Shown here: piece after piece, positions 1-64,000 of the stretch
How positions within the stretch are numbered: the first letter of the stretch is position 1
Layout: the number at the start of each line of letters is the position of its first letter
Translations under genes and position numbers: made by a program
Source: Bryobacteraceae bacterium
GTDB lineage: Bacteria > Acidobacteriota > Terriglobia > Bryobacterales > Bryobacteraceae
Length of the DNA: 64,000 nt
Assembly: GCA_026002855.1 (NCBI GenBank)
Contig: BPGD01000001.1
Coordinates: 2,922,001 to 2,986,000 of the forward strand
Reading direction: 5' to 3'
Notes under the pieces: model-generated
Told to the model about the DNA's origin: nothing
The model's input: only the letters and a program-made list of their open reading frames with translations
Databases searched by the model: none

Positions 1-960
1 CGGCAGGGGTTCCCGCCTTCAGCCGTCACCATCGGCAACTTCGATGGCGTGCATGCCGGCCACCGCGAACTGATGCGGCGCACCGTGCGGCTGGCGCGCG
101 AGCTGGGCGTCAAGCCCTCGGCGCTTACGTTCCATCCCCACCCCGCCACCGTCGTAGCACCGGAGCGGATCCCCAGGCTGCTGTCGACTCCCGACGAGCG
201 GTGCGCGCTGATGGCCGCCGAAGGCATCGAACAGGTCCTGATCATGCCCTTCGACGAGTCGATCTCGCACCTGTCCCCAGAGGAGTTCTTCCGGCGCGTG
301 CTCGTCGAAGACCTCGGCGCAAAGGCGGTGGTCGTCGGCGCGAACTTCCGTTTCGGATACCGCCAGTCGGGCGGCACCGAAGACCTCATCCAGCTGGCGG
401 AGCGGCACGGGGTGCGGGCGGAGATCGTGCCGCTGCTGGAAATCCGCGGCGTGCGTGTCTCTTCTTCCGAGATCCGCCGCCTGCTGGCGGAGGGCAACGT
501 ATCGCGGGCCAACCGGCTGCTTGAGAGGCCCTACTCCATCGCTGGCAGCGTCGTGAGGGGTGCGGGCCGCGGCGCGCGCGAAGTGGTGCCCACGCTGAAC
601 CTGGAAACGTCTTCGCTGGAAGACTCCACCTCCGCGCTGCCGCAGAGCGGCGTTTACATTACCCGCACCGAGGACCTCGACGCCGACCGGCGCTGGAATT
701 CCATTACGAATATCGGATACAGGCCGACGTTTGACGGACGGCATTTGACCATCGAGACGTATCTTCTGGATCCGTTTTATCCGCCTTCTCCCAAGAGAAT
801 TCGCTTGGAGTTTCTCCGCCGTCTGCGGCCGGAAATGAAATTTCATTCCGCCGCCCGGTTGCGCGCGCAGATTGCCGAAGACATCGAGAAGGCCAGGGCG
901 TTTTTCCGCCGGCTGGAGCGTTTCAGGCCCGCGCTATTGTCCAGACAGCCGCCGCGCTGA
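1..960 (+). CDS. ribF: Bifunctional riboflavin kinase/FAD synthetase, 5'-truncated by the window edge
   Basis: Cytosolic enzyme that phosphorylates riboflavin to FMN and adenylylates FMN to FAD. The reading frame is open from base 1 and begins with the adenylyltransferase nucleotide-binding motif TIGNFDGVHAGH, so the true start lies before the window; the GTG at 49 falls inside this motif and is not a start. The FAD-synthetase part continues with FHPHP and the ISSSxIR-like stretch SSSEIRRLL. The C-terminal riboflavin-kinase domain starts near YSIAGSVVRGAGRG and contains PTLNLE, NIGYRPTFDG and IETYLLD, which match the kinase core. The 3' end overlaps the convergent mgtC-like gene by 38 bp. Identification is secure; only the first residues are missing. 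Confidence 0.96.
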   Translation, partial: RQGFPPSAVTIGNFDGVHAGHRELMRRTVRLARELGVKPSALTFHPHPATVVAPERIPRLLSTPDERCALMAAEGIEQVLIMPFDESISHLSPEEFFRRVLVEDLGAKAVVVGANFRFGYRQSGGTEDLIQLAERHGVRAEIVPLLEIRGVRVSSSEIRRLLAEGNVSRANRLLERPYSIAGSVVRGAGRGAREVVPTLNLETSSLEDSTSALPQSGVYITRTEDLDADRRWNSITNIGYRPTFDGRHLTIETYLLDPFYPPSPKRIRLEFLRRLRPEMKFHSAARLRAQIAEDIEKARAFFRRLERFRPALLSRQPPR

Positions 961-2170
961 ACATCAGCACGAAGCCGATGGCCACCTGACGGGTGAACCG
1001 GGCCCCCGCATGGCGCCAGGCCAGCGCCGTCTTGACCGCCGCGTTGGCTCCCATCGCTACCAGAATCGCCGTGATGGCCATGCTCCCCGGAACGTGGCCC
1101 TCGCGGAACAGGCCGGCTACGGAGAATATGATCGCGTCGACGTCCACCGAGCCGCCGGCGGCGCTGCTGGCCAGCACGCCGGAGCTTCCGTAGAGCGCGT
1201 CGGCCGCACGGGCCAGGAAGCGCACCGCGGCAAACAGCAGCCCGAACTGAATGGCGGCCACCAGGCGCAGGGGGTTGCCCAGCCGCAACATCGGCTCCAC
1301 GGCGGAACCGCGGCCGGCCGCGGGCCGCAGCCGCCACGCCCATGCGAGCCCGGCCAGCGTCATCGCCGCCAGCACCGGCAGCGCCGCTGCGAGCAGCTCT
1401 CGGCCTGCCAGCCAGAGGATGACGGCCACGCGCGCGTTCAGCACCACATTGGCCAGCACCGCGGCGCAGGCCCAGTGTCGGGCCGCTTCCGGCTGCGAAG
1501 CGGCCAGCCGCGCGAAGGCGAGCGTCGATGCCGTGGACGAGCCGAGGCCGCCGACAACGGCCGTCAGCGGGAGGCTGCGGCGCGAGCCCAGAAATTTCTG
1601 GAAAAAATATCCGAGGAAATTGATCCCGCTCACCAGGATCACGAAGACCCAGGTCCGGTACGGATTGAAGCCGCCATAGGGGCCGTAGTCGTGATCCGGA
1701 AGGATGGGAAGAATCACGAAAATCACCGCCAGAAAGCGCAGCGTGTCCCAGTATTCCTGCTCGCTGAGCGTTTCCCGCGCCAGCCGCCGCAGCGGCTCGC
1801 GCGCGTCGAGAAACAGCGCCAGCACCACCGTGATGGCAATCGCCAGCGGCGCTCCGTAGGCCAGCCCGCGCGAGGCGGCCAGCACGCAGAGCAGGAAAGT
1901 CACCACCGCCGCCAGCTCGGTGGTGATGCCGGTGCGCTGCGGATTCTGCATGCGGAAGATCACCAGCATCGCCGTCAGGGCCGCCAGCGCCGCTGCCGTC
2001 AGCCACGGCTGCTCGAGGATCCCGCACAGCCCGCCGGCCAGCCCGATGCTGACGAAATCCCGCAGCCCGGCGTGGCGCTCCTCCCTGTCGGATTCGCGCT
2101 CGATGCCGACAATCAGCCCGATCAGCAGCGACTCGCCCATCGCAACCCACGCCGGTGTCAGCGTCTCCAT
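923..2170 (-). CDS. MgtC/SapB-type membrane protein with DUF4010-like C-terminal half
   Basis: Polytopic inner-membrane protein of about 415 residues. The N-terminal third has the MgtC/SapB signature: [15 protein letters not shown], then the charged HAGLRDF segment and several hydrophobic helices. The rest is a second hydrophobic block with GGLGSSTAS, typical of the longer MgtC-DUF4010 proteins. The family is linked to Mg2+ limitation and membrane-potential stress, but the molecular activity of the long form is not established. I chose the ATG at 2170, giving METLTPAW, because it precedes the first conserved helix; the open frame continues upstream to 2269 without family-like residues. It faces the divergent GH95 gene, with about 115 bp between starts. 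Confidence 0.8.
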
Positions 2171-2286
2171 GGAAGCTCTCGCCGTATTGTGCAACAAAAT
2201 GGGCAGGATTTGTAGCATCCCGCCGCATCGCGGCCGGCCCGGCAACGCGATATTGTGGACTGGAATCATCCCGCAGGAGCAACGCA

Positions 2287-4680
2287 GTGATCATCACCAG
2301 AAGAACCTGGCTGGCCGCGTGGACAGGCGCGGCCCTGGCCCGGCAGCGCAGCCGGCAGTCGGCGTTTTCCTGGAAAGCGAGCCTTCATGGCGAGGCGCCG
2401 CCGCCGCAGCCGCCGCTCAAACTCTGGTACCGCCGCCCGGCTTCCCAATGGGACGAGGCGCTGCCTGTGGGCAACGGACGCCTGGGAGCGATGGTTTTCG
2501 GCGGCATCGAGCTCGAACGTCTTCAGCTCAACGAAGAGACCATCTGGGCCGGAGGCCCGCGCGACCCCAACAATCCCGCCGCGCTGAAGGCATTACCCGA
2601 AGTGCGGCGGCTGCTGTTCGAAGGCAGGGAGCTGGAGGCGACGAAACTCGCCGAAAAGACGATGCTCGGCATCCCGCCGCACGTCGAATCCTATCAGCCG
2701 CTCGGGGATCTATGGATCGAACTGGAAGGAATCACCGAGGCGGAGAACTACCGCCGCTGGCTCGATCTCGAATCGGCCGTGGCCGTCACTGAATTCCGTT
2801 CCGGCGGCGCGCTCTTGCGCCGCGAAATCTTCGCCTCCGCCCCGGACGACGTGCTCGTCGTGCGCGTCGCCGGGGAGCGCCCCTTCACTGCACGCGTCCG
2901 TCTCACCCGCGGCGAACACGCCATCACCGCGCCGGATCCCGCGCGCACGGACACGCTCATCCTGCGGGGCCGCGTCAACGGGGAAGGGATGCAGTTCGAG
3001 GCGCGGCTGGAAGCCGAAGCCCGCGGCGGCAGCGTCTCCCTCCAGGGCCAGGAGCTCATCTTCACCGGCGCCACCGAGGCCGTGTTGCGGCTGGCCGCAG
3101 CCACAGACTACCGCGGCCGCGCGCCGGCCGCGCAGGTCGCCGAAACGATCCGCCAGGCGCGCCGCCCGTTCGCGGAGCTGCAAAAACGCCACCAAGGCGA
3201 CCACCGCGTCTTCCTCTCGCGCGTCCGCCTGGAGCTGCCCGCCGACCCGGCCGCCGAAGCCCTGCCCACCGACGAGCGGCTGGCGCTCGTCCAGCAGGGA
3301 CAGGCCGACGAAGGCCTCGCCGCGCTGTATTTCCAGTATGGCCGCTACCTCCTGCTGGCCAGTTCGAGGCCCGGATGCCTGCCCGCCAATCTCCAGGGCA
3401 TTTGGAACGAGCACATGAAGGCGCCCTGGAATTCGGACTTCCACACCAACATCAACCTCCAGATGAACTACTGGCCCGCCTGCGTCGCCAACCTGGCCGA
3501 GTGCGAGCAGCCGCTGTTTGACTTCATGCAGATGCTCACCGGGCCGGGCTCGCGCACGGCGCGCGTCATGTACGGCGCGCGCGGCTGGGTGGTCCATCAT
3601 CTCACCGATCCATTCGGCTACACCGCGCCCGCCGACGGCATCTGGGGCGTGTGGCCGATGGGCGCCGCCTGGCTGGCGCGCCACGCCTGGGAGCACTATC
3701 TGTTCACCGGAGACCGGGCATTTCTCGAAAAACGCGGCTACCCGCTGATGAGAGGCGCGGCCGAATTCGTCCTCGATTTTCTCGTCGAAGCCCCGCCCGG
3801 CACCGCCGTTCCGGGGCGGCTTGTCACTGCGCCGTCGCACTCGCCCGAAAACCGCTTTCGCAAGGCCGACGGCACCGAAGCCATGTTCACCTACGCCGCC
3901 ACCATGGACATCGCCATTTGCCGAGACCTGCTCCACAACACCGCCCGCGCGGCCGAGACGCTGGGCCGTGACGCCGGCTTCCGCCAGCAGTGCCTGACGG
4001 CCGCCGCGCGGCTGCCCGACCTGCGCATCAGTCCCCGAACCGGCCGCCTGATGGAGTGGATTGAAGACTACGAAGAGCCCGAGCCGCAGCACCGCCACGT
4101 CTCGCACCTCTACACGCTGCACCCGGCCGAGTTGATCGACATCCACCGCACGCCAGAGCTTGCCGCCGCCGCGCGCCGCACGCTGGAAGCGCGCGGCGAC
4201 CGCTCCACCGGCTGGTCCACGGCCTGGAAGATGAATTTCTGGGCGAGGCTCGGCGACGGCGAGCGGGCGTACCGTCTGTGGCGCACCCTCATCGGGTCAT
4301 GCACGCTGAAAAACCTGTTTGACACCCACCCGCCCTTCCAGATCGACGGCAACTTCGGCGGCACGGCCGGCATCGCCGAGATGCTCCTCCAGAGCCATCT
4401 GGGCGAGCTGCGGCTTCTTCCGGCGCTGCCCCAAGCCTGGCACACGGGCCGCGTCGAGGGCCTGCGCGCCCGCGGCGCTTTCGAGGTCTCCATGGAATGG
4501 CAGGACGGCCGGCTTCGCGTGGCGCGCATCCGGTCCTTGCGCGGCAATCCCGTGCGGTTGCGCTGGAGCGGCCCCCTTCGCATCACCCGCAACGGGCGCC
4601 CGGTCGCGCTCCGTCAGCAGGACGGCCTGACCGTGTTTGAGACTGCGGTCAACGGCGTCTATGAAGTGCGTCCGGCCTAG
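2287..4680 (+). CDS. Glycoside hydrolase family 95 (alpha-L-fucosidase type), Tat-exported
   Basis: Predicted secreted inverting glycosidase removing terminal alpha-L-fucose (or related alpha-L-galactose) from glycans. The start is GTG 2287, seven bases after AGGAG at 2275-2279. The open frame runs back to 2155 but without family residues. The N-terminus [16 protein letters not shown] looks like a twin-arginine signal. The mature part begins [19 protein letters not shown], the usual GH95 opening. Family landmarks are [47 protein letters not shown] (the catalytic Asn region), [14 protein letters not shown] and [17 protein letters not shown] (the catalytic Asp region). About 797 residues is normal for GH95. 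No carbohydrate-uptake or regulatory genes are adjacent, so it appears to be a stand-alone hydrolase. Confidence 0.93.
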
Positions 4681-4962
4681 CGTCGCTTCAGCGGCTGCCC
4701 ACGATCGGCCCGGCCAGCGCCTCGTGCCGGTCGCGCAGCTCACCCATCCGGTGCCGGGTCTGGCTCTTCGCCGGATCGTAGGTCCCCGGCAGATGGCCGT
4801 TGCGGTCGCCCAGCGCCGTCGTCGGCGGGGCGGAAGCGCCGGCCAGACCCAGGGCAGGCTGCGGGGGGGCAGCGCGGCCGGCAGGGCAGGGCATCGCGTT
4901 CTCCCCAGCACAGCCGGCACTTCGTTTTCCAGAGCCTCCAGAAGGTGCGCCCAAAAGGAGGG
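4681..4962. other. Non-coding stretch after the GH95 gene; possible gene remnant on the minus strand
   Basis: No intact gene is supportable here. On the minus strand, the frame ending at 4688 reads about 50 protein-like residues (GDRNGHLPGTYDPAKS, then GELRDRHEALAGP) with balanced charge. They are preceded by low-complexity Ala/Pro/Gly translation and have no ribosome site. This could be the tail of a decayed gene or chance. I recognise no family. Confidence 0.25.
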
Positions 4963-5057
4963 AAGGCCCTGTGGCGGGGAGCCGCAGGGCCTTCGTCAGT
5001 AGAGGGGCTTCACGAGGTGCTGGGTCACCTCGAGGGATGTTTGAGTCGATGACGACT
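4963..5057 (+). repeat. Three-hairpin structured repeat, copy 1
   Basis: Three consecutive dyads. Stem 1 is 13 bp (4963-4975 with 4981-4993, loop GGGGA, one G-T pair). Stem 2 is CGAGGTG/CACCTCG (5013-5019 with 5026-5032, loop CTGGGT). Stem 3 is AGTCG-ATGA-CGACT (5044-5057). A second copy with the same order of stems, similar linkers (GTCAG..AGGGGCTT) and identical stem 3 lies at 5246-5340. Differences between copies in stems 1 and 2 are compensatory, so the base-paired form seems to be what is maintained. The strand is a guess, because DNA hairpins are symmetric. It could be a structured RNA, a mobile palindromic element or a terminator-like family. Confidence 0.7.
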
Positions 5058-5245
5058 GCTTGTTGCCATACTCAGTTGCACCCGGCGTGCCAAACTTGTT
5101 GGCATGGACTTGCAATGGTTTGCGGTCGCTCGGCTCCAGTGCCCCCACCCGGGACTGGGTGACATTGCGCCCCACAGTGTGAACATTGGGTGACAATCCA
5201 CAGCCAGTTGGCTGCTGGTAGGGAGAAAGGGATCCAAAAAGCGAT
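5058..5245. other. Spacer between the two structured repeats, with a nested dyad
   Basis: No coding potential that I trust. It contains a nested inverted repeat: TTGCA (5076-5080) and TGCAA (5111-5115) enclose TGCCAA (5088-5093) and TTGGCA (5099-5104). Further on, GGGTGACA occurs twice (around 5157 and 5189). This may be part of the same structured unit as the flanking repeats. Confidence 0.45.
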
Positions 5246-5340
5246 GAGGCCGTGTGGCTGGGCACCGCACGGCCTCCTGTCAGAGGGGCTTGCGAGGAGC
5301 TGGGCCTCCTCGCGGGGATGCAATCAAGTCGATGACGACT
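5246..5340 (+). repeat. Three-hairpin structured repeat, copy 2
   Basis: Second copy of the element at 4963-5057, offset by 283 bp. Stem 1 is GAGGCCGTGTGG/CCGCACGGCCTC (5246-5257 with 5265-5276). Stem 2 is CGAGGAG/CTCCTCG (5293-5299 with 5306-5312, loop CTGGGC). Stem 3 is AGTCG-ATGA-CGACT (5327-5340), identical to copy 1. Compared with copy 1, pair 4969-4987 is C-G and becomes G-C, pair 4963-4993 is A-T and becomes G-C, and pair 5018-5027 is T-A and becomes A-T. The one G-T wobble of stem 1 is kept. Confidence 0.7.
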
Positions 5341-5886
5341 TATGTTTGATCCCATTATTGCATTTCAGACCTGATAGTCGTCAACAGGAAAATGCAGGGT
5401 GGACGCACTTTAATGTCCACCAGCATTCAAACCTGACTCGTGTATCTGATTTAGTGTTTCCCCCTCTTCCACTCGACCGCTGCCTCGGGCCGTGCACCAA
5501 AGCCGCGCGCGGCCGTCGGCATTGTCTCCGGATTTGTCAGCGGGCGGCGCCAGACGCACCTCTGCGTTGCAGTCCCATCTGGATCTGCGGCGATGAGCCT
5601 TCCCTGAAAATTGTGCTCTGCCGAGCCGCGAGTGAAGCAGCGCGCAACGCTGCGAGAACGAGCGGTCGGAGGCGAGGCCTGAAGGCGTGCCGGAACGGCG
5701 TGTGCTTCTTCCGCCCGCCCCGGCGGGCTGGCTCCAGTCGCGGCTCAGAAGCGCCCCTCGGGCGAGGTCCAGTCCCGCCTGCCGCGCCAACGCGTCCATC
5801 AGATCGTGGAGCCCTCGTGACTCGTACCCCAGGGACACCTGGAATCACACCCAGCCTCCCGCGGCGGGCATTTCGCTGGGCCGCGC
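5341..5886. other. 546-bp stretch with no supportable gene
   Basis: Long open frames exist on both strands but are Arg/Ala/Gly/Ser-rich, lack ribosome sites and resemble no family I know, so I treat them as high-GC background. The first 100 bp is relatively AT-rich. It carries TAGTCGTCA near 5392, which is complementary to the TGACGACT end of the upstream repeat. A GCCCGCC/GGCGGGC hairpin sits near 5716. Confidence 0.4.
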
Positions 5887-6678
5887 TCAGGGCTGGATCC
5901 AGCCCGAATGCAGCAGCCAGTAGACTACCGGCACGGAGAAAAGGCTCGAATCCACGCGGTCCAGCCAGCCGCCGTGGCCGGGCAGGGAATTGCCGCTGTC
6001 CTTGACGCCCGCGCCGCGCTTGATGGCGGACTCGCACAGGTCGCCCGCCTGCCCGCTCACGTTCGCCAGCAGGCACAGCGCCGCCCCCTGCCAGAGCGTC
6101 ACCTGCGGAAACTTCCAGTGCAGGAACCACAGGCCCAGCGCCAGCGTGCCCGCAACCGAGAGAATTGCGCCGGCCCATGTCTTGCCCGGGCTCAGCACCG
6201 GCGCAAGTTTCCGGCGCCCGAAATTCCTGCCTCCGTAATAGGCGAATGTGTCTCCCACCCAGTTGATCGCGGTGGCGAACAGCATCCACCACGGGTTCAT
6301 CAGCCGCAGCGAAAGGCCGCACTTCCAGGAGCCGAAGACATACACGATGCCAAAGGTCGCCATCGCCGCGAACGGAAGAATATGGGCCAGATTTTTCGCC
6401 CGGAGAGCGAAAATCCACATGAGAAATGCGAAAAGAACAATTGTGAGAACTTCGCTTCCGGGAAGAAACAGTAACAGCAGGCCCGCCAGATATCCGGCGG
6501 GATTTTTCCGCGGATCGTAATCAAAATCCGGCAGGTGCCGCGCCGCGATGCCCAGAAATTCGTAATAGCAGACCAGGCCGACGGCAGCCAGTGTGAGAAG
6601 AAACGCCCAGTCCGGAGCGAAAACGACAATGTAAAAGAAAAAGGGCGTCAGGACCAGCCCGGTCAGCAGTCGCTTCAT
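5887..6678 (-). CDS. cdsA: Phosphatidate cytidylyltransferase (CDP-diglyceride synthase)
   Basis: Integral inner-membrane enzyme that makes CDP-diacylglycerol from phosphatidate and CTP, the branch point to all phospholipids. About 263 residues with seven or eight hydrophobic helices. The C-terminal signature is intact: SGQAGDLCESAIKRGAGVKD followed by GHGGWLDRVDS, with the metal-binding Asp residues in place. The start ATG (6676-6678) shares its last base with the TGA of uppS, so the two genes are translationally coupled. The uppS-cdsA order is the common bacterial arrangement and supports both calls. Confidence 0.95.
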   Translation of the reverse strand: MKRLLTGLVLTPFFFYIVVFAPDWAFLLTLAAVGLVCYYEFLGIAARHLPDFDYDPRKNPAGYLAGLLLLFLPGSEVLTIVLFAFLMWIFALRAKNLAHILPFAAMATFGIVYVFGSWKCGLSLRLMNPWWMLFATAINWVGDTFAYYGGRNFGRRKLAPVLSPGKTWAGAILSVAGTLALGLWFLHWKFPQVTLWQGAALCLLANVSGQAGDLCESAIKRGAGVKDSGNSLPGHGGWLDRVDSSLFSVPVVYWLLHSGWIQP

Positions 6679-7511
6679 CAGGCAGCGGGCCCCGGCGCGC
6701 CAATCAGGGAAGTCTGCTCGACGGCTGCCCCGCGCACCGTCTCAATGCCGCCGAAGCGGCGGTCCCGCTTCTGGTAGGCGGCAATGGCCTCGAGCAGGGC
6801 GAGCCGGTCAAAATCGGGCCAGAGAGTGGGGGTCACATAGAGCTCGGCATAGGCGATCTGCCAGAGGAGAAAATTGGATACGCGAAGTTCACCCGACGTC
6901 CGGATCAGCAGATCCACGTCCGGCTGGCCGGCCGTGGCCAGATGCGACGCCACCAGCTCTTCGTCCACCACCAGCCGGTCGAGCGTGCCCTCCCGCCGCG
7001 CTTCCTCAATCAGCGCATTGATGGCGTCGACGATTTCGGCCCGCCCGCTGTAATTGATGGCGAGGTTCAGGATGAGCCCGGTATTGCCGGCGGTCGCTTC
7101 CATGGCGGCCTCCAGCTGGCGGCGCACTTCTTTCGGCAGCCCGTGGATCCGGCCAATGGCGCGTAACTGGATGTTGTTCTCCATCAACTGTGCCACTTCT
7201 CGGCCCAGATAGTAGTCGAGCAGCCGCCACAGGGTTTCCACCTCCGCTCGCGGCCGCTTCCAGTTCTCCGCCGAAAAAGCGTACAGCGTCAGGCTGTGGA
7301 TCCCCAGCCGCGCGCACGTCTCCACCGCCATCCGCACCGGTTCCACGCCCGCGCGGTGCCCAGCCACGCGCGGCAGGCTGCGGCGGCGCGCCCATCGCCC
7401 GTTGCCGTCCATGATGATGCCGACGTGCGCGGGCAGACGCGCCGGGTCGAGCGACCGGGCCACTTCATACTCGCGGCCGCCGGGCGGCAGGATGGCGAAA
7501 AGCTCTTTCAT
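6678..7511 (-). CDS. uppS: Isoprenyl transferase (undecaprenyl diphosphate synthase)
   Basis: Cytosolic cis-prenyltransferase that extends farnesyl diphosphate with isopentenyl diphosphate to the C55 carrier used for peptidoglycan and polysaccharides. The catalytic motif HVGIIMDGNGRWA sits near residue 30, followed by HRAGVEPVR. Later motifs are LTLYAFSAENWKRP, LNLAINYSGRAEIVDA and DLLIRTSGELRVSNFLLWQ, all standard for the family. The length of 277 residues includes an N-terminal extension of about 25 residues. It is coupled to cdsA by a one-base stop/start overlap. Confidence 0.96.
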   Translation of the reverse strand: MKELFAILPPGGREYEVARSLDPARLPAHVGIIMDGNGRWARRRSLPRVAGHRAGVEPVRMAVETCARLGIHSLTLYAFSAENWKRPRAEVETLWRLLDYYLGREVAQLMENNIQLRAIGRIHGLPKEVRRQLEAAMEATAGNTGLILNLAINYSGRAEIVDAINALIEEARREGTLDRLVVDEELVASHLATAGQPDVDLLIRTSGELRVSNFLLWQIAYAELYVTPTLWPDFDRLALLEAIAAYQKRDRRFGGIETVRGAAVEQTSLIGAPGPAA

Positions 7512-7558
7512 CCGGGATTGACTACCATCTTAGCGCAGCCCCGCAGGTCAGGCCCTCA

Positions 7559-8365
7559 TCAGAGCCGCGTCGCCGCCGCGATCAGCGCACCCACGCCCAG
7601 AAACGATCCGAACGGCAGCTCGTAGGTGGACATTTCGGCTCCGCGGATCCGGATCCACAACAGCCCCAGCACGCTGCCCAGCAGCGACCCGGCCAGCATC
7701 GCCAGCAGCGCCGTCTCGAATCCCAGAAATGCCCCGAGCATTGCCGTCATCTTCACGTCGCCCAGCCCCAGCCCTTCCCGATGGCGGATCCTTTCGTATG
7801 CCAGGCCCATCAGCCACAGCCCGCCCGAAAGCAGCCCTGCCGAGATCAACGCATGCATGAAGGACTCGAGCGCCGGCGTCGACTCCGGCACGCGCATCCG
7901 CCACAACCACGCAATCAGTCCCTCCGGCACCGGTGCCACCGGCGCCAGCGCCAGTCCGGCAAACAGGCCGCCCACGGTGAACTCGTCCGGCAGGATGCGC
8001 GTCTCCGCGTCGGAGAAGATCAGCTCCACCAGGATCGCCGCAAACAGGCACCACTTCACGCCGGCCCACCCGCCGCCCGTCCGCCACCATGCCCAGAAAA
8101 ACAGCAGGCCCGTGGAGAACTCCACCAGCGGATACCGGAACGCAATCGGCGCACGGCAGTGACGGCAGCGCCCCATGAGCAGCAGAAAGCTGAGTAGCGG
8201 AATGTTGTCATACCACGCAATCGGCGCGCCGCACCGCGGACAGTACGATCCCGGCGTGACCACCGAAAAATCGTGCGGCAGCCGGCTGATGCACACGTTC
8301 AGAAAGCTGCCAATGATCAGTCCGAACAGGCCGGCGAGAATGCTTGAGGCAAGCAAGTCGTTCAT
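7559..8365 (-). CDS. Prepilin peptidase (A24 family, leader peptidase/N-methyltransferase)
   Basis: Inner-membrane aspartic peptidase that cleaves type IV prepilin or pseudopilin leaders and methylates the new N-terminus. Residues 1-100 hold the N-methyltransferase domain: IGSFLNVCISRLP, then two CxxC pairs (CPRCGAPI and CRHCRAPI). The peptidase part has the first active Asp in a FSDAETRILPDEFT-type segment and the second in GLGDVKM. Eight hydrophobic segments fit the family, and 268 residues is normal. No pilin genes are adjacent, so its substrate is encoded elsewhere. Its start overlaps the stop of the preceding glycosyltransferase by four bases (ATGA). Confidence 0.93.
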   Translation of the reverse strand: MNDLLASSILAGLFGLIIGSFLNVCISRLPHDFSVVTPGSYCPRCGAPIAWYDNIPLLSFLLLMGRCRHCRAPIAFRYPLVEFSTGLLFFWAWWRTGGGWAGVKWCLFAAILVELIFSDAETRILPDEFTVGGLFAGLALAPVAPVPEGLIAWLWRMRVPESTPALESFMHALISAGLLSGGLWLMGLAYERIRHREGLGLGDVKMTAMLGAFLGFETALLAMLAGSLLGSVLGLLWIRIRGAEMSTYELPFGSFLGVGALIAAATRL

Positions 8366-9246
8366 GAGAGTACCCTGCGGTAGGCTTCCAGCGTGGCGGC
8401 GGCCATTCGTTCGATTGTAAACCGCTCCTCCACCATCTGACGCCCGGTCGCGCCCAGCCGCGCCGCCAGTGCGCGATCTTCAGCCAGTCGCACCACCGCC
8501 GCGGCGATCTCGGCCGGGTCGTTGTCCACAAGAATCCCTGTGACGCCGTCGACAACAATCTCCGGCAGCCCGCCCACGCGCGAGGCGATCACCGGCACGC
8601 CGTGCGCCAGCGCCAGCAGCGCTGCCGAGCCCAGCCCTTCGCTCTCGCTGATATAGACCAGCGCCCGCGCCCGCGGCAGGTCCCGCTCAAGATCGTCCGA
8701 AAAACGCACCGCCACGCCCGCGCGGCGCACCAGCGCCGCGCCCTTGCGCGGATCGGCAGACAGCGGCGCCACGATGCCGCCGTCCAGCGTGCTCATCTGT
8801 GTCGGCAGCGGCACGCCGTCCGGAACCACGGTCACTTTTTGCGGCGCGACGCCCGCCTCGATGAGCCGCTTCCGCGCGGCCTCGCTCACCGCCAGATAGA
8901 GCGCCGCCCGCGCGTATTTCCATCGCGAAAACAGGTGAGTCTTCACCGGAAAGTCCACCCGTCGGCTCACCACGAACGGCCGCGGCGCTGCCAGCGCCGC
9001 CACCGTGTGCGAGCGCGCGTCGTGGCAATGCAGCAGGTCAAACCGCTCCGCCAGCCGGCGCAGCCCAAGCGGCCGCAACGGCTCCGCCGGCACTCCTTCG
9101 CGCCGCGCCACCTCGAGCAGCGCCGCGCCTGGCGGCGCGGCCAGCAGGCATTCCACGCCCATCGCCTGCAACGCCGCCGCCAGCCGCAGCGCCTGGCGCT
9201 GCCCGCCCCGCATCCACCGGCCCCAGTCCAGGTGCAGCACCCGCAT
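8362..9246 (-). CDS. GT4-type glycosyltransferase (GT-B fold)
   Basis: Predicted cytosolic glycosyltransferase acting in lipopolysaccharide or capsule assembly; sugar and acceptor are unknown. The N-terminal half has the acceptor-side fold (HLDWGRWMRGGQRQALRLA). The C-terminal half has the donor-binding ESEGLGSAALLALAHGVPV stretch and GGLPEIVVDGVTGILV, which is the usual GT4 pattern. At 294 residues it is shorter than the common 350-400, with a reduced middle around residues 130-190 where the linker and first donor-domain strands normally sit. The active-site segment is intact. It lies between a GT2 gene and the prepilin peptidase. Confidence 0.8.
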   Translation of the reverse strand: MRVLHLDWGRWMRGGQRQALRLAAALQAMGVECLLAAPPGAALLEVARREGVPAEPLRPLGLRRLAERFDLLHCHDARSHTVAALAAPRPFVVSRRVDFPVKTHLFSRWKYARAALYLAVSEAARKRLIEAGVAPQKVTVVPDGVPLPTQMSTLDGGIVAPLSADPRKGAALVRRAGVAVRFSDDLERDLPRARALVYISESEGLGSAALLALAHGVPVIASRVGGLPEIVVDGVTGILVDNDPAEIAAAVVRLAEDRALAARLGATGRQMVEERFTIERMAAATLEAYRRVLS

Positions 9247-9250
9247 CGGC

Positions 9251-9997
9251 TCACCTGCCCGGGTTCATGAACCGCGCCTTGGCGTACTTGAGAAACGTAT
9301 ACAGCGCCGCCATGTAAGCGATGGCCAGGCCCTCCACGCCGTCCAGGAAGCCCCGCTTCAGTACATAAGTGCGGAAAAATGTCCACGCCGGCTCCGCCAG
9401 CAGATGCCGGTAGCCGATCCGGGCCCCGCGCGCCGCCAGCTCCTCGGCCGCCAGCGTCGTGTAGCGGTCCATCGTCTTCAGGTGCTCGCTCAGCGACCCG
9501 CAGGTGAAATGCAGCAGGTTGCCCTGTAGGTGGCCGACGCGCCCGTCGCAGACCACCGACTCATGCACGTAGTCGCCCACCCACCGCGCCTTGCGCCGGT
9601 CGAACAGCCGGATCTTGCGGTCCGGATACCAGCCGGAATACAGGATCCATTTGCCGAGATACTGCGCCAGCCTGGGCACGGTGTAGGCGTCGTACCGCGG
9701 CCCGTTCTTCTTGAGCTGCCAGATCTCGGCTTCCAGGTCCTCGCTCAGCGCCTCGTCGGCGTCGATCGAAAGAATCCAGTCATGCGACGCCTGTTCGGAG
9801 GCGAAATTCTTCTGCCCGGCATAGCCGCGCCAGCCGGCCTCGATCACACGCGCCCCGAACCGCCGCGCGATTTCCACCGTGCGGTCCGTCGAGCCGGAGT
9901 CGACCACGAGAATTTCATCGCAACAGCGCAGGCTTTCAATGGCCCGCGGCACGTTGCGTTCTTCATTGAACGTGATGATCGTGGCCGAAATCTTCAT
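9251..9997 (-). CDS. GT2 glycosyltransferase, WaaE/KdtX-like
   Basis: Predicted inverting GT-A enzyme of the type that adds glucose or a related sugar to the LPS inner core. It begins MKISATIITFNEERNVPRAI, then LVVDSGSTDRT and the metal-binding SIDADEAL. The later PDRKIRLF and WVGDYVHESV segments are typical of the WaaE/KdtX group. I took the ATG at 9997, which directly precedes the first strand, rather than 10018, which would overlap the upstream stop codon. Length is about 248 residues. The downstream GT4 gene begins four bases after its stop, so they form one operon. Confidence 0.85.
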   Translation of the reverse strand: MKISATIITFNEERNVPRAIESLRCCDEILVVDSGSTDRTVEIARRFGARVIEAGWRGYAGQKNFASEQASHDWILSIDADEALSEDLEAEIWQLKKNGPRYDAYTVPRLAQYLGKWILYSGWYPDRKIRLFDRRKARWVGDYVHESVVCDGRVGHLQGNLLHFTCGSLSEHLKTMDRYTTLAAEELAARGARIGYRHLLAEPAWTFFRTYVLKRGFLDGVEGLAIAYMAALYTFLKYAKARFMNPGR

Positions 9998-10005
9998 GCC
10001 GGCTG

Positions 10006-10983
10006 TCAGGGCAGCCAACCCTGCCCGTTATTGTACAGAACGGGCGCCGGAATGAAGCTCAGCGCGAAGATCACCACCGTGAGAGCGAACACGCGCTGCC
10101 GCCCTGGCCCGAGCGGAGCGACGTCGTACACATGAAAGTGACGCCGCCCGATGAAGAACAGCACCGCCGCCCACACCCACCACGGCCAGTAGACGAACCC
10201 GAGCAGTGCCATCGCGCCGATCGCCGCCGTCGAGATGGCGCGGTGCCTCTCGCCGAAGCACGCATACACGATGTGGCCGCCGTCAAGCTGCCCGATCGGA
10301 AGCAGATTCAGCGACGTCGCCAGCAGCCCCACCCACGCCGCCCGCGCCACCGGATGCAGATAAATGTCCTCTGATGGCACGCCCGGAAACAGCCACATCT
10401 CCAGCAGCCGCACCAGCAGCGGCGAGCCGAACTGGATCTCGCTCTGCTGCCCGATGCCCGGCGCCACCTGCGACAGCGCCATGCCGACGCCGAGCACCGG
10501 AATCACGAACAGAAACCCGGCCAGCGGCCCCGCCACCCCCACATCGAACAGCTCCCGACGGCTCTTCACCGCCGAGCGGAAGCGGATGAACGCGCCAAAG
10601 GTGCCGATGAAGGTCGGCGCCGGCAGAAAGTACGGCAGGCTCGCGTCAATGTCGTGGTAGTAGCAGGCCAGCCAGTGGCCGGCCTCGTGCGCCAGCAGCA
10701 CCAGCATCAGCGCCAGCGCGTACGGCAGCCCGTCCACCAGCAGGCGCGGCTCGCGCATGGCGTCCGTGAACGCGCTCAGATCCTGCTCCAGATCAAACGG
10801 AGGAAGCTGGTGCGTGAAGTTGTAATGCAGACGCGCACCGAGGGCCGTCGTCGTGAACAGTGTCGCCGCAAACAGCAGAATATGCAGCCAGAGCCGTGGT
10901 TGGCCCAGCAGCGTCCGTGCCAGCGAAGGCGGCGCCCAGAAGGGCTCAGAATACGGGCGCGCGTCTTCAGGCCGCGGATACAC
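10006..10983 (-). CDS. Site-2-protease family (M50) membrane metallopeptidase
   Basis: Polytopic membrane zinc protease of the EGY1-like M50 group, with unknown substrate. The zinc motif HEAGH lies near residue 100 and the third ligand in NLLPIGQLDGGH near residue 225; both are intact. There are about seven hydrophobic helices and no PDZ domain, which separates it from RseP. The start is GTG at 10983. The family usually cuts membrane-bound regulators within the bilayer, but no obvious substrate gene is nearby. The GT2 gene starts eight bases after its stop codon. Confidence 0.88.
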   Translation of the reverse strand: MYPRPEDARPYSEPFWAPPSLARTLLGQPRLWLHILLFAATLFTTTALGARLHYNFTHQLPPFDLEQDLSAFTDAMREPRLLVDGLPYALALMLVLLAHEAGHWLACYYHDIDASLPYFLPAPTFIGTFGAFIRFRSAVKSRRELFDVGVAGPLAGFLFVIPVLGVGMALSQVAPGIGQQSEIQFGSPLLVRLLEMWLFPGVPSEDIYLHPVARAAWVGLLATSLNLLPIGQLDGGHIVYACFGERHRAISTAAIGAMALLGFVYWPWWVWAAVLFFIGRRHFHVYDVAPLGPGRQRVFALTVVIFALSFIPAPVLYNNGQGWLP

Positions 10984-11001
10984 GGGAAGCCGGATGCCGC
11001 C

Positions 11002-11271
11002 TCAGTCGAGTGACTGCAATTCCTTGCCGGGCTTGAAGCGGACGGCCTTGCCGGGCGGGATGGCGACCTCTTCGCCGGTGCGCGGATTGCGGCCGATGCC
11101 CGTCTTGCGCGGGCGCACCGTGAAGATGCCGAAACCGCGCAGCTCGATGCGCTCTCCCTGGGCCAGGGCGCGCTTCATCGATTCGAACACGGTTTCCACG
11201 GCCATTTCCGCCTTCGTCTTCGTGATGCCCGTGCGGTTGACGACCTCGTTGACGATATCCAGCTTGATCAA
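11002..11271 (-). CDS. HU/IHF-family nucleoid protein, TTG start
   Basis: Small basic DNA-bending dimer of 89 residues that compacts the nucleoid. The start is a TTG (11269-11271) placed five bases after a perfect AGGAGG (complement of 11277-11282). The first residues IKLDIVNEVVNRTG align with the HU/IHF N-terminus, so longer upstream frames are wrong. The DNA-binding arm reads GFGIFTVRPRKTGIGRNPRTGE, with the intercalating Pro in GRNP. HU and IHF subunits cannot be separated reliably by eye. It is divergent from the flavin reductase gene. Confidence 0.92.
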   Translation of the reverse strand: MIKLDIVNEVVNRTGITKTKAEMAVETVFESMKRALAQGERIELRGFGIFTVRPRKTGIGRNPRTGEEVAIPPGKAVRFKPGKELQSLD

Positions 11272-11353
11272 GTGCGCCTCCTGTCGGGAGAGTATCGGCC
11301 GCGGGGCGCCTCCGCCCCATTGCAAACCATATGATAGGATTAGGTTTTTAGCC

Positions 11354-11854
11354 TTGTCAAGCTCGCACCAGAAGAATGCCGCCCTCACGCCGGCCCTCTT
11401 CCGCCGCGCCTGCGGCGCCTTTGCCACCGGTGTCGCCGTGGCCACCGTCATGGGGCGCGACGGCAAGCCGCACGGCCTCACCGTCAACTCATTCACGTCC
11501 GTCTCGCTGCACCCGCCGCTGGTGCTCATCTGCATCGGCCACCGCGCCGCCACGCACGGGCCGTTTTCCACGGCCCCGCATTTTGCCCTGAATTTCCTCG
11601 ACGAGACGCAGCGCGAGCTCTCCGAACGCTTCGCCTCCTCGCATCCGGCCCGCTTCGAAGGGCTGCTCTGGTCGCCCGGCGCCACCGGAGCGCCCGTTCT
11701 CGAAGGTGCGCTCGCCGTGCTCGAGTGCGAAACGTGGAAAAGAATGGATGCGGGCGACCACACCGTTTTCTTCGGACTCGTGCAGCATGCCCGGGTCCGC
11801 GAGGGCCGCCCCCTCGTCTATTTCGCCGGCGGCTACCGCCGCCTGGCGGACTGA
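11354..11854 (+). CDS. Flavin reductase-like (FMN-binding split-barrel) protein
   Basis: About 166 residues of the flavin reductase-like domain, which uses NAD(P)H to reduce FMN/FAD for partner monooxygenases or acts as a flavoprotein itself. Family features are FRRACGAFATGVAVAT, GLTVNSFTSVSLHPPLVLICI, the FALNFL strand and HTVFFGLV near the end. The only plausible start in frame is TTG 11354, since no ATG or GTG precedes the conserved domain closely. That makes two neighbouring genes, this and the divergent HU gene, with TTG starts. No monooxygenase is adjacent. It ends exactly against the convergent tpx stop. Confidence 0.82.
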   Translation: MSSSHQKNAALTPALFRRACGAFATGVAVATVMGRDGKPHGLTVNSFTSVSLHPPLVLICIGHRAATHGPFSTAPHFALNFLDETQRELSERFASSHPARFEGLLWSPGATGAPVLEGALAVLECETWKRMDAGDHTVFFGLVQHARVREGRPLVYFAGGYRRLAD

Positions 11855-12361
11855 TCAGCCCGCCAGTTCTTTCAGCTTCGCCAGCACCGCCTCGTAATCG
11901 GGGTGCTGCGCCACCTCCGGCACATATTCCACATATTGCAGAATATCGTTGCCGTCCAGCACAAAAATGGCGCGGCTTTCAATCCGCCAGTCCCGGATCA
12001 GCGTGCCATAATTTTCGCCGAAACTCGCGTATTTGTGGTCGCTGATCATCTTCACATGATCGGCGCCGAAGCTCGTGCACCAGCGGTTCTGCGCAAACGG
12101 CAGATCCATGCTGATCGTGTAGAAACTTACCTGCGGGAACCTGGCCGCTTCGTCGTTGAAGCGCTTTGTCTGCGCGTCGCAGACCGGCGTGTCCAGCGAG
12201 GGCACGACGCTGAAAACGCGGATCCCCTTGCCCGTCGAGGCCAGCGTCACCGGCTGCATCGACCTGTCGACCGCCTGAAAGTCCGGCGCCTTGTCGCCCG
12301 CTTTCAGCTCCGGCCCCACCAGCTCGAGCGGCATCCCCTTGAATGTCGTTGTCCGTGCCAT
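11855..12361 (-). CDS. tpx: Thiol peroxidase (2-Cys peroxiredoxin, Tpx type)
   Basis: Thioredoxin-dependent peroxidase reducing H2O2 and alkyl hydroperoxides. 168 residues. The peroxidatic cysteine is in PSLDTPVCDAQTKRF (the TPVC motif near residue 60) and the resolving cysteine in RWCTSFGADH near residue 95, the Tpx spacing. The start ATG (12361) follows an AGGAGG-type site at close to optimal distance, which decides it over the longer open frame to 12523. The reductant thioredoxin is not encoded here. Confidence 0.95.
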   Translation of the reverse strand: MARTTTFKGMPLELVGPELKAGDKAPDFQAVDRSMQPVTLASTGKGIRVFSVVPSLDTPVCDAQTKRFNDEAARFPQVSFYTISMDLPFAQNRWCTSFGADHVKMISDHKYASFGENYGTLIRDWRIESRAIFVLDGNDILQYVEYVPEVAQHPDYEAVLAKLKELAG

Positions 12362-12392
12362 CGGTCCTCCTTTGCGGGTGATTTCGTACGGT

Positions 12393-14399
<2,007 letters not shown>

Positions 14400-14511
14400 G
14401 CGAGTTCTGGAACCGCTATCCTCGAAACGGAACGCCCGGCCCCGAAACACGGCGCGGGCGTCAAGTCTCGGGTGGAGCGCGAACAGGCGTCTCCACAGGA
14501 AAGTTGGATTC

Positions 14512-15867
14512 ATGACCGATTTCGAAAGCTTCAGCAAACAGGCCCTCGACGAATTGATCGAGTGGCTCCGCATCCCGAGCATCAGCACGCTGCCCGAGCA
14601 CCGGCCCGACATGGAGCGCGCTGCCGCCTTCGTCAGGAACGCGCTCGAGCGGGCGGGCATGACAGACACGGCGCTCGTCGACCGCGGCGGACATCCGATG
14701 GTCTACGCCGAATGGCTCGGCGCGCCCGGTAAACCGACGCTTCTCCTCTATGGCCACTACGACGTCCAGCCCGCCGATCCGCTCGAAGAGTGGATCTCGC
14801 CGCCCTTTGAGCCGCAGATCCGCAACGGCAATCTCTACGCCCGCGGCGCCACCGACGACAAGGGCCAGACGTGGATCCTCGTCAAGGCTGTTGAAAGGCT
14901 GATGCGCCGCGACGGGCGGCTCCCGGTCAACGTCCGCTTCCTCATCGAGGGCGAGGAAGAATCAGGCGGCGAGTCCATCGCCAGATATGTCGCCGAAAAG
15001 CCGCCCCGGCTCGCCGCCGACGCGGCCGTCATCTGCGACAGCGAAATGTTCGCACCCGGACTGCCGTCCATCTGCACCGGCCTGCGCGGCATCGTCTACG
15101 GCGAGCTCCACGTCGAGGGCGCGCGCCAGGATCTCCACTCGGGCGTCTACGGCGGCGTCGCGCCCAACCCGCTGATGGCCATCGCCGAAATTCTCACCGC
15201 GCTCAAGAACCGCGATGGCCACATCCTCATCCCCGGCTTCTACGATCGCGTGCGCGAACCCGCGCCGGCTGAAAAGGAAGCCTGGGCCCGCCTGCCGTTC
15301 GACGAAAAGGAATACCTCGAAAAAGAAATCGGCGCCCCCGAGCTCACCGGCGAACCCGGCTTCTCCGTGTTCGAGCGCACCTGGGCGCGCCCCACCCTGG
15401 AGGTGCACGGCATCCGCGGCGGCTTCACCGGAGAAGGCGCGAAGACCGTCATTCCGGCCCGCGCCGTGGCCAAGATTTCCATGCGTCTTGTGCCCGACCA
15501 GCGCCCCGAGGAGGCGGTCGAGCAGTTGAAGGACGCCATCGCCAGAGCCACCCCGCGCGGCGTCCGCGCCTCGTTCCGCCTTCTTCACGGCGCGCCGGCC
15601 AGCCTCGTCGATCCCGAAAACCGCTTCGTCCGCGAGGCCGCCCTGGCGCTGGAAGAGGTTTTCGGCCGCAAGACCGTCTTCATCCGCAGCGGCGGCTCCA
15701 TCCCCATCGTCGGCCTGTTCAACGAACACCTGGGCATTCCCAGCGTCCTGATGGGATTCGGGCTGCCCGACGACAACCTCCACGCGCCCAACGAAAAGTT
15801 CCACGTGCCGAACTTTTACCTGGGGCTGGACTCGGTCGTGCGCTACTTCGAGCGGCTCGGGGCCTGA
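14512..15867 (+). CDS. M20-family dipeptidase/metallopeptidase
   Basis: Zinc-dependent peptidase of the M20A/CNDP-like group, 451 residues, probably cytosolic because no signal is seen. Metal and catalytic residues are visible: [10 protein letters not shown] (His and catalytic Asp), GATDDKGQ (bridging Asp), [10 protein letters not shown] (Glu pair), CDSEMF (Asp) and the final His in NLHAPNEKF. The dimerisation (lid) domain lies between about residues 200 and 330, with [13 protein letters not shown]. The start ATG follows AGGAAAG about ten bases upstream. It is divergent from the DUF255 gene and convergent with the nfn pair. Confidence 0.92.
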
Positions 15868-15894
15868 CCGCGCCCCGGCCCGGCCCGCTCTGGA

Positions 15895-16728
15895 CTACCG
15901 CAGCCCGAGCTTGCAGTCGTGCTGGAGCGCAATCTGCTCCAGGTCGCGATAGGCGCGGTTGCGGCGGGCCATCTCATCGAAGTCCACCTCGTGGGCGTCG
16001 AAACACGGCCCGTCGACGCAGGCGAAACGCACCTGCCCGCCCACGGTGACGCGGCAGCCGCCGCACATCCCCGTGCCGTCGATCATGATCGGGTTCAGGC
16101 TTGCGTGCAGCTTCAGCCCCCAGCCGCGCGTCGCCTCCGCCGCTGCTTTCATCATCGGGATCGGCCCAATCACGTGGCCTTCGGCGAAGCTGCCCGGCCC
16201 GGCCAGGCTCAGCAGGAGCTGGACGACGTTGCCGTGAAAGCCGTAGCTGCCATCATCGGTCGCCCAGTGGACTTCGTCGCAGCAGGCGCGCAGCTCGGCG
16301 TCCAGAATCCGGTACGAATCGGACCGCGCGCCGCACAGCGCCACCACCGTGTTGCCCGCCTCTTTGTAAGCCCGCGCCACCGGCAGCAGCTCGGCCACGC
16401 CCACTCCTCCGGCCATGCACAGCACCCGCTCGCCGGCGCAGATCTCGGCCGGCTCGCCCAGCGGGCCCACCACGTCGCACAGCGAATCGCCCGGCTCCAG
16501 CGACACCGCCTCGCGCGTCGTCTTGCCCACCGCCTGAATCACCATCGTGATCGACTGCCGCTCGGCGTTGGAGCCAACAATCGTCAGCGGAATCCGCTCG
16601 CTGTGCTCCAGCGGGCGGATGATGATGAACTGCCCGGCGCGCCACCGCTTCTGGATGCGCGGTGCCACCACCTCCATCCATGTGATCTCCGGCGCGAGCT
16701 GACGCTTGTCCAGAATCAGCGCGCTCAT
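15895..16728 (-). CDS. nfnA: NfnA/NfnS-type FAD and [2Fe-2S] subunit of NADH-dependent ferredoxin:NADP oxidoreductase
   Basis: Small subunit, 277 residues, related to dihydroorotate dehydrogenase electron-transfer subunits. The FAD domain has RAGQFIIIRP and RIPLTIVG; the NAD domain has CMAGGVGVAELLP and later GPIPMMKAA. The C-terminal [2Fe-2S] cysteines are in GTGMCGGCRVTV, ACVDGPCFDAHEVDF. The start ATG (16728) overlaps the stop of the upstream gene by four bases and follows GAGGAGGTG. With its partner it forms a predicted flavin-based electron-bifurcating complex linking NADH, NADPH and ferredoxin. A role as sulfide dehydrogenase-like or stand-alone ferredoxin-NADP reductase cannot be excluded from sequence. 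Confidence 0.88.
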   Translation of the reverse strand: MSALILDKRQLAPEITWMEVVAPRIQKRWRAGQFIIIRPLEHSERIPLTIVGSNAERQSITMVIQAVGKTTREAVSLEPGDSLCDVVGPLGEPAEICAGERVLCMAGGVGVAELLPVARAYKEAGNTVVALCGARSDSYRILDAELRACCDEVHWATDDGSYGFHGNVVQLLLSLAGPGSFAEGHVIGPIPMMKAAAEATRGWGLKLHASLNPIMIDGTGMCGGCRVTVGGQVRFACVDGPCFDAHEVDFDEMARRNRAYRDLEQIALQHDCKLGLR

Positions 16729-18161
16729 GCTTTCACCTCCTCGCGCGCCTCGCGCGCTCCGCTCAGCGCCTCGTGAATGGCCCGGGCCGCCGCCCGGCCG
16801 TCCTTCATCGCCAGGATCACCGTCGAGCCGCCCCGCACCACGTCGCCACCGGCAAAGACCTTCGGAATTGACGTCTCGCCCCACTCGTTGATCACGATCT
16901 TGCCCCGCCTGGTCACGAGTTGCGGCGTCGACTTCTGCAACGTCGGGTTCGGCGCCTGCCCAATGGCGGCGATCACCGTCTCGGCCGGAATGCGGAACTC
17001 CGACCCCGGCACCGGCACCGGCGCGCGCCGCCCGCTTTCGTCCGGCTCGCCCAGCTCCATCCGGATGCACTCCATCTCGCGCACATACCCGTTTTCATCG
17101 CCATACAGCGCCACCGGCGCCGCCAGAAACTCGAACCGCACGCCTTCTTCCTCGGCGTGCTCGATCTCTTCGAGACGCGCCTTCAGCTCCGCCCGCCCCC
17201 GCCGGTACAGAATGGTCACGTCGCTGCCCAGCCGCACCGCCCACCGCGCCGCGTCCATCGCCGAGTTGCCGCCGCCCACCACCACCGTGTGCCTGCCCAC
17301 CCGCACCGGCGTTGGCGACTCCGGAAATTTGTAAGCCTCCATCAGGTTGACGCGCGTCAGGAACTCGTTCGCCGTGTACACCCCGATCAGGTTCTCGCCC
17401 GGAATGCCCATCAGGTACGGCAGCCCCGCCCCTGTCCCGATGAAAATCGCCTCGTAGCCTTCCTCAAAAAGATCCTCAATCGTCGCCGTCTTGCCCACGA
17501 TGAAGTCCGGCACGAACTCCACGCCCATGTTCTGTAACCGCGCGATCTCCTCATGCAGGATCTCCCGCGGCAGGCGGAAATTTGGAATGCCGTAAGCCAT
17601 TACCCCGCCAAGCTGGTGCAGCGCCTCGAACACCGTCACCCGGTAGTTCAGCCGCACCAGGTCATAAGCGGCGATCAGCGACGCCGGCCCGCTGCCCACC
17701 AGCGCCACCTTCTTGCCCGTCGGCTTCGGATAGCTGTCGGCCAGTTCCTTCATCCGCAGCCGCGCATGGTCAGCGGCGAACCGCTCCAGCGACCCGATCG
17801 CCACCGGATCCCACCTCTTGCCCACCACGCACGCGCTCTCGCAGAACAGCTCGTGCTGGCAGACGCGCCCGCAGACGCCAGGGAACGGGCTCTGCTCGCT
17901 GATCACGTCATGCGCGCCCTGGAAGTCGCCCTCCACGATGCGCAGAATGAAGCGCTTGATGTCGATGTGCAGCGGGCAGGCCTCCGCACACACCGGCTTC
18001 TGGCACTGGAGGCAGCGCTGCGCCTCCAGTTGCGCCTGCTCGGCCGTGTAGCCGAGCGCCACTTCGTCGGCCGTGCGGCGGCGGCGTTCCGGATCCAGCA
18101 GCGGCAGCGGCTGGCGGGGCAGCTTCGGGTTGGGTTTGTGTTTCGGCGGAGGGGCGGGCAT
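16725..18161 (-). CDS. nfnB: NfnB/GltD-like NADPH-binding Fe-S flavoprotein subunit
   Basis: 478-residue GltD-type flavoprotein. The N-terminal domain has two [4Fe-4S] cysteine sets, CLQCQKPVCAEACPLHIDI and CGRVCQHELFCESACV. It then has the FAD Rossmann motif VALVGSGPASLIAAYDL and the NADPH Rossmann motif VVVGGGNSAMDAARWA, ending with the FAD-contacting FAGGDVVRGGSTVI. I start at ATG 18161, five bases after AGGAG; GTG 18167 is a weaker alternative. Because the next gene encodes NfnA rather than a large glutamate synthase, the bifurcating Nfn complex is the better reading than glutamate synthase small subunit. Confidence 0.88.
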   Translation of the reverse strand: MPAPPPKHKPNPKLPRQPLPLLDPERRRRTADEVALGYTAEQAQLEAQRCLQCQKPVCAEACPLHIDIKRFILRIVEGDFQGAHDVISEQSPFPGVCGRVCQHELFCESACVVGKRWDPVAIGSLERFAADHARLRMKELADSYPKPTGKKVALVGSGPASLIAAYDLVRLNYRVTVFEALHQLGGVMAYGIPNFRLPREILHEEIARLQNMGVEFVPDFIVGKTATIEDLFEEGYEAIFIGTGAGLPYLMGIPGENLIGVYTANEFLTRVNLMEAYKFPESPTPVRVGRHTVVVGGGNSAMDAARWAVRLGSDVTILYRRGRAELKARLEEIEHAEEEGVRFEFLAAPVALYGDENGYVREMECIRMELGEPDESGRRAPVPVPGSEFRIPAETVIAAIGQAPNPTLQKSTPQLVTRRGKIVINEWGETSIPKVFAGGDVVRGGSTVILAMKDGRAAARAIHEALSGAREAREEVKA

Positions 18162-18270
18162 ACGCACTCCTATTCTAGCAATCGGGATTCAAAACTCCGG
18201 ATTCGGTGACAACCCGGCCCGGCGTCCGTGGCCTGCCCGCCCCCTCCTCCAGCCGGCTAAGGCCTGTCCC

Positions 18271-18831
18271 TCACGGCTGCCCAAACTGCTTCTTTGCCTG
18301 CTCGGTCACTTCCCAAAAGTAAAGCGTCTTGCCGTTCACTTCGATCTTCTTCTCCGGTTTCCAGTCGCCCATGTCGAAGCTGTGGCTCACGACGCGCGTC
18401 CCGGGGCGCAGCTCGCGCAGCAGCTTCGGCCGCAACCGCAGGTTCACCTCCGGCAGCAAATACAGCGTCACCACCGTGGCCCGGCTGATGTCGGCGTCAA
18501 ACAGGTTCTTTTCGATGAACTCAACGCGGTCCTCGACGCCCGCCTTCTTCGCGTTTTCCTTCGCCTCGGCGATCCGTTGCGGGTTCAGGTCATAACCCAT
18601 GCCCCGCGCGCCGAACTTCTCCGCCGCCATCACCACAATGCGCCCGTCGCCGCAGCCGAGGTCAATGACAAAATCGCCCGGCTTTACGCTAGCCAGCTTC
18701 AGCATCGCTTCCGCCACCGGATAGGGCGTGGGCACATAGGGCACGTCGCCGCCGTATTCGTCATATTGCCCCAGCGCCACCCAGGGCAGCATCAGAAAGG
18801 CAAATACCAGAAAAGCCGTACTGCGTTTCAT
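18271..18831 (-). CDS. Class I SAM-dependent methyltransferase with a Sec signal peptide
   Basis: 186 residues. The first 21 look like a classical Sec signal: KR, then a hydrophobic core FLVFAFLMLPWVALG and a likely cut before QYDEY. What follows is a Rossmann methyltransferase: motif I VIDLGCGDGRIVVMAAEK, motif II GYDLNP, then NLFDADI and LYLLPEVNLRLRP. The export signal is odd, because S-adenosylmethionine is made in the cytoplasm. The protein might stay anchored by an uncut N-terminus, be periplasmic with another ligand, or use a different start. The only neighbour in the same direction is nfnB, 109 bp away. Substrate unknown. Confidence 0.8.
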   Translation of the reverse strand: MKRSTAFLVFAFLMLPWVALGQYDEYGGDVPYVPTPYPVAEAMLKLASVKPGDFVIDLGCGDGRIVVMAAEKFGARGMGYDLNPQRIAEAKENAKKAGVEDRVEFIEKNLFDADISRATVVTLYLLPEVNLRLRPKLLRELRPGTRVVSHSFDMGDWKPEKKIEVNGKTLYFWEVTEQAKKQFGQP

Positions 18832-19186
18832 GGCTGAAGGCTATCACAGCAGCCTTCCCCCAAAGGCCGCGCCCACTTTCCGGCAACCCGCCACGGCCAA
18901 CAGAGCCGTGACTGAAGCTCGCCCGAAGCACGAGCGGCGGGAGCGGACAGCCGCGGCGTGCCCCCTAGGCGCAGGCCACGCCGGGCCGCGCCGTCGGCCG
19001 CTCGTTCCCTCAACGCTCCGCGCCCTTCACTGGCGGCCCCGATGAGCGGGATTTTCGAGTGAGCCTTCACGACGCTGCTGATATCGGACAGCGTCATGGA
19101 GGCTCTCTGTGGTAGACGCCCCGCCCCGGCTCTCTCTGCTACCGGCCCGTCAGGGCCGCTTCGTATACTGAAAAAAGCGCCCCGCC
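18832..19186 (+). promoter_or_regulatory. 355-bp intergenic region with a candidate promoter for the MFS-queC-queE operon
   Basis: No gene is supported. Near its right end are a perfect hairpin CGGCCC-GTCA-GGGCCG (19143-19158) and a -10-like TATACT at 19164-19169, only 17 bp before the ATG of the transporter. No good -35 box or ribosome site is visible, so the transcript may be almost leaderless. I looked for a preQ1 riboswitch and did not see one. Confidence 0.35.
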
Positions 19187-20383
19187 ATGAACGCATCCGC
19201 CCCGGCACTGGCAGCTCCGGAGACCACTGCGCGCCTGCGCTCCGGCGCCCTTGCGCTCCTCCTGCTCTCGCTCGGACATTTTCTCGTCGATTTGTACTCG
19301 GGCAGCCTCGGCGTCCTTCAGCCGCTCATCATTCAGCGCCTTGGACTCACGCTCGCGCAGGCCGGCCTGCTCGGCGGCCTGCTCGTCTTCAGCTCCTCGG
19401 TCACTCAGCCCCTCTACGGCTACCTCTCGGACCGCTTCCGCTCGCCGCTGTTTTCCGCCCTCGGCCCTGCCGTTGCCGGGCTGTTCATCCTCTCCGGGGC
19501 GCTGGCCCCGAACTACCCGGCCGCGCTCGCCCTCATGCTGGCCGGCGGCGCCGGCGTCAGCGCCTTCCACCCGCAGGCTTCCTCCTGGGCGGCTGCCGGC
19601 ATGCGCTCACACCGCGCCCGCTGGATGGCCGTCTTCATCAGCTCCGGCACGCTCGGCATCGCCGCCGCTCCGGTCTTCTTCAAGGAATTCCTCGCCCGCT
19701 TTGGCCCCTCGAATCTCCTCTGGGCGGCTGCGCCCGGCGTCGCGCTCTCGCTGGTTTGCCTGGCGCTGATCCGGCCGCCGCTGGAGGTCCGACCGGCCGG
19801 GCGCAGCTTCGACTGGCCCGCCCTCCGCGCCGTCCTCCGCCCTCTCTCGATCCTCTATTGGGGCGTCTTCTTCCGCTCCGCCGTCCAGGTGGTCTTCGCC
19901 CAGTTCCTCGTCCTCTATTTGAGCCGCGAGCGCGGCTACAGCCTCCATGCGGCCGCCTACACGCTCAGCACGTATCTGGCGGCGGGCGCGCTCGGCGGCA
20001 TCGCCGGCGGCCAGCTCTCGGCCTGGCTCGGCCCGAAGCGCGTCATCCAGCACTCCTTCCTCTGGTCGGCGCCGTTGATGGCCATCTTTTTCCTGACGCG
20101 TTCCCCGTGGGGCGTTGCCTGCCTCATCGCCGGCGGTCTTGTGCTTCTTTTCACGATCCCCGTCAACGTCACCGTCGCCCAGCGGCTCGCCCCCACCCAG
20201 GCAGGAACCGTCTCGGCGCTGCTGATGGGCTTCGCCTGGGGCGCGGCCGGCATGATCTTCGTCCCCTTCACCGGCTGGCTCGCCGATCGCACCTCCCTCC
20301 ACACGGCGCTGGCCTCGCTGCTCGTCTTCCCCGTGCTGGGCTTCTGGCTCAGCCGCAAGCTGCCGGAGGACCTCTCCGAATGA
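19187..20383 (+). CDS. MFS transporter, fosmidomycin-resistance (Fsr)-like
   Basis: 398-residue inner-membrane transporter with twelve predicted helices. The opening [20 protein letters not shown] and the [11 protein letters not shown] segment are characteristic of the Fsr-like branch. The MFS loop motif appears as [10 protein letters not shown]. The protein family includes drug exporters, but substrates are mostly untested. Its stop codon overlaps the queC start by four bases, so it is translationally coupled to two queuosine-precursor enzymes. By context it could move a 7-deazaguanine intermediate or base; that is inference only. Confidence 0.85.
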
Positions 20384-21075
20384 AAAAAGCGGTCTGCCTC
20401 TTGAGCGGCGGCCTCGATTCGGCCACCGCCCTTGCCTGCGCCCGCCGCGACGGCTTCTCCACCTACGCCCTCACCTTCGACTACGGCCAGCGCCACCGCA
20501 TCGAGCTCGAAGCGGCCGCGCGCGTCGCCCGCCAGCTCGGTGCCGCCGAACACCGCATCTTCCGGCTCGACCTGCGCGCCTTCGGCGGCTCCGCCCTCAC
20601 CGCCGACATTGCCGTGCCCAAGGACCGCGCCCCCCACCAGCCCGGGACCGAAATCCCCGTCACCTACGTCCCCGCACGCAACACCATTTTTCTCTCCATC
20701 GCGCTCGCCTGGGCCGAGGTCCTTTCTGCCTCGGACATCTACATCGGCGTCAACGCCATCGACTACTCCGGCTATCCCGATTGCCGCCCCGAATTCATCC
20801 GCGCCTTCGAGCACATGGCCGATCTCGCCACCCGCGCCGGCGTGGAAGGACGCCAGAGGCTTCGTATCCACACTCCGCTCATTCAGCTCAGCAAGGCCGA
20901 AATCATCCGCCTCGGCCTCCAGCTCGGCGTCGATTTCTCGCTCACCCACAGTTGCTACGACCCCGTTGGCACGCTTCCCTGCGGCCATTGCGACTCCTGC
21001 CTCCTGCGCAGGTCGGGCTTCGCCGCCGCCGGCGTGCCTGACCCGCTCCGCTACGCCGATGAAACCGCCCCATGA
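20380..21075 (+). CDS. queC: 7-cyano-7-deazaguanine (preQ0) synthase
   Basis: ATP-dependent enzyme converting 7-carboxy-7-deazaguanine and ammonia to preQ0 for queuosine tRNA modification. 231 residues. The PP-loop [10 protein letters not shown] is at residues 9-18, followed by [30 protein letters not shown] and [20 protein letters not shown] are standard. The C-terminal zinc cysteines are in HSCYDP and PCGHCDSC. The start overlaps the transporter stop (ATGA) and its own stop overlaps queE (ATGA). queD and queF are not in the window. Confidence 0.97.
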
Positions 21076-21755
21076 GGATCAGCGAAATCTTCGAATCCAT
21101 CCAGGGAGAAGGAATGCTGGCGGGCGTGCCTTCGCTCTTCCTCCGCACCTCCGGCTGCAACCTCCGCTGCGCCTGGTGCGACACCCCGTATTCGTCCTGG
21201 GCGCCCGAGGGCGAAGAGTGGACCGTTGAGCAGCTCGCCGCCCGCGTGGAAAGCTCGCCCCTCCGCCACGTCGTCATCACCGGCGGCGAGCCGATGATCT
21301 TCCCTGACCTCGTGCCGCTCACCCAGGCCATCCACCGCCTTGGCCGCCACATCACCATCGAGACCGCAGGCACCGTCGACGCCCCGGTCGCCTGCCACCT
21401 GATGAGCATCAGTCCCAAGCTCTCCAACTCGACTCCCCTCGAAATCGACGGCGGCCGCTGGGCGGCCATGCACGAACGCGCGCGCCTGCGCCCGGACGTG
21501 CTCCGCAGCCTCATGTCGCGCTACGAATATCAGTTGAAATTCGTCGTCTCCAGTTCGGAAGATTTCGCTGAAATCCGCACTCTCGTCCACGAGCTGGCCG
21601 CCCCGCCGGACCGCGTCCTCCTCATGCCCGAAGGCACGACGCCCGAGACAGTCCGCGAGCGGTCTCTCTGGCTCGCCGAGCTCTGCAAGCAAACGGGCTA
21701 CCGCTACTGCCCCAGGCTGCACATTCTGCTCTATGGCAACCGCCGCGGCGTATGA
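21072..21755 (+). CDS. queE: 7-carboxy-7-deazaguanine synthase (radical SAM)
   Basis: Radical-SAM enzyme that contracts 6-carboxytetrahydropterin to 7-carboxy-7-deazaguanine, the step before QueC. 227 residues. It opens with [18 protein letters not shown], and the [4Fe-4S] motif is [13 protein letters not shown] (CxxxCxxC). VVITGGEPM binds SAM, and TIETAGT and [11 protein letters not shown] follow as in the family. It is coupled to queC by a four-base overlap. Together with the MFS gene they form a three-gene operon ending before the CpaE-like gene. Confidence 0.97.
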
Positions 21756-21871
21756 GCCGGCCACGGGCGAATCGCTGAGTTCGCCTCTAGGTGTTTTCCC
21801 CGCATCTCGGTTCATTCACGGATTGAAAAGTCTTGTCTCGCCCCGTACTGTCAAGGGTGGGTGACTATGCC

Positions 21872-23080
21872 ATGACACTGAGGGGAATCGTCATTTGCCC
21901 GGAGGGAGACCTCGCCGCCAGGTTCGATGAGGCGCTGGCCGAGTTTCAGGGCGTCCAGATCGTGCGTGAGCTGCGCCGCTACCCGGACCATCTCGAACTG
22001 ATGCGGATGATCCGCGCCAGCGTCCCGCACGTCCTGTTCGTCAGCATGGAGACGCTTCCAAAGGCGCTGGAGATTCTCTCCACTGTGCGCGCCGAAGCGC
22101 CGGGCATCCAGGTGGCCGCCCTCAGCCGCACCCTCGACCCGGCGGCGCTGCTCGAGGCCATGCGCGCCGGCATCCGCGAGTGCCTCGCCCCGCCCTTCGA
22201 CCGCAAGGAGCTCGGCGAAGCCCTCGCCCGGATCCTCGCCGCGGCCGAACAGACGCCCGTTCTGCTCGACGTCACTGACCATGTCTATGCGTTTCTCCCG
22301 AGCAAGCAGGGCGTCGGCGCCTCCACCGTGGCGATGAACCTCGCCATGGCGCTCGGCCGGCAGCGCAAAGGCGAAGTGCTGCTGCTCGACATGGACCTTT
22401 CCAGCGGCATCATCGGTTTCATGCTGAAACTGACCAACACGCACTGCGTCGTCGACGCTGCCGAAAACGCCCACGCGCTCGATGAATCCTTATGGTCGCA
22501 GATCGTCTGCCAGAAGGGCGGCATCGACATCGTCCACAGCGGCCGCCTGAACCCGGATTTCCGCATCGAGGCGCAGCAGATCCGCCACATCCTCGATTTC
22601 GCCCGCCGCAACTACCGCTTCGTCTGCGTCGACATTTCCGGCAACCTCGAAAAATATTCCATCGAGGTCATGCATGAGGCGAAAAACATCTTCGTGGTCG
22701 TGACGACGGAGATCCCCTCGCTGCACCTCGCGCGCGAAAAGCTCGCCTTCCTGCAAAGGCTGGACCTCGCCGACCGCGTCCGCATCATCCTCAACCGCTA
22801 CCACCGCAAGAGCCTGGTCACGCCCTCCCAGGTGGAAGGGCTGCTCGGCGTGCCCATCGCCTTCACCTTTAACAACGACTACCAGGGCGTCCACGCCGCC
22901 CTTCAGGACGGCCGCGCCGTCGATCCGAACTCCGAACTCGGCAAACAGTTCCGCGCCATGGCGGACTCCATCCTCGGCGCTCAGCCCGCCGCCGAACCGC
23001 CCCAGCCCCGGAAACGCGTCGTCGAGTTCTTCTCGATTCTGCCGCCCCGTGTCCCCGCCACCGGAACCGAGCGCCGCTGA
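21872..23080 (+). CDS. TadZ/CpaE-like MinD-family ATPase with N-terminal receiver-like domain (paralog 1)
   Basis: About 402 residues. Residues 1-120 look like a degenerate response-regulator domain (IVICPEGDLAARFDEAL, then FVSMETLPKAL). The rest is a MinD/ParA fold: PSKQGVGASTVAMNLA in the P-loop position, LLLDMDLSSGIIGFML for Walker A', FVCVDISGN for Walker B. The P-loop keeps the early signature Lys but has Ala where the usual GK[ST] Lys sits, as in many CpaE/TadZ proteins. Such proteins position Flp/Tad pili at a pole. I chose ATG 21872 over TTG 21833 because it precedes the first strand. No other tad genes are adjacent, but a paralog lies at 25805. Confidence 0.82.
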   Translation: MTLRGIVICPEGDLAARFDEALAEFQGVQIVRELRRYPDHLELMRMIRASVPHVLFVSMETLPKALEILSTVRAEAPGIQVAALSRTLDPAALLEAMRAGIRECLAPPFDRKELGEALARILAAAEQTPVLLDVTDHVYAFLPSKQGVGASTVAMNLAMALGRQRKGEVLLLDMDLSSGIIGFMLKLTNTHCVVDAAENAHALDESLWSQIVCQKGGIDIVHSGRLNPDFRIEAQQIRHILDFARRNYRFVCVDISGNLEKYSIEVMHEAKNIFVVVTTEIPSLHLAREKLAFLQRLDLADRVRIILNRYHRKSLVTPSQVEGLLGVPIAFTFNNDYQGVHAALQDGRAVDPNSELGKQFRAMADSILGAQPAAEPPQPRKRVVEFFSILPPRVPATGTERR

Positions 23081-23099
23081 GCCTGCCGTCCCAGGCAAT

Positions 23100-23144
23100 A
23101 AAAAAAGGCGGCCTGCCCGCATGCTCCGCCAGGGGTAGGCCGCC
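23100..23144 (-). terminator. Intrinsic terminator of the cydAB operon
   Basis: On the minus strand, an 11-bp stem with one G-T pair (23134-23144 with 23107-23117, 16-base loop) is followed directly by seven U residues (complement of A-run 23100-23106). It begins ten bases after the cydB stop. It sits in the short convergent gap and would also shield the CpaE-like gene from cyd transcripts. Confidence 0.85.
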
Positions 23145-23153
23145 TCGCGTCTC

Positions 23154-24197
23154 TCAGTAGCCTTCCGCCTCCGCCTGCACCTTGCCTGCAAAGCGCCGGT
23201 ACAGGAACCAGAAGTAGAAGGCGGCAATCAGCAGCCCTGGGATGAACCAGCCGAGGCCCACCTTCAGGCCGTACTCCGGCGCGCTCGCGTTGTAGATCGT
23301 CAGGCTCAGCGCCGGATCCGTGTTCGCCGGCAGCACCATCGGGAACACGCCAAAGACCACGCTGGTCAGCATGCCAAGCAGGAAGAACGTCGAGGCCAGA
23401 AACGCCTTCAGGTCCTCCTGCCGGCGCTCATACAGGAACAGCAGAATCAGCGACACCAGCGCCAGCGCCGGAAAGACATAGCCCACCGGCCATTGCGCAA
23501 AGCTCTGGGCCAGCTTCGGCTGAAGCCGGAAGCTTGTGATCGTGACGATCACCGTCAGCGCCGCCATCACGTACCAGGCGCGCTGCGCGATCGCCCGGGC
23601 GCGCTCCTGCACCGCGCCCTCGGTCTTGTATGCGATCCAGAGCGCGCCGTGCTGCATCAGCACGGCGAACGAGTACACGCCGATCAGGATCGTGTACCAG
23701 TCCAGAATGCCCGCCTCGCGGCCCGGCTGGAAGTTGGTCCACAGCGGCAGGAAGAATTCGCCCTTTTCGTCCAGCGGCACGCCGCGCACCACGTTGCCCA
23801 GCGCCGCGCCGAAAAAGATCGCCAGCAGCGCGCTCGCCAGGCTGAAGATCACGTCCCACATCGGCAGCCACACCGCGTTCTGGATGTGGGAACGGAACTC
23901 CACCGACGTGCCGCGCAGAATCAGCAGCCACAGCACCACCATCAGCGGCAGGTAGAAACCGCTGAAGCTGCTCGAATACAGGGCGGGGAAGGCGAAATAC
24001 AGCGTTCCGCCTCCGGCCAGCAGCCACACCTCGTTGCCGTCCCAGACGGGCCCGATCGCCTTCAGCACCGCCCGGCGCTCGGCGTCCGTGCGGGCCACCG
24101 CCAGATGAACGATGCCGGCGCCCAGGTCAAACCCGTCCAGCACCACATACATCGCAATCATCACCGCAACAATCCAGAACCAGAGAACGGGTAGCAT
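23154..24197 (-). CDS. cydB: Cytochrome bd-type quinol oxidase subunit II
   Basis: Membrane subunit of the high-affinity terminal oxidase that reduces O2 with quinol and does not pump protons. 347 residues with about eight or nine helices. It opens LPVLWFWIVAVMIAMYVVLDGFDLGAGIV, where the conserved Asp-Gly-Phe-Asp motif is intact, then GPVWDGNEVWLLAGGG and FRSHIQ. It lies 15 bp downstream of cydA and is followed by a strong terminator. No cydX-like small frame or cydDC exporter is seen beside it. Confidence 0.96.
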   Translation of the reverse strand: MLPVLWFWIVAVMIAMYVVLDGFDLGAGIVHLAVARTDAERRAVLKAIGPVWDGNEVWLLAGGGTLYFAFPALYSSSFSGFYLPLMVVLWLLILRGTSVEFRSHIQNAVWLPMWDVIFSLASALLAIFFGAALGNVVRGVPLDEKGEFFLPLWTNFQPGREAGILDWYTILIGVYSFAVLMQHGALWIAYKTEGAVQERARAIAQRAWYVMAALTVIVTITSFRLQPKLAQSFAQWPVGYVFPALALVSLILLFLYERRQEDLKAFLASTFFLLGMLTSVVFGVFPMVLPANTDPALSLTIYNASAPEYGLKVGLGWFIPGLLIAAFYFWFLYRRFAGKVQAEAEGY

Positions 24198-24212
24198 CGC
24201 GGGTCGCCTCCT

Positions 24213-25586
24213 TCAGTCTCCTGTGGCTGGCGCCGGCGTCTGCACGGCGCTTCCTGCGGCCGCCGCTTCAGCGCCCGGCCCGTGGTCCAGCTCGCGCCAG
24301 ATCAGGAACAGGCCCAGCATCAGCAGCAGCGTGTACATGCCCATGAACCCCAGCAGCGTGAACATCGCATTGCCGCTCGATACGTGCGCCGAGCTGCCCT
24401 CGGCCGTCTTCATCAGCCCGTAAATCAGCCATGGCTGCCGGCCCAGCTCGGCCGTCATCCAGCCGGCCGTGTTGGCCACGTATGGCAGCGGCGCCGCCAG
24501 CAGCAGCACCCACAGCAGCGGCTTCGACTCATACAGCCGGTTGCGTCGCAACTGGATGAAGCTTACCGTCATCACCGCAATGAAGATCGTTCCCAGCCCC
24601 ACCATGATGTGAAAGGCGTAGTACAACAGCGGGATGTTGGTCGGCCATTCGTCCTGCGGGAACGCGTCCAGGCCCTTCACCTCCGCGTCCCAGCGCTTCG
24701 ACGTGATGAAGCTCAGCATTCCGGGCACCAGGAACGGATTGTCGATCTTCTGTTTTTCGACGTTCGGCTGGCCCAGAATGAACATCGGCGCCGCCTCGCC
24801 GGTGCGGAAATGCGCCTCCATCGCTGCCAGCGTCGCCGGCTGGTGCCGGGCCACCAGCATCCCCTGCTGGTCGCCCGTAGGAAACAGCGCCAGGATCGAG
24901 GCGATCACCCCTGCCGTCACGCCCAAGCGCAGGAACGTCCGCGCAAACTCTTCATGTCGCTTGAGCAGCAGATACAGCGCCCCCACGCCGCTCATGATGA
25001 ACGCCCCGGTGATCACGCCCCCGATGATCGTGTGTGCGTACTGCCAGAACGCCCAGTCGTTGAAGACGAGCGACCACCAGCTGTCCAGCAGGATCTCCCC
25101 TTTCGGCCCCAGCCGGTACCCGGTCGGCCGCTGCATCCAGGCATTGGTGGCAACAATGAGATAGGCGGAAATCCAGCTCCCGATCCACACCGCCAGCGAC
25201 GCCACCCAGTGGCCCACCGGGCCGAGGATCTTCTCCCCGTACAGCAGCAGGCCCAGGAAGGAACTCTCCAGGAAAAAGGCGTACAGGCCCTCCATCGCCA
25301 GCGTGTGCCCGATGACGCCTCCCGCCGCCTTCGCAAACCGCGCCCAGTTCGTGCCGAACTGGAATTCCATCGGAATGCCGGTAACCACGCCCAGCGCGAA
25401 ATTCACCGCGAAAATCTTCGTCCAGAATCGCGCCGCCTGGTTGTAGTGTTCATTGCCTGTGCGCAGCGCCATCGTCTTCAGGACGAATATCAGCAAGGCG
25501 AGGCCCAGTGTTAACTGTACGAAAAGATAGTGGAACGTGACCGTGAACGCAAAGTGGAACCGGTGGATGTCCAGCGCAATGTCCAT
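24213..25586 (-). CDS. cydA: Cytochrome bd-type quinol oxidase subunit I
   Basis: Catalytic subunit carrying hemes b558, b595 and d. 457 residues with nine helices. The N-terminal RFHFAFTVTFHYLFVQ contains the heme-ligand His region. TGIPMEFQFGTNW, SSFLGLLLYGE and the GRQPW motif (TAELGRQPWLIYG) identify the family. The quinol-binding Q-loop between helices 6 and 7 is of the short type, shorter than in E. coli. The upstream 200 bp (25590-25804), shared with the divergent second CpaE-like gene, should hold the promoter; I could not pick out a convincing regulator site. Confidence 0.96.
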   Translation of the reverse strand: MDIALDIHRFHFAFTVTFHYLFVQLTLGLALLIFVLKTMALRTGNEHYNQAARFWTKIFAVNFALGVVTGIPMEFQFGTNWARFAKAAGGVIGHTLAMEGLYAFFLESSFLGLLLYGEKILGPVGHWVASLAVWIGSWISAYLIVATNAWMQRPTGYRLGPKGEILLDSWWSLVFNDWAFWQYAHTIIGGVITGAFIMSGVGALYLLLKRHEEFARTFLRLGVTAGVIASILALFPTGDQQGMLVARHQPATLAAMEAHFRTGEAAPMFILGQPNVEKQKIDNPFLVPGMLSFITSKRWDAEVKGLDAFPQDEWPTNIPLLYYAFHIMVGLGTIFIAVMTVSFIQLRRNRLYESKPLLWVLLLAAPLPYVANTAGWMTAELGRQPWLIYGLMKTAEGSSAHVSSGNAMFTLLGFMGMYTLLLMLGLFLIWRELDHGPGAEAAAAGSAVQTPAPATGD

Positions 25587-25804
25587 AAGGTCTCGACCTC
25601 AATCGGAAGTTTACACCACCTTAATGTGGGCCGATGCAAAAATCACACCGGCCGTGACATCCTGCGGCGCCAACTCGCCCCCGCCCCCCGCGGCCGCCAC
25701 GCCGGGCTCACGAACATGTGAGCCGAGTTCGCCGGCGGGCCTAAAGGTTGTCCCCATTTGGACGATATTCTGATCAGCCCGCTCCGCGGGCTGGCCGAGG
25801 CGCC

Positions 25805-26956
25805 ATGTTCAACGCCGTCGTCATTCTGGGAAGCGCCGAATCGGCGCCGCTGGTGCGATCCCTCGTCGCCGGTACAGGGCTCGTCACCGTCATGCGGGAG
25901 CTGTCCGCGCCGCCGGGCGATTACGAACTGGCCCGCATCCTCAACAGCCTTCAGCCCGATCTGCTCTTCATCGACCTCTCGGGCGGACAGGAAGCGCTCG
26001 AATGCATGGCCCGCGCCCGCGAGCTCTCGCCCCGCACACCCCTCATCGCCCTCGGCTGCACTGCCGAAACTCGCCTGCTGGCCCGCCACCTCGGGACTGC
26101 GGGCCTGGCCACGGCGGACTGCTCCCCCGAACAGCTCCGTGTTCTCATCCGCCAGGCCATGGAAACTCACTTCGGAGGCATCGACGAGCGGCTATTCGCT
26201 TTCCTGCCGGCCAAGGCCGGCAGCGGCTGCTCCACCGTCGTCCTTCACGCCGCCATCGCCGCTGCCGCCTTCGACAGACGCGTCCTTGTCATTGACGCTG
26301 ATCTCCGCAGCAGCGTCCTCGGCCTCATGCTCGGCCTCGACCCCATTGGCGGCACACAGGCCGTCCTTCAGTCCGCCGCCGACCTCGACGCCTTCGTCCT
26401 CCGCCGCAACATCACCCAGCGGCACGGCGTGGACTTTCTTCTCTCGACCCGCGCCCTCGACGCCGAGCTCCCCGAGTGGATCAACTACTTCCAGCTCCTC
26501 AACTTCATCCGCGGCCAGTACGACCTCGTCTTCGTTGACATGCCGGAGCTCATCAATCCCGCCACCGTCGAGGTTGTCCGCCGCGCCCGCACCATCTTCC
26601 CCGTCTGCACGCCGGAGCTCCCCTCGCTCCGCCTCGCCATGCAGCGGCTCACCGAACTCGAACGGCTCGGCATCGGCCCGGACCGCATCGGCCTGCTGCT
26701 CAACCGCGTCTCGCGCTCCTCGCCTCCGGTGGCCGAAATCGAGCAGACCCTGGGCCATAGGGTCGCTCACGTCTTCCCCAACGACTATCTCGCCCTGTCC
26801 CAGTCCATCCGCGAGGCCGCTCCCCTGAAGGCCGACACGGCCCTCGCCCGCGCCTTCCAGGCCTTCGCCGCCACTCTGGCAGGCGTAGAGATCGAACAGG
26901 CCCAGCCCACCCTCAGGGACAGGCTGAAAGGGCTGCTGCACCTGGCCTCCGCCTGA
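25805..26956 (+). CDS. TadZ/CpaE-like MinD-family ATPase with N-terminal receiver-like domain (paralog 2)
   Basis: 383 residues with the same layout as the protein at 21872: a degenerate receiver domain (VVILGSAESAPLV, then LLFIDLSGGQEAL) followed by a MinD/ParA-type domain. The P-loop position reads PAKAGSGCSTVVLHA, again without the GK[ST] lysine and with Cys at that place. RVLVIDADLRSSVLGLML and LVFVDMPELINP mark the A' and B motifs. The start ATG 25805 directly precedes the first strand. The two paralogs flank cydAB, which suggests an insertion between duplicated genes or a shared cellular role; neither is proved. Confidence 0.8.
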   Translation: MFNAVVILGSAESAPLVRSLVAGTGLVTVMRELSAPPGDYELARILNSLQPDLLFIDLSGGQEALECMARARELSPRTPLIALGCTAETRLLARHLGTAGLATADCSPEQLRVLIRQAMETHFGGIDERLFAFLPAKAGSGCSTVVLHAAIAAAAFDRRVLVIDADLRSSVLGLMLGLDPIGGTQAVLQSAADLDAFVLRRNITQRHGVDFLLSTRALDAELPEWINYFQLLNFIRGQYDLVFVDMPELINPATVEVVRRARTIFPVCTPELPSLRLAMQRLTELERLGIGPDRIGLLLNRVSRSSPPVAEIEQTLGHRVAHVFPNDYLALSQSIREAAPLKADTALARAFQAFAATLAGVEIEQAQPTLRDRLKGLLHLASA

Positions 26957-26984
26957 GTCCAGCAGCCCGTCACACGCGGCGCCC

Positions 26985-27172
26985 TCAGCCTTTCACGCCC
27001 AGCTTGCGCAGGAACGTCATCATCGGGCACCAGTTCGTAAAGGCGCTCTGGAACAGGTTCAGCCCCACGAACGCCGTGAACCAAAGCCAGCGCTGGTCGT
27101 GATACACGCTCAGCGCCAGGCTCAGCAGGATGAAAAACCCGGCAATCAGCCGCAGCAGTCTCTCAACCGTCA

Positions 27173-27173
<1 letters not shown>
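26985..27173 (-). CDS. Small DUF2892 (YgaP-like) inner-membrane protein
   Basis: 62-residue protein with two hydrophobic segments: LLRLIAGFFILLSLALSVY and a WLWFTAFVGLNLFQSAFT stretch ending in NWCPMMTFLRKLGV. The Cys-Pro after the second helix is typical of DUF2892 proteins, found alone or fused to rhodanese domains. Its ATG shares its first base with the TGA of the RND permease, so it is translationally coupled to the efflux operon. A GTG one codon upstream is possible. Function is unknown. Confidence 0.82.
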
Positions 27174-30346
<3,173 letters not shown>

Positions 30347-30348
30347 CG

Positions 30349-31518
30349 TCACGGCCTCACCTCGACTCGGCTTCCGTCACGCAGGTTCCCTGGCACTGGC
30401 GAGACCACCACCTCGCCCGCGCTCAGCCCGGTCAGCACTTCCACCCGGTCGCCGCGCCTCGCTCCCGTCGTCACCAGGCGAAGCTTTGCCACGCCGTTGT
30501 CCACCACGAAAACCTGCTCCACCTGCCCCTGCCGCACCACCGCCGCCGCAGGGATCATCAGCGCCTTCTTCTCTCCCATCGCAAACCGCGCCCGCCCGAA
30601 CATCCCGCTCCGCAGCATCGGCCCGGCGACCGGGATCTTTACCGTGAAGCTGCGCGAGCCCGGATCGAGCGCCGGCACGATCTCCTCCACCCGCCCCGCC
30701 ATCGTCTGCCCCAGCGCCTCAATCGTCACCTCCACTGCCGTCCCCGGTCGGATCGCCTTCACGCGGTTTTCTTCCACATTCGCCTCCAGCCGGTAGCCCG
30801 ACGCCTGCTCCACCACCGCAATCGGCATCCCCGGCGCGGCCAGCATTCCCGGCTCGGCCTTCCGCTCCACCACCACCCCGCGGAACGGCGCCGTGATCTC
30901 CATGTAGCCCTTCATCGTCGCCGCCTGCGCCACGGCGGACTCGGCCTGGCGAATCTTCTGCTCGAGCTGCGCCCGCCTGGCCAGCGCCATCTCGTGGTTG
31001 GCCTGCGCCATCCGCAGCTTCGCCTCCACCTCGTCGAACTCCTGCTGTGTGATCGACTTCTGCTCGAACAGCGACTTCATCCGGCGGTGGGTCGCCTGCG
31101 CCAGCTCAAGCTGCGCCTTCGCCGCCGCAATCGCGTTGTCCGCCTCCGGCAGCGCATTCCGGGCTTCGTCCCGCGCCGCCTCGGCCTGCTTCAGCCCGCT
31201 GTCGATCTCGCGCGCCTCGATCACCGCAATCACCTGCCCCGGCTGCACCGTGTCGCCCGCCTGCACGCGCACCTCGCGGATGTAGCCCATCACCCGCGCC
31301 GCCAGCACGCTCGATACGCGCGCCCGCACCGTGCCGGTTGCCTCGTAAATGTCCGGGACCGTCTCTTCGGCGAGCTTTACAACCCGGGCGCCCACCGGCG
31401 GAAGCGGCTCCGCCTTCCGGGACGCCGGCCTCTCCCCGCCGCAGCCGCTCAGCGCCGCGGCAGCCAACACAACCATCACGCCGGTTGCTCCGGCCAGCTT
31501 CGTCTTAGTCCAGAACAT
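30349..31518 (-). CDS. RND efflux periplasmic adaptor (HlyD/AcrA type) lipoprotein
   Basis: Membrane-fusion protein of about 389 residues linking the permease to TolC. The start is ATG 31518, six bases after GGAG; an ATG at 31530 is in frame. The signal ends in a lipobox, AALSGCGGE, so the protein is probably lipid-anchored. Biotinyl-lipoyl halves appear as [23 protein letters not shown] and [18 protein letters not shown], with a coiled-coil hairpin rich in Ala/Glu/Gln between (about residues 95-190). A beta-barrel and membrane-proximal domain follow. It overlaps the end of the TolC gene. Confidence 0.94.
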
Positions 31519-32830
31519 GCGAGTCTCCATTCAGCTTCCCAGCAGATCTCTCCACTTCCACCGCCGCCAGCCGCTGATCGTGAATCGCGGCCAGGCGGCG
31601 CGTCTTTGCATCCAGCAGCGCCGTCTGCGCCCGCAGCAGTTCGGTCACCGTCGCCAGCCCGTTCGAATACCGGTTCCGGATGATCCGCAGGCTTTCCTCG
31701 GCCTGCGCCACGCCGGCTTCGGTCACCTTGATTCGTTCGGTCGCTGCCTCATAGTCGGCCAGCGCCTTGGTCAGCTCCAGGCGCAGCGCATTCTCGTACT
31801 GCCGTTCGCCGGCGGCCGCCGCCGCCGCCATCGAACGCGCCTCGCGCACCGTCTCGCGCGTCCGGAAACCGTCAAACAGGTTCCACCGCACCGAACCCAT
31901 CACCAGCCAGTTGCCCCCGCCCTTGTTCACAAACTCCTGCCGGTCCGTCTCCACCACCGCGCGGAAGGCGATCTGCGGCAGATACCCGGAGCGCGCGCTC
32001 CGCGCCTGCGCCTCCGCCGCCTGCCGCGCCATCCGGATCTGCTCCAGCTCCGGACGCTGCTCCGGCCCCGCCGCCTCCACGCCCGCCGCCGGCGCCAGCG
32101 GCGTCACTAGCCGGTGCGGCGTTTCCAGCGGCAGCCCCAGAGCCTCGTTCAGCGCCGCACGCGCCACCTTCAGGTCCGCCTCGCGCCGGATCACCTGCTC
32201 CTTCATCGCCGCCACATGCACCTGCACCGCCAGCACATCGGCCTCGGTGGCCATGCCGGCGTCCCGCACCGTCTCGGCCCGCTTCAGGTCCGCCTCGGCC
32301 GTCTTCAGCGCCTCCCGCGCCACCTCGAGCGCCTGCTCGGCCAGCGTCACGCCATGATAGGCGCGCGCCACCCGCGCTATCAGGTTCAGCTCCTCGGCCC
32401 GTTTTTCGGCCTCCGTCATTTTCCGGCCGAATTCGGCCGCCTTGACGCCATTTTTCACGCCGCCAAAATCGTAAATCAGTTGCTCGGCCGTCACCACGCT
32501 CTGAAAATTGTTCAGCGGATCCGGCCGGTTCAGGCGGCGAATATCGAAATTCGCCTCCGTAAACTGGCGCTGCGTCAGCAGCGAGCCGAACACATACACG
32601 GGGTTGTTGCCCCGCATCTGGTTTTCCATGTACTGGACGCGCGGCAGAAAGCCCGAGCGCGCCTGCCCGACGCGGCTCTCCGCGGCCTGAATGCGCGCAT
32701 CGGCCGCCTCCAGCGACGGATGCCGCTTCAGCGCCTGCCGCACCGCGTCTTTCAGCGACAGCGGCTCCTGCCCGAACGCCACACACGCCAGCAGGGTGAG
32801 GGGGATGATTCGGTTCCGCACATCCCCCAT
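31505..32830 (-). CDS. TolC-family outer-membrane efflux channel
   Basis: 441-residue outer-membrane protein, first gene of a tolC-adaptor-permease-DUF2892 operon. It has a Sec signal (IIPLTLLACVAFGQE) and the opening SLKDAVRQALKRHPSLEAADARIQ. Two OEP repeats follow, with long amphipathic Ala/Glu/Arg-rich helices. The LNLIARVARAYHGVTLAEQ and RSGYLPQIAF segments are standard. The chosen ATG (32830) gives a normal signal peptide; the longer frame to 32911 is Arg-rich and unlike the family. Divergent from the ECF sigma gene. Confidence 0.92.
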   Translation of the reverse strand: MGDVRNRIIPLTLLACVAFGQEPLSLKDAVRQALKRHPSLEAADARIQAAESRVGQARSGFLPRVQYMENQMRGNNPVYVFGSLLTQRQFTEANFDIRRLNRPDPLNNFQSVVTAEQLIYDFGGVKNGVKAAEFGRKMTEAEKRAEELNLIARVARAYHGVTLAEQALEVAREALKTAEADLKRAETVRDAGMATEADVLAVQVHVAAMKEQVIRREADLKVARAALNEALGLPLETPHRLVTPLAPAAGVEAAGPEQRPELEQIRMARQAAEAQARSARSGYLPQIAFRAVVETDRQEFVNKGGGNWLVMGSVRWNLFDGFRTRETVREARSMAAAAAAGERQYENALRLELTKALADYEAATERIKVTEAGVAQAEESLRIIRNRYSNGLATVTELLRAQTALLDAKTRRLAAIHDQRLAAVEVERSAGKLNGDSHVLD

Positions 32831-33024
32831 GATGCGGCAATTTTTGCGCCGTGACAGGCGCGCCGCGCGGCTTTTGCGCGCCTGCCGGATGCCCTTGCCG
32901 CATCCCGTCACCTCCCGCGCGCATCCGCATCCTCAGGATGCAGGAACACGGAAAATCGCCGGCGCTCCCCGTCAGAGCGCCGGAGGCCAAACCATCCGGA
33001 ACGGCGGCGCTTTACCATGGAAAG

Positions 33025-33657
33025 GTGGCCACGACATCGCCCCCGCCTGCCGCTCCGGCGCCGGAAGTTGAATGGGCGAGGCGCCTGCTTGCCGGCGACG
33101 CCTCGGCGTTTACCCCGTTCGTCGAGAGCATTCAGCACCGCGTCTTCCAGTACACCTGGCTGATGTGCGGCCAGCGGGAGGACGCCGAAGAGGTGGCGCA
33201 GGAAACGCTCCTCAAGGTCTTTGAAAACTTCGACCAGTTGCAGGACCCCGGGCGCGTGCGGGCCTGGGTCTTCCGTATCGCCAAAAACTTCTGCCTGATG
33301 AAACGGCGCCGCAGCGTCTTCGCCCCCGAGCGCGAACTCTCGCTCGACGAGCTGCTGCCCGGCGCCGAGGATGTGCCCCGCTCGGCCCAGCTCGAAGACC
33401 GCGGCGAGCTGCCCGACCAGCGCCTCCTCCGCGCCGAGCTCGGCAGGCAGCTCGAGCGCGCCCTCCGCGAGCTGCCCGAAACCTACCGCTCGGTCGTCCT
33501 GCTCCGGGACGTCGAAGGACTGTCCACCGCGGAGACGGCAGAGATCCTCGACCTGAGCATCGACACCGTCAAACAGCGGCTTCACCGGGGGCGGCTGGCC
33601 TTGCGCAAGAGCCTGGCCCGCTACCTCGGCGGCAATGGGGAGGGAAAGCAGGAATGA
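33025..33657 (+). CDS. ECF-type RNA polymerase sigma factor
   Basis: About 210-residue sigma-70 family factor with only regions 2 and 4. Region 2 includes QYTWLMCGQREDAEEVAQETLLKVF and VRAWVFRIAKNFCL; region 4 includes LRELPETYRSVVLLRDVEGLSTAETAEIL and TVKQRLHRGR. I start at GTG 33025, since upstream translation to ATG 32938 looks non-coding and lacks a ribosome site, but that longer start is possible. Its stop overlaps the start of a zinc anti-sigma factor by four bases. The pair may sense thiol or metal stress, an inference from the anti-sigma motif. Confidence 0.9.
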   Translation: MATTSPPPAAPAPEVEWARRLLAGDASAFTPFVESIQHRVFQYTWLMCGQREDAEEVAQETLLKVFENFDQLQDPGRVRAWVFRIAKNFCLMKRRRSVFAPERELSLDELLPGAEDVPRSAQLEDRGELPDQRLLRAELGRQLERALRELPETYRSVVLLRDVEGLSTAETAEILDLSIDTVKQRLHRGRLALRKSLARYLGGNGEGKQE

Positions 33658-33947
33658 CCCGTCACACGCACCATACCCACGCGGCGCGCGACCCGCGCTG
33701 CCTCGAGGTCTTCGCCCGCCTGTCGGAATACCTCGACGGCGAACTCGACGAGGCCGACTGCCGCCTCATCGAAGAGCACATCCAGGACTGCCAGCCCTGT
33801 GTCGACTTCCTCCGCTCCCTGCGCAAGTCCATTGAGGCGGCCCATCATTTCAGTGCTCCCGTCGAGCCGGCAAAGGTGCCGCCGGAACTCGAGGCCCGTC
33901 TCAAACAGGCCTGGCAGGCTGCGCTCGCCCGCCGCCATTCGGCCTGA
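33654..33947 (+). CDS. Soluble zinc-binding (zf-HC2) anti-sigma factor
   Basis: 97 residues, no membrane segment. The core LSEYLDGELDEADCRLIEEH is followed by IQDCQPCVDFLRSLR, giving the HxxxCxxC motif (H-IQD-C-QP-C) of ZAS anti-sigma factors. A His-rich N-terminus (RHTHHTHAAR) may add metal affinity. It is coupled by ATGA to the ECF sigma gene, its predicted target. ZAS proteins of this size often release sigma when the zinc thiols are oxidised; here that mechanism is inferred. The C-terminal half is Ala/Pro-rich helix. Confidence 0.88.
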   Translation: MTRHTHHTHAARDPRCLEVFARLSEYLDGELDEADCRLIEEHIQDCQPCVDFLRSLRKSIEAAHHFSAPVEPAKVPPELEARLKQAWQAALARRHSA

Positions 33948-33960
33948 TCCGCGCCGCGTC

Positions 33961-36270
33961 TCACCCGCGCACGCGGCCCCCGCTCCAGGCGGCGGCCGCC
34001 TCCAGCACCAGCCTCAGCAGTTCTTCCGGCCTCTCCAGCTCCAGCCGCACCGGCACAGCCACAATCGCCGGATGTCCGCGCAGCTCCGCAGGCAGGTTCC
34101 AGAGGTCCTTCTCGGTCGTTAGCAGCACCGGCGCCAGCCGAAACATTTCCTCGATCTCCTGTTTCCCGTGGCGCCAGTGGTCCGGGAACGCCCGGAAAAA
34201 CGCCGGCTCAATGCCCAGCTCCGCCAGCGTCCGCCGGAAACCTTCTGGCTGCCCGATACCGCAGAACGCTCCCGGCCGCACCCCTTCCGGCAGTCGCGGC
34301 CGTTCGGCGGCAAAGCGCGCGAAAAACAGCGGTGCCTGCCGGTTGTGGCGGCGGATCTCCTCCACCAGCCCTGCGTACGTCCGGCCCGGCTCGGCCCGCG
34401 TGATGACAATCGCATCCGCGCGCTCCAGCGCCGAAAACGGCTCCCGCAACCGCCCGCGCGGAAACACGCCCCCGCGGAACGGATCGAGCGCGTCCACCAG
34501 CACGATGTCCAGCTCGCGCCGCATCGCCCAGTGCTGAAACCCGTCATCCAGCACGTAGACGTCCGGCCGGTACCCGCGCCCTTCTTCCAGCAGCCGCCTC
34601 GCCGCCGCGCGGTCGGCCCCCACGGCCACGGCCGCGAATCCATCCCCCAGCACCATTTGGGCCTCCTCGCCCGTGGCTTCCACCGGCAGGCTCTCGCCCG
34701 GCAGCGCCGCCACGGGCGCGCGCTCGCTCCGTCCGTAGCCGCGCGTCAGCACCGCCGGCCGCAGCCCTCGCGCCGCCAGCTCCCGGCACAGCCAACGCAC
34801 CATCGGCGTCTTGCCCGTGCCCCCCATCGCCAGGTTGCCCACGCTGATCACCGGCCGCTCCGGCTCGTCTTTCCATAGCCCCGCCACTGCGCGGTGCGCC
34901 GCCATGCCGGCCAGCCACAGCCGCGCCGGCGGGTCCGGATCGGCCGGCCGCGGCAGCGCCGCTTCGCGCAGCTCCGCAATCGCCTCGAGCGCCCGCTGCG
35001 TCGCCCCCCGCCGCGCCGCCGCCAGCGCCCGCGCCCGTGCGCCCATCCCGGCGCGCAGCCCGGCGTCGGCAAATATCCGCTCAAGAGCCGCCGGCAATTC
35101 CTCCGCCGTTTCCACTGAAATCATCCCGCCATTCCGCCGAAAATCCTCGGCAATTTCTGCGAAATTTTCCAGATGCGGCCCGGCCGCCACCACCGCCCCG
35201 TGCGCCGCCGGCTCCAGGATGTTATGCCCGCCCCGCTGCACCAGCGTTCCGCCCATGAACACCGCCGTTGCCGCGCCGAACAGCGAGCTCAGCTCGCCGA
35301 TCGAATCCAGCAGCAGCACCGCCGGCGGCTCCACGGCCGTCCCGGCTCCCAGCTCTGTTCTTCGCACAAACCGCAGGCCCCGCGCCCGCAGTTTCTCCGC
35401 CGCCGTGTCGAAGCGCTCCGGCCGCCGCGGCGCCAGAATCAGCAGCATCCGCCTCCAGCGCCTCGCCAGGCGCTCGAACGCATCCAGCACCGCGTCGTCT
35501 TCGTCCGGATCGCCCGCCTCCGCCGGCGGCATCGTCGATGCCGCCACCCACACCGGCTCCGCCCGCAGGCGCTCCAGAAAATCCCGAATATCCTCGGGCA
35601 TTTTCGTCGCCGAAGGGTCGAAATCATACTTCAGATTTCCCGCAATTTCCACCCGCGGCGCCCCCAGCGCCCGGTAGCGCTCCGCCGCCGTGCCGTCCTG
35701 CGCCAGCACCCGGTCCACCTGTTCCAGCGCGTGCCGGAAAAACCAGGCCAAATTCCGGTAACGCGGCAGCGCCCGGTCCGAGATCCGCCCGTTCACGATC
35801 ACCACCCGCGCCCCGGCCCGCCGCGCCTCCCGCAACAGGTTCGGCCAGATCTCGGTCTCCATCACCGCCACCACCGCCGGCCGCAGCCGCCGCAGCACGC
35901 GCCGCACCGCGAAGGGGTAATCGAGCGGCGCATAAAAAATCCCGTCCGCCAGCCCGCCCAGCTTCTGCTCGCACAGCGCCCGCCCCGCCAGCGTCGTTGT
36001 TGACACATACACCGCCGCGTCCGGCATTCGCTCCCGCAGGCGCCGCACCAGCGGCCCGGCCGCCATCGCCTCGCCCACGCTCACTGCATGCAACCAGACC
36101 GCGCCCGGCAGCGTCGCCTTCATCGAATGCGGCAGCAGGCCGAACCGCTCGTCCAGCCCTCTCCAGTAAGCCCGGTTCCGCGCCACGCGGCCGCACAGGT
36201 ACAGTAGGAGGAACGGGAACGCCAGCCACTGGATCGCCCGGTAGAGCCCGTATATGATTCGCGTGCGCAA
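33961..36270 (-). CDS. waaA-lpxK: Fused Kdo transferase (WaaA) and lipid A 4'-kinase (LpxK)
   Basis: Single 769-residue frame joining two lipid A enzymes. Residues 1 to about 430 are WaaA/KdtA: an N-terminal membrane helix, WLHAVSVGEAMA with the catalytic Glu, ETEIWPNLLREA, VNGRISDRALPRY and the donor-site FMGGTLVQRGGHNILEPA. From about 440 the LpxK kinase follows, with Walker A in VGNLAMGGTGKTPMVR near 483-488, the RGYGR motif and DDGFQHWAMRRELDIVLVDA. Both sets of active residues are intact, so it should be bifunctional. I see no internal stop or frameshift. The start is TTG 36270, the only candidate upstream of the membrane helix; it overlaps the divergent gene's start. Confidence 0.92.
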   Translation of the reverse strand: MRTRIIYGLYRAIQWLAFPFLLLYLCGRVARNRAYWRGLDERFGLLPHSMKATLPGAVWLHAVSVGEAMAAGPLVRRLRERMPDAAVYVSTTTLAGRALCEQKLGGLADGIFYAPLDYPFAVRRVLRRLRPAVVAVMETEIWPNLLREARRAGARVVIVNGRISDRALPRYRNLAWFFRHALEQVDRVLAQDGTAAERYRALGAPRVEIAGNLKYDFDPSATKMPEDIRDFLERLRAEPVWVAASTMPPAEAGDPDEDDAVLDAFERLARRWRRMLLILAPRRPERFDTAAEKLRARGLRFVRRTELGAGTAVEPPAVLLLDSIGELSSLFGAATAVFMGGTLVQRGGHNILEPAAHGAVVAAGPHLENFAEIAEDFRRNGGMISVETAEELPAALERIFADAGLRAGMGARARALAAARRGATQRALEAIAELREAALPRPADPDPPARLWLAGMAAHRAVAGLWKDEPERPVISVGNLAMGGTGKTPMVRWLCRELAARGLRPAVLTRGYGRSERAPVAALPGESLPVEATGEEAQMVLGDGFAAVAVGADRAAARRLLEEGRGYRPDVYVLDDGFQHWAMRRELDIVLVDALDPFRGGVFPRGRLREPFSALERADAIVITRAEPGRTYAGLVEEIRRHNRQAPLFFARFAAERPRLPEGVRPGAFCGIGQPEGFRRTLAELGIEPAFFRAFPDHWRHGKQEIEEMFRLAPVLLTTEKDLWNLPAELRGHPAIVAVPVRLELERPEELLRLVLEAAAAWSGGRVRG

Positions 36271-36853
36271 AACACTGATTGTAAGCCTCTGGCTCGCCGC
36301 GCTCGCCGCTGCCGGCGACGAACCATTCCGCCCGAAGCCCGCCGCCGGCTATCCGTCGCACCAGAAAGTCGGCCCGCTCGTGATTGCGGCGGTGAAATTC
36401 GAAACCGATTCCGAAACCAAACCGCTGTTCGGCATCAATCCGAACGAATACGGCGTGCTCCCCGTGCTGCTCATCCTTGAAAACCAGGGCAACACCACGC
36501 TCATGCTCGACCACATGCGCGTCGCCTATCAGGCCCGCCGCACCGAAGTCCTGCCGACTCCCGCCCACCAGCTGCCCTCGATCCTCGCCCCGCGCCGCCC
36601 ACGCGTCGGCATGCGCTCCCCGGTCCCGCTCCCCAAAAAGAAAAACCCCCTCGCCCGCGTCGAGTTCGAATCCCGCGCCTTCAGCGCCAAAACGCTGCTG
36701 GCGCGCGAATCCGCCCACGGATTTTTCTACTTCGAAACGCCGTTCAACCCAGGCGCCGTGCTCTACATCACCGGCATCCGCGAAGGCGTCACCGGCAAGG
36801 AACTTTTCTACGCCGAAGTTCCCATTGACCCGCCAGGCAGCACACGCCCCTGA
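36254..36853 (+). CDS. Exported protein of unknown function
   Basis: 199 residues. The N-terminus is a Sec signal (RKTLIVSLWLAALAAAG, cut before DEPF). The mature part is beta-rich with VGPLVIAAVKFETDSETKPLFG, LPVLLILENQGNTTLMLDHM and FFYFETPFNPGAVLYITG, giving an impression of an immunoglobulin-like or DUF4384-like beta sandwich; I do not recognise a named family. A Lys/Pro-rich loop (PVPLPKKKNPLARV) sits mid-chain. Its ATG lies within the first codons of the divergent waaA-lpxK gene, a 17-bp head-to-head overlap. GTG 36263 is an alternative start that would shorten it by three residues. Confidence 0.75.
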   Translation: MIRVRKTLIVSLWLAALAAAGDEPFRPKPAAGYPSHQKVGPLVIAAVKFETDSETKPLFGINPNEYGVLPVLLILENQGNTTLMLDHMRVAYQARRTEVLPTPAHQLPSILAPRRPRVGMRSPVPLPKKKNPLARVEFESRAFSAKTLLARESAHGFFYFETPFNPGAVLYITGIREGVTGKELFYAEVPIDPPGSTRP

Positions 36854-36897
36854 CCCGCGCTCGGCTCCCGCCGGGCGCGACCGGCCTGCCGCCCCCG

Positions 36898-37617
36898 CTA
36901 CTTCTTCGGCGCGGCCGTTTTTGTCGCCGGCGCCGCCTTCTTCGCCGCGGGCTTCGCCGGCGGCGTCAGCACAAGGCCGCCTTCCGGCACGGGCCCCACA
37001 CGCTCGATCGTCACCTTCGTCATCACCACCGGCGTCAGCGGCTTGTCGCGCGAATCCCGCGGCACCCGTGCAATCTTGCCCACCAGCTCCTGTCCTTCCA
37101 CCACCTGCCCGAAGATCGTGTGCTTGCCGTTCAGGTGCGGCGTTGGCACCTCCGTAATGAAAAACTGGCACGAACCCGTGTTCGGCCCCGCGTTGGCCAT
37201 CGCCACCCGGCCCGGAATGTCAAACTTCAGCGACGGGTGAAACTCGTCCTTGATCACGTCCGTGCCGCCCGTCCCGTTGCCCAGCGGATCCCCGCCCTGG
37301 ATCATGAAGCCCGGAATCACCCGGTGGAACGTCAGCCCGTTGTACAGCGGCCGCCGCACCCGCGCGCCCGTCTTCGGGTCCATCCACGCCTTCCGGCCCA
37401 GCGCCAGATCCACAAAGTTGCGCACCGTAACGGGCGATTCCAGCTCGTACAGCTTGAACACGATCGCTCCCATCGGCTGCCCGCCGTGGGATACCTGAAT
37501 CGTCGCATACAGCCCGTTTTCGCGGGCGGGCTTGGATTCCTGCGCGGGCGTCTGCTGCGCCGCCAGCCCCAGCGGCAGCAGCGCGCCGGCTATCATCAGG
37601 CCAATACAGCTCTTCAT
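36898..37617 (-). CDS. Exported cyclophilin-type peptidyl-prolyl isomerase
   Basis: 239 residues. The signal peptide is SCIGLMIAGALLPLGLAAQ, so it acts in the periplasm on folding of envelope proteins. The cyclophilin core has TVRNFVDLALG, LTFHRVIPGFMIQGGDP (catalytic Arg and Phe), GRVAMANAGPNTGSCQFFIT and LNGKHTIFGQVVEGQELV. The C-terminus is a low-complexity Lys/Ala/Pro tail (AAKKAAPATKTAAPKK). The start ATG 37617 opens the signal peptide; the longer upstream frame is a shadow of the neighbouring eda gene. Confidence 0.93.
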   Translation of the reverse strand: MKSCIGLMIAGALLPLGLAAQQTPAQESKPARENGLYATIQVSHGGQPMGAIVFKLYELESPVTVRNFVDLALGRKAWMDPKTGARVRRPLYNGLTFHRVIPGFMIQGGDPLGNGTGGTDVIKDEFHPSLKFDIPGRVAMANAGPNTGSCQFFITEVPTPHLNGKHTIFGQVVEGQELVGKIARVPRDSRDKPLTPVVMTKVTIERVGPVPEGGLVLTPPAKPAAKKAAPATKTAAPKK

Positions 37618-37665
37618 GGTCACAGCATAGCGCGCCCCCGCGCGGGCCGGTGATAGGATCGAATC

Positions 37666-38328
37666 ATGAAAAAAGAGACCATCCTCTCCTCGATCATCGA
37701 CATCGGCATCGTCCCCGTGGTCCGCGCCCCGTCGGCCGAAGGCGCATACCGCGCCATCGAGGCCATCTACGAGGGCGGCATCCGCGCCGCCGAGGTGACC
37801 ATGACCGTGCCGGGCGCGGTCCGGGTGCTGGAAAAGCTCGCTGACCAGTTCGGCGACAGGATGGTTCTCGGCGCCGGTACCGTGCTCGACCCCGAAACCT
37901 GCCGCATCTGCATGCTCGCCGGCGCGCAGTTCTTCGTCACCCCGGCGCTGAATCTCAGAACCATCGAGATGGCCCACCGTTACTCGAAGCCCATCATGCC
38001 CGGCGCTCTCACCCCCACCGAGGTGCTCGCCGCCTGGGAGGCCGGCGCCGATATCGTCAAGGTCTTCCCCTGCGACAACGTCGGCGGCGCCCGCTACATC
38101 AAGGCCCTCAAAGGCCCCTTCCCCCACATTGAGCTCATCCCCACCGGCGGCGTCAGCCTCGCCACCGCCGGCGACTTCCTCAAGGCCGGCGCCTGCGCCG
38201 TCGCCGTCGGCGGTGAGCTCGTCGACGCCAAAACCATCAGGGAAGGCAGGTTCGACGTCTTCACCGAACGCGCCCGCCAGTTCCTCGACGTCATCCGCAA
38301 GGCACGCGAGGAAATGCGGGCCGCCTGA
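37666..38328 (+). CDS. eda: 2-dehydro-3-deoxy-phosphogluconate (KDPG) aldolase
   Basis: 220-residue class I aldolase that splits KDPG to pyruvate and glyceraldehyde 3-phosphate, the last step of the Entner-Doudoroff pathway; it may also act on 4-hydroxy-2-oxoglutarate. VPVVRAPSAEGAYRAIEAI opens the barrel, with LGAGTVLDPE, PGALTPTEVLAAWEAGADIV and the Schiff-base Lys132 in DIVKVFPCDNVGG. LIPTGGVSL forms the phosphate site. No edd or sugar kinase is nearby, so the context gives no further hint. Confidence 0.94.
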   Translation: MKKETILSSIIDIGIVPVVRAPSAEGAYRAIEAIYEGGIRAAEVTMTVPGAVRVLEKLADQFGDRMVLGAGTVLDPETCRICMLAGAQFFVTPALNLRTIEMAHRYSKPIMPGALTPTEVLAAWEAGADIVKVFPCDNVGGARYIKALKGPFPHIELIPTGGVSLATAGDFLKAGACAVAVGGELVDAKTIREGRFDVFTERARQFLDVIRKAREEMRAA

Positions 38329-38358
38329 CGGCCCTCTGCTAAAATTTAAGACGATTCC

Positions 38359-38532
38359 ATGGCAGTCAGTCAGGATCTGTTGAACATACTGGCGTGCCCG
38401 GTCTGCAAGGAGCCCGTCCAGCTCACCGAGGACCAGCAGGGGCTCCGCTGCCCCAAATGCCGCCGCGTTTACCCCATCCGGGATGACATCCCGGTCATGC
38501 TGGTCAGCGAGGCGACCATCGAAGAAGAGTAG
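38359..38532 (+). CDS. Trm112/YcaR-like small zinc protein
   Basis: 57-residue protein. The sequence starts MAVSQDLLNILACPVCKEPV, has a second pair in GLRCPKCRRVYPI and ends DDIPVMLVSEATIEEE. The two CxxC pairs form a zinc ribbon typical of UPF0434/Trm112 proteins. In eukaryotes Trm112 activates methyltransferases; bacterial versions are often found beside LpxK or KdsB genes, and here it lies in a lipid A/LPS neighbourhood. The ATG at 38359 has no strong ribosome site. Nine bases separate it from the GT9 gene. Confidence 0.9.
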   Translation: MAVSQDLLNILACPVCKEPVQLTEDQQGLRCPKCRRVYPIRDDIPVMLVSEATIEEE

Positions 38533-38541
38533 CCGCACCCG

Positions 38542-39456
38542 ATGGAGCCTGCGCTCGACAGCCTGCCCGCCCGGGCGCGGGTCCTGCTCATCCGCCTGCG
38601 CTCCCTCGGCGACTGCGTCCTCACCACACCCGCTCTTCGCCTCCTCCACGGCTTCCGCCCGGACCTCCAGCTCGCCGTCGCCGTCGAGCCGCGCTTCGCC
38701 GCCGTCTTCAACAGCAACCCCGCCGTCGCTGCCGTGCTCCCGCCGGAACCGGCCGCCGTCCGGAGCTGGGGCGCGCACCTCGCCCTCAATCTCCACGGCG
38801 GCACGCGCAGCCTCTGGCTCACCATCGCCTCCGGCGCGCCCCTCCGGGCCGCCTTCGGCCATTTCCGACACCTCTGGGCCTACAACCTCCGCATCCCCCG
38901 CGCCCAGCAGATCCTCGGCGAGGAGCGCGTCGTCCACACCGCCGAACATCTGGCCTCGGCCATGTTTTATCTCGGTGTCCCCCGCAGCCCCGTGCCCCGC
39001 GCCGAACTCTTTGCCCCCCCGCCCGACCCCCGCCCGCCTTACGCCGTCCTCCACCCGTTCGCATCCGCCCCGGAAAAGGCCTGGCCGGCGGAGCGCTTCG
39101 CCGAACTCGCCCGCCGTCTCCGCGCCGAACACGGCCTCGACGTCATCCTCATCGGCGGTCCCGCCGACGACTTCTCCCCGTTCGCCGGCCTGCCCGCGCT
39201 CGCCGGTGCGCCGCTCGACGAAGTGATGAGCCTCATCCGCGGCGCCTCGCTCTTTGTCGGCAACGACAGCGGCCCCGCCCACATCGCCGCCGCCTTTGCC
39301 GTCCCCTCGCTGGTCCTCTTCGGTCCCTCCGATCCGCGCATCTGGGGGCCGTGGCGCGCGCCCGCTGAAGTCCTCCACTCCCCCGGCGGCGTCGCCCGGA
39401 TCTCGCTCGACGACGCCCTCCAGGCCGCCGGGCGCCTGAGGACACGAACATGGTGA
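38542..39456 (+). CDS. GT9 glycosyltransferase (ADP-heptose:LPS heptosyltransferase-like)
   Basis: 304-residue GT-B enzyme of the WaaC/WaaF/WaaQ type, adding heptose or another sugar to the LPS core at the inner membrane. VLLIRLRSLGDCVLTTPAL is the N-terminal signature, ALNLHGGTRS follows, and the donor side has LHPFASAPEKAWPAERFAEL, LIGGPADD and FVGNDSGPAHIAAAFAVP. It is slightly shorter than the usual 340 residues. The last seven bases overlap msbA, so both are coupled. Sugar specificity is not readable. Confidence 0.88.
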   Translation: MEPALDSLPARARVLLIRLRSLGDCVLTTPALRLLHGFRPDLQLAVAVEPRFAAVFNSNPAVAAVLPPEPAAVRSWGAHLALNLHGGTRSLWLTIASGAPLRAAFGHFRHLWAYNLRIPRAQQILGEERVVHTAEHLASAMFYLGVPRSPVPRAELFAPPPDPRPPYAVLHPFASAPEKAWPAERFAELARRLRAEHGLDVILIGGPADDFSPFAGLPALAGAPLDEVMSLIRGASLFVGNDSGPAHIAAAFAVPSLVLFGPSDPRIWGPWRAPAEVLHSPGGVARISLDDALQAAGRLRTRTW

Positions 39457-41270
39457 AAGAGACCTGGCGCCTGCTCGCCTACGCCCGCCGCTACACGCCG
39501 GTGCTCCTCGTGGCCGTCTTCCTCATGATGGTCTCCGGCGCCGGCCGCGCCATGCTCCCCGTGCTGCTCAAGCCCGTCTTCGACCGCGTCCTCGAACCCT
39601 CTTCTCCGGAATCCCGCGTCGCGCTCCCCATACCGAAATGGGCCGGCTTCCAGCTCTATCTCGATCAGCTCATCCCGTTCCCCATCCACAACGTCTGGAC
39701 CCTCGTCGCCGTCGCCATCCTGCTCGTCTTCCTCGTCAAGGGCATCGCCGACTACTTCGGCAACTTCCTCATCAGCTTCGCCGGCCTCGGCGCTGTCACT
39801 GACCTCCGCCAGAAGACCTTCGACAAGGTCATCCGCGAAGAGCACGCCTTCTTCGGCTCGCACTCCACCGGACGGCTGATGTCGTCCATCCTCAGCGACA
39901 TCGAAAAAATCCAGCTCGCCGTCTCGCAGATGCTCGCCGACTGGTTCCGGCAGATCTTCGCCGCCGCCGGCATGGTCTACGTCCTCGTCCAGAACGACTG
40001 GAAACTCGCCCTGGTCTCGCTCACCGTCCTGCCGTTCGTCCTTCTTCCCACCGCACGGCTCGGCAGCCGCATCCGCCGCAGCACCCGCCGCGCCCAGGAC
40101 GAGGCCGCCGCCATGAGCGAAATCCTCCAGGAGGGCTTCAGCGGCCACGCCGTCGTCAAATCCTTTACCGCAGAACGGCTGGAAAGCGATAAGTTCCGCC
40201 GCGCCGCTCAGCGCTTCCGCCAGGCCAGCCTCCGTTACATCGCCCTTCAGGCCCTGCCCTCGCCCATCATTGAATTCTTCGGCGCCGTCACCATCGTCGG
40301 CCTGCTTACCTACGCCCGCGAGCAGATCAAGGCCGGCCAGATGACCACCGGCGACTTCATGAGCTTCGTCACCGCCCTGCTGCTGCTCTATGAGCCCGTC
40401 AAGCGCCTCGCCGGCATCCACAACATCTTCCAGCAGGCTGCCGGCGCCAGCCAGCGCGTCTTCGAATACCTCGACCGCCGGCCGCTCGTCTGCGAACGCC
40501 CGGACGCGCGCGAGCTGGGCGAGTTCCGCCATTCCATCGTCTACGACCGCGTCAGCTTCCACTACCCGGACGCGCCCAACGGCGCCACCCTCGCCGATGT
40601 CTCGCTCGAGGTCCGCAAGGGCGAAGTCGTCGCCCTGGTCGGCCCCAGCGGCGCCGGCAAAACCACCCTCGCCCATCTCCTGGTCCGCTTCTACGACCCC
40701 ACCGCCGGCCGCATCCTCATCGATGGCGCCGACATCCGCGAATTCACACTCCGCTCGCTCCGCCGCCAGATCGCCCTCGTCGGCCAGGAAACGTTCCTTT
40801 TCAACGACACCGTCGAGGCCAACATCCGCTACGGCCGGCCCGAGGCCACGCGCGACGAGGTCGTCCAGGCCGCCCGCGCCGCTCTCGCTGACGACTTCAT
40901 CCGCGATCTGCCCAACGGCTACGACACCATCGTCGGCGAGCGCGGCGCCAAACTCAGCGGCGGTCAGCGTCAGCGCATCGCCATCGCCCGCGCGCTGCTG
41001 AAAAATGCCCCCATCCTCGTCCTCGACGAGGCCACCTCGCAGCTCGACACCGAAAGTGAAATGCTCGTTCAGCGCGCCCTGGCCAACCTCATGGAGAACC
41101 GTACCGTCATCGTCATCGCCCACCGCCTTTCCACCATCCGCCGCGCCGACCGCATCGTCGTCCTCAGCCAGGGCCGCGTCAGCGAGGTCGGTACCCACGA
41201 GGAACTCGTGGCCCAGGGCGGCATCTACCAGCGGCTGCATGAATTGCAGTCGGTCGACTGGGAGCACTGA
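39450..41270 (+). CDS. msbA: MsbA-like lipid A/lipid ABC exporter (fused permease-ATPase)
   Basis: 606-residue half-transporter acting as a homodimer in the inner membrane. Six helices occupy the first 330 residues. The ATPase has Walker A VGPSGAGKTT, Q-loop LVGQETFLF, signature LSGGQRQRIAIARALL, Walker B ILVLDEATSQLD and H-loop IAHRLST. The length and the LPS neighbours (GT9, waaA-lpxK nearby) favour flipping of lipid A-core over drug export, though single-chain ABC exporters cannot be assigned by motif alone. It overlaps the GT9 gene and is followed two bases later by yicC. Confidence 0.87.
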   Translation: MVKETWRLLAYARRYTPVLLVAVFLMMVSGAGRAMLPVLLKPVFDRVLEPSSPESRVALPIPKWAGFQLYLDQLIPFPIHNVWTLVAVAILLVFLVKGIADYFGNFLISFAGLGAVTDLRQKTFDKVIREEHAFFGSHSTGRLMSSILSDIEKIQLAVSQMLADWFRQIFAAAGMVYVLVQNDWKLALVSLTVLPFVLLPTARLGSRIRRSTRRAQDEAAAMSEILQEGFSGHAVVKSFTAERLESDKFRRAAQRFRQASLRYIALQALPSPIIEFFGAVTIVGLLTYAREQIKAGQMTTGDFMSFVTALLLLYEPVKRLAGIHNIFQQAAGASQRVFEYLDRRPLVCERPDARELGEFRHSIVYDRVSFHYPDAPNGATLADVSLEVRKGEVVALVGPSGAGKTTLAHLLVRFYDPTAGRILIDGADIREFTLRSLRRQIALVGQETFLFNDTVEANIRYGRPEATRDEVVQAARAALADDFIRDLPNGYDTIVGERGAKLSGGQRQRIAIARALLKNAPILVLDEATSQLDTESEMLVQRALANLMENRTVIVIAHRLSTIRRADRIVVLSQGRVSEVGTHEELVAQGGIYQRLHELQSVDWEH

Positions 41271-41272
41271 TC

Positions 41273-42169
41273 ATGAGCCTGAAAAGCATGACCGGCTACG
41301 CCCGCGCACGCCGCTCGAACGATCTCGGCGAGGTCGTCGTCACCGCCCGCAGCGTCAATCACCGCGGGCTTGACCTGCACATTCACCTGCCCCCCGAACT
41401 CGAACCGTTCGAGCCCCCCCTGCGCGCGGCCGCCAGACGGCACGTCCGCCGCGGCCACCTCAGCCTGCGCGTCCGCTTTACCCCCGCCCACGCCGCCCCC
41501 GGCGCGGCGCTCAACCGGCCTCTGTTCGAGGCCTACCTCAAGGCCCTCGATGAGGCCCGCGCCGGCTACGGCATCGAAGGCGCCCCCGATCTCAACGCCG
41601 CCCTCCGCATCCCCGGCATGCTCGTTCAGGCAGCCGAGGACGAAGAGGCGCCGCAAGGGCTGGAAGCGCTGGTCGTCGAAACCGCCGAATCCGCCCTCGC
41701 CGCCCTCGACGAGTTCCGCGCCCGCGAGGGCGCCGGGCTCGGCCAGGCCCTTCGCGAACTCAACGCCGCCATCCGCCGCGATGTCGACTCCATCGCCGAT
41801 CTTCGCATCCCCGCGCTCGACTACTACCAGTCCAGGCTCGCCCAGCGGCTCCGCGAACTCGTCCAGGGCATGGAGCTCGATCCGCAGCGCATCGCCCAGG
41901 AGGCCGCCATCCTCGCCGACAAAAGCGACATCGCCGAAGAGGTCAGCCGCCTCCGCGTCCACGTCGACGAGCTCGACCGCCTCCTCGCCGCCGGCGGCGA
42001 GGTCGGCAAAAAGCTCGATTTCCTCATGCAGGAAATGAGCCGCGAGACCAACACCATCCTGTCGAAGACCGCATCGAGCGGCGAGTTCGGCCTCCGCATC
42101 ACTTCACTCGCCCTCGAAATCAAGGCCAACATCGAACGCATCCGCGAACAGGCGCTGAACCTCGAATGA
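41273..42169 (+). CDS. YicC-family endoribonuclease
   Basis: 298 residues. The N-terminus SLKSMTGYARARR and the SVNHRGLDLHIHLPPELEPFEPPLR segment are characteristic. The C-terminal domain has DKSDIAEEVSRLRVHVDELDRLL, GKKLDFLMQEMSRETNTILSK and the metal-site EIKANIERIREQ. In E. coli YicC cleaves some small RNAs. The gene precedes gmk with a four-base overlap, the usual bacterial order, which supports both assignments. Confidence 0.94.
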   Translation: MSLKSMTGYARARRSNDLGEVVVTARSVNHRGLDLHIHLPPELEPFEPPLRAAARRHVRRGHLSLRVRFTPAHAAPGAALNRPLFEAYLKALDEARAGYGIEGAPDLNAALRIPGMLVQAAEDEEAPQGLEALVVETAESALAALDEFRAREGAGLGQALRELNAAIRRDVDSIADLRIPALDYYQSRLAQRLRELVQGMELDPQRIAQEAAILADKSDIAEEVSRLRVHVDELDRLLAAGGEVGKKLDFLMQEMSRETNTILSKTASSGEFGLRITSLALEIKANIERIREQALNLE

Positions 42170-42780
42170 GCCAGGTTTTCATCATCTCCGCCCCCTCCGG
42201 CTCCGGCAAGTCCACGCTGGTCCGCTCGCTGCTCGAACACGAGCCCGGCCTCATCTTCTCCGTCAGCTACACCACCCGCGCCCCGCGCGGCCAGGAACAG
42301 GAGGGCCGCGAATACCACTTCGTCAGCCGCGAAGAGTTCGAGCGCATGATCGCCGCCGGCCAGTTCATCGAATGGGCCCGCGTCTTCGACCACTACTACG
42401 GCACCCACCGCCGCTATGTCGACCAGGGCGCCGCCGAAGGCCGCGACGTCCTGCTCGACATCGACGTCCAGGGTGCGCGACAATTAAAGGAAAAGATCCC
42501 CGGCGCCGTCAGCATCTTCATCCTCGCCCCCTCCCGCGAAGAGCTCGAAAAACGCCTTCGCGCGCGGGGCGACACCGGCGACGACGTCATCCGGCGGCGG
42601 CTCGCCGAGGCGGCCCGGGAGATGCGCAACTTCGAACAGTACGACTACGTGCTGGTCAACGACGATTTGCAGGCTGCCGCCGAGCGCCTGCTGTGGATTG
42701 TCCGGACGTCGCGGCTCCGCTCTTCGGACCCGAAAGTGAAAGCCCGCGTCCGCGAAATCCTCCAGACATTCGAGCAGTAA
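42166..42780 (+). CDS. gmk: Guanylate kinase
   Basis: 204-residue cytosolic kinase converting GMP to GDP with ATP. The P-loop is SAPSGSGKSTLVRSLL near residue 8; the GMP site has SVSYTTRAPRGQEQEGREYHF, and DIDVQGARQLK and RLRARGDTGDDVIRRRL follow. Start and stop are well defined. It overlaps yicC by ATGA and precedes rpoZ and coaBC, a widespread gene order. Confidence 0.97.
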   Translation: MSQVFIISAPSGSGKSTLVRSLLEHEPGLIFSVSYTTRAPRGQEQEGREYHFVSREEFERMIAAGQFIEWARVFDHYYGTHRRYVDQGAAEGRDVLLDIDVQGARQLKEKIPGAVSIFILAPSREELEKRLRARGDTGDDVIRRRLAEAAREMRNFEQYDYVLVNDDLQAAAERLLWIVRTSRLRSSDPKVKARVREILQTFEQ

Positions 42781-42806
42781 ACTCAGAGAGTGAGGCGATA
42801 ACCGGA

Positions 42807-43049
42807 ATGGCCGACAACACCCGCCGACCCTTTTACGTCATCCCCGACGACCCCGAACAGAGCGTCTACCGCTTCATCATCGTCGCCGCCAAGCGCGCCC
42901 GCCAGCTCCAGAGCGGCCAGCGCGCCCTGCTGCCCGGCGCCACCAAGAAGCCGACCGTGATGGCGATGGAGGAGGTCCGCCGCGGCCTCATCCAGTACTG
43001 GGATCCCGCCGCCCAGCAGCCGGAAAAGAAAGAAGACGACCAGCTCTAA
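42807..43049 (+). CDS. rpoZ: RNA polymerase omega subunit
   Basis: 80-residue small subunit that helps assemble RNA polymerase beta'. The core SVYRFIIVAAKRARQLQSG aligns with the conserved helix that binds beta', followed by PTVMAMEEVRRGLIQY. The position directly after gmk and before coaBC is the standard one. The tail is charged (EKKEDDQL). The start ATG 42807 has only a weak upstream AGGCG. Confidence 0.92.
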   Translation: MADNTRRPFYVIPDDPEQSVYRFIIVAAKRARQLQSGQRALLPGATKKPTVMAMEEVRRGLIQYWDPAAQQPEKKEDDQL

Positions 43050-43061
43050 GGAGACCGCTCA

Positions 43062-44294
43062 GTGGCTGGCTGGCGCGCAGTCGTGGGCGTGGGCGGAGGC
43101 ATCGCCGCATACAAGGCGGCCGAGCTCGTGCGCGCCCTCGCCCGCCGCGGCATCCCCTCCACCGTCGTCATGACGGCCGCCGCCCAGGAGTTCGTCCGCC
43201 CGCTCACCTTCGCCGCTCTCACCGGACGCCGCGTCATCACCAGCCTCTTCGGCGCGACTCCGGATGAAGTCCTCGCCTCCAGCGTCGAGCACATCGCCGT
43301 CGCCCGCGAACACGACCTGTTGATCGTCGCCCCGGCCACTGCGGACCTGCTCGGCAAGTTCGCCCACGGCCTGGCAGACGATTTCCTTTCGACCCTCTAT
43401 CTCGCCTTCGACCGCCCGGTCCTGCTGGCCCCCGGCATGAACACCGTCATGTGGCAGCACCCCGCCACCCAGGCCAACGTGGCCGCGCTCCGCGCCCGCG
43501 GCCATCTCGTCATGGAGCCGGACGAGGGCGAGCTCGCCTGCGGTGAAACCGGCCCCGGCCGCCTGCCCGAACCGGAACGCATCGCCGAAGAGGCCCACTA
43601 CCTGCTCGCCCGCCGTCACGACCTCGACGGCGAAACCGTCCTCGTTACCGCCGGCCCCACCCGTGAGCCCATCGATCCCGTGCGCTTCCTCTCGAACCGC
43701 TCCAGCGGCCGCATGGGCTACGCGCTGGCCGAGGCCGCCGCCTGGCGCGGCGCCCGCGTCATCCTCGTCAGCGGGCCCGTCGATCTGCGCCCCCCTCTCC
43801 ACGTCGAGCTCGTCCGCGTCGAAACCGCCCGCCAGATGCGCGACGCCGTCCTGTCCCGCCTCCCCGACTGCTCCATCATCATCAAGAGCGCCGCCGTCGC
43901 CGACTACCACGTCGCCACCGTCCCCGCTCAGAAACTCAAGAAAACCGCCACCCGCCTCTCGCTCGAGCTCGACCCCACCCCCGATATCCTCGCCGAGGCC
44001 GGCGCCGAAATCGAACGCGCCGGACGCGGCCAGCTCCTCATCGGCTTCGCCGCCGAGACCGAAAACGTCGTCGCCGAGGCAAAACGCAAGCTCCGCGCCA
44101 AGCGATGCCACATGGTCGTCGCCAACAACGTCGCCACCGAAGGCGTCGGCTTTGAAAGCGAGGAAAACGAAGTCGTCCTCGTGACCCAGGCCGGCGACGT
44201 CATCGAACTGCCTCGCACCCCCAAGCGCGAACTCGCCGACCGCATCCTCGACGAGGCGCTCCGCCTCCGCCTCGCACTCTACAGCCGGAGTTGA
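43062..44294 (+). CDS. coaBC: Bifunctional phosphopantothenoylcysteine synthetase/decarboxylase
   Basis: 410-residue coenzyme A biosynthesis enzyme. The N-terminal CoaC flavoprotein domain has VGVGGGIAAYKAAELVRAL, the active His in SVEHIAVA, and APGMNTVMW, with the reactive Cys in GELACGETGPGRL. The C-terminal CoaB domain has VTAGPTREPIDPVRFLSNRSSGRMG and KSAAVADYHV, AAETENV. The start is GTG 43062, eight bases after GGAG. It follows rpoZ by 12 bp and precedes the uracil-DNA glycosylase gene. Confidence 0.95.
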   Translation: MAGWRAVVGVGGGIAAYKAAELVRALARRGIPSTVVMTAAAQEFVRPLTFAALTGRRVITSLFGATPDEVLASSVEHIAVAREHDLLIVAPATADLLGKFAHGLADDFLSTLYLAFDRPVLLAPGMNTVMWQHPATQANVAALRARGHLVMEPDEGELACGETGPGRLPEPERIAEEAHYLLARRHDLDGETVLVTAGPTREPIDPVRFLSNRSSGRMGYALAEAAAWRGARVILVSGPVDLRPPLHVELVRVETARQMRDAVLSRLPDCSIIIKSAAVADYHVATVPAQKLKKTATRLSLELDPTPDILAEAGAEIERAGRGQLLIGFAAETENVVAEAKRKLRAKRCHMVVANNVATEGVGFESEENEVVLVTQAGDVIELPRTPKRELADRILDEALRLRLALYSRS

Positions 44295-44302
44295 CCCGCA
44301 GC

Positions 44303-45166
44303 ATGGACCTTCAGGAGCTGCGCCGCTGGCTCGAGTTTTACCGCGACCTGGGCGTCCGCACGATCTACCTCCCTATGTCAGCCCCGGCTGATTCCAAAAA
44401 ATTACGAAACGAACCGAAAACTGACATAAGTATAACAAAACAAAACACTTATACTTCTCCCCCGCCGGCCTCTTCCGGCCCTTCAGCCTCCGCAAAGCCC
44501 GAAATGCTCGCCCCGCCGCCCGCCGCAGCTCCCCAGCTTGTGCCCCTCTTCGACCCCGGCCCCGAAGGCGATTCGCTCGAGCGCATCCTCGCCGACATCG
44601 GCGACTGCCGCCGCTGCCGCCTCTGCGAGGGCCGCGCCCACATCGTCTTCGGCAGCGGCAACCCCAGGGCGCGCCTCGTCTTCGTCGGCGAAGGGCCCGG
44701 CGAGGAAGAGGACCTTCAGGGGCTGCCCTTCGTTGGCCGCGCCGGACAGCTCCTCACCCAGATGATCAACAACACCGCCGCCAAAGAAGGCATGGGCGTC
44801 CGCCGCGAAGACGTCTACATCTGCAACGTCGTCAAATGCCGCCCGCCGAAGAACCGCACCCCGGAGCCGGACGAGATGGAGATCTGCGGCCAGTTTCTCT
44901 TCCGCCAGCTCAACGTCATCCGCCCGCGCGCCATCTGCGCCCTGGGCTCAACCGCCGCCCGCGCCCTGCTCGGCGCCAAAGAGGGAATCACGAAACTCCG
45001 CGGCCGCTGGCACATGTGGCGCGACATCCCGGTGATGCCCACCTATCACCCGTCCTACCTGTTGCGCCCCTACAACCAGAACGCCAAGCGCGAGGCCTGG
45101 GAAGATCTCAAGAAGGTGCTGCACTATGTCTACGACGAGCCGCCGCGGCCTCTTTCTGACTTTTGA
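44303..45166 (+). CDS. Family-4-like Fe-S uracil-DNA glycosylase with a variable N-terminal extension
   Basis: 287 residues. The catalytic part begins near 95: CRRCRLCEGR (iron-sulfur Cys), FVGEGPGEEEDLQGLPFVGRAGQLL, YICNVVKCRPPKNRTPEPDE and HPSYLLR, as in thermophilic-type UDG that removes uracil from DNA. Residues 1-30 are a short helix found in longer bacterial versions. Between them lies a Pro/Ala/Ser-rich linker whose DNA (44391-44456) is unusually AT-rich and carries an inverted repeat. I chose ATG 44303 over TTG 44291, whose ribosome site would touch the start codon. The 3' end overlaps tmk by 41 bp. Confidence 0.9.
   Translation: MDLQELRRWLEFYRDLGVRTIYLPMSAPADSKKLRNEPKTDISITKQNTYTSPPPASSGPSASAKPEMLAPPPAAAPQLVPLFDPGPEGDSLERILADIGDCRRCRLCEGRAHIVFGSGNPRARLVFVGEGPGEEEDLQGLPFVGRAGQLLTQMINNTAAKEGMGVRREDVYICNVVKCRPPKNRTPEPDEMEICGQFLFRQLNVIRPRAICALGSTAARALLGAKEGITKLRGRWHMWRDIPVMPTYHPSYLLRPYNQNAKREAWEDLKKVLHYVYDEPPRPLSDF
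44428..44456. repeat. Inverted repeat inside an AT-rich island of the UDG coding region
   Basis: AAGTATAA (44428-44435) and TTATACTT (44449-44456) are perfect complements separated by 13 bases of C/A sequence. They lie in a roughly 65-base AT-rich patch within an otherwise GC-rich gene, at the disordered linker. It could be an operator, an internal promoter for tmk-holB or an insertion scar. Confidence 0.55.
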
Positions 45167-45785
45167 GGGCCTGGACGGCTGCGGCAAGACGACGCAGATG
45201 CGGCGGCTGGCGGCGCGGCTGCGCGCCCTCGGCCAGGACGTCGTCGAACTGGCCGAGCCGGGCACGACCGAAATCGGCCGGAAAATCCGCGCCATTTTGC
45301 TCGATCCCGCGCATGAAAACATGTCGCCCGTGGCGGAAATGCTTCTCTATTTCGCCGCCCGCGCCCAGTCGGTCGACGAAATCGTCCGGTCCGCGCTCGA
45401 GGCCGGCCGCACCGTCCTCAGCGACCGCTGGACGGATTCAACCCGCGCCTACCAGGGCTACGGCCGCGGACTCGGGCTCGACTGGATCGACCAGCTCGAC
45501 CGCATCGCCTGCCGCGGCATCGAGCCCGACCTGACCGTCCTCATCGACATCGGCATCGATACGGGCCTCGAACGCGCCCGCCGCCGCAATGGCGAAACCG
45601 GCGGCGGCGACGGCACGCGCATGGACGAGCAGGGCCGCGCCTTCTATGAGCGCGTCGCCGCCGGATACGGCGAACTGGCCCGCGCCTGTCCGCGCATCGT
45701 CCGTGTCGACGGATCGGGCGGCATCGAAGAGGTGGAAGAGCGCGTCTGGCGCGCCGTCGAGGAGTTCCGCAGCCGCCATGTTTGA
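45126..45785 (+). CDS. tmk: Thymidylate kinase
   Basis: 219-residue dTMP kinase for dTTP synthesis. The P-loop is FEGLDGCGKTTQMRRL near residue 14, the substrate site LAEPGTTEIGRKIR, then YFAARAQSVDEIV, LSDRWTDSTRAYQGYGRGL and DLTVLIDI. The lid region carries RARRRNGETGGGDGTRMDE. The start lies inside the UDG gene (41-bp overlap) and the end overlaps holB by eight bases, the common tmk-holB pairing. Confidence 0.95.
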   Translation: MSTTSRRGLFLTFEGLDGCGKTTQMRRLAARLRALGQDVVELAEPGTTEIGRKIRAILLDPAHENMSPVAEMLLYFAARAQSVDEIVRSALEAGRTVLSDRWTDSTRAYQGYGRGLGLDWIDQLDRIACRGIEPDLTVLIDIGIDTGLERARRRNGETGGGDGTRMDEQGRAFYERVAAGYGELARACPRIVRVDGSGGIEEVEERVWRAVEEFRSRHV

Positions 45786-46851
45786 CCGCTTCTTCGGCAA
45801 CCGCATCGTCGCCGAATCGCTCGAGCACATGATCGAGACCGGCCGCATCGCCCAGACCATCCTGCTGGCCGGTCCCGAAGGCGTCGGCAAGGCCACGCTG
45901 GCACGCCGCTTCGCCGCCCGCCTGCTCGCCCTCGGCGCGCCCGGGGCGGCCGAAGAAATCCGCCGGCAAATCGAGCAGGATGACCTGAGCCTTCCCGAAA
46001 ACCGGAAAATCCTCGAAGAACGCGAAAAATGGCCGGGGGAAAAACGCGCCGAAGATCCGCTGTTTTTCGCCTCTTATCCCGATTTCGTCACCTTTTGCCC
46101 CGAAGGCCCGCTCCGCCAGATCTCTATCCAGCAGATGCGGCTGGCCCGCTCGCGCGCCCAGCTCCGGCCCCTCCGGGGCGGCTGGCGCGTCTTCCTGATC
46201 GACCGCATGGATCGCGCTGGCGCCCAGGCCGCCGACGCCCTTCTGAAAACCCTCGAAGAGCCGCCGCCGCACCTCGTGCTCTTCCTCACCGCCGAAAACC
46301 CCTATGAGCTGCCCGCCACCATCCGCTCCCGGTCGGTCGTCTTCTGGATGACGCCGCTCAGCGACGCCGAAATGGAGGCGGCCGCACGCGCCCTCGGCTG
46401 GAAAGACGCCGCGCGCCGCATCGCGCTTGCCGGCGGCTGCCCCGGCGTCGCCGCCACCATGGACCTCGCCCTTTACGAAAAGCGCCGCGCGGCGGCCCTG
46501 GCGATGCTCGAGTCCGCCTCGGGCGCGGCCTGCTTCGCCGACTGGGTGAAGAAAAGCCAGCCGCTGCTCGCCAGCAAGAACGAGAAACTCAGCGAGCACC
46601 TCAAGCCGCTCTACGCGCTCATCGAGGACCTGCTCGTGCTCAAAAGCGGCGGCTCGCGGATCCGCAACCAGGACCTTCGCCCGGCGCTCGAACAGCTCGC
46701 CGCGCGCGTCGGCTTCCCCTGGCTGTGCGAGGCCGTCGCCCTGGCCGACGCCTGGGACGGCCTCGAACGGCGCAACGTGCAGAAGGCCGCCGCCGCCGAT
46801 CAGTTCGTCGTCAGACTGGCCGGGCTCGCCAACGCCGCCCGCTGGAGCTGA
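45778..46851 (+). CDS. holB: DNA polymerase III delta' subunit (clamp-loader)
   Basis: 357 residues. The AAA+ part begins FDRFFGNRIVAESLEHMI, has a P-loop-like LAGPEGVGKATLARRFA, then FLIDRMDRAGAQAADALLKTLEEPPPH, FLTAENPYELPATIRSRS, the usual delta' order. The zinc cysteine cluster present in many DnaX and delta' proteins is absent; the corresponding region is charged (residues 60-110). The C-terminal helical domain is divergent but continuous. It follows tmk, which supports delta' over DnaX. Its last 52 bp overlap the convergent CheW-like gene. Confidence 0.85.
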   Translation: MFDRFFGNRIVAESLEHMIETGRIAQTILLAGPEGVGKATLARRFAARLLALGAPGAAEEIRRQIEQDDLSLPENRKILEEREKWPGEKRAEDPLFFASYPDFVTFCPEGPLRQISIQQMRLARSRAQLRPLRGGWRVFLIDRMDRAGAQAADALLKTLEEPPPHLVLFLTAENPYELPATIRSRSVVFWMTPLSDAEMEAAARALGWKDAARRIALAGGCPGVAATMDLALYEKRRAAALAMLESASGAACFADWVKKSQPLLASKNEKLSEHLKPLYALIEDLLVLKSGGSRIRNQDLRPALEQLAARVGFPWLCEAVALADAWDGLERRNVQKAAAADQFVVRLAGLANAARWS

Positions 46852-47270
46852 TCGAGATCCAGCACCTCGCGCCAGCCGTCTCCCAGCCGGATACGGCCCG
46901 GCGCGCGATAGAAGGCCGCCGGCACGTCCTCGATCCGCGAGATCGAATCCACCGCCAGCGCAAAGGCCGCCTCCGCCGGCGGCCCGCCATGCCGCGCCCC
47001 GTCCCGGACCAGCACGAGACACGACCGCGCCGAGGCCGGCCGCGCCTTCAGCCCCAGCAGTCCGTGCGGCCGCAGAACCGGAATCGTGCGGCCCTCCATC
47101 CGCAGCCGCTCTCCGCCAGGCTCGCCCGGCGGCGCCCCCTCCAGATCAGCCGTCCGCACCAGCATCATCCCGCAGACCCGCGCCGCCGGCACGCCGTAGT
47201 CGCGGCCCCCGAGCCGCACCACCACAAACCGCAGCGGCGGCGCCGACAGCATCGCCCGAGCCGCTCCCAT
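46800..47270 (-). CDS. CheW-like scaffold domain protein
   Basis: About 156 residues, one CheW domain: LRFVVVRLGGRDYGVPAARVCGMM at the start, GRTIPVLRPHGLLGL in the middle, and FALAVDSISRIEDVPAA near the end. CheW proteins couple receptors to the CheA kinase. Here it is the last gene after CheY-like and CheX-like genes, without CheA or a receptor. I chose ATG 47270, behind GAGTGAGG; TTG 47285 overlapping the CheX-like stop is possible. Confidence 0.8.
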   Translation of the reverse strand: MGAARAMLSAPPLRFVVVRLGGRDYGVPAARVCGMMLVRTADLEGAPPGEPGGERLRMEGRTIPVLRPHGLLGLKARPASARSCLVLVRDGARHGGPPAEAAFALAVDSISRIEDVPAAFYRAPGRIRLGDGWREVLDLDQLQRAALASPASLTTN

Positions 47271-47277
47271 CGCCGCC

Positions 47278-47811
47278 TCACTCAATCGACAGCACTGCCG
47301 TCACCTGCTCCCGCGCCGCACGGCCATGCGCCGCCGCATCCCGGCTCGGCGCCAGACACAGATGCACCTCGATCACCTCGCCATCCACGTGGAACGGCAC
47401 CACCGTCCACTTGCTCCGCGCCACGCTCCGCGTCGTGAAATTGCGCCCGTAGACGACCGTCGGAATCGACAGCCCCATCGGGCCCAGCTCCTCCTCCAGC
47501 GACGTCTTCACGTTGCCCAGCACCATGTTGGTGATCTCGCCCACCGCGTCGAGGACCTCCTCGTTGATCGCCTCATAGGGCTGCATCAACAACTGCGACG
47601 CCAGCCGCATCGCCATCGCCGCCGTGCAGGAAAACGTGCCCGACCCCGCCCACCGGCCCGCCAGCCCGATCAGCGCAATCACGCCCTCCGACGGGCCCGG
47701 CGCCGAATCATCCACATACGGCTCGCCGTCGGCCAACTCCATGCCCAACATCGTCGTGAACACGTCGCGCGTCGCCTGCCGGATCAGCGCGACCAGCTTC
47801 TCATGCGTCAC
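47278..47811 (-). CDS. CheX/CheC-type chemotaxis phosphatase-like protein
   Basis: About 177 residues. CheX proteins dephosphorylate CheY-P. The family motif ExxN is present in VLDAVGEITNMVLGNVKTSLE. The upstream GVIALIGLAGRWAGSGTFSC and the later PTVVYGRNF fit the same fold. Only one ExxN copy is visible, as in CheX. I start at GTG 47811, eight bases after AAGGAGG; GTG 47835 is in frame upstream. It lies between a CheY-like and a CheW-like gene, its likely partners. Confidence 0.85.
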   Translation of the reverse strand: MTHEKLVALIRQATRDVFTTMLGMELADGEPYVDDSAPGPSEGVIALIGLAGRWAGSGTFSCTAAMAMRLASQLLMQPYEAINEEVLDAVGEITNMVLGNVKTSLEEELGPMGLSIPTVVYGRNFTTRSVARSKWTVVPFHVDGEVIEVHLCLAPSRDAAAHGRAAREQVTAVLSIE

Positions 47812-47843
47812 TTCCTCGTCCTCCTTCGCCCGCACGCCGCGGC

Positions 47844-48215
47844 TCAGAACAGCCCGGCCAGCTTCTCCTTGATCTGCTCGGCGGTGAACGGCTTGCGCAC
47901 ATAGCCCGAAGCGCCCAGATTCACCGCCTCCATCACGCGCGAGCTCGACCCTTCCGTCGTCACCATGATCACCGGCACATCGCGCGTCGCCTCCTGCGCC
48001 TTCAGCGCCCCGAGCAGCGCCAGCCCGTCCATGTTCGGCATGTTGATGTCAGACAGGATCAAGCCCACCTTGTGCGTCTTGAGCTTTTCGAGCGCCTCCA
48101 CTCCGTCGCCGGCCTCAATCACCTTGCCCAGCGGCACGTCGGCCTGCACCAGCACCCGGTGCAGGATCTTGCGGATGGCGGCCGAATCGTCGACGATCAT
48201 CACGTCCACAGGCAT
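47844..48215 (-). CDS. CheY-like single-domain response regulator
   Basis: 123-residue receiver domain with no output domain. The acidic pocket is VMIVDDSAAIRKIL, the phospho-acceptor Asp is in GLILSDINMPNMDGLALL, the switch Thr in VIMVTTEG and the Lys in YVRKPFTAEQIKEKL. It heads a three-gene minus-strand set with CheX-like and CheW-like genes. No kinase is nearby, so a remote CheA or hybrid kinase must supply phosphate. Confidence 0.93.
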   Translation of the reverse strand: MPVDVMIVDDSAAIRKILHRVLVQADVPLGKVIEAGDGVEALEKLKTHKVGLILSDINMPNMDGLALLGALKAQEATRDVPVIMVTTEGSSSRVMEAVNLGASGYVRKPFTAEQIKEKLAGLF

Positions 48216-48311
48216 CAGCAGGAAACCTCCCTGTTTCTGGAGGGCTTATCGGATGCACAGGGCGGAACGTGAGGAAATGTGGCTGGCGCGTTTTCGGGTA
48301 GTCTGGTGGAC

Positions 48312-49094
48312 ATGACCCCGCAAAGCTGGTTCCACCTGGAGGGAAAGACGGCGCTGGTGGCCGGCGCCAGCCGCGGCATCGGGCTCGCCATCGCCGAGGC
48401 GCTGGCCCGCTCGGGCGCGCGCACGCTGCTGGCCTCGCGCAACCTGGCCGCCCTGAACGAGGCCGCCGCCCGTCTTCGCGGTGAGGGCTGCCAGGCCGAG
48501 GCGCTCGAGCTCGACGTCGCCAGCCGCCCCTCCCGCCTGCGGGCCGCCGAGGCCGCCGGCGAGGTGGACATCCTCGTCAACGTCGCCGGCATGAACATCC
48601 GCAAGCCGATGGTCAGCTATTCGCCCGAAGAGTATGCGCGCATCATGGAGACCAACCTCACCGGGCTGTTCGAGCTCACGCAGGCCGTCGGGCGGGGCAT
48701 GATCGCACGCGGCCGCGGCAAGGTCCTCTTCATCGGCAGCCTGACCTCGCTGCTCGGCCTGCCCTACGCTTCCGTTTATGGAACCACGAAGGCGGCGCTG
48801 GCCGGCCTGACGCGGATGCTCGCCGCCGAGTGGGGCCGCCACGGCATTCAGGTCAACTGCATCGCTCCCGGGTTCATCCTCACCGACCTCAACCGCGAAA
48901 TGTGGCAGTCGGACCAGATGCGCGCGTGGCTGAAGGGGACGCAGCCGATTGCACGGCTCGGCTCGCCGGCCGACATCGCCCCGCTGGCAGTGTTTCTGGC
49001 CGGCAGCGGCGCCGATTACATCACCGGTCAGGTGATTGCCGTCGACGGCGGCTTCTCGACGACCTCGGTCTGGCCCTTCGAGCCGGCCGAATGA
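48312..49094 (+). CDS. Short-chain dehydrogenase/reductase (gluconate 5-dehydrogenase-like)
   Basis: 260-residue NAD(P)-dependent oxidoreductase. The cofactor motif is GASRGIGLAIAEALA, then NVAGMN, the catalytic Ser in FIGSLTSLLG and YGTTK (Tyr and Lys of YxxxK). NCIAPGFILTDLN and GQVIAVDGGFS are typical of classical SDRs. Overall length and the TPQSWFHLEGKTALV start resemble gluconate 5-dehydrogenases or 3-oxoacyl reductases; substrate is unknown. The start ATG 48312 lies behind GGTGGA. Confidence 0.87.
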   Translation: MTPQSWFHLEGKTALVAGASRGIGLAIAEALARSGARTLLASRNLAALNEAAARLRGEGCQAEALELDVASRPSRLRAAEAAGEVDILVNVAGMNIRKPMVSYSPEEYARIMETNLTGLFELTQAVGRGMIARGRGKVLFIGSLTSLLGLPYASVYGTTKAALAGLTRMLAAEWGRHGIQVNCIAPGFILTDLNREMWQSDQMRAWLKGTQPIARLGSPADIAPLAVFLAGSGADYITGQVIAVDGGFSTTSVWPFEPAE

Positions 49095-49383
49095 AGCGCC
49101 GCGTCCGCGCGGCGTCCTCAGCCCAGCGGCCGACCGGCTCAGGCCTGTTTCGAGTGGGGGGCGATACGACCCCGTTCGGGGCTGGGCGCCACGGCGTCGA
49201 CCGTGTCGGTAAGCTCGACACCTGCCGGGCCATTCATGCCCGAATTGGCGGGCGCGGCGCGCAAATTCCGCGCCTCGGGATGGGAGACTTCGCGCAGGGG
49301 TGCTGAACATCACCCACACGGATCCGGTTTTCCAGTTTCGCCGCGCCGCAAACTAAGCTTATAAGTCATTGATATTAATGTGC
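49095..49383. other. Intergenic region upstream of the electron-conduit promoter
   Basis: No supportable gene. The first 200 bp is GC-rich without obvious dyads. The last 35 bp (49350-49383) becomes AT-rich (AAGCTTATAAGTCATTGATA) and could act as an UP element for the promoter that follows. Confidence 0.4.
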
Positions 49384-49412
49384 TTGACTCCGGCGACAGA
49401 ATGCGATAGGTT
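49384..49412 (+). promoter_or_regulatory. Sigma-70-like promoter of the decaheme operon
   Basis: TTGACT (49384-49389) and TAGGTT (49407-49412) are separated by 17 bp, a good -35 and a weaker -10 box. The region immediately upstream is AT-rich. Transcription would begin near 49419, giving a leader of about 95 bases before the MtrC-like ATG. No regulator site is identified. Confidence 0.5.
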
Positions 49413-49414
49413 TG

Positions 49415-49479
49415 GCTTGGTTCATGCAAAGGAGCTTCTGAGCCGTTTGTCGGTTCAGAGGCTTAGGTGTAGCCCAAGC
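49415..49479 (+). promoter_or_regulatory. Structured 5' leader of the decaheme cytochrome mRNA
   Basis: Two nested helices can form. The outer stem is GCTTGG (49415-49420) with CCAAGC (49474-49479). The inner stem has 13 bp with two G-T pairs (49433-49445 with 49451-49463, loop TTTGT). Between them are the single-stranded segments TTCATGCAAAGG and TAGGTGTAG. I compared it by eye with cyclic-di-GMP (GEMM) and other riboswitches and found no match I trust. It could be an unclassified riboregulator or a stabilising 5' hairpin. Confidence 0.5.
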
Positions 49480-49515
49480 ATCGAGTTCATGTTCGCTCGC
49501 AGAAGGGAGTGCACT

Positions 49516-51648
49516 ATGCGTTCAAGGAGACGCTCTGGCGGTTGGATGAAATGGACGCTGGCGGCGCTGTTGTTGATTACTTCAACAGTGTTGGTCAGTT
49601 CGACACAATCCCCGTTCACGCAGCGGGACAAGGCTTTCTATGCCGACGAAGCGACGATCAACTTCGTGCGGCCCGGTCTCGTATTCAAGATCCTCGGTCA
49701 TGAGATTGCCGCAGACGGCACGGTGAAGGTCCGCTTCCGGATCACGGATCCGAAGGGTGTGCCGCTCGAGCGGGAGGGTATCAACACGCCTGGTCCGGTT
49801 TCCACCAGCTTCATTCTGGCCTACCTGCCCAACGACGGGAACCACTGGCGGACCTACACGACCCGGCTGAAGACCAGCACCTGGCCTCCGACGGCCGGCA
49901 AGCAGGCGCGGCAATCGTCGGCCGACTCTGGCGGTTCGTACCAGAAGGTTGCCGATGGCGAGTACATTTACACCTTCGGCACCAAGCTGCCGGCCAACTA
50001 TGACAAGACGGCGACGCATGCGATTTCGCTCTATGGCAACCGCAACCTGAGCGAATTCGAGCTTGGCGTCAACTATGCCACGGACAACTACTACTTCGTG
50101 CCGGATGGCTCGGCCGTGAAACGGGTGCGGCAGGTGATCACCACCGAGTCCTGCAACAAGTGTCATGAGGACCTGCGCTTCCACGGCGGCTCGCGCAAGG
50201 GAATGGATAACTGCATCCTGTGCCACTCTCCTGCCTACACGATCGGCAACACGACGGTGCAGAACATCAACCCCGAGACGGGCAACACGATCGACATGAC
50301 GGTGATGATCCACAAGATCCACATGGGCGCCAACCTGCCGAGCGTGCGTGCGGGCCAGCCCTACCGGATCGTGGGCTTTGGCAACAACGTGGCCGATTAT
50401 TCGAAAATCGGCATGCCCTCCGGCGCCAACAACTGCCAGTGGTGCCACGTGGAGAAGAACGACAAGGCGGCGCAGAAGGACGCCTGGCTTTCCAATCCGA
50501 CGCGGGCGGCCTGCGGAAGCTGCCATGACAACGTGAACTTTGCCACCGGCGAAAACCACCTGGGCATCATCCAGGTCTCCGACAACCAGTGCAAGAACTG
50601 CCACATTCCGCAGGGCGAGCTGGATTTCGACGCTTCGATCCTGGGCGCGCACATTACGGAGCAGAACTCGTCGCTGGTGCGCGGCGCGGTGGCGAAGATC
50701 GAACGGATTGAAAACGCCCAGCCCGGCAAGAAGCCGGTGATCACGTTCTCGCTGAAGGACCGGGCTGGCAATCCGATGGCGATCAGCGACCTGATTCCTG
50801 GGGCGGGCCGCGGCCGGCTGGCATTCACGCTGGCGCCGCTCGACGTCGACTACGGGCTGAATTTCGGCACGGCCACGACAAAGGGCTACGTCAACGAGAC
50901 CGTGACCGTGACGAGCGTCACCGGCACCCCGGGCCTTTATACCTACACGATGAACACGGCCATTCCGGCTGACGCCAAAGGCACGTGGACGATCGCGCTC
51001 GAGGGACGCACGGACGAGAAAGTCCTGGAAGGCACGCTGAAGGAGCGCGTCATCGAGGTCAACATCCCCAACGATGTCAAGTACGTCTCCGTGGACGGCA
51101 GCCCGGTGCAGGCGCGGCGCGTGGTGACGACGACGGCCACCTGCAACCAGTGCCATGCGCGGCTCAGCTTCCACGGCGAGAACCGCAACGAGATCGACAA
51201 CTGCGTCATCTGCCACAACCCGTCAATGACAGACGCGGCACGCCGTCCGGCCGCGCAGGCGCCGCCGGAGTCGATCAACATGGCGACGATGATCCACCGG
51301 ATCCACACCGGCGAGGAGCAGCCGCGGGACTACACCATCTACGGCTTCGGCAACGTGCCGCACAACTACAACCACGTCCTGCTGCCGCCGCCGGCCACGG
51401 GCGCAAGCTGCACGCTCTGCCACGTGAACAACAGCCAGCAGGCGCCGTCGAAGGGCGTGCTCGCGGTGACCGATCCTCGCGGCTGGCTGAACCCGGTGCA
51501 GCCGACCGCGGCGGCCTGTCTGGGGTGCCACGCCAGCCGGGAGGCGGCTTCTCATGCGCTGGCGCACACGACGACGCTCGGCGAGAGCTGCGGCGTCTGC
51601 CACGGGCCGAACGCCACGTATAGCGTGAACAAGGTCCACGCGCAGTAA
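49516..51648 (+). CDS. OmcA/MtrC-family decaheme c-type cytochrome (outer-surface electron-transfer protein)
   Basis: 710 residues with exactly ten CxxCH motifs at about 213, 233, 307, 333, 359 and 543, 563, 632, 668, 692. The two pentaheme halves are related: CNKCHEDLRFHGG and CNQCHARLSFHGE, each followed 20 residues later by a second heme, then MIHKIHMG/MIHRIHTG and GFGNN/GFGNV. Beta-rich domains precede each half, as in MtrC and OmcA. The signal is KWTLAALLLITSTVLVSS; unlike Shewanella MtrC no lipobox Cys is seen, so surface anchoring must differ. ATG 49516 follows AAGGGAG. It heads a conduit operon with MtrA- and MtrB-type genes. Confidence 0.93.
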   Translation: MRSRRRSGGWMKWTLAALLLITSTVLVSSTQSPFTQRDKAFYADEATINFVRPGLVFKILGHEIAADGTVKVRFRITDPKGVPLEREGINTPGPVSTSFILAYLPNDGNHWRTYTTRLKTSTWPPTAGKQARQSSADSGGSYQKVADGEYIYTFGTKLPANYDKTATHAISLYGNRNLSEFELGVNYATDNYYFVPDGSAVKRVRQVITTESCNKCHEDLRFHGGSRKGMDNCILCHSPAYTIGNTTVQNINPETGNTIDMTVMIHKIHMGANLPSVRAGQPYRIVGFGNNVADYSKIGMPSGANNCQWCHVEKNDKAAQKDAWLSNPTRAACGSCHDNVNFATGENHLGIIQVSDNQCKNCHIPQGELDFDASILGAHITEQNSSLVRGAVAKIERIENAQPGKKPVITFSLKDRAGNPMAISDLIPGAGRGRLAFTLAPLDVDYGLNFGTATTKGYVNETVTVTSVTGTPGLYTYTMNTAIPADAKGTWTIALEGRTDEKVLEGTLKERVIEVNIPNDVKYVSVDGSPVQARRVVTTTATCNQCHARLSFHGENRNEIDNCVICHNPSMTDAARRPAAQAPPESINMATMIHRIHTGEEQPRDYTIYGFGNVPHNYNHVLLPPPATGASCTLCHVNNSQQAPSKGVLAVTDPRGWLNPVQPTAAACLGCHASREAASHALAHTTTLGESCGVCHGPNATYSVNKVHAQ

Positions 51649-51671
51649 GAAGACTGCCCGGCTGATTCAGA

Positions 51672-51701
51672 CGGGGCGGGCCCGCTGAAGGGCCCGCCCC
51701 G
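51672..51701 (+). promoter_or_regulatory. Strong intercistronic hairpin between the two decaheme genes
   Basis: A perfect 12-bp GC-only stem (51672-51683 with 51690-51701) closes a GCTGAA loop, 24 bp after the MtrC-like stop and just before the next ribosome site (AGGGGAG). No U-tract follows, so it is probably not a full terminator; it may stabilise the upstream mRNA end or lower read-through to adjust protein ratios. Confidence 0.6.
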
Positions 51702-51722
51702 GTTCCGCACAGGGGAGCAATC

Positions 51723-52685
51723 ATGAAGATCCGTTACCTGCCGCTGATTGCCGCCTTCGCGTGGGCGGCGTGGCCGGCGGCTGCGCGTCAAGGCCAGGAG
51801 CCGGCAAAGAAAGAACAGGCCCCGGCGGCGGCCGCCACCCAGGCCAAGAAGGAGTACGTGGGGTCGGACACCTGCGCGGGGTGTCACGACGAAATCCGCA
51901 CGAACTTCAAGAAGAACGCGCACATCATTCTGGAAACGACCAGGAGCCGGGGTTGGGAGGGCAAGGCCTGCGAAAGTTGCCACGGGCCGGGCTCGGTTCA
52001 CGCGGAATCGACGTCGCCGGACGACATTCTCAGCCCGAAGAAGATGACGCCGGCGGCGATCGACCAGATGTGCCTGGCCTGCCACAAGAACCAGCAGACG
52101 CAGGCCGGCCGCGTTCAGAGCGGCCATGCGCGCAACAGCGTGCCCTGCACCGCGTGCCACAACGTCCACAAGGCGGGCGAAGAGGCCAGCGCCCGGCAGT
52201 TCCGCCGCCCGGCAGGTATCAACCGGAACTGCCAGGGCTGCCATATGGACGTCTGGGCCAGTTTCCAGAAGCCGCACCGGCACCCGCTGCCGGAAGGGGC
52301 GATGTCCTGCACGAGCTGCCACAACCCACACGGCAGCTTCCTGAACCGCAACCTGCGACTCGCCAGCGGGCAGCAGCCGGGCTGCTTCCAGTGCCACTCG
52401 GACAAGCGCGGGCCGTTCGTCTTCGAGCATGCGCCCGTGCGCAACGAGCCCTGCACGATCTGCCATGAGGCGCACGGTTCGGCCAATCCACGCATGATGA
52501 CGCGGCATGAGGTGACCAACCTGTGCCTCGAATGCCACTCCAACATCATGTCGCCGCCGCAGGCCACCACGGCGGGCGGCGTTGCCATCGCGACACACGA
52601 TTTGCGGCTGCCGCGCTGGCGCAACTGCACCGCGTGTCACCAGAAGGTGCACGGATCGAACGTGAATGGAGCCTTGTTGCGATGA
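51723..52685 (+). CDS. DmsE/MtrA-family periplasmic decaheme c-type cytochrome
   Basis: 320 residues with a Sec signal (KIRYLPLIAAFAWAAWPAAA) and ten CxxCH motifs between about residues 51 and 306 (first CAGCH, last CTACH). The spacing, with SCHGPGSVH, CTACHNVHKAGE, CTSCHNPHG and CTICHEAHGS, is that of the MtrA/PioA/DmsE group, which forms the heme wire inside the porin. A Lys/Ala/Gln-rich segment follows the signal. Its stop overlaps the porin gene start (ATGA), matching a stoichiometric MtrA-MtrB unit. It would accept electrons in the periplasm and pass them to the outer decaheme. Confidence 0.95.
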   Translation: MKIRYLPLIAAFAWAAWPAAARQGQEPAKKEQAPAAAATQAKKEYVGSDTCAGCHDEIRTNFKKNAHIILETTRSRGWEGKACESCHGPGSVHAESTSPDDILSPKKMTPAAIDQMCLACHKNQQTQAGRVQSGHARNSVPCTACHNVHKAGEEASARQFRRPAGINRNCQGCHMDVWASFQKPHRHPLPEGAMSCTSCHNPHGSFLNRNLRLASGQQPGCFQCHSDKRGPFVFEHAPVRNEPCTICHEAHGSANPRMMTRHEVTNLCLECHSNIMSPPQATTAGGVAIATHDLRLPRWRNCTACHQKVHGSNVNGALLR

Positions 52686-54826
52686 GATTCCTGCTGGCGA
52701 TCGCCCTTCCGCTCGCGCTTCTGGCGGAGGGCGCGCCCATCCAGAAGGAAGCGCACCGGCACACGGCCGCCATCACGGCGAAGAAGAAGCTGCGGAAGAT
52801 CCGGTCGGCGAAGACGCTCGCTTCGGCGCCGGCGGCGGCACGGGCGCAGGAGAGCGCCCCGGCGGCGGCTGCCGACGTCACGGAGACGCAGGCGTCCGCC
52901 CAGGCCGCAGGTCCGCAGGAGAAAAAGTGGGAGGTCAATCCGGAACCGACCGGCACTGAAAGCGTCTTTGGCGGACACATTGACATCGGCGCCCGCTGGA
53001 TCACGCGCGCCGGCGACTTCAACACCTACCGCAGCCTGGTGAACCTCAGCCAGGGCACGCGGCTGACCAACGCCGAGCTGCGGCTCGAGCCAAAGGGGTC
53101 GAAGCTGCTCGACAGCGGCCTGCTGACGATGACCGCCTGGGGCGGCGATCCGTACAACACGGCGCGGCTCGACGTGGTGAAGCGCGGCCTGTATCGGCTC
53201 ACGAGCACCTACTCCAACATCGCCATGTTCAACGCGCTGCCGTCGTTTGCCAACATCGGCGTGCCTGGCTCGCCGCTGTTTTTCAACCAGCGGACGATGG
53301 ACACGCGCATCCGCAACTATGAGAACGAGCTGACGCTCTTTCCCGGCAAGCGGGTGATGCCCTACATCGCTTACGGCCGCAACACGAGCTACGGTACGGG
53401 AATCACGCCGCTGGTGCAGCCGCCGAATGAGTATCCGCTGCGCAACGTGATCGACTGGCGGCTGTATGAAGTGCGCGGCGGCATCCGGGTGGAACTCGAC
53501 CGTTTCCACGCCACCGTCGAACAGGGCGGCCGGCGGTTCCACGACGGGCAATCGGTGTACTCCACCGAGACGCTGGCCGGCAACCGCTCCACGCCGTACC
53601 TGGGGCAGATCCTGTCGCTCACCCAGGGCAGCCAGCTCTACCGCGTGCGCGGCGAGGCCGAGCACACGCGAGCGCTGGTGACGACGTCGCCCTTCCACTG
53701 GCTGGATCTGTCGGGCAGCTTCATCCGCAGCCGCCCGAAGACGTACTCGGAGTTGAACCAGCTCGTGCGGGGGAAAGTCGTGGATCCCAACGACCCGCTG
53801 CTTGTGTTGCTCGGGACCACCGACTATTTCTTCGGCAACGCCACCATGCCGCACATCTCCGGCAGCGCGGCGGCCGAAGCCAGGCTGGGCTCGCGGATCC
53901 GCATCCGCGAGAGCTGGGAGACGGACCGCTTCCACACGACCGGAATCAACACGCTGCGCTCGCTGCAACTGCTTTCGCCCACGGCCACGGCGGCGCTGAC
54001 CCTCACCGATGGCGAGCGGCTGGAGGTGAACCGGCACCGTCAGCAGATCGAGGCCATCTGGGACGTGAGCAAGCAACTCACGATCCGCGGCGGGCACCGC
54101 TATGAGTGGGGCCGTTCGCTGATGAAGGCCAGCACGTACTCGCAGGGCGCGCCTTACGACCGTCTTGAGATGGAGCGGCAGGGTGGCGTGTTCGGGTTCG
54201 TGCTGCGGCCGTTGCAGCGCGTGTCGCTCAACGGCGACATGGAATTCATCGACGGCATCAAGACCTATTACCGGACCGGTCTCTACGATCACACCCGGCT
54301 GCGGTTCCAGACCCGGTTCCAGTTGCCGAAGAACCTGTTCTTCAACGCCAACTACAACCGGTTGACCAACGAAAACCCGAACCCCGACGTCCGCTACTGG
54401 TATGAGGCCGAGGCGATCTCGGGCAGTCTCCAGTGGCTGCCGGGCGCAGGCAAGAACGTCGCCATCATCGCTGAATATCAGCGGTCGAAGATTCGAAGCG
54501 ACATCAATTATCTGTACCCGCTGGGGCTGTTCCCGGTGGCGAGCAACTACCGCGACTACGCCCACACGGGCACGATGCTGATCGACCTGCGCCTGCCGCT
54601 GGGGCCGCGCTACAGCGGGCGGCTCTCGGCGGGCGGTTCCTTTGTGACCACGTCCGGGGTGAGGCCGACGGACTATTACCAGCCGCAGGGACGGCTGGTG
54701 CTGCCGGTGACCCAGAAGATGGAGTTCTTCTCCGAGTACCGCTATTTTGGCCTGAGTCAGACGATTTACGTCTTCGAGGGTTTCCGGACGCATATGTACA
54801 CGGGGGGCGTCCGGCTGCTGATGTAG
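52682..54826 (+). CDS. MtrB/PioB-family outer-membrane beta-barrel porin
   Basis: 714 residues. After a Sec signal (FLLAIALPLALLAEG) comes an unusual Lys/Ala/Thr-rich segment of about 70 residues, then the barrel from about GGHIDIGARWITRAGD onward, with alternating strands such as VRGGIRVELDRFHATVEQGG and SGSLQWLPGAGKNVAIIAEYQ. It ends in FRTHMYTGGVRLLM. Length and strand pattern fit the 26-strand MtrB/PioB porins that sheathe the decaheme. I do not see the CxxC reported in gamma-proteobacterial MtrB. The start overlaps the decaheme stop; an intrinsic terminator follows the stop codon. Confidence 0.88.
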   Translation: MRFLLAIALPLALLAEGAPIQKEAHRHTAAITAKKKLRKIRSAKTLASAPAAARAQESAPAAAADVTETQASAQAAGPQEKKWEVNPEPTGTESVFGGHIDIGARWITRAGDFNTYRSLVNLSQGTRLTNAELRLEPKGSKLLDSGLLTMTAWGGDPYNTARLDVVKRGLYRLTSTYSNIAMFNALPSFANIGVPGSPLFFNQRTMDTRIRNYENELTLFPGKRVMPYIAYGRNTSYGTGITPLVQPPNEYPLRNVIDWRLYEVRGGIRVELDRFHATVEQGGRRFHDGQSVYSTETLAGNRSTPYLGQILSLTQGSQLYRVRGEAEHTRALVTTSPFHWLDLSGSFIRSRPKTYSELNQLVRGKVVDPNDPLLVLLGTTDYFFGNATMPHISGSAAAEARLGSRIRIRESWETDRFHTTGINTLRSLQLLSPTATAALTLTDGERLEVNRHRQQIEAIWDVSKQLTIRGGHRYEWGRSLMKASTYSQGAPYDRLEMERQGGVFGFVLRPLQRVSLNGDMEFIDGIKTYYRTGLYDHTRLRFQTRFQLPKNLFFNANYNRLTNENPNPDVRYWYEAEAISGSLQWLPGAGKNVAIIAEYQRSKIRSDINYLYPLGLFPVASNYRDYAHTGTMLIDLRLPLGPRYSGRLSAGGSFVTTSGVRPTDYYQPQGRLVLPVTQKMEFFSEYRYFGLSQTIYVFEGFRTHMYTGGVRLLM

Positions 54827-54863
54827 AGTCTGAGCGCATCCCTCCTCCCCCCTCCGCACTCCC

Positions 54864-54893
54864 GGGGCAGGCTCCGGCCTGCCCCTTGTTTTT
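54864..54893 (+). terminator. Intrinsic terminator of the porin-cytochrome operon
   Basis: A 9-bp GC-rich stem (54864-54872 with 54877-54885) with TCCG loop is followed by TTGTTTTT (54886-54893). It lies 37 bp after the porin stop codon and separates the conduit operon from the tetraheme gene. Confidence 0.88.
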
Positions 54894-54913
54894 CTCCGGC
54901 TCCCGCGTACATT
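54886..54913 (+). promoter_or_regulatory. Candidate promoter of the tetraheme cytochrome gene
   Basis: TTGTTT (54886-54891) and TACATT (54908-54913) with a 16-bp spacer, overlapping the terminator U-tract. A near-perfect AGGAGG (54920-54925) lies nine bases before the ATG. The boxes are weak; the case rests on the need for initiation after the terminator. Confidence 0.35.
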
Positions 54914-54934
54914 GGTGGAAGGAGGTAGGTTCTC

Positions 54935-56008
54935 ATGTTCCGGTTGTTTCCGGTCCTGTTGTCCGCTGCCATGGTCTGCTCTGCCGCCGTCCCGCTGGGG
55001 GACTCGGCGCGGGGAGCGCAGGTGTTCCAGGAACAGAAGTGCGTTGTCTGCCATAGCGTGAACGGGAAAGGCGGCAAGTCGGCCCCGGATCTCGGCCAGA
55101 CCGTGGGCCGCGGCTACACGCCGGCCACGCTGGCGGCACAGATGTGGAACCATGCGCCGAAGATGTGGGAGTCGATCGAGCGCGCCAGCCTGAAGCCGCC
55201 GAAGCTGACCACCCAGCAGGCGGCCGATCTGTACGCCTACTTTTACTCGGCCCGTTTCTTCGAGAAGAAAGGGGACGCGGCGCGGGGCAAAAAGCTGTTT
55301 GCGGAGAAGGGCTGCGCCGGGTGTCATCAGAGCGCGGGCGGGGGCGCGCCCGACGTCAGCCAGTGGCCGGCCATCACTGACCCGATCGAACTGGCTCGCC
55401 AGATGTGGAACCATTCGCCGCAGATGAAGGGGGCGATCGAGGCGAAGAAGGCAGCGCTGCCGAAGATCACCGCCGACGAGATGAACGACATCACCGTGTA
55501 CCTTCAGAGCCTGCCGACGGCGTCGAAGGAAGCTCCAAAGTATGTGCCGGCCTCGGCGGCCACGGGCGAGGAGCTGTTCAGGGTGAAGGGGTGTGCGGGC
55601 TGCCATGCCGGTGCCAAGGGGCTGGGCAAGAGCGGTCCGAAGAGCAACGCGGAACTGGCCGCCGCGCTCTGGAACCATCCGGGCAAGGCGCCCCGCAACA
55701 GCGAGCTGAGGCCGGAGGAGATGACCCGTCTGCTCGGCTATGTGTGGTCGCTCCAGTTCGCCAACGAGGGCGGCAACGCCGCGGCCGGCGAGAAGGCGTT
55801 CGCGTCGAAAGGCTGCCGGAACTGCCACGGCTCCGGCGTGCCGAAGCTCGCTCATGGAGAAGGCGACAACAGCTTCGGCATGGTGGCCGTGCTCTGGAGT
55901 CACGGGCCGCAGATGCTGAGCCAGATGCGCGCGAAGGGCATGCAGTGGCCCGCCTTCGGCGGCAGCGATATCGTGGATCTGCTCGCCTACATGAAGTCGA
56001 AGAAGTGA
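54935..56008 (+). CDS. Exported tetraheme cytochrome c built of four mono-heme repeats
   Basis: 357 residues with a Sec signal (FRLFPVLLSAAMVCSAA). Four CxxCH motifs at about 36, 127, 220 and 294 each open a class-I-like cytochrome c unit of about 75-95 residues. Each unit has a repeated motif near its middle: MWNHAPKM, MWNHSPQM, LWNHPGKA and LWSHGPQM. The Met could be the second heme ligand in units 1, 2 and 4; unit 3 has Ala there. It has its own ribosome site after a terminator, so it is expressed separately from the conduit. It may shuttle electrons in the periplasm, an inference from position. Confidence 0.88.
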   Translation: MFRLFPVLLSAAMVCSAAVPLGDSARGAQVFQEQKCVVCHSVNGKGGKSAPDLGQTVGRGYTPATLAAQMWNHAPKMWESIERASLKPPKLTTQQAADLYAYFYSARFFEKKGDAARGKKLFAEKGCAGCHQSAGGGAPDVSQWPAITDPIELARQMWNHSPQMKGAIEAKKAALPKITADEMNDITVYLQSLPTASKEAPKYVPASAATGEELFRVKGCAGCHAGAKGLGKSGPKSNAELAAALWNHPGKAPRNSELRPEEMTRLLGYVWSLQFANEGGNAAAGEKAFASKGCRNCHGSGVPKLAHGEGDNSFGMVAVLWSHGPQMLSQMRAKGMQWPAFGGSDIVDLLAYMKSKK

Positions 56009-56081
56009 AGGCTGCGACACCGCCTCGCCACGCCGCCTCCCGGGTGGCGTGGCGTGCCCGGATGGCTGCGGGAGGGCGGCG

Positions 56082-56455
56082 TCAGTCCAGCCGCTCGGGG
56101 TCGAGCCGGATGCCGGTTTCTCCGGCGGCCTTCTTTTCGGCGTAGCGGCGGACCCAGTCCTGCCAGCGCCTGCCGGCGGCCATGTCGCGCCCGCTGAACT
56201 CGATGCCGGCGATGTCGGCGTAGCGGAAGACGAGCTTTTCGGTGCGGCCCGCAGGGATCAGCCGAACCAGGCTTTCTTCAAGGCTCGGGCGCGGGCGGCG
56301 GTCAAAGAGATATCCTTCGACCCGCGTCCCGTCCTTCAGCAGAAGGGTGACATCGCCGCGATAATCGAAGGCGGCCTCGATGCCTTCGCGGAGGTCGGCC
56401 TCGTTATCGGCGCGCCAGACGACGCCCTGCGAGGCGTGCCTCTGGACCGTCCCGG

Positions 56456-56459
<4 letters not shown>
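56082..56459 (-). CDS. Protein of unknown function coupled to hpnH
   Basis: 125 residues, no signal or membrane segment. The middle is beta-rich ([20 protein letters not shown], then [25 protein letters not shown]), giving the look of a small Sm-like or RNA-binding beta fold; the C-terminus is a helix with [17 protein letters not shown] do not recognise the family. Its ATG overlaps the hpnH stop by four bases, so it should be made together with HpnH and may serve hopanoid synthesis. A 9-bp hairpin without U-tract (56026-56054) lies beyond its end. Confidence 0.72.
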
Positions 56460-57568
<1,109 letters not shown>

Positions 57569-57597
57569 AATGACTATGCGGGGAGGCGGCGCCAAAC

Positions 57598-57618
57598 GCG
57601 AAGCCCCCTTCGCTTTTT
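57598..57618 (+). terminator. Terminator-like hairpin in the hpnH/tetR divergent region
   Basis: GCGAAG-CCCC-CTTCGC (57598-57613) followed by five T residues. It lies 35 bp before the TetR start on the plus strand. It could stop transcripts running antisense from hpnH or attenuate a tetR leader. Confidence 0.45.
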
Positions 57619-57623
57619 AGCAT

Positions 57624-57635
57624 TCCGCCGGCGGA
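57624..57635. promoter_or_regulatory. Candidate TetR operator palindrome
   Basis: TCCGCC-GGCGGA is a perfect 12-bp palindrome between the hpnH and tetR start codons, 18 bp before tetR. TetR-family proteins commonly bind such dyads in divergent regions and repress both genes. High GC content makes chance palindromes likely. Confidence 0.3.
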
Positions 57636-57652
57636 GCTGTCAAACCCGTCTG

Positions 57653-58270
57653 ATGAAGGAAACTCCCGCGAAAGACATACCGGTGCGCCGGGCGCCGGTG
57701 CAGCCGCGCGGCGCCTCCACGGTAGAGGCGGTGCTGCGGGCCTGCTCGGCGCTGCTTGAGCGGCTGCCGCTGGAACAGATCAACACGACGCGGATCGCCG
57801 CCGAGGCGGGGCTTTCGGTGGGCGCGCTGTACCGCTTCTTTCCGGACAAGCAGGCGATCTTCGACGCGGTGGCGGTGCGTCACATGGAGCGGTTTCGCGC
57901 CCGGATGGCGCGGCTGCTGGTGCGTTCCGCGCTGCGCTCGGGGCCGGTGGTGCTCGGGCGGATGATCGACGCCTACGTGGAGTATCTGGAAGGGCACCCG
58001 GACTTCCGCGCCCTTGCGCTTGGGGGACACATCTCGGCGCTGGCGCGGGAGTCGCAGATGCGTCCCGGAGCCGGGCCGGCGGGCCTGCTGCGGGCGTTCA
58101 TCCAGAAGCGGCTCGGGGCCGGGGATGCAGCGACGCTGGACCTGCGGCTGCGCATGGCGATGGAGACGGGCGAGCGGATGATCGCCTATGCGTGGGCCCA
58201 GCCGGCGGCGGAGCGCGACAAGATCCTCGCTGAACTGAAGCGGATGCTGGCCCGGTACCTGTTCGATTGA
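57653..58270 (+). CDS. TetR/AcrR-family transcriptional regulator
   Basis: 205 residues. The N-terminal helix-turn-helix reads TVEAVLRACSALLERLPLEQINTTRIAAEAGLSVGALYRFFPDKQAIFDAV, a clear TetR DNA-binding domain (residues about 23-75). The C-terminal ligand domain has VLGRMIDAYVEYLEGHPDFRALALGG and is otherwise unspecific. It is divergent from hpnH with 84 bp between starts and may control it. The start ATG 57653 is consistent with an Arg/Pro-rich lead-in of normal length. Confidence 0.9.
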   Translation: MKETPAKDIPVRRAPVQPRGASTVEAVLRACSALLERLPLEQINTTRIAAEAGLSVGALYRFFPDKQAIFDAVAVRHMERFRARMARLLVRSALRSGPVVLGRMIDAYVEYLEGHPDFRALALGGHISALARESQMRPGAGPAGLLRAFIQKRLGAGDAATLDLRLRMAMETGERMIAYAWAQPAAERDKILAELKRMLARYLFD

Positions 58271-58286
58271 GCGGGCGGGCGCGCCG

Positions 58287-58685
58287 TCACTTGGAGATGT
58301 CCAGGTACCAGCGGCCTTCCAGCCGGACGAGCTTATCGCGGGTCGTCTGAACATTTCCGTCCTTCATGGACAGACGGCTCTCGACCTGGGCCTGGTTGCC
58401 CTGGATCTTCTCCTCGCTGATCTGCACCTGCGTCAGGCCGCCGTGCTCGCCGATCTCCTCCTGCATGGCGAGCATCGCCATGCGAAGCTTGTTGTCGCCA
58501 AGCCGAGACCGGGCGCCGGGATGCACGTAGCCCAGCGCCTCATCGGCTTTTCCTTTGGCCACGCTTGTATAGAAGCGGCGCACCGTTTCGCCGGGGCCGG
58601 GGCGGAACAGGCTGCATCCGGTTTGCCACAGGACCGCAGCAACAAGAACAGATGCCGCCTCGCGGCGGCCCATGCGGGTGAACAT
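58287..58685 (-). CDS. Small lipoprotein with DUF4878-like domain
   Basis: 132 residues. The signal ends in a lipobox (VAAVLWQTGCSLF), indicating a lipid-anchored envelope protein. The mature part has GETVRRFYTSVAKGKADEALGYVHP, a conserved alanine-rich helix, and a beta-sheet ending in KLVRLEGRWYLDISK, as in DUF4878 (NTF2-like fold). Function is unknown. The ATG at 58685 follows GGAGG by about ten bases. It is the last gene of a possible run with the YiiX-like gene, 16 bp apart. Confidence 0.78.
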   Translation of the reverse strand: MFTRMGRREAASVLVAAVLWQTGCSLFRPGPGETVRRFYTSVAKGKADEALGYVHPGARSRLGDNKLRMAMLAMQEEIGEHGGLTQVQISEEKIQGNQAQVESRLSMKDGNVQTTRDKLVRLEGRWYLDISK

Positions 58686-58701
58686 GATGGGTATTCCTCC
58701 T

Positions 58702-59301
58702 TTACTGCCCGGCGGCCAGCACGGCCGCCAGGCGCGGAGAGCGCTCGAGGTCGCCGGGTGCGATGATCTCGAGGCGCAGGAGGCCAAACTGCACGCTCCG
58801 CGGCGGCTGAGTCAAAAGGTTCACGCCGGCCGCGAGGTAGCTTCGCCAGACCAGCTCGGTGCAATACAGGCTGTCGTCAGAGTCCAGCCGGAAGGCCCCG
58901 TCAAACGGCCGCCCGGCGTAGGCCAGCGCCGCCCGCGCCGCCGCGCGCGGGATGGCGCGGTCCGCCGCGCGGAAACGCAGCAGTTTCCAGGCTGCCGTGT
59001 TCGCTTGCGAGAGGAACTGCTCGACGGGAGTGGTCACCACTCCGCCGGCCCGTGAGCCGGCCTCCGGGTCGGCCTCCACGACCAGAAAATGGCCGTTCTC
59101 CCCGACGACGATTCCCGCGTGCGAGTAAGCGCTGTCCGGGGCCGCCTGGAGCACCGCGCTGCTCACAAGGGACCTGCCCCGGCGGAGCAGGATGTCCCCC
59201 GGCTCAAGCCGCGGAACAAGTCCGGGGCGCGCCTCGCCCAGAGTCCCGGGAAAGGACAACAGCAGAAATCCTGCCAGGAGCGGGGGCCATTGCAGACGCA
59301 T
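58702..59301 (-). CDS. YiiX/permuted papain-like exported hydrolase
   Basis: 199 residues with a Sec signal (LQWPPLLAGFLLLSFPGTLGE). The core PGDILLRRGRSLVSSAVLQA is followed by SAYSHAGIVVGENG (His in the SHAG motif) and DDSLYCTELVWRSYLAAG (catalytic Cys). This circularly permuted NlpC/P60-like arrangement is typical of YiiX/YaeF C92-type amidases, with poorly known substrates (cell wall peptides or lipids). The start ATG 59301 opens the signal peptide. No partner gene is evident. Confidence 0.85.
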   Translation of the reverse strand: MRLQWPPLLAGFLLLSFPGTLGEARPGLVPRLEPGDILLRRGRSLVSSAVLQAAPDSAYSHAGIVVGENGHFLVVEADPEAGSRAGGVVTTPVEQFLSQANTAAWKLLRFRAADRAIPRAAARAALAYAGRPFDGAFRLDSDDSLYCTELVWRSYLAAGVNLLTQPPRSVQFGLLRLEIIAPGDLERSPRLAAVLAAGQ

Positions 59302-59475
59302 ATGGCGGCCGGAACGGCTCGCCTCATGGTACCACGGGTGAGCAAAAAGGATGCTCCATTTTTCGAATGGGTTTTTTCTTTTTCGCCGGAATTCACCCAA
59401 AATGGGACAGTCCAACCCGGGCTTTTCTGGCCCGGAGGGGCCCGGGGCGGTTTCGGGCGGCCGGACAGCGGCGCC

Positions 59476-60903
59476 TCAGCGCTCGATCTTCATCGGGCCG
59501 AACGCCGGAGCGGCCATGCCGGCCTCATCGCGGAGATTGACATACGGATTGCGGCCGGCGCCGTAATACAGCACGGCGTCCTCGGGCAGCTTGCCCTGGA
59601 TGAGCAGCTCGACGACGTCGGGCGCTTCGCTGGAGACCCGCTGCCGGAAGATCACCGGCAGTTCGTTGCCGGCGGCGTCGCGCACCGAAAAGCCGTTGAG
59701 CCGGCCCGCGTGGACGAGGCGTCCGTTGACCTCGCTGAACTCCACCTCGATCACCTGGCCGCGCAGCCGCGCCGCCACCGGTCGCGGGCCGCGCCGGAGC
59801 CGGCCTTCGGCGAGGTTGGCCAGGCGCCGTCCGAGCAGGCGCAGGTCGTCCGTGCCCACGTGGATCCCGTCGTCGAGCTCGCAGTCCACGCAGGTGGTCA
59901 TCCAGAGGTTGGGCAACTGCCGTTCGACGCGCAACTGCGCGTCCTGCACCATGTTCCACGGCGCGGCGGGCGCGTTGGCGACGTGGCGGCCGATCTGAAC
60001 GTAGTAAAACGGCAGGTCGCGCTGGCCCGTGTCCTGGCGCAGGGTCTCAATGAAGCGCCGGAACTTCTCTTCGAATAGCGGGGCCGCCTTTTCGCTGGCG
60101 TCGCTCTCGCCCTGATACCAGAGCACGCCGCGCACGCGGCCGCCGGCGAGGCGGATGCGCCGCAGCATGGCCCCGTAGAGCGAGTCGCCGCCGCGGTCCT
60201 TGAGGTCCGGGCTCCACTGGTCCATCGAGGTGCCGCCGTGGGCGCACGGGATCAGGCCCACGGGGACGCCGGTGCGGCGCACCATTTCAAGCGCGAACGG
60301 CAGGCCCGGTCCGGCGCCCTTGCGCCGCGCGGCCATCCACTTTCGGAGCTCCTCGCCCTGGAGCTTCACGGGCTCGCCCTGCGGGTTCCGGCGCCAGTGC
60401 ACGCGGTCGGCCGCGTCCACCAGCCGGTGGAGTGGATCCTCGGCCACCACCCAGGTGTCGGTCATGTCGAGAGAATGCACCAGCGAGCTGGGCGTCGGAA
60501 GATCTTCCAGATTCCCGACGCCTTCCATGTTGGACTGGCCAGCGAGCACCCACAGGTCGCCCACCAGGATGCCGGAGACGGCCGCCACGTCGCGTCCGCC
60601 GCTCAGGCGGAACTCGAGCCGGTAGGGGCCGCCCGCGGGCACGCTCTTCAGCTCGGCCGACCAGCGCCCGGCCGCCGCTTTGCCGGCCGCCTTCCATTCA
60701 AATCCGGCCAGCTCGAGCCCCGCCCTGATGATGCGCGCCTCGATGGAGCGCCCGTCAGCGCCCTCGACCGAGCCTTGGACGCGGATGTCGGCCGTACCGG
60801 CCGGCCCGCGCTGAAAGACCTGATCGTCCACGGCGCCGCTCTCGATCCGCAATGCCTGGCCGGAGGCCGTCGCCGCGGCCAGCAACAGAAGCAACGAACG
60901 CAT
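59476..60903 (-). CDS. Exported SASA-type carbohydrate esterase (sialate O-acetylesterase-like)
   Basis: 475 residues with a Sec signal (RSLLLLLAAATASGQA). An N-terminal beta domain (residues about 20-115) precedes the SGNH-fold esterase: nucleophile Ser in VLAGQSNMEGVGNL, then CAHGGTSMDQW, VLWYQGESDAS and the catalytic Asp-His in DDGIHVGTDDLRLLG. A C-terminal beta domain follows. It likely removes acetyl groups from sugars; whether sialic acid is the substrate is open. It could complement the secreted GH95 enzyme far upstream. Confidence 0.9.
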   Translation of the reverse strand: MRSLLLLLAAATASGQALRIESGAVDDQVFQRGPAGTADIRVQGSVEGADGRSIEARIIRAGLELAGFEWKAAGKAAAGRWSAELKSVPAGGPYRLEFRLSGGRDVAAVSGILVGDLWVLAGQSNMEGVGNLEDLPTPSSLVHSLDMTDTWVVAEDPLHRLVDAADRVHWRRNPQGEPVKLQGEELRKWMAARRKGAGPGLPFALEMVRRTGVPVGLIPCAHGGTSMDQWSPDLKDRGGDSLYGAMLRRIRLAGGRVRGVLWYQGESDASEKAAPLFEEKFRRFIETLRQDTGQRDLPFYYVQIGRHVANAPAAPWNMVQDAQLRVERQLPNLWMTTCVDCELDDGIHVGTDDLRLLGRRLANLAEGRLRRGPRPVAARLRGQVIEVEFSEVNGRLVHAGRLNGFSVRDAAGNELPVIFRQRVSSEAPDVVELLIQGKLPEDAVLYYGAGRNPYVNLRDEAGMAAPAFGPMKIER

Positions 60904-61087
60904 GAGAACCTCCAGGCGTGAATTCTATCCCTTCCGGGCGGTGCGCGGAACGGCCCTGCCGGGTACCGCGCGGGGAAGGCGGATTTACCGGCGGGCCGGA
61001 GCAGCTCCGCCGGGCTCCGTGGCTGGGGAAAAGCGGGAAGAGCCGGGTAATGGCAACGCTGGCAGGCCCTGCGGCCCGCCGCCGGCG

Positions 61088-61822
61088 TCAGTTGAGGGCG
61101 AACAGCGGGTCTTCCCAGTGGAAGTCGCTGAACTGGATGTCCAACTGGGCAGGGCCCCAGAAACGGGTTTCGATCGAGGTCTGCATCGTCTTCGGAATGG
61201 CGACACCGTCCAGAATGGCATATTCCCTGCTGAACTCCACCTTCTTGAGGAAGACTGAAGGGCTTTTGACGAAGCGGCCCGTCTCATACACGGTCAATGC
61301 CGTTTCCGAGTCGATCCAGATTTCGCCCTTGAACAGCCCCTGCCGCTTCTTGCGCGGCGTGACCTCGAAGACGTGCGCGATACGGCCGTCGCGTTCGCGC
61401 TCACCCTTGTATTTGAATTTGTAGTTGGCGGGCGTCACGGCCACATTGGAATGGTCCTTGCCGGCGTTTTCCATCTCGCCGTTGATATAGCGGAGGATGA
61501 GCTCCTTGCAGACGGTGGCGTCGCCGCGGCGGTCCGTGATCTCGTAGTTGACGGCGCCGTCGCGGGTGATCAGGCGCCGGGCGCTGACCGTGGCCGCTTT
61601 GCCCATTTTGGGGAGGCTTGCCGCGAACAGGGCCGCCATGGTGATCCCCCGGGCGACCCGCGACCCACTGGCCTGGAAGTAGCGGCCCAACACGTTGTCG
61701 CCCGTCCTTTCCTTTGCGGAGTCGGCGGTCATTTCCAGGGGGGCGGGTTCGGGCGCCTTGGGCGCGGCCTCCGCGCCGGGGATGAGAACGGCAACCAGCA
61801 GCAATGCGGTGAGGATGGGCAT
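61088..61822 (-). CDS. Exported LolA/outer-membrane-lipoprotein-sorting-like protein
   Basis: 244 residues. The signal is PILTALLLVAVLIPGAEAA. The mature protein has a long beta-strand series with KYKGERERDGRIAHVFEVTPRKK, GEIWIDSETALTVYETGRF and SPSVFLKKVEFSREY, which resembles the half-barrel seen in LolA/LolB-like or DUF4292-like proteins. I cannot name a closer family. The start ATG 61822 follows AAGGAG; the frame continues to 61972 over the divergent thioesterase start. Its stop is followed by nothing recognisable. Confidence 0.72.
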   Translation of the reverse strand: MPILTALLLVAVLIPGAEAAPKAPEPAPLEMTADSAKERTGDNVLGRYFQASGSRVARGITMAALFAASLPKMGKAATVSARRLITRDGAVNYEITDRRGDATVCKELILRYINGEMENAGKDHSNVAVTPANYKFKYKGERERDGRIAHVFEVTPRKKRQGLFKGEIWIDSETALTVYETGRFVKSPSVFLKKVEFSREYAILDGVAIPKTMQTSIETRFWGPAQLDIQFSDFHWEDPLFALN

Positions 61823-61908
61823 CAACTCCTTCCATTCATGAGATGCGGACGAAACGAGAAAGTTACTTTCCGTCAAGGTGGAAGACACCTGCAAGTTACC
61901 ATATTGAC

Positions 61909-62304
61909 ATGAAAGAGATTCCCCTGGGCGCGCACGGCCGCCGGCACCTGCTGGTGACGCCGGAGACGGCAATCGATTTCCTCGGCGACGAGCGGGCGCG
62001 CGTGCTTTCGACGCCCCACATGATCGCCTACATGGAATGGGCGGCCCGAGACGCCCTGCTGCCGTATCTCGACGAAAACGAGGACAGCCTTGGCACGGTG
62101 GTTCACGTGCGCCACCTGGCGGCGACTCCCGTGGGGATGAGCGTCGAATTCACCGCCACCGTGACCGGAGTGGAAGGGCGCCGGGTGACCTTCCGCGTGG
62201 AGGCGCGCGACGAGATGGAGCTGGTGGGCGAGGGCATGCACGAGCGGTTTGTGGCGGACATTCCGAAGCTCGTCTCCCGGCTGGCGGCCAAGCGGCCGCG
62301 CTGA
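61909..62304 (+). CDS. FlK-type hotdog-fold acyl-CoA thioesterase
   Basis: 131 residues, one hotdog fold. The VLSTPHMIAYMEWAARDALLPYL helix with Thr and Glu and HVRHLAATPVGMSVEFTATV with His occupy the positions of the catalytic Thr-Glu-His residues of fluoroacetyl-CoA thioesterase FlK. VEGRRVTFRVEARDEME and GEGMHERFV are also family-like. Most relatives act on ordinary short acyl-CoAs or are untested; no fluorometabolite genes are near. The ATG at 61909 starts just before the conserved part. Confidence 0.87.
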   Translation: MKEIPLGAHGRRHLLVTPETAIDFLGDERARVLSTPHMIAYMEWAARDALLPYLDENEDSLGTVVHVRHLAATPVGMSVEFTATVTGVEGRRVTFRVEARDEMELVGEGMHERFVADIPKLVSRLAAKRPR

Positions 62305-62340
62305 GCCGTGCCCGGTTCGGCGACAATGATGGTTTCGGCC

Positions 62341-63918
62341 ATGCGACTTTCCTTCTTTGCTGCCTTTCTCTGTGTGGGTGCCGCGCTGGGCCAGATGGAC
62401 CGGATTGAGGCGGAGCGGATCCGGCCCCATGTTCGTTTTCTCTCGCACGACCTGCTGGAGGGCCGCGGTGTTGGCCAGCGGGGCGGGCGTCTGGCGGCTG
62501 AATACATTGCCGCGCAGTTTGCCGCTGCCGGCCTGGAGCCCGGCGCGCCCGGCGGCTCCTATTTCCAGCCTGTGCCGCTGCGCAGCGTGGAAGTGCTGCC
62601 AGGCGCCGAACTGAGCGCGCAGGCCGGCGGGCGGAAGCTCCACTGGCGGTGGCTGGACGATTTCGTGGGCACGTCGCACATCCAGCAGCCGGAGGCAGCC
62701 TTGGACGCCGAGGCCGTCTTTGTCGGCCACGGCATCAGCGCGCCGGAGTACCAGTGGGACGACTACGCCGGCGTGGACGTCCGCGGCAAGGTGGTGGTGC
62801 TGTTCACCAACGAACCGCCCTCGAACGACGACCGGTTTTTCAAAGGCCGTGCGCTCACCTACTACGGCCGCTGGACGTACAAGTACGAGGAGGCGGCGCG
62901 CCGCGGCGCCGTGGCCGCGCTGATCATTCACACGACGCCGACGGCCAGCTACGGCTGGCAGGTGGTGCGGGCCAACGGGCGTCCGCAGCCGCAGGTGCGG
63001 CGGAAGCCGGGCGAGCCGGCGCTGGCCTTTGCCGGCTGGATCACCGAACAGGCGGGGGCGCAACTGGCGGCGCTGGCCGGGGAAAAGCTCGAGGATCTGC
63101 TGAAGGCGGCCGACACGCGCGGCTTCCGGGCGCGTCCGCTCGGCAAGGTCCGGATCCGCGGCCGGTTCCGTTTCCGGCTGGAAGACATTGAAGCCGCCAA
63201 CGTGGTGGGCAAGGTGCGCGGCAGCGACCCGCGGCTGGCCGACGAGGCGGTGGTGTTTTCGGCTCACTGGGACCATCTCGGCGTGGGCGAGCCGGTGCAG
63301 GGCGACAGGATTTACAACGGGGCCATCGACAACGCCACCGGGTGCGGCATGCTGATCGAGATGGCCCGGGCCTGGGCCTCGATGGAGCCGAAGCCGCTGC
63401 GCAGCGCCTATTTTGTGGCGGTGACCGCGGAAGAGAGCGGGCTGCTGGGCTCGCGCTACTTTGCCGAGAACCCTCCGCTTGAGGCCGCCAGGATCGCCGC
63501 CGCGCTGAATTTTGATTCCTACACGCCTTACGGGCGGGTCCGCAGCACCGTGTTGACGGGGGCCGAGCGGACGTCGTTCTATCCGCTGGTAGAGAGCGTG
63601 GCCAGGCGCCATCAGTTGACCGTCCGCCCGGATCCGCGCCCGGAAGCGGGCGGCTACTACCGCAGCGACCACTTTTCGTTTGCGCGCGTCGGGATCCCGG
63701 CCTTTTCGGTGGGCATGGGCAATGATTATGTGGGCAAGCCCGCCGGTTTTGCCGAGGAAGCGGGCAAGAAGATGGCGGCGCGCTACCATCAGCCCACCGA
63801 TGAATACAGCGAGGACTGGGACTTCAGCGGCATGGAGCAGTTGGCCCGCTTCGGCTTTGCGCTGGGGCTGGAGATCGCCAACCTGGAACGGATTCCCGCG
63901 CGGGTGGACGCCCGCTGA
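62341..63918 (+). CDS. Exported M28-family zinc aminopeptidase with PA-like insert
   Basis: 525 residues with a Sec signal (RLSFFAAFLCVGAALG). The N-terminal RPHVRFLSHDLLEGRGVGQRG is the usual M28 opening, a PA-like insert lies at about 130-270, and the metal site is intact: SAHWDHLGVG (His), GAIDNATGCGML (bridging Asp), TAEESGLLGSRYF (Glu pair), NFDSYTPYG (Asp) and YYRSDHFSFAR (His). It cleaves N-terminal residues from peptides outside the cytoplasm. ATG 62341 opens the signal; earlier in-frame starts at 62308-62329 are possible. Confidence 0.92.
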   Translation: MRLSFFAAFLCVGAALGQMDRIEAERIRPHVRFLSHDLLEGRGVGQRGGRLAAEYIAAQFAAAGLEPGAPGGSYFQPVPLRSVEVLPGAELSAQAGGRKLHWRWLDDFVGTSHIQQPEAALDAEAVFVGHGISAPEYQWDDYAGVDVRGKVVVLFTNEPPSNDDRFFKGRALTYYGRWTYKYEEAARRGAVAALIIHTTPTASYGWQVVRANGRPQPQVRRKPGEPALAFAGWITEQAGAQLAALAGEKLEDLLKAADTRGFRARPLGKVRIRGRFRFRLEDIEAANVVGKVRGSDPRLADEAVVFSAHWDHLGVGEPVQGDRIYNGAIDNATGCGMLIEMARAWASMEPKPLRSAYFVAVTAEESGLLGSRYFAENPPLEAARIAAALNFDSYTPYGRVRSTVLTGAERTSFYPLVESVARRHQLTVRPDPRPEAGGYYRSDHFSFARVGIPAFSVGMGNDYVGKPAGFAEEAGKKMAARYHQPTDEYSEDWDFSGMEQLARFGFALGLEIANLERIPARVDAR

Positions 63919-64000
63919 GCGGCCAGCGACGCAGCCGTGGTTGCGCCGTCGGGGCCGCACGAGTCCTCCCGCTCAGGAAACGCCGCCGAGGAGCGAAAAG
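63919..64000. other. Last 82 bp, no feature recognised
   Basis: Non-coding tail after the M28 peptidase stop. No start, ribosome site or terminator is evident, and the neighbouring gene lies outside the window. Confidence 0.5.

Follow-up and report, generated by a model that had tools for sequence, protein, structure and literature searches.

The window, a 64,000-nucleotide stretch of a Bryobacteraceae genome, carries an operon that very probably encodes an MtrCAB-type conduit for electrons across the outer membrane (Group 5 of Baker et al. 2022, PMC8805035), running outward to external acceptors and fed by a CbcL/ImcH-like pair and a tetraheme cytochrome. The conduit type and its presence in Bryobacterales were already published in 2022, and the operon is ordinary for its family, whose members live in soils and wetlands. 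What is likely added here, judging from gene and protein comparisons, is a probable inner-membrane partner encoded elsewhere in the genome.

Three consecutive genes at window positions 49516-54826 encode two decahemes, the first of the OmcA/MtrC family and the second of the DmsE/MtrA type, followed by an outer-membrane barrel (table 1). The MtrC-like protein has exactly ten CxxCH motifs in two groups of five (residues 213-359 and 543-692), scores 501.8 bits against TIGR03507 (cut-off of 209.3; positions 2-672 of 672 in the model are covered), and matches MtrF (3pmq) at 4.9e-28. The MtrA-like protein, also with exactly ten CxxCH motifs, scores 242.5 bits (cut-off of 192.2) over the full length of TIGR03508, a family named for DmsE that we take to cover MtrA too, and aligns at 7.4e-37 with 6r2q_A of the Mtr complex, all ten motifs included. 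Both decahemes are thus as the initial annotation had described them. Across the window, only these two and the adjoining tetraheme are open reading frames with at least two CxxCH motifs, and chance occurrence is therefore not an issue. Shewanella-type MtrC is anchored to the outer surface through a lipobox cysteine. The 710-aa MtrC-like protein has no cysteine outside its CxxCH motifs and hence no lipobox, a point that weighs against the conduit reading. In a lipobox pattern scan of 27 MtrC sequences including that of the window, the single match (L094) is upstream of the plausible start.

Table 1. Features of the operon and its flanks (window coordinates).
Feature	Position	Strand	Description
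Palindrome GGGTGCTGAACATCACCC	49298..49315	.	Upstream of mtrC; candidate regulator site
Conserved block CTTATAAGTCATTGA	49358..49372	+	Between palindrome and promoter; window and three congeners aligned, one base differs in one
Sigma-70-like promoter TTGACT-N17-TAGGTT	49384..49412	+	8/12 consensus match
Conserved TTGGCTTGGTTCATGCAA	49412..49429	+	Shares one base with the sigma-70-like promoter
mtrC-like gene	49516..51648	+	ATG at 49516, stop ends at 51648; OmcA/MtrC-family decaheme, 710 aa
mtrC-mtrA hairpin	51672..51701	+	12 pairs, no T tract
mtrA-like gene	51723..52685	+	DmsE/MtrA-family decaheme, 320 aa
mtrB-like gene	52682..54826	+	ATG at 52682 overlaps mtrA stop; outer-membrane beta-barrel, 714 aa, no Cys
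Intrinsic-terminator-like site	54864..54895	+	After mtrB; hairpin 54864-54885, 9 pairs, 8 G-C, then TTGTTTTT
Tetraheme cytochrome gene	54935..56008	+	Four mono-heme class I-like repeats, N-terminal hydrophobic stretch

The identity of the porin rests on its fold and on profile comparison. It matches neither MtrB_PioB (PF11854, TIGR03509) nor any other MtrB model in Pfam or NCBIfam, and a direct sequence search of the PDB gave no link to MtrB. The initial annotation, which called it an MtrB/PioB-type porin, had named failure of profile searches as grounds for rejecting that reading, and it is rescued by the comparison of folds. The predicted model (mean pLDDT of 80.5) has 27 strand elements, a tally of elements and not of wall strands, next to an MtrB criterion of 26. 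Its top Foldseek match is MtrB (6r2q_B; E of 1.1e-13), which is also the top match in VIA-align 2 (Z of 24.6 over 562 residues, model 93-714; 17.1 for the next barrel). Profile comparison with hhalign gave 97.8% (score of 111) between 12 porins of the window type and 10 PF11854 porins from acidobacteria, versus no more than 8.1% for reversed and shuffled decoys. Against two control sets of TonB receptors (the longest open reading frames at 14 loci, some possibly in a wrong frame), the window-type porins reached 24.0% (score of 41) and 4.4% in local mode and 0 in global mode. The PF11854 porins reached 70.6% and 1.1% in local mode and 90.2% and 0 in global mode against the same sets, so hhalign probabilities alone are unsafe for separating barrels. 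A porin outside the MtrB fold was rejected on the structure comparison and, with less weight, on the profile comparison. Together, predicted fold and profiles support an MtrB-like barrel divergent from the MtrB profiles.

Gene neighborhoods follow the same pattern in relatives. All 29 fetched relatives of the porin, its own locus excluded, have an open reading frame with ten CxxCH motifs directly upstream on the same strand. Among 16 porins of the family, including that of the window, six match PF11854 at E ≤0.01 (best of 1.3e-5) and one matches TIGR03509; in alignment A1, 4 of 26 porins match PF11854. Of 396 sampled genomes of the phylum, PF11854 has a match in 90 and the window-type porin in 76, the weakest of which need not be conduits. 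Both types occur in 14 genomes, and their listed places differ in those 14. Screens that use PF11854 or TIGR03509 miss many such conduits.

Families, fold, and lineage together support the initial proposal that this acidobacterium encodes an MtrCAB-like porin-cytochrome conduit. Group 5 of Baker et al. (2022) is described from Acidobacteriia as having a tetraheme cytochrome after mtrB (PMC8805035). The window resembles it in having an mtrC-mtrA-mtrB cluster in the same family, a tetraheme gene directly after mtrB that fits the published description, a single mtrC, and no inner-membrane quinone oxidoreductase nearby. The assignment is by gene layout and lineage rather than by a tree, and the comparison with the available text showed no difference. 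Porin-cytochrome complexes of Holophaga, one of which includes an MtrB homolog as its porin, were called the first such report in Acidobacteriota (PMC7399161); compared by description, both are acidobacterial porin-cytochrome systems but from different lineages of the phylum. The likeness extends to Shewanella MtrCAB (6r2q), which has the C-A-B order, the same two decaheme families, an MtrB-like barrel fold, and an unlinked cymA-type partner. Two contrasts with Shewanella drawn in the initial annotation do not hold: mtrC, mtrA, mtrB is the order given for Shewanella oneidensis (PMC12133095), and, according to PMC8805035, the gene for CymA does not adjoin mtrCAB in Shewanella either. The window does differ from Shewanella in a porin that lacks cysteine and falls below every MtrB profile searched, an MtrC without a lipobox, a cytochrome of four class I-like repeats after mtrB, and inner-membrane candidates elsewhere in the genome that resemble CbcL and ImcH rather than CymA.

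These candidates are a gene pair unlinked to the operon, ∼1.06 Mb away, whose products have their hemes and membrane segments arranged as in the Geobacter quinol oxidases CbcL and ImcH. The search of Baker et al. (2022) was, in its available text, kept to the locus, and the pair lies beyond it (PMC8805035). Likened to CbcL by layout, the first protein (551 aa) has nine CX2CH motifs, a cytochrome b561 domain, and only four C-terminal transmembrane segments above a simple hydropathy cut; the published criterion for CbcL/MtrH/MtoC is 3-23 N-terminal CX2CH motifs plus a membrane domain of the b-type cytochrome kind, in most cases with six transmembrane segments (PMC6295460). The second (471 aa) has hydropathy peaks at 19-37, 56-74, and 100-118, a CX3CH at 132, and five CX2CH motifs, and scores 32.6 bits against NapC/NirT (cut-off of 24.1). 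It has the layout published for ImcH, namely three N-terminal transmembrane segments, an adjoining atypical CX3CH, and 5-9 CX2CH motifs, a likeness of layout and not of sequence; ImcH of Geobacter is 495-519 aa long (PMC6295460). A search of the genome with PF03264 recovered two matches above cut-off, this ImcH-like protein and an NrfH-like gene with an NrfA-like neighbor. Two weaker matches, with names given by eye, are a tetraheme next to hydrogenase-like genes and a nine-heme protein adjoining a GMC-type oxidoreductase. The search showed no CymA-like gene; the candidate for the inner-membrane quinol dehydrogenase that the initial annotation proposed to look for is instead the CbcL/ImcH-like pair.

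The pair is adjacent in all four genomes looked at (G000, G513, G525, and G705). Full-length CbcL was found in 30 of 55 mtrC-bearing family genomes and in none of 20 lacking mtrC among those listed (Fisher P of 6e-6, relatedness ignored); the 15 of 70 mtrC-bearing genomes left out of the survey were mostly fragmented. With no full-length match in the other 25 of 55, the pairing is not universal. Four further genomes have partial or distant matches only, one cut by a contig end. Together with MtrCAB, the pair suggests a hybrid chain that would be of Geobacter type inside and of Shewanella type outside. In Geobacter, by the available account, cbcL and imcH differ from those here, which are adjacent and accompanied by an outer conduit of MtrCAB type. 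CbcL-family genes (mtrH/mtoC) are already known clustered with mtrAB/mtoAB, for example in Rhodoferax ferrireducens, and imcH next to mtrAB is not reported in the available text of PMC6295460; the unusual part of the combination would therefore be its ImcH half alone. In the open-access literature, we found no description of cbcL-imcH together with mtrCAB in Bryobacteraceae.

Electrons would most likely be drawn from menaquinol by the CbcL-like protein, the ImcH-like protein, or both, and be ferried across the periplasm by the tetraheme cytochrome, a probable periplasmic carrier. The MtrA-like decaheme, seated inside the MtrB-like barrel, would link the periplasm to an MtrC-like decaheme at the cell surface, which under low oxygen may pass electrons on to Fe(III) minerals or to another acceptor outside the cell. 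The window also encodes cydAB, as initially noted. The parts do not fix the direction, because CymA and CbcL-family proteins occur in both Fe(III) reducers and Fe(II) oxidizers (PMC6295460). Inward flow, in which Fe(II) or some other donor outside the cell would supply it with electrons in the manner proposed for MtoAB and PioAB, is nevertheless improbable: in the available text of the same source, ImcH homologs are so far implicated in quinol oxidation only, and the cultured relative Paludibaculum fermentans P105, a member of Bryobacteraceae, reduces Fe(III) (PMC8407742). Still less probable is a conduit serving an extracellular reductase for a soluble acceptor, as DmsEF does for DmsAB with DMSO. 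Membership of the MtrA-like protein in the DmsE-named family would fit such a role, but the outer partner is an MtrC-family decaheme and no reductase gene is directly beside the operon, whose neighbors are an SDR gene, chemotaxis-type genes, the tetraheme gene, and a radical SAM gene.

Across Bryobacteraceae, C, A, and B are consecutive in 14 of 20 stretches, and of the 15 in which all three genes are present, 10 have the tetraheme gene after mtrB. Occurrence is patchy, with an OmcA/MtrC match in 74 of 399 genomes of the class and at least 20 family genomes without one, but a relic or minor electron sink adding nothing to respiration is scarcely credible given that C, A, and B are intact in all four other genomes of the genus (protein identity of 81-89%), that the promoter-like sequence is kept in all three congeners readable there, and that a hairpin is kept in all four.

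The flanking elements described initially, a front promoter and an end terminator bounding a self-contained unit, hold in part. Promoter hexamers and spacing are shared by the window and those three congeners (TAAGTT in one), but the match to consensus is partial and a consensus scan found no promoter in the region including 49384-49412. The adjoining TTGGCTTGGTTCATGCAA is also compatible with a -24/-12 (sigma-54) layout. By its pattern the terminator is plausible, in a scan that overall gave 5 sites versus 5.1 in shuffles. As a self-contained unit the operon is incomplete, with a tetraheme gene beyond mtrB and cbcL/imcH-like genes elsewhere. The gap between mtrC and mtrA folds with a z of -3.67, and its hairpin is present, with changed sequence, in all four congeners and in L099. 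No Rfam family reaches its gathering score in the window. The palindrome, whose layout GGTGA-N6-TCACC we take to resemble CRP/FNR-family sites, is kept in all three readable congeners, has a single exact match in the genome, and has an expectation of 0.01 in the window at ≤2 mismatches. It was not found in front of the 16 other MtrC genes scanned. Genome-wide, 48 places match at ≤3 mismatches versus 3 for a backward control; a regulon was rejected on the two sites looked at, those with two mismatches, which are both inside predicted coding genes, and none is found in the three cbcL loci searched.

The apparent genome of P. fermentans (G705) carries mtrCAB and the tetraheme gene at 54-68% identity and the CbcL/ImcH-like pair at 67-72%. 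It also carries a second MtrC gene, so its iron reduction is not assignable to the mtrCAB operon. We tentatively suggest, at somewhat less than even confidence, that Bryobacteraceae have a hybrid respiration in which adjacent CbcL and ImcH would pass electrons through a carrier of four class I repeats to MtrCAB with a divergent MtrB and a nonlipidated surface MtrC, which would explain Fe(III) reduction by P. fermentans. As all of these genes seem to be present in this cultured Fe(III)-reducing relative, the acidobacterial pathway is directly testable in its inner half.

The three consecutive genes recognized in the initial annotation were confirmed, and two of their products are decaheme cytochromes with exactly ten CxxCH motifs each. 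The MtrC-like and MtrA-like proteins score above the cut-offs of TIGR03507 and TIGR03508 (501.8 and 242.5 bits), and their 26 and 22 His residues, respectively, are sufficient to provide each heme with a second His ligand. In a sequence search of the Protein Data Bank, the MtrC-like protein is closest to MtrF and OmcA and the MtrA-like protein is closest to 6r2q chain A (7.4e-37; all ten CxxCH aligned; an unrelated molecule name is listed for the chain). The start chosen for the mtrC-like gene has GGGAG six bases 5' of it, and the frame is also open further upstream, with a TTG start at 49369. The MtrC-like protein of the window has no lipobox; a pattern scan of 27 sequences, including this one, gave a single lipobox match, which is 5' of the plausible start.

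Features of the operon and of the distant inner-membrane gene pair (positions in the window unless a contig is named)
Feature	Position	Strand	Remarks
Palindrome GGGTGNTGAACATCACCC	49298-49315		upstream of mtrC-like gene; common to window and 3/3 readable congeners
mtrC-like gene	ATG 49516	+	710 aa; ten CxxCH as 5+5, no other Cys
mtrA-like gene	51723-52685	+	320 aa; ten CxxCH
mtrB-like porin gene	start 52682	+	714 aa, no Cys; overlaps mtrA-like stop
Terminator-like site	54864-54885		between mtrB-like and tetraheme genes; from pattern
Tetraheme cytochrome gene	54935-56008		after mtrB; four mono-heme repeats of Cytochrom_C kind
cbcL-like/imcH-like pair	G000:C1 about 4033666-4036782 (L053)		in the genome holding the window; followed by a Usp-type gene

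The assignment of the third protein as an MtrB/PioB-type porin failed at the level of profiles and held at the level of fold. The porin matches neither PF11854 nor TIGR03509, and thus by score is outside the Pfam and NCBIfam MtrB families, nor does it match solved structures by sequence. Porins of the family Bryobacteraceae hover at the edge of the PF11854 model, with matches at E 0.01 or better in 6 of 16 (window included). An AlphaFold model, for which the alignment included 16 relatives from Acidobacteriota contigs, is a barrel (mean pLDDT 80.5; residues 1-90 unreliable) whose top match in both Foldseek (E 1.1e-13) and VIA-align 2 (Z 24.6, rmsd 3.8, 562 residues, model 93-714) is MtrB, 6r2q_B; the next barrel in VIA-align 2 has a Z of 17.1. 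With hhalign, 12 window-type porins aligned to 10 acidobacterial PF11854-matching porins at 97.8% (1.1e-12), versus at most 8.1% for reversed and column-shuffled decoys and at most 24.0% for window-type porins against TonB receptors. Because the PF11854 porins themselves reached 70.6% and 90.2% against TonB receptors in two of four runs, the structural comparison weighs more than hhalign. Relatives of the porin (E 1e-5 or better) were detected in 76 of the 396 genomes sampled from the phylum, and all 29 that were fetched (best places, one per genome, own locus excluded) have a 10-CxxCH ORF directly upstream on the same strand. The porin very probably functions as an MtrB and is probably homologous to it; it is of interest because profile screens miss it. 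Both porin types lie side by side in another acidobacterium, where one cluster (L031 550-9682, JACQTF010000139.1) has MtrC, MtrA, a window-type porin, a second MtrA, and a PF11854-matching porin.

The reading of the locus as a porin-cytochrome conduit is correct, but the kind is already known. A report from 2020 (PMC7399161) describes, by its authors' account, the first porin-cytochrome complex in Acidobacteria. Group 5 of Baker et al. 2022 (PMC8805035) is confined to Acidobacteriia, its sequences being either unclassified or from Bryobacterales. All of its members have a tetraheme cytochrome, predicted to be periplasmic, immediately 3' of mtrB and lack a putative inner-membrane quinone oxidoreductase nearby; no mtrC duplicates were seen in the group. 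The window likewise has a tetraheme cytochrome gene after the mtrB-like gene. Since this description fits, the locus is a member of a published system and may come from one of the genomes used in that study. Two proposed differences from Shewanella were not upheld: the C-A-B order is common to the window and S. oneidensis (mtrC, mtrA, mtrB, as given in PMC12133095), and cymA is not beside mtrCAB in Shewanella either, according to the relevant text of PMC8805035.

An OmcA/MtrC protein (E 1e-20 or better) was found in 74 of 399 genomes of the class, and 70 of these genomes belong to Bryobacteraceae, the family of the window. Among 20 family stretches from 17 genomes, picked around MtrC matches, 15 have MtrC, MtrA, and porin, in consecutive C-A-B order in 14. 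The tetraheme cytochrome (E below 1e-6) is present in 10 of these 15, in contrast to "all" in the account of PMC8805035, and one of the five stretches missing it is from the genus of the window. The remaining five stretches (L093, L095, L098, L100, L103) have an MtrC homologue, 43-50% identical, with neither an MtrA nor a porin match alongside; those of L093, L095, and L100 are second MtrC copies in genomes also carrying the full operon. Paludibaculum fermentans, itself assigned to Bryobacteraceae, carries a second MtrC gene, and in two family genomes a pair of OmcA/MtrC genes lie near each other (G430:C49:251493-255912 and G732:C5:6150-10348).

Upstream of mtrC, readable in three of four congeners (the fourth stretch starts at the gene), the window and all three share a CTTATAA block, TTGACT-N17-TA(G/A)GTT, and TTGGCTTGGTTCNTGCAA, while the flanking sequences differ. 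The palindrome has one exact occurrence in the genome. Except for three -24/-12-like matches, these elements were not found 5' of the other 16 MtrC genes scanned and are therefore apparently specific to the operon as it occurs in this genus. Between mtrC and mtrA is a 12-pair hairpin (z -3.67), also found with changed sequence in 4/4 congeners and in L099, a further locus in which T residues come after it. This hairpin may protect the mtrC 3' end or lower mtrAB expression. On the minus strand, CheW-, CheX-, and receiver-domain genes lie in a row (46803-48215) just before the SDR gene preceding the operon, and a radical SAM protein with DUF3463 (56459-57595), a domain arrangement like that of the hopanoid gene hpnH, is encoded downstream of the tetraheme gene.

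A genome search for an inner-membrane quinol dehydrogenase, as the initial annotation had advised, found a candidate gene pair at about 4.0337-4.0368 Mb, away from the operon at about 2.971-2.977 Mb. One match of the NapC/NirT search was an NrfH-like gene adjoining an NrfA-like gene (G000:C1 1056656-1058554; L049, L056), a pair that may reduce nitrite to ammonium. Another was a protein of 471 aa that has three hydropathy peaks, a CX3CH motif at 132, and five CX2CH motifs. This protein has the ImcH layout described in PMC6295460, which lists 19 ImcH in Acidobacteria. The gene directly upstream encodes a protein of 551 aa that combines nine CX2CH motifs with a cytochrome b561 domain, a layout like that of CbcL. 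The two genes likewise lie side by side in G513, G525, and G705, the last taken as P. fermentans P105, a cultured Fe(III) reducer. Full-length CbcL was matched in 30 of 55 mtrC-bearing versus 0 of 20 mtrC-lacking family genomes tested (raw counts, relatedness ignored), so the 25 mtrC-bearing genomes lacking a full-length match would need another quinol oxidase if the conduit is used. There is precedent for a CbcL-type protein alongside mtrAB: PMC6295460 describes clusters of this kind in other bacteria, but none with mtrAB beside imcH.

The genome has other redox genes. The window includes cydAB, as previously noted, and elsewhere an alternative-complex-III-like cluster (named from layout) is beside oxidase-like genes. 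A tetraheme cytochrome of ~160 aa is directly 5' of NiFe hydrogenase subunit-like genes (G000:C1 305203-308328; L051), a possible H2-to-cytochrome route, and a nine-heme cytochrome is directly 3' of a GMC-type oxidoreductase gene, by eye (G000:C1 3687736-3691062; L052).

In the proposed path, electrons would pass from quinol to CbcL/ImcH, then to the tetraheme cytochrome, to MtrA inside the barrel, and through MtrC to an external acceptor. The analysis established the parts and their linkage; the path as a whole is probable, and ImcH and the phenotype of P. fermentans suggest that its direction is outward. Its interest is mainly as a testable hybrid chain, in which a CbcL/ImcH-like pair would feed an MtrCAB-type conduit.
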